25,759 nt of DNA from a virus, in the IMG/VR virus record IMGVR_UViG_3300007512_000180, positions 1 to 25,759 of that record; one strand, 5' to 3'. The stretch's first letter is position 1. Every line of letters begins with the position of its first letter. A program made the position numbers and the translations under genes. Positions 1 through 25,759 of the stretch are shown here, in pieces. Below the pieces are notes generated by a model. That model did not search any database. It was not told the origin of the DNA and worked only from the letters and a program-made list of their open reading frames with translations.

Positions 1-1854
1 TTACAAAAACTTACTGAAGGTATTGTTTCACGCGATATGAGTAAGGAAGGTGCTGCTCTCCTCAATAAATGGGAGAAAACAGGTCTTCTTGAAGGTATTC
101 AAGGTGACAATGCTAAAAATAACATGGCACGATTACTTGAAAATCAAGCCAAAGAGCTTCTACGAGAAGCTGCTTCAACGATGAATGGTGGTGATGTCGA
201 GGGCTTTGCAGCCGTTGCATTCCCAATTGTTCGTCGCGTATTCGGTTCTTTAATCGCTAACGAGCTTGTTAGCGTACAGCCGATGAGTCTGCCCAGTGGT
301 CTCATCTTCTTCCTTGACTTTACGTTTGCTGCAGATGCTGCAGGTGGACGATTGGGTCTTGGTAGTGGATCTCTCTACGGTGGTGGAGTCATTGGTCAGC
401 AGGTAACAGGTGGTGTTGACTTGGGTGATCATAAGGATGCAGGCCGCGCCGATGGTGCAGGTCAGTTCTATGATCTCGTCAATGGTTTTTCTTCACCGAC
501 TGCAAGCTATACTACTGCTCAAACTGGAAAGATTACCTGCCTATTCTCTGGTACCTATGGTGCGCAACATGGAGATACAGCCGTCAATGGCGGTATCGGC
601 ATGGGTAGTTCGGTACAGGGCACAACCAAAGAACAGATTGATCATGTATATCGTGTTTTGCAATATGACCCGGCATTTGTGTCAGGTACAACTAAATTTG
701 CAATTGGTACGTTGAACGTTGACACCCTGACAGGTTCCAACACCAGCACTACCTACAATAAAGATGATCTTGTTGCTATTCACTTGGGTGTCACCGGTAC
801 AGAAACCCACATCCGTCGACTGACTCAGTTCAGTGGCGCTGTTGGTGCTGTTCCATCACGTAGCTCTGCAGGACTTCTGGTTGTTATTGCAACCGATACA
901 GGCACAAAGCACGTTGGTGCAAACGCTTGTCGTATGGCCTTAGAGGATCATACTGGCGGCCACACTTTGGCATTCCCAATTATCGACAACTTTAACGGTA
1001 GTCCAAAAGCTCCCGATGGCAGCTCCATTGGTGCAGTTGTTGGTGCAGATGACTGGGGTCTTGAGAATAATACTAATATTCCCGAGATTAACCTTAAGGT
1101 CGACTCGGTATCCGTCACGGCGGTCACTAAAAAGCTTAAAGCTAAGTGGACACCGGAACTTGGCCAAGACCTTAATGCTTACCACAATTTGGATGCAGAG
1201 GTAGAACTCACTTCAATTCTTTCTGAGCAGATTGCTCTTGAAATTGATCGTGAAATTCTCGAAGATCTTGTACGCGGTAGCAACGCTGCTACTTACTACT
1301 GGTCACGCTCCCCCGGATTGTTCGTGGATAAGTTAACTGGCGTTGAAAAAGGTGCCGCATCTGCTGCTCCCGACTTCACCGGTACCGTTTCCGAGTGGTA
1401 CGAGACCCTAGGCGAAACCATCAATGATGTTTCCGCCCAGATTCACCGTAAAACTCTACGCGGTGGAGCCAACTTTATTGTAACCTCTCCAGAGGTTGCT
1501 AATATTCTTGAGTTCACTAGTGGATTCCGAGCTAACGTCACTCATGACGACAGCAAAGGTACCGCTGGTACGCAACAAGTTGGTTCTTTGAGCAAGCGTT
1601 ATGACGTATATGTTGATCCTTACTTCCCACGAAACGTTGTTCTTGTGGGACGCAAAGGTAGCAGCTTCTTAGAGAGTGGCTATGTTTACTCTCCTTATGT
1701 GCCGCTGCAAGTCACTCCTACCATCTTTGGTACGGAAGACTTCGTGCCACGTAAGGGCGTCATGACTCGATATGCCAAGAAGATGGTTCGACCGGATATG
1801 TACGGTCTTGTTATCTGCCGCGGCCTGTTGGGTGAAAGTGGTGCTACTAGCTAG
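1..1854 (+). CDS. Major capsid protein, gp23-like (5' partial)
   Basis: This is the main shell protein of the phage head, assembled as hexamers on a scaffold and normally trimmed by the prohead protease. The reading frame is open from base 1 (LQKLTEGIVSRD precedes the first ATG at 37) and no Shine-Dalgarno stands before that ATG, so the true start is probably upstream of the window; 617 residues are visible. The N-terminal pattern NKWEKTGLLEGI, then MARLLENQ, then FPIVRRVFGSLIANELVSVQ follows the order of T4 gp23 (521 residues). LLRE at residues 41-44 from the first ATG fits the T4 protease rule (L/I)-x-E, giving a predicted cut near base 169. A rho-independent terminator follows. Family assignment is firm; start and cleavage site are inferences. 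Confidence 0.9.
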   Translation, partial: LQKLTEGIVSRDMSKEGAALLNKWEKTGLLEGIQGDNAKNNMARLLENQAKELLREAASTMNGGDVEGFAAVAFPIVRRVFGSLIANELVSVQPMSLPSGLIFFLDFTFAADAAGGRLGLGSGSLYGGGVIGQQVTGGVDLGDHKDAGRADGAGQFYDLVNGFSSPTASYTTAQTGKITCLFSGTYGAQHGDTAVNGGIGMGSSVQGTTKEQIDHVYRVLQYDPAFVSGTTKFAIGTLNVDTLTGSNTSTTYNKDDLVAIHLGVTGTETHIRRLTQFSGAVGAVPSRSSAGLLVVIATDTGTKHVGANACRMALEDHTGGHTLAFPIIDNFNGSPKAPDGSSIGAVVGADDWGLENNTNIPEINLKVDSVSVTAVTKKLKAKWTPELGQDLNAYHNLDAEVELTSILSEQIALEIDREILEDLVRGSNAATYYWSRSPGLFVDKLTGVEKGAASAAPDFTGTVSEWYETLGETINDVSAQIHRKTLRGGANFIVTSPEVANILEFTSGFRANVTHDDSKGTAGTQQVGSLSKRYDVYVDPYFPRNVVLVGRKGSSFLESGYVYSPYVPLQVTPTIFGTEDFVPRKGVMTRYAKKMVRPDMYGLVICRGLLGESGATS

Positions 1855-1887
1855 AATTAGCTAACAGATTGTAATCAATCATGGATT

Positions 1888-1927
1888 AGCCTTGGCTCTT
1901 AATTGGGTCAAGGCTTTTCTTTTTTTA
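1888..1927 (+). terminator. Rho-independent terminator after the capsid gene
   Basis: A perfect 7-bp stem, AGCCTTG (1888-1894) pairing with CAAGGCT (1909-1915), has a 14-nt loop and is followed by a T-rich run (TTTCTTTTTTT). It lies about 30 nt after the capsid stop codon and separates that transcript from the next gene. Confidence 0.8.
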
Positions 1928-1962
1928 ATGGGAAAATCGACTGCCTTAACTTGATTCTGCCT

Positions 1963-1970
1963 CTATTTAT
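1963..1970 (+). promoter_or_regulatory. CTATTTAT motif, copy a
   Basis: First of six copies of CTATTTA(T/A) found in gaps between virion genes. This copy ends 58 nt before the preferred start at 2029. Its role is unknown; a late promoter or RNA processing signal is inferred only from recurrence. Confidence 0.4.
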
Positions 1971-1993
1971 GTGACCCATGTTTTTGACATGAT

Positions 1994-2001
1994 TATAAAT
2001 G
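1994..2001 (+). promoter_or_regulatory. Possible T4-type late promoter element
   Basis: TATAAATG matches seven of eight positions of the T4 late promoter TATAAATA. Initiation about 7 nt downstream would place the transcript start just ahead of the Shine-Dalgarno at 2012-2020. It is the only well-placed copy in the window; other gaps lack it, so support is limited. Confidence 0.35.
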
Positions 2002-2028
2002 GCGACAAGCCAAGGGAGGGTTTATAAA

Positions 2029-2667
2029 ATGGGTTCAAAGAGAATAGGTCTTGCGAGAACGCAAGCACTAATAGAGGCTTTAAAAAGAGAATTAAATATG
2101 AGCGGCACGACATTTTCAGCCGCTACAGTAACCGGTAAGAGTCAATTGTTGGGAGGATCCGGAGCCGTTTCCGGTTCCACAACGGCTCCTACTACTAAAA
2201 TTACTGATCTTAACGGAGAATTTATTACTACAATCACAATGGACTTGACACATTTAAGTTCAAGTGGTGATGATGGTAAAATTGTTGGAAACGAAGAGGC
2301 AGCAGAAGATGGTACTGCTCCTGCATATCTGCTTAAATGGAATGAAGATACGATGGGTGTAGCTTACAAGGTGGAACTATCTTGTATAGAGCTACCGGCC
2401 GGAAATGGTACATTCTTAGACTTCAATTTGGAAACAGATGACGCAGAGTTGGAAGCTGGCGGCGATCCATCAACCAACAACGCGGTTATTTTGGAGATGA
2501 ATGGCAATATTGCCAAGAATCAAACTGTACAAGTTTTATCTTGCAGCATTGGAGATGACCAGTTCCTTTATCTTACTAATGGAGCAGCTCCCGGTGCGAC
2601 TGGGGATGCCCAATATAGCGCTGGCATGTTTGTTATAAAATTCTATGGACATCCAGAACTTTCGTAA
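2029..2667 (+). CDS. Probable capsid accessory or decoration protein
   Basis: A 212-residue protein beginning MGSKRIGLARTQALIEALKR. An upstream in-frame ATG at 1999 exists, but GGGAGGG at 2014-2020 sits 8 nt before the ATG at 2029, so 2029 is preferred. The first 25 residues are basic and look helical; the rest is rich in Gly, Ser, Thr, Asp and Asn with alternating hydrophobics, as in a beta-rich virion surface domain. There is no cysteine in the first half and no membrane segment or signal peptide. It lies immediately after the capsid gene between two strong terminators, so it is probably expressed alone and abundantly. I remember similar N-termini in marine T4-like phage structural proteins but could not verify this. 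A capsid decoration role is inferred from position and composition. Confidence 0.55.
   Translation: MGSKRIGLARTQALIEALKRELNMSGTTFSAATVTGKSQLLGGSGAVSGSTTAPTTKITDLNGEFITTITMDLTHLSSSGDDGKIVGNEEAAEDGTAPAYLLKWNEDTMGVAYKVELSCIELPAGNGTFLDFNLETDDAELEAGGDPSTNNAVILEMNGNIAKNQTVQVLSCSIGDDQFLYLTNGAAPGATGDAQYSAGMFVIKFYGHPELS
2161..2189 (+). repeat. Intragenic 9-bp inverted repeat
   Basis: GGAGCCGTT (2161-2169) and AACGGCTCC (2181-2189) are perfect reverse complements around an 11-nt loop, inside the capsid accessory gene. No T-run follows, so it is not a terminator. It could be an mRNA hairpin or a coincidence of Gly/Ser/Thr codons. Confidence 0.4.
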
Positions 2668-2691
2668 TTTAAAATAAAATATATATATTTT

Positions 2692-2717
2692 ACCCCCTCT
2701 TCGGAGGGGGTTTTTTT
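2692..2717 (+). terminator. Strong rho-independent terminator with TTCG loop
   Basis: A perfect 8-bp stem, ACCCCCTC (2692-2699) with GAGGGGGT (2704-2711), closes a TTCG tetraloop and runs into six further T residues. It is the strongest terminator in the window and ends the capsid accessory transcript. Confidence 0.92.
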
Positions 2718-2796
2718 GAAAACCAAGTAAATGTTCAAAAACTAAATCGGCCAAAAACAGCGCGCACCAATTTTTTGAGATTTTCAATTTTTATAA

Positions 2797-2804
2797 CTAT
2801 TTAT
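2797..2804 (+). promoter_or_regulatory. CTATTTAT motif, copy b
   Basis: Second copy, 20 nt before the ATG at 2825 and upstream of the AAGGAG site. Its extended context CTATTTATAAGACA closely resembles CTATTTATTAAGACA in copy c. With the next base, TATTTATA is also the exact reverse complement of the T4 late promoter. Confidence 0.4.
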
Positions 2805-2824
2805 AAGACAAAGGAGATTTTGTT

Positions 2825-3061
2825 ATGGGAAAGAAAAGACGCATGAAAAGCAACAAAACTAAATTTGGTTTGAAATACAAGCTACACCCGGCTTTGGCCA
2901 CTGAAGAAGAAGCAGAGCCCACAGAAGAAGCGACAGCTGAACCACCGGCCGAAGAGGTTACCGAGGAAAAAAAAGTACTCGAAACAACGCTACCACCGGA
3001 CCCAAAAAAGAAAACACCTCCGTTCAGCCCCAACAAAAATAAAACCACAAAGTTTAAGTAA
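2825..3061 (+). CDS. Small charge-segregated protein of unknown function
   Basis: A 78-residue protein with a clear Shine-Dalgarno (AAGGAG, 2811-2816). The N-terminus MGKKRRMKSNKTKFGLKYK is strongly basic, residues about 26-52 are dominated by Glu, Pro, Ala and Thr, and the C-terminus is again Lys- and Pro-rich. It has no cysteine, signal peptide or membrane segment and is probably largely disordered. Between capsid and neck genes it may be a minor head component, an internal DNA-binding protein or an assembly factor, but nothing in the sequence decides this. Similar KKRRM N-termini come to mind from marine T4-like phages, unverified. The good ribosome site and the preceding terminator and CTATTTAT motif support a real gene. 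Confidence 0.65.
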   Translation: MGKKRRMKSNKTKFGLKYKLHPALATEEEAEPTEEATAEPPAEEVTEEKKVLETTLPPDPKKKTPPFSPNKNKTTKFK

Positions 3062-3112
3062 GCTTTCTATTCGGTTCACACTAATTACCTTTAGCTAGGA
3101 GAATCAAGAAGA

Positions 3113-4378
3113 ATGGCTTTACCAACTTTAACACCTGCATCTACAATTAGCGCTGTAATTTTGCCTTCTGCAAGTTTACCAAGTGATGCTGAGTCTGCGG
3201 CATTTCCTTTTTCTGTATATACCGCAGATCATTACTTTTTATCTGGCGCAGCAGACCAAGTAGCCTATACGTATAAAAAATTAGGTGGCGACGTACTTGA
3301 TATTGAGCTGACTCAGGAACAAGTTTTTTCTGCTTATCAAGAAGCGTGTTTGGAATATTCTTATCTTCTTAACATACATCAAGCAAAAAATAGTCTAAAA
3401 GATTTATTGGGTGCCCAAACAGGATCCTTTAATGAGGATGGACAGCTGCAGGAAGGCCATGGCTTATCCGGGTCAAATGTCAGTTTAAAGTTCCCAAAAT
3501 ACTCTTTTGCGAACGCACGTAGGATTGGGCACGAATTTTCCACAGAAGCAGGTTTTGGAGGCTCAAAACCAATCTATTCGGCAAGTTTTAATGCTACATC
3601 GAGCATACAAGATTACGATTTACAAAACATTGTGTCTTCCAGCGCTCTAACGTCGGGAGTTCCCTTCGAGGGGAAGGTGGGAGACAATAGAATTAACATA
3701 ACAAAGGTCTATTACAAAACATCAGCAGCGATGTGGAGATTTTATGGTTATTATGGCGGTTTGAACGTTGTGGGTAACCTCTCCAGTTACGGACAGTTTA
3801 CAGATGACGCAACATTTCAGTTGGTACCGGTTTGGGAGAATAAAGCACAGGCCATGGCTTTTGAAGACGCTATTTATACAAGAAATAGTCACTACTCGTA
3901 TGAAATCAAAGATAACAAGATAAGAATCTACCCCAGCCCCAACAGCGCTGGACCGTTAGAGTTTTGGATTCAGTTTTTCTTAGATACACGTACACCATGG
4001 GCAGAAGAATCCAGCACCAAAACTGGTGTCGATGGAATCAACAATGTCAACAGTCTTCCATTTGAGAACACACCATACCAAAAAATTAATTCTATTGGTA
4101 AACAGTGGATTCGTAGGTTTGGGTTGGCAGTTTGTAAAGAGATGTTAGGCAATATTAGGTCTAAATTTGCAACTGTGCCGATTCCTAACCAAGCCGTCAC
4201 ACTCAATGGCGCTGCATTAATATCACAAGCAACCACCGAACAAGATAAGCTACGAGAAGAGCTTAAAACGATATTTGATGAGCTTACGTATACAAAAGTT
4301 ACCGCACAAGATGTGGAAATGGCCGATTCTCTTAACAAGGTTCAGGAGAAAGTTCCTAATTTAATTTATACGGGGTAA
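3113..4378 (+). CDS. Neck or head-completion protein, gp13-like position
   Basis: A 421-residue protein preceded by AGGAG at 3097-3101. Residues 60-100 (LELTQ-type helix, VFSAYQEACLEYSYLL, NIHQAKNSL) form an amphipathic helical segment, and the C-terminal third holds SIGKQWIRRFGLAVCKEMLG followed by a helical pattern ending DELTYTK, with PIPNQAVTLNGAALISQA between. This arrangement recalls conserved neck/virion proteins of T4-like phages. It lies directly before genes resembling gp14 and gp15, as gp13 does in T4. The middle region (residues 110-300) is beta-rich and poorly recognisable. Structural role is well supported by context; the gp13 equivalence is an inference. T4 gp13 is shorter (309 residues), so insertions must be assumed. 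Confidence 0.6.
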   Translation: MALPTLTPASTISAVILPSASLPSDAESAAFPFSVYTADHYFLSGAADQVAYTYKKLGGDVLDIELTQEQVFSAYQEACLEYSYLLNIHQAKNSLKDLLGAQTGSFNEDGQLQEGHGLSGSNVSLKFPKYSFANARRIGHEFSTEAGFGGSKPIYSASFNATSSIQDYDLQNIVSSSALTSGVPFEGKVGDNRINITKVYYKTSAAMWRFYGYYGGLNVVGNLSSYGQFTDDATFQLVPVWENKAQAMAFEDAIYTRNSHYSYEIKDNKIRIYPSPNSAGPLEFWIQFFLDTRTPWAEESSTKTGVDGINNVNSLPFENTPYQKINSIGKQWIRRFGLAVCKEMLGNIRSKFATVPIPNQAVTLNGAALISQATTEQDKLREELKTIFDELTYTKVTAQDVEMADSLNKVQEKVPNLIYTG

Positions 4379-4387
4379 TAATGAAAA

Positions 4388-4879
4388 ATGTCAGAAAAAA
4401 AGAACAAATGGACACAACCAGCGCAACCCCCACCGCCTTTATTTTTAGGTAAAAAGGAACGCGACCTAGTTAAGCAAGTTAATGATGAAGTCATTGAACG
4501 AGTTGTAGGTCAAGCTGTGGTTTACTACCCCATCAGTACAACACATACTGATTTTCATCCCATTTATGGCGAGGCAATTAAAAAATCTTTTTTAAGCCCT
4601 ATACGAGTTTATGCTTTGGTGGAGTGGGGAGGTTATACAACTGAAATCACCGATTTTGGTGTTGACAGACGGGCACAATTGACTGTCAACTTTCATCGAA
4701 GGAGATTAACAGAAGACCAAGATCTCTTCGTCAGAGAGGGCGATTTTCTTTTGTATGATGACCAGTTTTATGAAATATTAACTGTTAGTGAAATAACACC
4801 AATTTTTGGTCAAGTGGAGCACTTTATGGAAGTACAAGCAAAATGTATCAAAGCCAGAGAGGGACTGTTCAATGGCTGA
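4388..4879 (+). CDS. Neck protein, gp14-like
   Basis: A 163-residue protein starting 10 nt after the previous stop. After a Pro-rich N-terminus it shows VVYYPI, then a region with FHPIYGEAIKKSF, then ITDFGVDRRAQLTVNFHRRR, then VREGDFLLYDDQFYEILTVS, then FGQVEHFMEVQAKCIKA. The same order occurs in T4 gp14: a YVPRE segment, a short loop, FGMQVQDEVTLSIN, EGDLIYFPMDNSLFEI, and a final segment with LGQ. Gp14 joins gp13 on the neck that closes the filled head and docks the tail. The protein is shorter than T4 gp14 (256 residues), lacking its C-terminal extension. It overlaps the next gene by 8 nt, suggesting coupled translation. Confidence 0.65.
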   Translation: MSEKKNKWTQPAQPPPPLFLGKKERDLVKQVNDEVIERVVGQAVVYYPISTTHTDFHPIYGEAIKKSFLSPIRVYALVEWGGYTTEITDFGVDRRAQLTVNFHRRRLTEDQDLFVREGDFLLYDDQFYEILTVSEITPIFGQVEHFMEVQAKCIKAREGLFNG

Positions 4880-5774
4880 TAATACTGGAGTAAAAAACGC
4901 TGATGATATCCTAAAAGATATAGAGATAGAACCTTCAACCATAGAAAATATTGATATTGCCATGTTTAAGTTTGTTGACGAAAGATTAAACATCTTTGCA
5001 ACATCAAATGATGGCTTTAAAAAGGTGCCTGTTTTGTTTGCTAGTGCCGAGCGTTCTTTTTTGGTTAAGGAAGAAAGAGCAGTCGACATTAGAGACGAAC
5101 AGGGTACCTTAAGGTTCCCCCTCATAAGTATTCAGAGGACTAATTTACAAAAAAGTGCTGGGGGCCTCAAAGAAGGAACTTTTATCGGACCAACGCCTTT
5201 CTTTGTTGATGCCATCCACGGAAGTTATATTCAAATTAACAGAAAGATTGTTCGCGATAAAACAAATAATTTTGCCGTTGCCAATAATATTAAAAATTTA
5301 GGGGGGGTTAAGCGTACACCAAACGGTCAAGCCTATTATCCCGGAAAAAACGACAAACAAGTTGTGGTGGTTAGTTATTATATTCCAAGACCGACTTTTG
5401 TTAATGTAACATACACCGCAACTTTAAAAAGTAACTATATACAGCAAATTAATGAAATGGTAACCCCTTTCATAACAATGGGTGGATATGCCAAAGATTT
5501 TGTCATAAACAACAAAGGCCACAAGTACGAGGGTTTCTTTGATGGCACGTACTCACAGCAAAACAATGTGGCTTCTTTCGCAGATAATGAGCGAATTTAT
5601 ACCACCGCAATGACCTTTACTGTGCTTGGTTATTTGATGGGAGAGGGCAATAATCAAATCCGTCCAAAAATCATAAAAAGAGAAAATGCAGTGAAGGTGA
5701 AAATCCCTCGTGAGCGTGTTATTCTTGGTGACATTCAAGAGTTTGACCCCGACAGTGGCTTTTACCGCGATTGA
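4872..5774 (+). CDS. Tail completion or sheath-stabiliser protein, gp15-like
   Basis: A 300-residue protein. The frame is open from 4806, but the ATG at 4872 (MADNTGVKNADD) has GAGAGGGA a few bases upstream and gives an 8-nt overlap with the gp14-like gene, so it is chosen. Residues 45-95 read VPVLFASAERSFL, then RDEQGTLRFPLISIQRT, the pattern of tail-completion proteins (in T4 gp15, a VPISYG segment followed by a LPRMSFEFTG segment). Residues 170-200 include VVVVSYYIPRPTFVNVTYTA and the C-terminal half MTFTVLGYLMGEG. T4 gp15 caps the tail tube and sheath and mediates head joining; the order gp13-gp14-gp15 before the sheath gene fits. Some N-terminal and C-terminal residues have no clear T4 counterpart. 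The role is moderately sure. Confidence 0.6.
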   Translation: MADNTGVKNADDILKDIEIEPSTIENIDIAMFKFVDERLNIFATSNDGFKKVPVLFASAERSFLVKEERAVDIRDEQGTLRFPLISIQRTNLQKSAGGLKEGTFIGPTPFFVDAIHGSYIQINRKIVRDKTNNFAVANNIKNLGGVKRTPNGQAYYPGKNDKQVVVVSYYIPRPTFVNVTYTATLKSNYIQQINEMVTPFITMGGYAKDFVINNKGHKYEGFFDGTYSQQNNVASFADNERIYTTAMTFTVLGYLMGEGNNQIRPKIIKRENAVKVKIPRERVILGDIQEFDPDSGFYRD

Positions 5775-5798
5775 TAAAGCACTTTGACAAAAACAAAA

Positions 5799-5806
5799 CT
5801 ATTTAT
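5799..5806 (+). promoter_or_regulatory. CTATTTAT motif, copy c
   Basis: Third copy, 49 nt before the sheath gene start. TTGACA lies 9 nt upstream (5784-5789), but no good -10 hexamer is found 16-18 nt after that, so a plain sigma70 promoter is not supported here. Confidence 0.4.
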
Positions 5807-5855
5807 TAAGACATAACATGCAATTTTTTAAAAAACCTGTAAGGAGAATTATTTC

Positions 5856-8800
5856 ATGTCTTCACGCAAATTCAAATTTATATCACCGGGAGTTTTTATC
5901 AATGAAATTGATAACTCTCAACTTCCCGGCCTACCAGCGGACGTTGGACCCGCTCTAATTGGTAGATTCGAAAAGGGTCCAGCACTAAAACCAACTCAAG
6001 TAAACTCATTTGAAGAGTTTGTTAGTATTTTTGGCAAACCTATTCCGGGCGGCAAAGGCGGTGATGTTTTTCGTGAAGGCAACTACACTGCTCCTACGTA
6101 CGCAGCATACGCAGCGCAAGCATACCTTAGAAATAATTCCCCAGTAACAGTTGTACGTCTCGTTGGCGATACAAACAAAGACGCAACTGGCGAAACTGCA
6201 TTTGCAGGCTGGAAAACAACCAATACAACCCCAAACACAACATATACATCCAATGGTGGTGCGTTTGGCTTGTTTGTTGGTGAGCATGCCGGCGCCCCGC
6301 AAAGTTTTACAATTAGCGTAGCACTATCAGGCGCACACCTCATCGCCGGCTTCAACGGAGCCGTTGGTTCTGCCAACGTAATAAGCCTTTCTAGTGGTAG
6401 CCATGATGATTATGTTGTGATCACTGGTTCTCTAGGTATGCACAATCACTCTGCTTCTTTCGGAACCGGCTCTTACTCGGCAACAACAACCAATGCGTTA
6501 ATTGCTACTAACATCGCAGCTGCGGTAAATTCAGGCACAACTGCATTCCTTGGCGGGGGCCACGGATGGTCTGCTGCAGCCAGTGATGGCACTGTAACAT
6601 TTACGCCACCAAGCTCAGATGGTCAAGTTATCTTTAATTCATGGATGGCGATTACTTCTTCCGGCCCATCCGGAAGTGACGGGTCGGGCCATAGACTCTT
6701 AATGGAGACGGGATCTCTTGATGGAACTGTCGCAAACGCAGCAACTGCAAGCGTTACCGGAAGTACATTCCACTATGCCAGCGGTACATTGGCTGCTGTT
6801 TGGTATGTCAACAACGGCTCGATAGCCCTTTCTGGTACATCAATGCCGCACTACAATGTTAGCAGTTCTATTACTGCAAGCGCCGGCGCAATGATACGAC
6901 CGGTGGACAACAATCGAACATTTAAGGCAGTCATAACAAGCAATGGCTCCACTGTTACGGAAGAGACATCTTTTGACTTTAACGTTAATTCCCCCCGCTT
7001 TGTCCGTAAAAGATTTAACACTAATCCGACTTTGACAAATTCAACAATTGTCGAGAATAGTGTAAATTATTTCCTAGGAGAGACTTATGAGGGTCACGTG
7101 AACAGCACGTTAACCCAAACAAGCAGAAATAATGTTTATGGAATTATTCTTCCATTGACAACTCCGGATGCCACAACGGCAGTTGGAGGTGACTTTAAGT
7201 ATAGCTTCAGCAAAATGTCTACTAGTCAAGGCGCTTTAGCCAAGACCGGTTGGTTCATTTCGCAGGACCTTTCTACAAATTATAGCGATTATACGCCATC
7301 AAGCATGACAAAGCTGTTTCGCATTGTTGGTCGACTAACTCGCGAAGATGTCCAGAGAAACGTTAAGGTTTCTATCCAAGATATTAGAAAATCCACGGAT
7401 CCGAATGATCAGTATGGTACATTCTCAGTGGTTCTTCGAGAAATCCAAGACACAGATGCTGCACCGGTTATTTTGGAACAATTTAATAATTGTAACTTAA
7501 ACCCTGCATCTGATAACTATATCGCCAAGAAGATTGGTGACAAGTATGAAACTTGGGATTATCCCTCAAGAGCTTATAAGGAGTATGGCGACTATACCAA
7601 CAATTCTGATTATGTGAGGGTAGAGATGGCATCAGATGTTAACGATGCAGTTACAGACCCATTATTGCTTCCATTTGGTGTGTTTGGTCCCCCCAGATAC
7701 ATTGGATACGCAATTGCTCTCACAGGAGCACTCCGAGATTACAATGACAGCTCAGATGAAACTACTGCTGGTACCTTTGTTTACCGCGGTTACAATTATG
7801 GCGGCGCCCGATTCGACTCCCCGGGAGATGCATCAATTGTTGCGGTCACGGGATCATCTGCTCACTTAAGTAGTGTTTCTGGTTCTGGTATCATTCCTAC
7901 AAAATATAAGTTCCCCGAGCTTCGTTTAAGAATTTCAAGCTCCGAGGGCTTTGTAATTGATCCCACAGACGCTTATTTCGGAGTGGATACGACTTATAAT
8001 TCTAATGAATTTGATAAAACAACACTCGACGTTATTCGAGCTAAACCGGATACCATAGATTCTCATACTGCTGATAGTACAACCACAGAGAATTCTTGGG
8101 TATTCTCATTAGATAATATTAGAAACGCAAAAGTGTCGGCATCTCACTATACTTCTGATTACGCCGTTAACGCAGTATACGATGCTCAGGCAAGAACTAG
8201 TGAGTTTGCTTATAACAATCATACTGGTTCTGCAGGGGAAACAAATGTTCCAATCAACTCAGCAACCGCTTCGTACGAAAATGTATTGGATGCTGGATTT
8301 GATAGGTTCACCACATGTTTACATGGAGGCTTTGACGCTTTGGATGTTACTGAGCGTGAACCGTTCCGTAATACATTGATTGACGGAGAGTCAGAAACTG
8401 CAAACTACGCTTTCAATTCTCTGACTGTTGCGATTGATTCATTACGAGACCCAGAACGAGTGGAATACAATATGGTAGCGATGCCCGGTGTTACTAATAA
8501 TAGCTTAAATAGCAAACTTGTTAGGACTGCTGAGAGCCGCGGAGACGCCCTCGCAATTATTGACCCACAAGGTGGCTATGTTCCCGATACAGAAGGAACA
8601 GATTCCATTGAAAATAGAATTGGGTCTGTAGCGAGCACGGTTAATAACATGCAACAAAACTTGAAATTAAATTCAAGTTACGGTGCAGCTTATTACCCAT
8701 GGGTACAGATTCGCGATAATGTCAATGCAGCAACTTTATGGGCACCCCCATCGGTGGCAGCAATTGGAGCAATGGCCTATTCTGAAGCAGTTTCAGAACT

Positions 8801-9323
8801 TTGGTTTGCCCCGGCCGGCTTCACTCGCGGTGGATTGTCCACAAACAATGCCGCTGGAGTTCCAGTCATTGGAGTTCGCCAGCGACTCACTTCGAAAGAT
8901 CGTGATAAATTGTATGAAAACAACATTAATCCGATTGCAAGCTTCCCAGCCGAGGGTATTGTCATCTTTGGTCAGAAAACGCTTCAAACGACGCCTTCTG
9001 CCCTTGACAGGATTAATGTTCGAAGATTGACTATCTTCTTGAAACGAGAAATTTCAAGAATTGCAGCTACTCTGTTATTTGACCAAAATGTCAAGATTAC
9101 TTGGAATAAATTCCGAGGTCAGGCAGAAAACTTCTTGAGCGGTGTAAAATCTGGTCTAGGGTTGACTGATTATAAAGTTATTTTAGACGAGACAACAACT
9201 ACACCAGACCTTGTTGACAGAAATATACTTTATGCCAAGATCTTCGTAAAACCGGCACGTGCCATTGAATTTATTGCCATCGACTTTATTATCACAGATA
9301 GTGGAGCAGCATTTGATGATTAA
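5856..9323 (+). CDS. Tail sheath protein, gp18-like, enlarged
   Basis: Forms the contractile sheath around the tail tube. The N-terminus (FISPGVFINEIDNS, then GPALIGRFEKGPA, then FVSIFGKP and AAYLRNNSPVTVVRLVGD by about residue 105) is the classic sheath opening. The C-terminal third, from about residue 810 (GGFDALDVTEREPF, then AIIDPQGGY, YYPWVQIRD, WAPPSVAAIGAMA, RLTIFLKREI) carries the conserved inner sheath domain. At 1155 residues it is far longer than T4 gp18 (659). Residues about 110-380 are a Gly/Ser/Thr/Asn-rich beta region with NALIATNIAAAVNSG and DGTVTFTPPSSDG, resembling repeat domains inserted into other phage structural proteins; this part is probably displayed on the sheath surface. 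Good AAGGAG ribosome site. The tube gene follows 47 nt later. Confidence 0.92.
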   Translation: MSSRKFKFISPGVFINEIDNSQLPGLPADVGPALIGRFEKGPALKPTQVNSFEEFVSIFGKPIPGGKGGDVFREGNYTAPTYAAYAAQAYLRNNSPVTVVRLVGDTNKDATGETAFAGWKTTNTTPNTTYTSNGGAFGLFVGEHAGAPQSFTISVALSGAHLIAGFNGAVGSANVISLSSGSHDDYVVITGSLGMHNHSASFGTGSYSATTTNALIATNIAAAVNSGTTAFLGGGHGWSAAASDGTVTFTPPSSDGQVIFNSWMAITSSGPSGSDGSGHRLLMETGSLDGTVANAATASVTGSTFHYASGTLAAVWYVNNGSIALSGTSMPHYNVSSSITASAGAMIRPVDNNRTFKAVITSNGSTVTEETSFDFNVNSPRFVRKRFNTNPTLTNSTIVENSVNYFLGETYEGHVNSTLTQTSRNNVYGIILPLTTPDATTAVGGDFKYSFSKMSTSQGALAKTGWFISQDLSTNYSDYTPSSMTKLFRIVGRLTREDVQRNVKVSIQDIRKSTDPNDQYGTFSVVLREIQDTDAAPVILEQFNNCNLNPASDNYIAKKIGDKYETWDYPSRAYKEYGDYTNNSDYVRVEMASDVNDAVTDPLLLPFGVFGPPRYIGYAIALTGALRDYNDSSDETTAGTFVYRGYNYGGARFDSPGDASIVAVTGSSAHLSSVSGSGIIPTKYKFPELRLRISSSEGFVIDPTDAYFGVDTTYNSNEFDKTTLDVIRAKPDTIDSHTADSTTTENSWVFSLDNIRNAKVSASHYTSDYAVNAVYDAQARTSEFAYNNHTGSAGETNVPINSATASYENVLDAGFDRFTTCLHGGFDALDVTEREPFRNTLIDGESETANYAFNSLTVAIDSLRDPERVEYNMVAMPGVTNNSLNSKLVRTAESRGDALAIIDPQGGYVPDTEGTDSIENRIGSVASTVNNMQQNLKLNSSYGAAYYPWVQIRDNVNAATLWAPPSVAAIGAMAYSEAVSELWFAPAGFTRGGLSTNNAAGVPVIGVRQRLTSKDRDKLYENNINPIASFPAEGIVIFGQKTLQTTPSALDRINVRRLTIFLKREISRIAATLLFDQNVKITWNKFRGQAENFLSGVKSGLGLTDYKVILDETTTTPDLVDRNILYAKIFVKPARAIEFIAIDFIITDSGAAFDD

Positions 9324-9335
9324 AAAAATTAGCTA

Positions 9336-9343
9336 CTATTTAA
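9336..9343 (+). promoter_or_regulatory. CTATTTAA motif, copy d
   Basis: Fourth copy of the gap motif, 27 nt before the tail tube start, ahead of the AAGGAG ribosome site at 9355-9360. Confidence 0.4.
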
Positions 9344-9370
9344 AATTAGAGATTAAGGAGATTTTATAAA

Positions 9371-9961
9371 ATGGCATTTTGGAGTGATAGCACTGTCGAA
9401 CCAAAAAGACAATTTAGATGGCTTCTGTACTTGCCAACTGACACTGGCACATCAGGAGCTGCAGCAATTCAAACGTATCTTGTGAAAACGGTCACAAAGC
9501 CTGCGTGGACTATGAGTGAAACGGCCGTAAACTTTATGATTCACACCTTTAAATATCCGGGGCGCATAACTTGGAACAATGTCTCTGTAACATTGGTTGA
9601 TGCAATTGATCCAGATACTTCTGGCATTTTGAATAAGATCTTTCAGTCGTCAGGTTATAGAATTCCAGACACAGAAGAAAATGCCATTTTTTCGTTTTCA
9701 AAAAGTGGCGCAATCAATTCTTTAGGTACACCGCGACTTGTACAAATCGACGCCGGCGGAAATGTCCCCACCGTCGAGGCTGCCCCGCGTGAAATTGAAG
9801 AATGGACCATGGTTAATGCATGGGTAAATAAAGCCCAATTTGGATCTCTTGATTACACCGGCGATGGACTAAGTGAAGTACAGTTGGAGATTTCATATGA
9901 CTATGCGCGTTACAAAGGAGATTTCCAGCGAAATCGTAAAGAGCTTAAGTCCATCTTATAG
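9371..9961 (+). CDS. Tail tube protein, gp19-like
   Basis: A 196-residue protein, close to the length of T4 gp19 (163). Tube subunits stack as hexameric rings inside the sheath and form the DNA channel. The start MAFWSDSTVEPKRQFRWLL is typical of tube proteins, followed by TYLVKTVTKPAW, the beta strand ITWNNVSVTLVDAIDPD, and a C-terminal EVQLEISYDYARYK segment that closes the tube fold. It sits directly after the sheath gene, the invariant order of contractile tails. A strong ribosome site, AAGGAG, lies 10 nt before the ATG. It is followed 10 nt later by a paralogue. Confidence 0.88.
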   Translation: MAFWSDSTVEPKRQFRWLLYLPTDTGTSGAAAIQTYLVKTVTKPAWTMSETAVNFMIHTFKYPGRITWNNVSVTLVDAIDPDTSGILNKIFQSSGYRIPDTEENAIFSFSKSGAINSLGTPRLVQIDAGGNVPTVEAAPREIEEWTMVNAWVNKAQFGSLDYTGDGLSEVQLEISYDYARYKGDFQRNRKELKSIL

Positions 9962-9971
9962 GATTTAAAAA

Positions 9972-10676
9972 ATGTCTCACTTCTGGTCATCAAATACTAA
10001 AAAATCATACATCGAACCAAAGCGCCAATTTCAAGCGATAGGTATAACTGATTTTGTACAACCCTTTCTCATACAAAGTATGACCAAGCCGTCATTTCAA
10101 TCAATTTCTTCACAAACAGTTAAAAAAATATTAAAAAATGGTACAATAAAAACTGAGAACCATTATAAAAATGATTATCAGTTAAACTCAATTGATATGA
10201 CTATTATTGATGCTTATGATTTGGAAGTACAAGATAACCTATTGAACTCATTAAATAAATCCCAAACCATGTTTGATTTACTAACCGCCGGCGGCTGGAC
10301 CCTGCAATCAAACGAGAGGTCACGTGGCATTTTAACCGCGACAAAAGAACTTTTGAGATTTCCAAATTTTCAGATATTAGAATTAACACCGCATGCACGT
10401 AGCAGCACAAAAAGAAAAGCAAGCGCAATTGCTTCAGCAGTCACTGATGTCGTTGGGGATTTATTAAGCGGAGATTTTAGTCTTGGAACCGCAGCAGAGA
10501 CCGCTTCAACGGCCGTTAATTTTTTGGGAGAAAATGTTGCAGGAGTATGGACCATTAGTCGCCCGGTGATCACTGGTGTTAATTTCGGTGATTTTAATTA
10601 TAATGGCGACAGCATAACAACAATTAAAGTATCGTTAGCATACAACAACTTTAAATACGAAAAAAGTTTCGTTTAA
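9972..10676 (+). CDS. Second tail-tube-fold protein, possible tube initiator or terminator
   Basis: A 234-residue paralogue of the preceding tube protein: both begin with FWS followed by EPKRQF, both have a KP segment near residue 40, a strand ending TIIDAYD here versus TLVDAID there, and both end in a matched element (FGDFNYNGDS/VSLAYNNFKYE here, FGSLDYTGDG/LEISYDYARYK there). A basic, Ala/Ser-rich insertion at about residues 140-185 (SSTKRKASAIASAVTD) is absent from the first copy. T4 tails use tube-like paralogues (gp48, gp54) to start the tube on the baseplate, so this may be a tube initiator, a terminator or a second tube subunit. The fold assignment is good; the exact place in the virion is not known. 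Confidence 0.72.
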   Translation: MSHFWSSNTKKSYIEPKRQFQAIGITDFVQPFLIQSMTKPSFQSISSQTVKKILKNGTIKTENHYKNDYQLNSIDMTIIDAYDLEVQDNLLNSLNKSQTMFDLLTAGGWTLQSNERSRGILTATKELLRFPNFQILELTPHARSSTKRKASAIASAVTDVVGDLLSGDFSLGTAAETASTAVNFLGENVAGVWTISRPVITGVNFGDFNYNGDSITTIKVSLAYNNFKYEKSFV

Positions 10677-10697
10677 AACAATTAAAAAGAGGTAAAT

Positions 10698-11513
10698 ATG
10701 AGACAAAATGATGAAAGGATTGGGAGTCCTGCTCCTCCTCCGCCTGTGATTCCGCAAGGGAGCGCTGGAGTGTTAAATTACGTGATACCAACGGAAGTTG
10801 TGGATATACCGAGCAAAGGACGTTTTTATGATCCAGAGCACCCTTTACACAATAAAGAATATGTAGAAATTAAACATATGACGGCGAAAGAAGAAGATAT
10901 TCTAACTTCCGCGAGTTTGGTTGAAAAGGGAATTGTCTTAGATCACTTAATTCAAAGCCTTTTGATAGATAAGAGCATTAATGCAAAGACATTGTTCGGC
11001 GGCGATCGAAATGCCATTCTTTTAAATGCGAGAATTAATGCATATGGCCCAGATTATAAAGCAACATCCCAGTGCTCTGGTTGTGGCCACTTTACAGATG
11101 CAGAATTTAATCTCTCAGATATAAAAAACAAAGAAATGGATGAAAATGACACGCCTTCCGTGGTATTGCCCAAAACCAAGTATCCAGTTACAATGAAATA
11201 TTTAACGGCCCATGAAGAAGAGCTACTTCAAAAAGAGGTCGATAAAAGAGCAAAGTTGGGATATGGTGATAATGCTTTGACAACTTTTCTTAAATTTGTC
11301 GTAACTTCCATAAATGGTGTAAAAGCCAGCGATAGCAGCGTTAACGAATTTATTGAAAACATGCCGGCTGCAGATGCCAAGCATATTAAGAACTATTACG
11401 CCGATACAAAGCCCGATGTGGATTTTTCTTTAGAGGTTGAGTGTGAATCCTGTTCTCATACGGAAAGGAGAGTGGTGCCGATTACGGCACAATTTTTTTG
11501 GCCTGAATCATGA
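10698..11513 (+). CDS. Tail assembly or baseplate protein with Zn-ribbon, gp26-like
   Basis: A 271-residue protein with AGAGGT before its ATG. After a Pro-rich N-terminus it shows VVDIPSKGRFYDPEHPL, IKHMTAKEEDILTSAS, GGDRNAILLNARINAYGPDY, then two CxxC pairs (C126/C129 and C249/C252) likely to bind zinc. This pattern resembles the T4 baseplate hub gp26 family. Its place between tail tube and tape measure is also where many tailed phages keep the tail assembly chaperone pair, whose second part is reached by programmed frameshifting. A 53-codon frame continues past the stop here, and the last codons before the stop include TTTTTTT (11493-11499). Either label, gp26-like baseplate protein or tail assembly chaperone, is possible, and both could apply. 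Confidence 0.65.
   Translation: MRQNDERIGSPAPPPPVIPQGSAGVLNYVIPTEVVDIPSKGRFYDPEHPLHNKEYVEIKHMTAKEEDILTSASLVEKGIVLDHLIQSLLIDKSINAKTLFGGDRNAILLNARINAYGPDYKATSQCSGCGHFTDAEFNLSDIKNKEMDENDTPSVVLPKTKYPVTMKYLTAHEEELLQKEVDKRAKLGYGDNALTTFLKFVVTSINGVKASDSSVNEFIENMPAADAKHIKNYYADTKPDVDFSLEVECESCSHTERRVVPITAQFFWPES
11493..11499 (+). promoter_or_regulatory. Possible frameshift site (seven T)
   Basis: A run of seven T spans two Phe codons and the first base of a Trp codon, five codons before the stop of the upstream gene. A +1 (or -2) slip here would enter the downstream frame at GLNHDYMKH and give a fusion of about 326 residues. Read directly from the sequence; actual slippage is unproven. Confidence 0.35.
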
Positions 11514-11517
11514 TTAT

Positions 11518-11679
11518 ATGAAGCATGTGTATAAACTCTTCCTTGCTTTTAAGGATAATTCTAATTGGTCCTTTTTAGAACTTTACAACCTACCCGTTGC
11601 CTTACGTTCATGGTTTATTGATGAATTTGTTGAACAAAAAGAACGACAACAAAAAGCATTAGAAAATAAACAACGCTAA
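11518..11679 (+). CDS. Small tail protein or frameshift extension
   Basis: A 53-residue product if translation starts at the ATG at 11518, 5 nt after the upstream stop; the frame is open back to 11437 inside the previous gene. No Shine-Dalgarno precedes this ATG, so it is made either by termination-reinitiation or as a frameshifted C-terminal extension of the zinc-ribbon protein. The sequence NWSFLELYNLPVALRSWFID followed by a charged helix (EFVEQKERQQKALENKQR) resembles the C-terminal part of tail assembly chaperones, with the local pattern L-P-x-x-x-R-x-W/F. The tape measure gene begins 31 nt downstream, matching that role. T4-like phages also have small baseplate factors at such positions. 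Confidence 0.6.
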   Translation: MKHVYKLFLAFKDNSNWSFLELYNLPVALRSWFIDEFVEQKERQQKALENKQR

Positions 11680-11680
11680 A

Positions 11681-11688
11681 CTATTTAA
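11681..11688 (+). promoter_or_regulatory. CTATTTAA motif, copy e
   Basis: Fifth copy, in the 30-nt gap ahead of the tape measure gene, 21 nt before its ATG and just upstream of the ribosome site AAGAGGT. Confidence 0.4.
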
Positions 11689-11709
11689 TATCAAGAGGTA
11701 ATTTGATAA

Positions 11710-13542
11710 ATGACTGATGATCTAACGCCGGTACTACTCAATAAACTCAACGAGTCCGTGAAAAAGCAGACCGAAGCAACAAACCAGTTGAAGGACACAA
11801 TGAAAACCCTTGGGGCCAACCGTCCCGGCTCAACTACCGTACCTCCCGTTCCTGACGGCGAAATGCCAGACATTTTGAAGCCCACTAGAACTGATAAATT
11901 ACCTGAAATTGGCTTATCCAAAGCCACCATTGATGCACTAGTAGCAGGCATTGCCAACGCTTCTACGCTTGCTATGATGGGCGCCCACAAGCTTGGCCCG
12001 GGCAAAGCCGCAGCAGCAGGACAGGGAATGAGTTTTGTGGCCAGTCTTGCCGATCAATCCGAAGCATTGAACAAGACTTCCACTGAGTTTGCCAAGTTTG
12101 GGCAAGAAATATTAGCCTCAAATTTTAAATTTGGTGATATTACAGATGGAATAAAAGCATCAGAAGAGTCACTTAATAAATTAAATATTTCCACTGACCA
12201 TGTTATTAAGACCATGACAGTGCTTCGCTCAAGTTCGCGCGCTGTACAAAATGAATTGAAAAATAATGGAGAACAGGGCAAAAAAAATGTAGTTCAATTA
12301 GCCGCCATGGCAGCCCAATATGAAAAAATGGGCGTTGGGCCAGAAGAATTTGCCAAAGCCATTGAAACAGCGAGAAGTAGCTTGGGTCTTTTTACAAAAT
12401 CAGGCGAAGTAAACACTAAGCAATTAGAAAAGCTAATGGGTAAATCTTTAGCCCTGTCTAAGGTATACAAAACACCCCTAGGGTCAACTATAAAAGATTT
12501 AACACAGTCATTCCCTCAGTTGGCTATAATGGGTGTTGGTCCGCTTGTGAACAATTTTGATAAACTGAGTAACGTTGCGGCAGAAACGGGAGTGGAAATT
12601 AACTCCTTGATGGAAATGTCTAAGAAGTTTAACACGTTAGAGGGCGCCGCCGATGTTGTAGGAAATTTATCTGCCGTACTAAAAGGCACCACAGTCTCAG
12701 TTGGCGAAATGATAGCAGCGGAACCTGCAGAAAGGGTGCAAGCAGTATTAGGTGATATTAGGGGTGCCATCGAGGAAGGTCGTTTCGAACTAGCCGAAGG
12801 CGGCATGGAAAGGGTTTACCAAGTTCAAGCGCTGGCCCAAGCAGCCGGTACCACTGAAGAAGAGATGAACAAGCTTCTAAGAAACCAAACAGACATTGAA
12901 GGACTTTTCGAAGCTCGCGCCGGCCAGATCAAAGTATCGACTGATGAAGCCGCCAAAGGTACCGCTGACATGCTTTCAGCCGAAGAAAAGAAGCAAGCAG
13001 TGTACACCACTTTGAACAATAAGGTAGTGCAAAACACGGATAGCTTTAAAGAATTTACAAAAATTGTAAACACTAATACAGAACAAATGCGAATGAAGAT
13101 TGGCGAATTTGGAGAATCGCTGGGCACTATCCCGGGTATATTGGGCGGAATAAAAACAACAATAGAATCTTTTACCGGCGGTGAAGGCGCCAAAGAAGGC
13201 GCAGGATTTTTTGGCACACTTCTATTTGGCCGGCAAGAGCTTTTTCAAGAAAACACCATGGCGATAGAAAAATTATTAAGACAAACGGATGACTTGGTAA
13301 TAAAGCTTGGCCAAGGAGTGACGGACCTTTTAAAAGCGCAAGCGCAAGCTAGGCAAGATCCGGCCACCGTACCGGAAGACACCTTTAAACCGGACCCGGG
13401 CCAGTCTACGACGCCCCGGGGCCAAAGCGTCAAACAAGACCCAAATGGAGATATTAAAATCACCACTGTTTTTGAGACGGATATACCAGCTGGCATTCTT
13501 GCCAAATCAGTAGAAAAGAAACAGATTAAGGAACTACAGTAG
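11710..13542 (+). CDS. Tail tape measure protein
   Basis: A 610-residue, mostly helical protein. The N-terminus (LLNKLNESVKKQTEATNQLK) is a coiled coil, residues 70-110 are an Ala/Gly/Met-rich, moderately hydrophobic stretch (IANASTLAMMGAHKLG), and long amphipathic helices continue to about residue 520; the end (residues 545-585) is Pro-, Asp- and Gln-rich. Tape measure proteins lie inside the tail tube and set its length; at 0.15 nm per helical residue 610 residues would correspond to roughly 90 nm. Size is close to T4 gp29 (590 residues). The position after tube and assembly genes and before baseplate genes is canonical. No lysozyme or peptidase motif is apparent. Assignment rests on architecture and context rather than on a specific motif. 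Confidence 0.7.
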   Translation: MTDDLTPVLLNKLNESVKKQTEATNQLKDTMKTLGANRPGSTTVPPVPDGEMPDILKPTRTDKLPEIGLSKATIDALVAGIANASTLAMMGAHKLGPGKAAAAGQGMSFVASLADQSEALNKTSTEFAKFGQEILASNFKFGDITDGIKASEESLNKLNISTDHVIKTMTVLRSSSRAVQNELKNNGEQGKKNVVQLAAMAAQYEKMGVGPEEFAKAIETARSSLGLFTKSGEVNTKQLEKLMGKSLALSKVYKTPLGSTIKDLTQSFPQLAIMGVGPLVNNFDKLSNVAAETGVEINSLMEMSKKFNTLEGAADVVGNLSAVLKGTTVSVGEMIAAEPAERVQAVLGDIRGAIEEGRFELAEGGMERVYQVQALAQAAGTTEEEMNKLLRNQTDIEGLFEARAGQIKVSTDEAAKGTADMLSAEEKKQAVYTTLNNKVVQNTDSFKEFTKIVNTNTEQMRMKIGEFGESLGTIPGILGGIKTTIESFTGGEGAKEGAGFFGTLLFGRQELFQENTMAIEKLLRQTDDLVIKLGQGVTDLLKAQAQARQDPATVPEDTFKPDPGQSTTPRGQSVKQDPNGDIKITTVFETDIPAGILAKSVEKKQIKELQ

Positions 13543-13562
13543 TAGGAGGGAGGTTTAAGCAA

Positions 13563-14438
13563 TTGGCAGATTTTGGAAAATTAATTAAGACAGTGAAAGA
13601 TGTTTCGGCGCTCTTCAACGGCGGAACTGTAAAAGGAATGATTGATGAAGATGTCGAGCTTATAGAAATCGAACCCCTTCACACGACAATAAACGGTGAA
13701 AGCATCATTGTATTAATTGAGCCGGTTGATTTAACAATTGACAATTCTGTTCGTATAGGTATGGCCGGAGGCGGCAACTATTATGGTCGAGCAGATAATA
13801 TTCCTTCATACTCCGGAACGGATCGTTCTGTGACCATAAGCTTTAAAATGGTCAAGAGTTATATTTTAAATGGCGCCGAAGCCGTTTCTAGCAACACAAT
13901 GACAGCAAACCTTCTACAACAACTCATATACCCTGCATATATGCCAACAGCCAAACAAAGCACGAGCGTATTGAAAACACCACCTTATTTTAGAATTTTA
14001 TATGGTGATCTTCTTGGAGATTTTAAAGGCGGCCAAAGGAAGGGCCTGCCGGGGTATATAAGTAACTTAAGGATGTCGATGACCAATCGCGGTGATATTG
14101 GAGAGAATTTAACTTATGGTGTAAATGACACTGTACTCCCAGTCTCATATAATGTGACTATTGAATTTAATGTGCTTCATGACCATACGGTTGGCTGGTA
14201 TGACGGAAAGTTTGCTGGTGACGGCCGCACAAATTGGCCGAACAACACAGGTATTGTTATAGACCAAACTGCTGACGGCCCGGGCTTTTCTGGCGGAAAC
14301 GTTGTGGGTGAAGTTTTAGGCGCAGCCGCAGCAATAGGGGTTGCAGGTTTAGTTGGAAAAGCTTTGCAATCTACTGGTGGCTCAACATCACTAAGCGTTA
14401 AGAAAAGTTCGAACGCGGTTAAGAAGGGGCTATTATAA
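13563..14438 (+). CDS. Baseplate or tube-initiator-like structural protein (TTG start)
   Basis: A 291-residue protein. The start is a TTG at 13563, supported by the strong site TAGGAGGGAGG at 13541-13551. Residues 35-105 form alternating strands (VIVLIEPVDLTI-like and SVTISFKMV), and residues 140-215 read PPYFRILYGDLLG, GLPGYISNLRMSM, ENLTYGVNDTVLP and VTIEFNVLHDH, the kind of beta sandwich found in tube-initiator and baseplate hub proteins such as T4 gp48/gp54. The C-terminus is a Gly/Ala-rich helix (VVGEVLGAAAAIGVAGLVG) that could pack against the tape measure or a membrane, then a Lys/Ser tail. It overlaps the next gene by one base (TAATG). Structural role is well supported; the exact homologue is not certain. 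Confidence 0.6.
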   Translation: MADFGKLIKTVKDVSALFNGGTVKGMIDEDVELIEIEPLHTTINGESIIVLIEPVDLTIDNSVRIGMAGGGNYYGRADNIPSYSGTDRSVTISFKMVKSYILNGAEAVSSNTMTANLLQQLIYPAYMPTAKQSTSVLKTPPYFRILYGDLLGDFKGGQRKGLPGYISNLRMSMTNRGDIGENLTYGVNDTVLPVSYNVTIEFNVLHDHTVGWYDGKFAGDGRTNWPNNTGIVIDQTADGPGFSGGNVVGEVLGAAAAIGVAGLVGKALQSTGGSTSLSVKKSSNAVKKGLL

Positions 14439-14779
14439 TGATATCGCGATACAAAGACAGAATCATTTTTATAAATCAAGACGACAAATATATTGACCAA
14501 CTTAAAAAAAGAAAAGTTAACTTTATAAAACATTTCTCCACTCCAGAGTTTAAATATCCAAAACCGGAGGATCTGGATGGAGTTATTGTCCACATTGAAA
14601 CTTATAAAGTTGGCGATCGTTTTTACAAATATTCACAAAAGTATTATGGAGACCCCACTTATTGGTGGGTTATCGCCCAATTTAATCAAAAGCCTATGGA
14701 AAATTTAGTAAGCCTTGGGGATGTTATATACATACCTACGCCGCTGACTAAGATTCTGGAGATTTTCGAGGGAGAGTAA
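14438..14779 (+). CDS. Baseplate wedge protein, gp53/LysM-like
   Basis: A 113-residue protein starting in the stop codon of the previous gene (TAATG). Residues 50-105 hold a LysM-like core: VIVHIETYKVGDRFYKYSQK, YYGDPTYWWVIAQFNQ, and a closing LVSLGDVIYIPTP. This pattern of a Gly-Asp turn, YGD-x-x-x-WW and LxxGxxIxIP is found in T4 gp53 and LysM-type baseplate proteins, which bridge hub and wedge. In phage baseplates this fold is mainly for protein binding, not necessarily peptidoglycan. The N-terminal 45 residues are basic and unlike LysM. The next gene begins on the base after its stop, so the whole baseplate set is tightly coupled. Confidence 0.75.
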   Translation: MISRYKDRIIFINQDDKYIDQLKKRKVNFIKHFSTPEFKYPKPEDLDGVIVHIETYKVGDRFYKYSQKYYGDPTYWWVIAQFNQKPMENLVSLGDVIYIPTPLTKILEIFEGE

Positions 14780-17344
14780 ATGAGTAAACTGCCTTCTATA
14801 TCTGATTATATCACGTCGCTTGGTAGCCTTTCTAAAAATCAACAAAAACTTTTAGGATATTACAGCGAGCTTTATGAGTTTTATAATGACAAGAGACCCG
14901 ACAATAAATATATTTATTATTTAGACGAAAATCCTTATTTAGAGCCTGCACAGACCATGACTCCGGAAACGTTAAAGTTTTTTAGTGCGAATCCATTACA
15001 GCTAAGCTTAATGAACCCCTCAATTAAAATATTTAAAGTATTTCAATCCAAAGGAAACAAAAAAAGAATCCAATTTCCTTTTGAAAATAAAATGGATTAT
15101 GATAGCTTTAAAGATCCAATTAAATATATTGGAGAGCAAACACCTTTCATAGCAGAAAGGTTTATGGGCCCATTGGTTGGTTTAAAGGACTTAAACATTT
15201 CCTTTAAGGGTTTGGGTGGTAAAGGCGCAACCCCTGCAACTTTAACGAATGTTGTTGTCAATTTATCAATGGACTTTCAAGATGTAAAGATGTTGTTCAA
15301 AAACCTTGATGATGAGGGAAATGTAAAATATAAAGATTTGTTTGCGAGCCCTTCTAAAGCAAATTATAGAATTGTTATAGAGATCGGGTATGGGATTCCT
15401 GATAACTTAGACCTAGACCTCGAACAAATGTCAAAGAGAAAGTTAATTTTAAACTTATTCCCCAATGGCGCAAAAACAAATATAACATATAATGAAAACG
15501 GCAGCGCTGACCTATCAACGACATTAGAGGGCTTTTCTGAAACCGTAGGGCAATCTTTTAACCTGTTGGATCCAAAATATTATAAAGAAATCCGCAAGAG
15601 CACGAATATGCTTGTTATGGACAAGGAGGAGCAGTTTTCTCCTGAAGAACTCAACAAGAAGCGTGACGATTTAGACGAGTTGATAAGGAAACGTGAGATT
15701 GACAAGCAACTAGCTGCTTCAAAAGCTATTTCGGACGACCAAAAGCCAGACCAAAAAAAGTCCAAAGGTGCCATTAAAAAACTGGAAAAAGAAATAAAAA
15801 ATCTTGAAGTAAGGGCGCAGTTAGCGCGACAAGCAAAATCGATACCACCCGTTTTCTCTTTCGTCTCAGCCCTTTACGAACTCAACAAAGTGTATTATTT
15901 GGAAATGGACAATGAGCAATATAAAAGATATATTAGAAAAATTGCTCAAGGGGAGCCGGTAGAGGTCAGCACCCTTAAAGTTATCCCAGAAGAGAGTAAA
16001 AAAATAAAACTTGCCCCACCAGACATATTGGATAAAGCCGCGCCGAATGCAGTTTTGTTTAACGGGGGAAGTTTTAGAATAAGAAAATTTAGCGGCAAAG
16101 CATCAGATACAGATTCTAGTTTTGAAAAGATAAAGTATTTTTATTTTGGGGATCTTTTAAATATTATCTTGAACAACCAAGCGGGAACGGGTGTTGGCCA
16201 AGATTTGGATGATCTGGGCGATGATGCATTTAATATACTTTTGGGCCCAACAGTCTTTATCCAAAACAAAAACACTAAAAAGATTTATAACATGGCAAAT
16301 GTGCCGATATCTTTAGATATGTTTTTATTTGAGCTTAACAAATTAATAGTTAGCGATAATCGAAAATTTATGAGTCTAAGACAATTTTTGTCTGACTTTA
16401 TGAAAAGGTTTTTTGATTTGAATGTCCTCGCAGGAGAAAAGGAAAAAACGGGCAAAGATCTACAATTTTATGCTGGGAGTCAAGTTTATACGCTAGATGA
16501 TAAAACTATCGACAAGGAAACTAAAACAATTAAAAACTTTGCAGATCATATGGGCGCCGAGGGCACTACGAAAATTAAAGACTTTTTGCTTATTAAAAAT
16601 ATTTTATACGATAAAAGAGTAAGCAAGAAGAAACGCAAAAAATTAAATATACCGACTATATTCTTGGGCGGTCCCGACAAGGGGCCGTTAAAATCAATAT
16701 CATACCAGCCGATACAACTGAAAGGGCTGGCAGCTCTAGCTATATCTCAGCAGTATAATCTGACCAAGGGAGATCAAGATTCGATTGGAGACGCGGACGA
16801 AGATTCTATTTTGATAACAAGTAAAATGGCAGCTTCCTTGAGCTTAAAGGGCAATCCGTTTCTGAATTTAAATGATAAAGTGTTTATAGATTCACGGTTT
16901 GTCGACGGTGGTTTTTTCCAACAGAAGAATAATAACTTGTTTTTCTCTGGTTTGTTTTATGTGCATGCCTTAGCGCACAGCATTCAGGGGAACGAATGGG
17001 TGACAAACTATGAATTGTTGTACACTGGCGAGCTAGAAACACAAACATATACAAGCACGCCATATACCGTTCCGCCAGCACCACAAAATGCTGCGCTTTT
17101 GGAAGAGGCCAAAAATAATACCACTGGTGCGCCAAACAAAAAAGCTGCCCCCAAAGACGCAAAGAAGAAAAAACCAAACAAGAAAAAATCTAAATCATCG
17201 TCCTCTAAAGCCAATAAGCCTAAAAAGCCTACAAAACCGGTAACCGCTAAGTCGGCTACTGCCAAGGAAATAGAAAAAAAAGAAATACAAGAATTTAACC
17301 AAGCCGAATCAGAGCGATATGCCTCCGGCGAATATAACACATAA
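14780..17344 (+). CDS. Large baseplate or hub structural protein
   Basis: An 854-residue protein starting immediately after the gp53-like stop. I do not recognise a specific family. Residues 105-240 (FKDPIKYIGEQTPFIAERFM, LTNVVVNLSMDFQDVKMLF, YRIVIEIGYGIPDNLD) form alternating strands reminiscent of baseplate hub barrels; residues 285-350 are a highly charged coiled coil (EELNKKRDDLDELIRKREID); residues 420-740 return to mixed structure, with LKGLAALAISQQYNL and WVTNYELLYTGELETQ near the end, the latter typical of a closing hub strand. The last 90 residues are a Lys/Pro/Ser/Ala-rich disordered tail. Cysteine appears absent. Position after the LysM-like protein suggests a central hub component like T4 gp27, but this is an inference. 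No enzymatic motif was seen. Confidence 0.55.
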   Translation: MSKLPSISDYITSLGSLSKNQQKLLGYYSELYEFYNDKRPDNKYIYYLDENPYLEPAQTMTPETLKFFSANPLQLSLMNPSIKIFKVFQSKGNKKRIQFPFENKMDYDSFKDPIKYIGEQTPFIAERFMGPLVGLKDLNISFKGLGGKGATPATLTNVVVNLSMDFQDVKMLFKNLDDEGNVKYKDLFASPSKANYRIVIEIGYGIPDNLDLDLEQMSKRKLILNLFPNGAKTNITYNENGSADLSTTLEGFSETVGQSFNLLDPKYYKEIRKSTNMLVMDKEEQFSPEELNKKRDDLDELIRKREIDKQLAASKAISDDQKPDQKKSKGAIKKLEKEIKNLEVRAQLARQAKSIPPVFSFVSALYELNKVYYLEMDNEQYKRYIRKIAQGEPVEVSTLKVIPEESKKIKLAPPDILDKAAPNAVLFNGGSFRIRKFSGKASDTDSSFEKIKYFYFGDLLNIILNNQAGTGVGQDLDDLGDDAFNILLGPTVFIQNKNTKKIYNMANVPISLDMFLFELNKLIVSDNRKFMSLRQFLSDFMKRFFDLNVLAGEKEKTGKDLQFYAGSQVYTLDDKTIDKETKTIKNFADHMGAEGTTKIKDFLLIKNILYDKRVSKKKRKKLNIPTIFLGGPDKGPLKSISYQPIQLKGLAALAISQQYNLTKGDQDSIGDADEDSILITSKMAASLSLKGNPFLNLNDKVFIDSRFVDGGFFQQKNNNLFFSGLFYVHALAHSIQGNEWVTNYELLYTGELETQTYTSTPYTVPPAPQNAALLEEAKNNTTGAPNKKAAPKDAKKKKPNKKKSKSSSSKANKPKKPTKPVTAKSATAKEIEKKEIQEFNQAESERYASGEYNT

Positions 17345-17355
17345 ATGAAAGGGAC

Positions 17356-17363
17356 CTATTTAT
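17356..17363 (+). promoter_or_regulatory. CTATTTAT motif, copy f
   Basis: Sixth copy, only 3 nt before the ATG at 17367 and after the AAAGGGA ribosome site. This placement cannot be a -10 element for a normal leader of that gene, so it argues that the motif may act at RNA level or be coincidental here. Confidence 0.3.
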
Positions 17364-17366
17364 CAT

Positions 17367-18560
17367 ATGCTCAGCAATAACTCATCTAAGGCTTCTGAAT
17401 TTTTTAAAAGCAAGAAAAAATATGATGAAACTTTTCCTGTTGTAAACAAAAACAGGCTTTATGATTTTTGGTATGATAAACCATACTTTGGAAAAGTAAA
17501 CTCTAAGGGAATTACAATTTACCCCAAAGAAGAATTTTTGGGCAATCTGGACGAACAAGGCCAATATAAGGCACTAGACTTTGTTGCGGAGGCTTTTTTA
17601 GACCTTCAGAACTTTGTGCGCCGGTCCAAAGAAAGAGGTGTTTATCCAAATGATTTTCTTGAAGATTTTTCTCCCAAAAGAGCATGGAAATCCCTTCCTG
17701 TAGAGTATGACAAGTATTTTGAAGATTACATATTTAATCCTTTTTTAAACACTTATATGTTAGATAAAAAAATTAAGACATTTGACGACTTTGTTAACGA
17801 ATACATTAGGTATGCGAGGACTGTTGCCCCGGATGTCTCTATCACGCAAAATGAGTTTATACTGGGAAGTAATTGCACGAATAAAATATCAGGACTCATT
17901 ATAGATCTGATAGCCGATGATCATGGCGACAATGATCTAAAAGCAGAGGAGTACTTGAGAAAGTTTGAATACTTAAATTTTATTAATCCTTGTAGAAACT
18001 TTGGCTTCAGAATAAACAAGCATGCGCCATGGCAGCTCATAGCGGACCTAACCACCGAAGAGAACAACCCTATGCAAAAGTACGCAGAGGATCGTAACGT
18101 CTCTCTAAAAGACAATAGCTTTTTCGAAACTTATTACTACACCGCCTCAGAAATTGACTTTAATAATTTTAAGAGATACCTATATATTCTCTATACAAGC
18201 TATTATTCGGTTAACTCCACGTACGATAAAATAAAGGTTTCGCTATCCTCGATGAAATACGGCTCCCCACTTTTTTCAGATTACAAAACTAAAATTACGA
18301 AGGAGCTTCCAGTTGAGATGCCAGCCAGAACTTACGATGAATTTCAAGAGAAGTACGGCGACGAATATTTTTTAAAACTATATTTCAAAATAAGGTTGAT
18401 CGAAAACAGCAAAGAACACAGGTACACTGACTTAGTTTATAATGTGCAAAGTTATTATAGTCTAGGTGGCACCACACAGGCTTTAGAATATATTGACTCA
18501 AAGCTAATAAATTCAAAGATATACACCGAGAAGGACAAAGAAGTATTCTTTTTTGCTTGA
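17367..18560 (+). CDS. Probable virion structural protein, function unknown
   Basis: A 397-residue protein rich in Tyr, Phe, Asn and Lys, with no membrane segment or signal peptide. Notable segments are ALDFVAEAFLDLQNFVRR (65-85), PFLNTYMLDKKIKTFDDFV (about 125-145), the conserved-looking FGFRINKHAPWQLIADLTTE (about 212-232), and TYYYTASEIDFNNFKRYLY. The APWxLIADL element is familiar to me from large structural proteins of marine T4-like phages, but this memory is unverified. It is the last gene of the virion module and is preceded by a CTATTTAT copy and by AAAGGGA at 17349-17355, 12 nt before the ATG. A sigma70-like promoter follows, so it ends the late block. Tail, baseplate or fibre-attachment roles are all possible. 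Confidence 0.5.
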   Translation: MLSNNSSKASEFFKSKKKYDETFPVVNKNRLYDFWYDKPYFGKVNSKGITIYPKEEFLGNLDEQGQYKALDFVAEAFLDLQNFVRRSKERGVYPNDFLEDFSPKRAWKSLPVEYDKYFEDYIFNPFLNTYMLDKKIKTFDDFVNEYIRYARTVAPDVSITQNEFILGSNCTNKISGLIIDLIADDHGDNDLKAEEYLRKFEYLNFINPCRNFGFRINKHAPWQLIADLTTEENNPMQKYAEDRNVSLKDNSFFETYYYTASEIDFNNFKRYLYILYTSYYSVNSTYDKIKVSLSSMKYGSPLFSDYKTKITKELPVEMPARTYDEFQEKYGDEYFLKLYFKIRLIENSKEHRYTDLVYNVQSYYSLGGTTQALEYIDSKLINSKIYTEKDKEVFFFA

Positions 18561-18584
18561 TTAAGAAAAAAAAATATATATAAT
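18557..18584 (+). promoter_or_regulatory. Sigma70-like promoter of the replication block
   Basis: TTGATT (18557-18562), a 16-nt A-rich spacer and TATAAT (18579-18584) lie at the boundary of virion and replication genes. Initiation about 7 nt later would fall at the ATG at 18592, so the transcript may be leaderless or the true start codon may lie downstream (ATG at 18631). Confidence 0.6.
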
Positions 18585-18591
18585 ACTCACA

Positions 18592-19773
18592 ATGCTGTTT
18601 CAAACGTTTGACGAAAAAAAAGATTGCTTCATGGTTTATAAAGACTCTGATTTTCATAAAAATATTACAGATGACTGCGACAAGACATGGGCATACGCAG
18701 CTTATTTAAAAAAAATGGACGTTGACTATGCAAACTTGTTTGTCTCTGGAAAATCTCTAGAAGAGGTGTGCCCTGAAGACTGGCGAGATAATTTGAAGAA
18801 CATAGAGGACAGGATAAAGGCTGTTCTGAAATCAAGCACAAAGGTGGGAATGAACCTAAAAGATGTATGTCTCTATGATTTAATTCCGGAGCACATGTTG
18901 AGAACTTGGGCAACGGTCAAAAATAACATATGTGAGCACGTTTTCGAAACATATCCCAAACCAAAAAATTATGACTTGTTATTGAAAGTAGAAAGGATGA
19001 TCACAGAAATAAAGCAGCAGCCGCTCGATATAGAGCCGGAAGAGATTGTGATTACAAGTGTGCAGGATAGGAACACATATAACACTGTAGAGGGCTGTAA
19101 TAGGACTATAACATACGATCAATTCAAAACCAAGACTGGGCGACTAAGCACAAAAAAGAACTCCTTTCCTGTGATGACTCTGGCAAAGAAATATCGCAAT
19201 GTTCTCAGACCAACAAACGATTGGCTCTTCGAGATTGATTTTAATGCTTGTGAGTTAAGAGTGGCACTTGGGCTGCTTGGACAGGAACAACCAGAAGAGG
19301 ATCTTCACGACTGGAACCTAGAGAACGTCTTTCTTAGGTCAAAAGATCGCGAAAATGCCAAAAAAAGGATCTTTGCTTGGCTTTATAACCCAAAAAGCAG
19401 TGAAGATAGGGTCGGGAAGATTTACGACCGAGAAAAGATCAAAAGATTGCATTTTATGGATAATAAAGTAACGACTGTTTTTGGTAGAGAAATCGAGTGT
19501 GATGAGCACCACGCAGTAAGTTATATAATACAGTCAACTGCCGCGGATCTTCTATTCGAACAAATGCACAAAGTGTGGGAGCACTTGGAGCGCCGAAAGA
19601 GTTTTATTAAGTTTTGCAATCATGACTCGCTTATAATTGATTTTTCGGAAGAAGACCAATATCTTCTAAATGATATAAAACACGTCTTCAGTGATACGCG
19701 CTTTGGAAAGTTTAAAGTTAATTGTAGCGCGGGAAAAAACTGGCTTGATATGAAAAAGCTTAACATTAATTAA
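18592..19773 (+). CDS. Reduced family A DNA polymerase-like protein
   Basis: A 393-residue protein carrying the palm and fingers motifs of DNA polymerase I in order: TGRLST (182-187), motif A WLFEIDFNACELR with catalytic Asp216 and Glu221, motif B-like RENAKKRIFAWLY (253-265), QSTAADLL (314-321), and motif C FCNHDSLIIDF with His344-Asp345. Both catalytic aspartates are kept; the residue after HD is Ser instead of the usual Glu. The spacing Asp216-Asp345 is 129 residues, shorter than the 177 of E. coli Pol I (705 to 882), so the fingers are trimmed. Residues 1-170 resemble no exonuclease domain and hold no DxE nuclease motif I can see. T4-like phages normally replicate with family B gp43, so this may be an accessory polymerase or the main one; the window cannot tell. 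No Shine-Dalgarno precedes 18592. Confidence 0.78.
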   Translation: MLFQTFDEKKDCFMVYKDSDFHKNITDDCDKTWAYAAYLKKMDVDYANLFVSGKSLEEVCPEDWRDNLKNIEDRIKAVLKSSTKVGMNLKDVCLYDLIPEHMLRTWATVKNNICEHVFETYPKPKNYDLLLKVERMITEIKQQPLDIEPEEIVITSVQDRNTYNTVEGCNRTITYDQFKTKTGRLSTKKNSFPVMTLAKKYRNVLRPTNDWLFEIDFNACELRVALGLLGQEQPEEDLHDWNLENVFLRSKDRENAKKRIFAWLYNPKSSEDRVGKIYDREKIKRLHFMDNKVTTVFGREIECDEHHAVSYIIQSTAADLLFEQMHKVWEHLERRKSFIKFCNHDSLIIDFSEEDQYLLNDIKHVFSDTRFGKFKVNCSAGKNWLDMKKLNIN

Positions 19774-19782
19774 GGGGTATTG

Positions 19783-20628
19783 ATGCAAACTGTTATTGGT
19801 TTAGGACAGGCCGGATGCAATATTGCTGACTGCATGAAATTATATCCACAGTACGATGTGCTGAAAATTGACGTTGGTCTTAAGAGGACAAAAAAAACTC
19901 TGGGACTGAAAGAGCAAGCAACTCCGGAGTTATATGAAGAAAAAATACCCAGAACACTAAATAAATTTCTGGAAGGCGTAGGAGACGAAACCTTATTCAT
20001 TACAAGTTGCGGCTTTGTTTCCGGCGCAACTTTGCGTATTCTAGAAAAAATAAAAGACAAAACAAAAATAACATTAATGTATATAATCCCCGACAAAGAG
20101 GGAATGTCAGAAATTCAAAAATTACAAAACAACACTTTATTTAATGTTCTCCAGCAGTTCGCAAGATCGGCACTGTTTGAGAAAATTATTTTAGTTGACA
20201 ACAATAAATTATCTGATATAATAGGCCCTGTTCCGATTTTAAATTATTGGGAAAGTATAAATCAGATGATTGCTTCAACTTATCACATGATTAATGTTTT
20301 TGAACATAGCATGCCAGTTTTTACAACGTTTACAAAGCGTATAAATACGGCACGCATGTGTACAATTGGGTTTAATAAATTTGATGAGGAAGAAGAAAAA
20401 TACTTTTTTAACCTTGACATTCCAAGAGAAAAAAGGTATTATTATGCTATACCTCATAGTGCCCTAGAACAGGACCCTATGTTGATGAATAAAATTAAAG
20501 AACAGGTTAAAAGATCAGTAGAGCATGACAGAATGAAGGTGGGATACGCAGTATACTCCACACAATATGATCAATCATACATCTACTGTGAAAGTAACAG
20601 TTCGTTAATACAAAAACTAGTATCTTAA
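19783..20628 (+). CDS. Divergent tubulin/FtsZ-superfamily protein
   Basis: A 281-residue protein. ATG at 19783 is favoured over TTG at 19780 because AAGGGG lies 5 nt upstream. The N-terminus VIGLGQAGCNIAD matches the tubulin/FtsZ T1 loop (GQAG-x-N). LFITSCGFVSGATLRILEKI (71-90) sits where the G-box GGGTG(S/T)G should be but keeps only part of its glycines. IIPDKEG then a helix and ILVDNNKLSDIIG, then NYWESINQMIASTYHMINVF (155-174) parallel FtsZ strand S6, the NDKLL segment and helix H7. The C-terminal domain is only about 100 residues. Fold assignment is good; GTP hydrolysis is doubtful because of the broken G-box. It lies 9 nt after the polymerase-like gene and 41 nt before the SSB gene. Roles could be filament formation, DNA positioning or interference with host division. 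Confidence 0.6.
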   Translation: MQTVIGLGQAGCNIADCMKLYPQYDVLKIDVGLKRTKKTLGLKEQATPELYEEKIPRTLNKFLEGVGDETLFITSCGFVSGATLRILEKIKDKTKITLMYIIPDKEGMSEIQKLQNNTLFNVLQQFARSALFEKIILVDNNKLSDIIGPVPILNYWESINQMIASTYHMINVFEHSMPVFTTFTKRINTARMCTIGFNKFDEEEEKYFFNLDIPREKRYYYAIPHSALEQDPMLMNKIKEQVKRSVEHDRMKVGYAVYSTQYDQSYIYCESNSSLIQKLVS

Positions 20629-20669
20629 GAGATTTATTAAGGTAGCTTTAACAAAAGGAGAAATTATTT

Positions 20670-21413
20670 ATGGCTATTGATATGGAAAAAATGCGCGCTC
20701 GACAAGTGGCATTGAAAAACAACGGAAATGGTAACTCAAATCGCTTTTGGCGTCCCCAAGATGGAGAACAAACAATTCGTATTGTATGCTCTTCTGATGG
20801 AGATCCCTTCCGTGATTATTGGTTTCATTACAACGTTGGCGACCAACCCGGCTTTTTGAGCCCTAAGCGTAATTTTGGAGAGGATTGCCCTCTAGATAAT
20901 TATGTGAAGCAGCTTTGGAAAGAGGGCAGTGAAGAATCTAAACGAGTTGCCAAAAAACTTAGTGCTCGCCAGCGCTTTTTTGCTCCCGTAGTTGTGCGAG
21001 GGGAAGAAAGTGAGGGGGTTAAGGTTTGGGGCTTCGGCAAACGAACCTACGAGACGCTTCTGGGGCTTGTTTTAAATCCTGAGTATGGAGACATCACGGA
21101 TCCTGAGTCAGGCACAGATTTGGTTATTGGATACGGAAAACCTGCAGGCGCATCTTTTCCTGAAACCAAAATTACGCCACGTCGTAAATCAACGCCGCTT
21201 CACAAAGACTCCGACCGCGTTGTCGAGTTGATGGAAGATGTTCCAGATTTTGAAGAGGTCTTTGAGTCCGGTCGAAAGACCCCTCAAGAGGTTGAGGATA
21301 TTCTCGCTGCTTATCTGAACAGCGAAGATTCATCGGATGAACCCGCACCGGCAGCCGCCGACACAGTTAATGGAAATAGCGTAGATAAGGCTTTTAATGA
21401 GCTTCTAGGTTAA
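20670..21413 (+). CDS. Single-stranded DNA-binding protein, gp32-like
   Basis: A 247-residue protein with AAGGAG 9 nt before its ATG. It coats ssDNA during replication and recombination and normally interacts with UvsX and the replisome. The basic N-terminus, FWRPQDGEQTIRIVCSS, FRDYWFHYNVG, FGEDCPLDNYVKQLWKEG, the aromatic core RQRFFAPVVVR to VWGFGKRTYETLLGLV, and the PESGTDLVIGYGK turn follow the T4 gp32 OB-fold order. T4 gp32 is 301 residues with a zinc finger (H64, C77, C87, C90); here His53 and a single Cys73 remain, so the zinc site is not conserved. The C-terminal tail (about 210-247) is acidic and ends DKAFNELLG, like other SSB tips used for partner binding. Confidence 0.82.
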   Translation: MAIDMEKMRARQVALKNNGNGNSNRFWRPQDGEQTIRIVCSSDGDPFRDYWFHYNVGDQPGFLSPKRNFGEDCPLDNYVKQLWKEGSEESKRVAKKLSARQRFFAPVVVRGEESEGVKVWGFGKRTYETLLGLVLNPEYGDITDPESGTDLVIGYGKPAGASFPETKITPRRKSTPLHKDSDRVVELMEDVPDFEEVFESGRKTPQEVEDILAAYLNSEDSSDEPAPAAADTVNGNSVDKAFNELLG

Positions 21414-21479
21414 TTTTTATACCGCAGGGAGGCATGGGTTTACAGATGTCTCATTTTCAAAACACGAAAGGGTAAAAAA

Positions 21480-21761
21480 TTGTTAATAAGAGCAGTTGAA
21501 TGTAAAGATTGTGGTGATATTATTTATTCAAGGGCTGATGAAGATTTTAGAAAATGCTCGTGTGGCTCCGTAGAAGTAACAGGCGGTCACATGCACTTTA
21601 AGCACTATACTATTCCCGGTGCGAATTATGAAATTAAAAAAGTAGATGTTGATATTTCTCTTGACAAATTATATAACGATTGGTACGATATGATTGATGC
21701 TTATGGTTTAATAAAAGCAGAAGAAAGTAACACAAATAGGAGTGAAAATGGAGCTATCTAA
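21480..21761 (+). CDS. Small zinc-ribbon protein
   Basis: A 93-residue protein with a TTG start preceded by GAAAGGG about 7 nt upstream. Cysteines C8, C11, C26 and C28 (CKDCGDIIYS then FRKCSCGSVEVTGG) form a compact zinc ribbon, the pattern of a small protein family common in phages whose function I do not know. The C-terminal half is acidic with a helical DKLYNDWYDMIDAYGLIKAE. It overlaps the next gene by 14 nt. Between SSB and UvsX genes, a nucleic acid binding or regulatory role is plausible but unproven. Confidence 0.65.
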   Translation: MLIRAVECKDCGDIIYSRADEDFRKCSCGSVEVTGGHMHFKHYTIPGANYEIKKVDVDISLDKLYNDWYDMIDAYGLIKAEESNTNRSENGAI

Positions 21762-22053
21762 AAAAGTATATAAAAAAGGTGACGCAGATTTTAATAAAAG
21801 AATTAATGAGGTTGCCAAGAGATTCAAGGGCAAAGGCGGCGGACCGGAAAGTGAAACTGCTGTTAATGCCTTTAAGCAGGACATGGGCGACGGTTATGTA
21901 ACCTTTTGCTCAGACAACAGTGATATCACAAATCTGCTAACAAGAAGTAAAGGTTATGTTTTAGAGGTTACTGATTATGGAGAGAATGTCATAATTAAAC
22001 TCGATAGAAAGGGCTTCCGTAGTTGCTTTCATGCATTTAAAATTTCGAAATAA
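21748..22053 (+). CDS. Small protein of unknown function
   Basis: A 101-residue basic protein. A GTG at 21742 is in frame, but AGGAG (21738-21742) is well placed for the ATG at 21748, giving MELSKKVYKKG. The N-terminal half is helical and Lys/Arg-rich (RINEVAKRFKGKGGG), the C-terminal half looks like a small beta domain (GYVLEVTDYGENVIIKLDRK). No motif was recognised. It overlaps the zinc-ribbon gene by 14 nt and lies 11 nt before UvsX, so it is co-transcribed with recombination genes. It could bind DNA or modulate UvsX or SSB; that is guesswork. Confidence 0.6.
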   Translation: MELSKKVYKKGDADFNKRINEVAKRFKGKGGGPESETAVNAFKQDMGDGYVTFCSDNSDITNLLTRSKGYVLEVTDYGENVIIKLDRKGFRSCFHAFKISK

Positions 22054-22064
22054 GGAGAAAATCA

Positions 22065-23177
22065 ATGGCTCGTAGAAAAGAAGTAAAAGCTGGCAAACTC
22101 AGCATAGAACAAATGAGGCAGCTTATTAATAAAAAAGCCGGCATGCAGGTTGCCCACGATCTTAACGATGAAAATAACCCTACAAACGTAACCGATTGGA
22201 TTCCAACCGGCTCTCGTTGGCTGGACGGTATTATTTGCCGCGGCAAGCTGGCTGGTGTGCCTGTTGGAAAAATAACCGAAATCGCGGGACTGGAATCAAG
22301 CGGCAAGTCGTACATGGCTGCACAAATTGCAGCCAACGCTCAGAAGAAAGGAATCGATGTTGTTTATTTTGATTCTGAATCTGCATTAGATAATTCCTTC
22401 CTCACCCGTGCCGGTTGCGATGCTAGTAAAATTCTATATGTTCAGGCAACAAACGTTGAATTTGTCTTGGAGACGATAGAAGAGTTGCTAAAATCAAACG
22501 ATAACAGAATGCTGTTCATTTGGGATAGCCTAGCTTTGACTCCTTCCATCTCAGACGTAGAAGGGGATTTTAACCCTCAATCAACAATGGCGGTAAAGGC
22601 GCGCATCCTTTCTAAAGGCATGTCAAAGTTGCTTGTTTCTATTGCCAACACACAGTCAACGCTTTTGGTGTTAAACCAATTAAAAGCTAACATCACTCGT
22701 TCGCCGTCAGAGGCACTTACAACCCCATATATGACGCCGGGAGGAAAAACTCTTATCTACTCGTATTCATTGCGTGTTTGGCTTACTAGGCCAAAAGCAA
22801 AAGCCTCTTACGTTTATGACGATAAGGACTACCGAATTGGAAACACTGTGAAAGTAAAATTAGAGAAGTCTCGTTTCGGTTCGCAAGGACGCCAGTGCCA
22901 ATTTAAAATTTTGTGGGGTGACAAGGTTGGCGTACAGGACGAAGATAGCTGGTTTGATGCCATTCAATCATCGGATCTTTTAAAACGCTCTGGTGCGTGG
23001 TACGAGTTGGTTTATGACGATGGTACTACTGAAAAATTTCAATCTGCGAAGTGGTTGGATAAGTTAGAGGATAGTAAATTTAAAAATAGAGTATTACAGA
23101 TAATGGACGAAGAAATTATTAGAAAGTTTGACGAGCGCACAGGCAACGCTTCAGATTTTTATGACGAAGAAGGATAA
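22065..23177 (+). CDS. uvsX: UvsX/RecA-like recombinase
   Basis: A 370-residue strand-exchange ATPase of the T4 UvsX/RecA family (T4 UvsX is 391 residues), preceded by AAGGAG. Walker A is GLESSGKS (75-82), closely like RecA GPESSGKT; YFDSESALD (101-109) carries the conserved acidic residues after the first strand pair, and Walker B is MLFIWDSLA with Asp154. LLVLNQLKANIT and TPYMTPGGKTLIYSYSLRVW correspond to the sensor strand and L2/DNA-binding region. The C-terminal part (residues 300-370) is acidic. It promotes recombination-dependent replication and works with gp32-like SSB, encoded two genes upstream. Start at ATG 22065 is unambiguous. Annotation is secure; the gene name follows the T4 homologue. 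Confidence 0.93.
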   Translation: MARRKEVKAGKLSIEQMRQLINKKAGMQVAHDLNDENNPTNVTDWIPTGSRWLDGIICRGKLAGVPVGKITEIAGLESSGKSYMAAQIAANAQKKGIDVVYFDSESALDNSFLTRAGCDASKILYVQATNVEFVLETIEELLKSNDNRMLFIWDSLALTPSISDVEGDFNPQSTMAVKARILSKGMSKLLVSIANTQSTLLVLNQLKANITRSPSEALTTPYMTPGGKTLIYSYSLRVWLTRPKAKASYVYDDKDYRIGNTVKVKLEKSRFGSQGRQCQFKILWGDKVGVQDEDSWFDAIQSSDLLKRSGAWYELVYDDGTTEKFQSAKWLDKLEDSKFKNRVLQIMDEEIIRKFDERTGNASDFYDEEG

Positions 23178-23188
23178 AGGAGAAAGAA

Positions 23189-23884
23189 ATGAGAAAAAGA
23201 GAAGTAAATTCAATTCGTAAAACAAAACAAAAAAACCCGAAGAAAGCGTATGATTTTCTGAATCCCGCCGGAACCAAGAGCTTTCACCCGACAAGAGAAG
23301 AAGCCGAGCGCGCTCGCAAAAAATGGAAGCCACAAATAACACAGCTCTACAGTATGGGTATCATTAAACCCGGACACAGGCTCGAATTAGTCTTCTCGGG
23401 ATACGATAAAACGATTTCACTTGATGTTAAAGGTGTAAATGGTTCATCAATGGTGTTTCGCAATCCTCGCGGCGGCGTAGTTAAATTGATAGAGATCAGG
23501 AAGATGATCGAAAGAAAAACCGGAAAATCCCCGGTGTTGGACTGTAAAAAGACTATTCACGAGCAAACAAAAAAGTCGTTGGAAGATCTTAAAAGTTTAT
23601 GTAAGAATTCTACTAAACAGAGATATCCCGATAAAGATCCAGAACAATTAAACCTCTTAGAGATTTTTGATGGACCTCTGGAAGAAGTTGAAACTGAAGT
23701 TTGTGAATCAAGCCCGAGCATGGATATCCTACCACTCGATGATTTCGCAGAATTTAAGGATGATTTCGACACATACTCAAACAATCAGGCAAACTTTATT
23801 AATTCCATAGACCGTTTTTCAAATGAGGATAAAAAAACTTTATGGAAAAAGAACTTGATAAACATGCTTTCTCTGAATGTGTAA
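23189..23884 (+). CDS. Unknown protein in the recombination block
   Basis: A 231-residue protein with AAAGGAG upstream of the ATG, 11 nt after UvsX. The first 55 residues are strongly basic (RKREVNSIRKTKQKNPKKAYDFLNPAG then EEAERARKKWKPQ). Residues 57-110 look like a small beta domain (KPGHRLELVFSGYDKTISLDV, SMVFRNPRGGVVKLIEI). The C-terminal half has DKDPEQLNLLEIF and an acidic stretch ending DDFAEFKDDFDTY. Domain pattern basic-beta-acidic suggests a DNA- or ssDNA-associated accessory protein, but no family was recognised. It is flanked by UvsX and a FEN-type nuclease, so a role in replication or recombination is likely. Confidence 0.6.
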   Translation: MRKREVNSIRKTKQKNPKKAYDFLNPAGTKSFHPTREEAERARKKWKPQITQLYSMGIIKPGHRLELVFSGYDKTISLDVKGVNGSSMVFRNPRGGVVKLIEIRKMIERKTGKSPVLDCKKTIHEQTKKSLEDLKSLCKNSTKQRYPDKDPEQLNLLEIFDGPLEEVETEVCESSPSMDILPLDDFAEFKDDFDTYSNNQANFINSIDRFSNEDKKTLWKKNLINMLSLNV

Positions 23885-23909
23885 CCTTTAAAGTGCATTT
23901 ATATAGTCG

Positions 23910-24899
23910 ATGAACAAAAATAAAAACAACATAGCAAACAAAAGAGTTATGATCATAGACTCATTAAATATGTTTCTAAGATCATATATTGTCAATCCAA
24001 CGATGTCAAAAGATGGAAACCCCATCGGAGGCACCGTTGGATTTCTTAAGTCCTTACAAAAGCTTTCAAGAGAGATCAAGCCAGACGCAATTATTATGTG
24101 CTGGGACGGCAGAGGCGGCAGCAGGAAGAGAAAACAGGTAAATAAAAACTACAAAGAGGGCAGATCTCCCATTCGCTTGAACCGCAATATAAAGGTTTTA
24201 ACCGAGCAACAGGAAAACGAAAACAGAATCTGGCAGATGCACAGAACATTTGAATATCTTAACAACTTCCCAGTTATACAATTAGTTGCAGATGAGGTTG
24301 AGGCAGATGATTTGATATCTTATATCACTCGTTATTCTTGTTTTAAGGGCGATCAAAAGGTTATCATATCCAGCGATAAAGATTTCTATCAATTGTTAGA
24401 CGACAATACCATTCTTCATCGTCCCATTCAAAAGAAATTTTTAAACAAGCTCAATATTATAAAAGAGCACGGTATTCATCCAACCAACTTTGCTTTGGCA
24501 CGTGCCATCGCCGGTGACAAATCTGATAATCTTGAAGGTGTTCCGGGAGTTGGGCTAAAAACAGTTGCTAAAAGATTTACTTTCTTTGAAGAAGAAAGAG
24601 ACATCACTATGTCGGAGTTAATTGAGTTTTGTTCCAATCAAGAGAGCAAAATTAAGGCATACCAGTCTATAATAGAAAACCAAGGACTAATTAAAGAGAA
24701 CTATAGTCTTATGCAACTCTATAGTCCGAATTTGTCTATCCAGACCAAACAAAGCGTGGACTGGACCATTGGTGAATTTGAATATGAGTTTAATAAGACT
24801 GAGACAGATCTCATGATGCTTGAAGATGGCATCAGTGAAAATTATTGGTCTGACTTATTTCAAGATTTTAGGCGACTATGCCGGGATAATAAAGAATGA
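23910..24899 (+). CDS. 5'-3' exonuclease/RNase H, FEN-like
   Basis: A 329-residue nuclease of the family of T4 RNase H (305 residues) and the 5' nuclease of Pol I, which removes RNA primers and flaps. Visible active-site motifs: MIIDSLNMF with Asp17, IIMCWDG with Asp66, KQVNKNYKEGR helical arch region (75-85), VADEVEADDLI (127-136), SSDKDFYQL (154-162), and the helix-three-turn-helix GDKSDNLEGVPGVGLKTVAK (202-221). Metal ligands appear intact, so it should be active. An in-frame stop lies two codons upstream of the ATG at 23910; no clear ribosome site is present and ATG at 23949 is an alternative start. The next tiny ORF overlaps by four bases (ATGA). Confidence 0.88.
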   Translation: MNKNKNNIANKRVMIIDSLNMFLRSYIVNPTMSKDGNPIGGTVGFLKSLQKLSREIKPDAIIMCWDGRGGSRKRKQVNKNYKEGRSPIRLNRNIKVLTEQQENENRIWQMHRTFEYLNNFPVIQLVADEVEADDLISYITRYSCFKGDQKVIISSDKDFYQLLDDNTILHRPIQKKFLNKLNIIKEHGIHPTNFALARAIAGDKSDNLEGVPGVGLKTVAKRFTFFEEERDITMSELIEFCSNQESKIKAYQSIIENQGLIKENYSLMQLYSPNLSIQTKQSVDWTIGEFEYEFNKTETDLMMLEDGISENYWSDLFQDFRRLCRDNKE

Positions 24900-24979
24900 T
24901 ATTTGTTGAAATTGCGGCCGCAGCTTTTGCACTGACCATGATGGTTGGTTGCGCTGTGACTATGAAAAATAATAAATGA
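24896..24979 (+). CDS. Tiny hydrophobic peptide (27 residues), possible lipoprotein
   Basis: An ATGA overlap with the exonuclease stop starts a 27-codon frame, MIFVEIAAAAFALTMMVGCA followed by VTMKNNK. It has one hydrophobic helix (about residues 2-21) and the segment MVGC, which partly resembles a bacterial lipobox. The N-region lacks Lys or Arg, unusual for a signal peptide, and the mature part would be nine residues. The coupled start and position before two other envelope-type genes suggest a real membrane peptide, but a frame this short may be chance. Membrane insertion is inferred only from hydrophobicity. Confidence 0.4.
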   Translation: MIFVEIAAAAFALTMMVGCAVTMKNNK

Positions 24980-24998
24980 TTTTCAGGAGGAAAAAAAT

Positions 24999-25352
24999 AT
25001 GTACTTTTTAAAGCCGTTTGTTTTTGAAGATAGCCGCGTACCCGGACTATTGTCAAAGGTTTCCCCATTAAACATACAGGCCGTTAGCTTTGCTTGGTTT
25101 GTGTGGTGCCGGGGAAAGATTACGGATAGGTTACGTCGGCATGAAACAATCCACTTCTACCAGCAAATTGAAATGCTGTTTGTGCTTCAGTGGCTGATGT
25201 ATGGACTTTTTTATCTAATTGGTCGCCTTAAGTACGGTTCATGGGCCCTCGGCTATTGGAAAAATCCTTTTGAGCAAGAGGCTTACAACAATGAAAACAA
25301 CGAAAACTATTTTAAAGAGCGCAAACTTTGGGCTTGGACTAAATATATTTAA
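24999..25352 (+). CDS. Membrane protein with HExxH metallopeptidase-like motif
   Basis: A 117-residue protein preceded by CAGGAGG 10 nt upstream. After a hydrophobic, Trp/Phe-rich N-terminal region (residues 24-37) comes RRHETIHFYQQIEML with the zinc-binding pattern H48-E49-x-x-H52, then a probable transmembrane helix (about 59-78, MLFVLQWLMYGLFYLIGRL), and then KNPFEQEAYNN with Glu92/Glu94, which could supply a third ligand as in gluzincin-type peptidases. The pattern HExxH followed by a membrane helix and F-E-x-E-A-Y is one I recall from small uncharacterised bacterial proteins, not verified. It may act on an envelope or membrane target, or be a non-catalytic relative. Flanking genes also encode envelope-type products. 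Confidence 0.62.
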   Translation: MYFLKPFVFEDSRVPGLLSKVSPLNIQAVSFAWFVWCRGKITDRLRRHETIHFYQQIEMLFVLQWLMYGLFYLIGRLKYGSWALGYWKNPFEQEAYNNENNENYFKERKLWAWTKYI

Positions 25353-25365
25353 GAGGGCAACGTGA

Positions 25366-25608
25366 GTGAAAAAGTGTATTATAGTATTAATAGTAATAAT
25401 GTTTACGCCGATCTCTCTTGCAAGTGCCCCTCCCCAAAAACAAAAATTCTATGATTTCGGTGAACAATTAATTAATGGAGAACTTAGGAAGCCAACGGCA
25501 CTATACACAGATGCGCGCCGCCGAGCTAAATTCGAAAGGCTTCTTGAACTCAAAAAGAGTTTTCTTCCAAAATTATTTGACACAGCAAAGAATAAAGTTT
25601 TTAAATAA
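25366..25608 (+). CDS. Small secreted or periplasmic protein (GTG start)
   Basis: An 80-residue protein with a GTG start preceded by AGAGGG about 8 nt upstream. It has a clear signal peptide: KK at residues 2-3, hydrophobic CIIVLIVIMFTPISL, and an ASA cleavage site after residue 21 (then PPQ). The mature 59 residues contain FYDFGEQLINGELRKP and a basic amphipathic helix ARRRAKFERLLELKKSF, with no cysteine. I recognise no family. Export to the periplasm of a Gram-negative host is inferred; roles could include superinfection exclusion, lysis or envelope modification. It lies 13 nt after the HExxH gene. Confidence 0.62.
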   Translation: MKKCIIVLIVIMFTPISLASAPPQKQKFYDFGEQLINGELRKPTALYTDARRRAKFERLLELKKSFLPKLFDTAKNKVFK

Positions 25609-25619
25609 AACTTTTTTTT
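25594..25619 (+). terminator. Possible AT-rich terminator
   Basis: AAAGTTTT (25594-25601) pairs with AAAACTTT (25607-25614) around a five-base loop, and the T-run continues to 25619. It overlaps the stop codon of the secreted protein gene. The stem is almost all A-T and so weak; partial termination is likely at most. Confidence 0.5.
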
Positions 25620-25647
25620 CAATCCTTATAACGACTTATGAAATAGC

Positions 25648-25676
25648 TTGACTTCTTTAATAAGAAATAATATACT
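25648..25676 (+). promoter_or_regulatory. Sigma70 promoter, near consensus
   Basis: TTGACT (25648-25653), a 17-nt spacer and TATACT (25671-25676) lie 24 nt before the ATG at 25701, leaving room for a transcript start near 25683 and the ribosome site ACGAGGTG. It is the best promoter in the window and suggests early transcription by host polymerase. Confidence 0.78.
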
Positions 25677-25700
25677 TACTTTACATTTTAACGAGGTGAC

Positions 25701-25759
25701 ATGGAAAATCTAGGCGTCTTTGGTAAAAATTTCCAAGAAAATTTATGTAAATTACTGGT
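25701..25759 (+). CDS. N-terminus of a possible replicative helicase (3' partial)
   Basis: Only 19 complete codons are visible: MENLGVFGKNFQENLCKLL, after ACGAGGTG and a near-consensus promoter. An opening with FGKxFQ followed by a leucine-rich helix is common in DnaB/gp41-type phage helicases, which would fit beside SSB, UvsX and polymerase genes. The sample is too short for a safe family call; that this is a real gene is supported by promoter, ribosome site and open frame to the window end. Confidence 0.4.
   Translation, partial: MENLGVFGKNFQENLCKLL

Follow-up and report, generated by a model that had tools for sequence, protein, structure and literature searches.

The window analyzed here, the whole 25,759-nucleotide stretch of viral DNA (IMG/VR record IMGVR_UViG_3300007512_000180), carries T4-like virion genes for the major head protein, sheath, tube, and baseplate, together with the replication genes listed in Table 1. 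Directly between a family-A DNA polymerase gene (polA) and the gene for a gp32-like single-strand-binding protein (ssb) lies the open reading frame under study. It is a real gene: close relatives begin at the same ATG (MQT...), an AAGGGG sequence resembling a ribosome-binding site stands 5 nucleotides upstream of that codon, and purifying selection is strong, with dN/dS of 0.06 to 0.11 in the seven pairs of relatives for which dS could be estimated. The encoded protein and PolA are about equally conserved, at median identities of 45% and 46%.

Some neighboring genes have peculiarities of their own. The polymerase, in a phage with T4-like virion genes, has only 393 amino acids, which leaves no room for a separate exonuclease domain. 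The tail sheath protein (5856-9323) is unusually long, at 1,155 amino acids, and it is the second half that matches sheath. The gene before polA (17367-18560) encodes a 397-amino-acid protein that evolves fast (median identity, 23%), has no clear family match, and is probably structural. Two small genes at 21480-22053, one for a zinc-ribbon-like protein (CxxC..CxC) and one for a 103-amino-acid protein, follow ssb in 49 and 45, respectively, of the 127 non-redundant loci in our synteny set.

Table 1. Positions of the tubulin-like gene, its motifs, and its neighbors in the window
Feature	Position	Strand	Evidence
T4-like major head protein	37-1854	+	phrog_138 6e-71
Family-A DNA polymerase (polA), directly upstream	18592-19773	+	Pfam DNA_pol_A 1.5e-12
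Ribosome-binding-like site AAGGGG, overlapping the polA stop codon	19772-19777	+	sequence
Tubulin/FtsZ-fold protein (predicted), CDS, 281 aa	19783-20628	+	Pfam, AlphaFold2 model, fold search, dN/dS 0.06-0.11
T1 loop, residues 6-15, GLGQAGCNIA	19798-19827	+	G6, G8 invariant in 121/121
T4/G-box position, residues 75-82, SCGFVSGA, degenerate	20005-20028	+	GGGTG[ST]G in 0/121; GGSG-type common in basal clades
Promoter-like TTGACA-16-TATAAT (12/12), within tubulin-like gene	20195-20222	+	sequence, codon-shuffle test
N140, pairing with N165 of FtsZ and the Asn in CIDN of beta-tubulin	20200-20202	+	invariant in 121/121; alignment
Central helix H7, residues 152-174, containing N160	20236-20304	+	model; N160 invariant
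N160, pairing with N186 of FtsZ and the Asn in DLN of beta-tubulin	20260-20262	+	invariant in 121/121; alignment
T7-loop position, residues 175-188, without NxDxxD/E and without helix H8	20305-20346	+	N.D..[DE] in 0/121; two models
C-terminal domain, strands S7-S10 and helices, residues 192-274	20356-20604	+	two models
Promoter-like TTGACA-17-TATTAT (11/12), within tubulin-like gene	20414-20442	+	conserved in relatives
gp32-like single-strand-binding protein (ssb), directly downstream	20670-21413	+	phrog_1192 7e-25, Pfam gp32 7e-14
UvsX/RecA-like recombinase	22065-23177	+	PHROGs/Pfam searches
5'-3' exonuclease	23910-24899	+	PHROGs/Pfam searches

The original prediction had called the product tubulin/FtsZ-like, with structure prediction and a fold search set beforehand as the test; these returned a tubulin fold over the whole length of the protein, and not solely dehydrogenase-like matches. 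The best Pfam family was Tubulin (PF00091; E = 1.9e-4 and 22.2 bits, below the curated cutoff of 33), which also matched 15 of 35 relatives, the best of these 35 members at E = 1.4e-4. An AlphaFold2 model of the window's protein, built on a 35-member alignment, reached a pLDDT of 91.4 and a pTM of 0.90, and its top 50 Foldseek matches in the PDB all belonged to the tubulin superfamily (best E, 4.7e-13). VIA-align comparisons spanned residues 1 to 281 and gave Z scores of 25.0 to CetZ, 23.8 to TubZ, 23.1 to FtsZ, and 22 to eukaryotic tubulins. A second model, of a distant-clade member about 38% identical to the first, drew on an alignment of 39 other loci, a few of them on contigs shared with the first alignment, and scored similarly (pLDDT, 93.2; pTM, 0.91; Z of 24.8 to CetZ). 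Both models superpose on CetZ at 2.7 to 2.9 Å over 253 to 258 residues, and both contain the N-terminal Rossmann-like GTPase domain, the central helix H7, and the C-terminal beta domain. Helices H8 and H9 are absent from the prediction, and beyond the last strand, S10, the chain continues for about 8 residues in the model of the window's protein and for about 5 in the distant one. Given that two models with largely different alignments both match the tubulin superfamily, we regard a complete tubulin/FtsZ fold as near certain from these predictions. At the level of sequence, a search of the PDB returned chance matches only and no tubulin, and hhalign comparisons with single FtsZ, PhuZ, and tubulin sequences were not significant (probability below 1%, with an E value of 0.07 for PhuZ).

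The beginning of the protein also invites another reading, in which the ligand is not a guanine nucleotide but NAD or some other dinucleotide, bound by the Rossmann-like N-terminal part in the manner of TrkA-N domains. Of 39 distant members, 11 matched TrkA_N, the strongest at E = 5.1e-6 and above the curated cutoff, and the residue after strand 2 (D30) is mostly acidic. However, the match in the best member spans only residues 4 to 35 (S1-T1-H1-S2), a Rossmann-like start that is common to tubulins, and the remaining fold, including H7 and the C-terminal domain, is that of a tubulin. The invariance of N140 and N160, described below, would not be expected under NAD binding either, and we consider this reading very improbable. 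Since the TrkA-N match is partial and the full-length fold is that of tubulin, an identity as a dehydrogenase was rejected.

Scans of IMG/VR with a widening query returned 47, then 215, and then 390 confirmed stretches, which puts the family at no fewer than 390 stretches in that database. Its proteins are about 275 to 282 amino acids long, and each of 12 long contigs (55 to 191 kb) carries one copy of the gene. A tblastn search with two members against 50,697 cultured phages gave no match, and neither PHROGs nor NCBIfam held a relevant family. A scan of 84,980 prokaryote genomes found none, by means of short peptide patterns that divergent copies could escape. Profile searches of RM378, Mel-JY01, immuto, LR756508, and phiKZ found no member; a weak match to an RM378 open reading frame (E = 0.21) was taken as chance. 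We found no description of the family among open-licence papers.

We assessed conservation in 121 aligned members, which fall into 44 clusters when grouped at 70% identity. Ten positions carry the same residue in every member (G6, G8, Y24, E52, L84, Q124, R128, S129, N140, and N160), and the conservation of the pocket positions was equalled by only 3 of 280 shifted masks. Forced profile alignments to E. coli FtsZ and bovine beta-tubulin, whose sequences were checked letter by letter against the PDB, pair N140 and N160 with the Asn residues listed in Table 1, a mapping that is not significant as an alignment alone (hhalign probability below 1%) and leans on the shared fold. In FtsZ and tubulin these residues are guanine contacts (N206 and N228 in beta-tubulin).

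The motifs first noticed are where they had been placed, with GQAGCNIAD at residues 8 to 16, SCGFVSGA at 75 to 82, NNKL at 140 to 143, and SINQMIASTYHMINVF at 158 to 173. The claim that the G-box has lost its core needs qualification: the box is altered, with the canonical GGGTG[ST]G in 0 of 121 members, but "lost" goes too far, because a degenerate S/G-x-G-x-I/V-S-G loop is retained at this position and both presumed guanine-contact Asn residues are kept. The form GGSGxISG tends to occur in basal clades and TSCGxVSG in the large clade that holds the window's protein. The T7 motif, which the original prediction did not mention, is likewise missing: N.D..[DE] follows H7 in 0 of 121 members, and no acidic residue is conserved at positions 175 to 188. 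The peptide INVF, which hhalign aligned to the FtsZ T7 loop, was rejected as a T7 equivalent since both models place it at the end of H7. Given that N140 and N160 are kept, nucleotide binding is plausible, and given that the G-box is never canonical and that the T7 motif and H8 are absent, canonical GTP hydrolysis appears unlikely. The family is a new one inside a known superfamily and, judged by the motifs that define each of them, is not FtsZ, TubZ, PhuZ, or CetZ.

In 117 of 118 non-redundant loci, ssb follows the tubulin-like gene directly or one gene later, and polA lies within two genes upstream in 102 of 114. This neighborhood had been described as a T4-like replication operon, which suits the virion genes and not the polymerase, since the latter is of family A rather than of the T4 type. 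The nearest named cultured phages of the major head protein are Microcystis phage Mel-JY01, the Flavobacterium immuto phages, and RM378, a group termed Far-T4 (PMC4360716) for which computational analysis has made a link to Flavobacteriales (PMC13037479). An ssb-anchored scan of sister phages found the gene in 0 of 80 loci, many of which are short upstream, so that this count is not decisive. The expectation that the phage falls outside the PhuZ-bearing group was supported: its major capsid protein is T4-like, and an RpoB-type RNA polymerase was matched in none of seven long contigs of these phages, which may be incomplete, whereas the positive control phiKZ gave both an RpoB match and a Pfam Tubulin match (2.6e-8). 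Because RpoB was matched in phiKZ and not in these contigs, the phages do not look, from their gene content, like a PhuZ/phage-nucleus setting.

The fixed order of polA, the tubulin-like gene, and ssb, and the overlap between the polA stop codon and the ribosome-binding-like site, would both suit a replisome accessory that does not polymerize, in which the fold serves as a module for nucleotide binding, makes contact with the polymerase or SSB, and either monitors the supply of nucleotides or controls loading. The loss of T7/H8 and of a C-terminal tail points the same way. Yet the tubulin-like gene is missing from related Far-T4 phages that share these replication genes, and we know of no tubulin-fold replisome subunit; we hold such an accessory role to be unlikely, although worth serious consideration.

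Two promoter-like sequences also lie within the gene. When no more than one mismatch is allowed, the site over codons 211 to 220 is present in 32 of 62 diverged loci, whereas shuffling of synonymous codons gave 2.0 on average and never more than 7. The site at codon 138 is present in 15 of 62, compared with 3.8 on average (maximum, 7). Both were noticed first and tested later in relatives of shared ancestry, so the counts are not independent, but the effect is still large. Among the 39 sequences with Asp at position 212, 38 use the codon GAC, which makes up 39% of Asp codons overall. The embedded sigma70-type promoters are conserved beyond the needs of the protein, and thus the fixed position before ssb, which they probably drive, is partly explicable by regulation. 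Consensus sigma70 promoters such as these do not fit the usual Bacteroidota promoter.

Our preferred reading, to which we assign a probability of roughly 0.42, is that the protein is a tubulin that binds guanine nucleotide, does not hydrolyze it in the canonical way, and assembles to organize phage replication; the ligand, the assembly, and the function are what we infer. The protein would be made together with the replisome and would still use the T1 loop and N140/N160 to bind guanine nucleotide. With a degenerate G-box and no T7/H8, the catalytic element that a neighboring subunit contributes, it would not be able to hydrolyze the nucleotide by the usual mechanism. It might self-assemble into short or static protofilaments, or into a nucleotide-gated oligomer, and such assemblies would hold or position replicating phage DNA, working much as PhuZ or TubZ do, minus the dynamics driven by hydrolysis. 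We count in favor of this reading the fold, the invariant N140 and N160, the single copy, the near-fixed position between polA and ssb, and the PolA-like conservation. Against it, the protein has neither T7/H8, which makes up one half of the longitudinal interface in canonical filaments, nor the H11/acidic tail of PhuZ and TubZ; the nearest cultured relatives, Mel-JY01, immuto, and RM378, do not have the gene; and the synteny with ssb may partly reflect the ssb promoters embedded in it. Since T7/H8 is missing and the modeled protein ends about 8 residues past its last strand, canonical filaments are doubtful. A bolder version, possible but on the unlikely side, is that this marine T4-like lineage has a GTP-binding tubulin-fold cytoskeleton of its own, which has abandoned T7 catalysis and organizes DNA replication by static or differently driven polymers, with neither a phage nucleus nor PhuZ.

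The conserved face made up of the nucleotide pocket, T1, T3, and the end of H5, combined with a reduced T7 side, is also what a capping protein should have. With a single longitudinal face available for binding, a monomer of tubulin fold could cap or poison FtsZ protofilaments as a dominant negative, so that host division is blocked during phage replication, and several phages do inhibit FtsZ. However, identity to FtsZ is only 8 to 20% in alignments, and the gene is kept in the replication operon with PolA-like conservation across a deep family, unlike fast-evolving host-takeover DNA. We think a role as a division antagonist quite improbable.

Work on phage tubulins has so far dealt with PhuZ, from jumbo phages that form a nucleus, and with a small number of TubZ partition systems. 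The present family is common and unrecognized in distantly T4-like marine phages and is tied to replication genes; it keeps the predicted fold but no longer has the hydrolysis motifs. If its members assemble, tubulin-type organization of phage DNA would be widespread and would not need canonical GTP hydrolysis; if they do not, they would be a rare pseudo-GTPase of cytoskeletal fold, recruited to replication or to the control of host division.

With PhuZ of the Chimalliviridae (phiKZ gp39 and 201phi2-1 gp59), the family shares a phage-encoded tubulin fold and a plausible link to the placement of phage DNA. PhuZ has about 315 to 330 amino acids, a filament-building C-terminal H11/acidic tail, and a catalytic Asp in T7 (PMC3678025), whereas the present proteins, at about 275 to 282, have neither tail nor T7 motif. 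TubZ, from Bacillus plasmids and the c-st phage, resembles them in fold (Z, 23 to 24), but the present gene adjoins polA and ssb, with no TubR-like gene recognized beside it, and its product has no C-terminal tail. CetZ and FtsZ are the best structural matches (Z, 25 and 23), yet they share only 8 to 17% identity with a family that is without the G-box and T7 motifs and without predicted H8/H9. The families FtsZl1 and FtsZl2 are likewise divergent members of the tubulin superfamily found by context and remote homology, although they are cellular rather than viral; both keep GGGTG(S/T)G, which was used to find FtsZl2, and FtsZl2 keeps T7 (Makarova and Koonin 2010; PMC2875224). Among uncultured phages, an FtsZ homologue has been reported in a circular AdsorpSeq phage contig (PMC7452251), and A0A6J5RW92, a protein of an uncultured member of the Caudovirales annotated as FtsZ, is much longer (452 amino acids) and only 13 to 17% identical to the present protein but has the same tubulin fold, with a TM score of 0.80.
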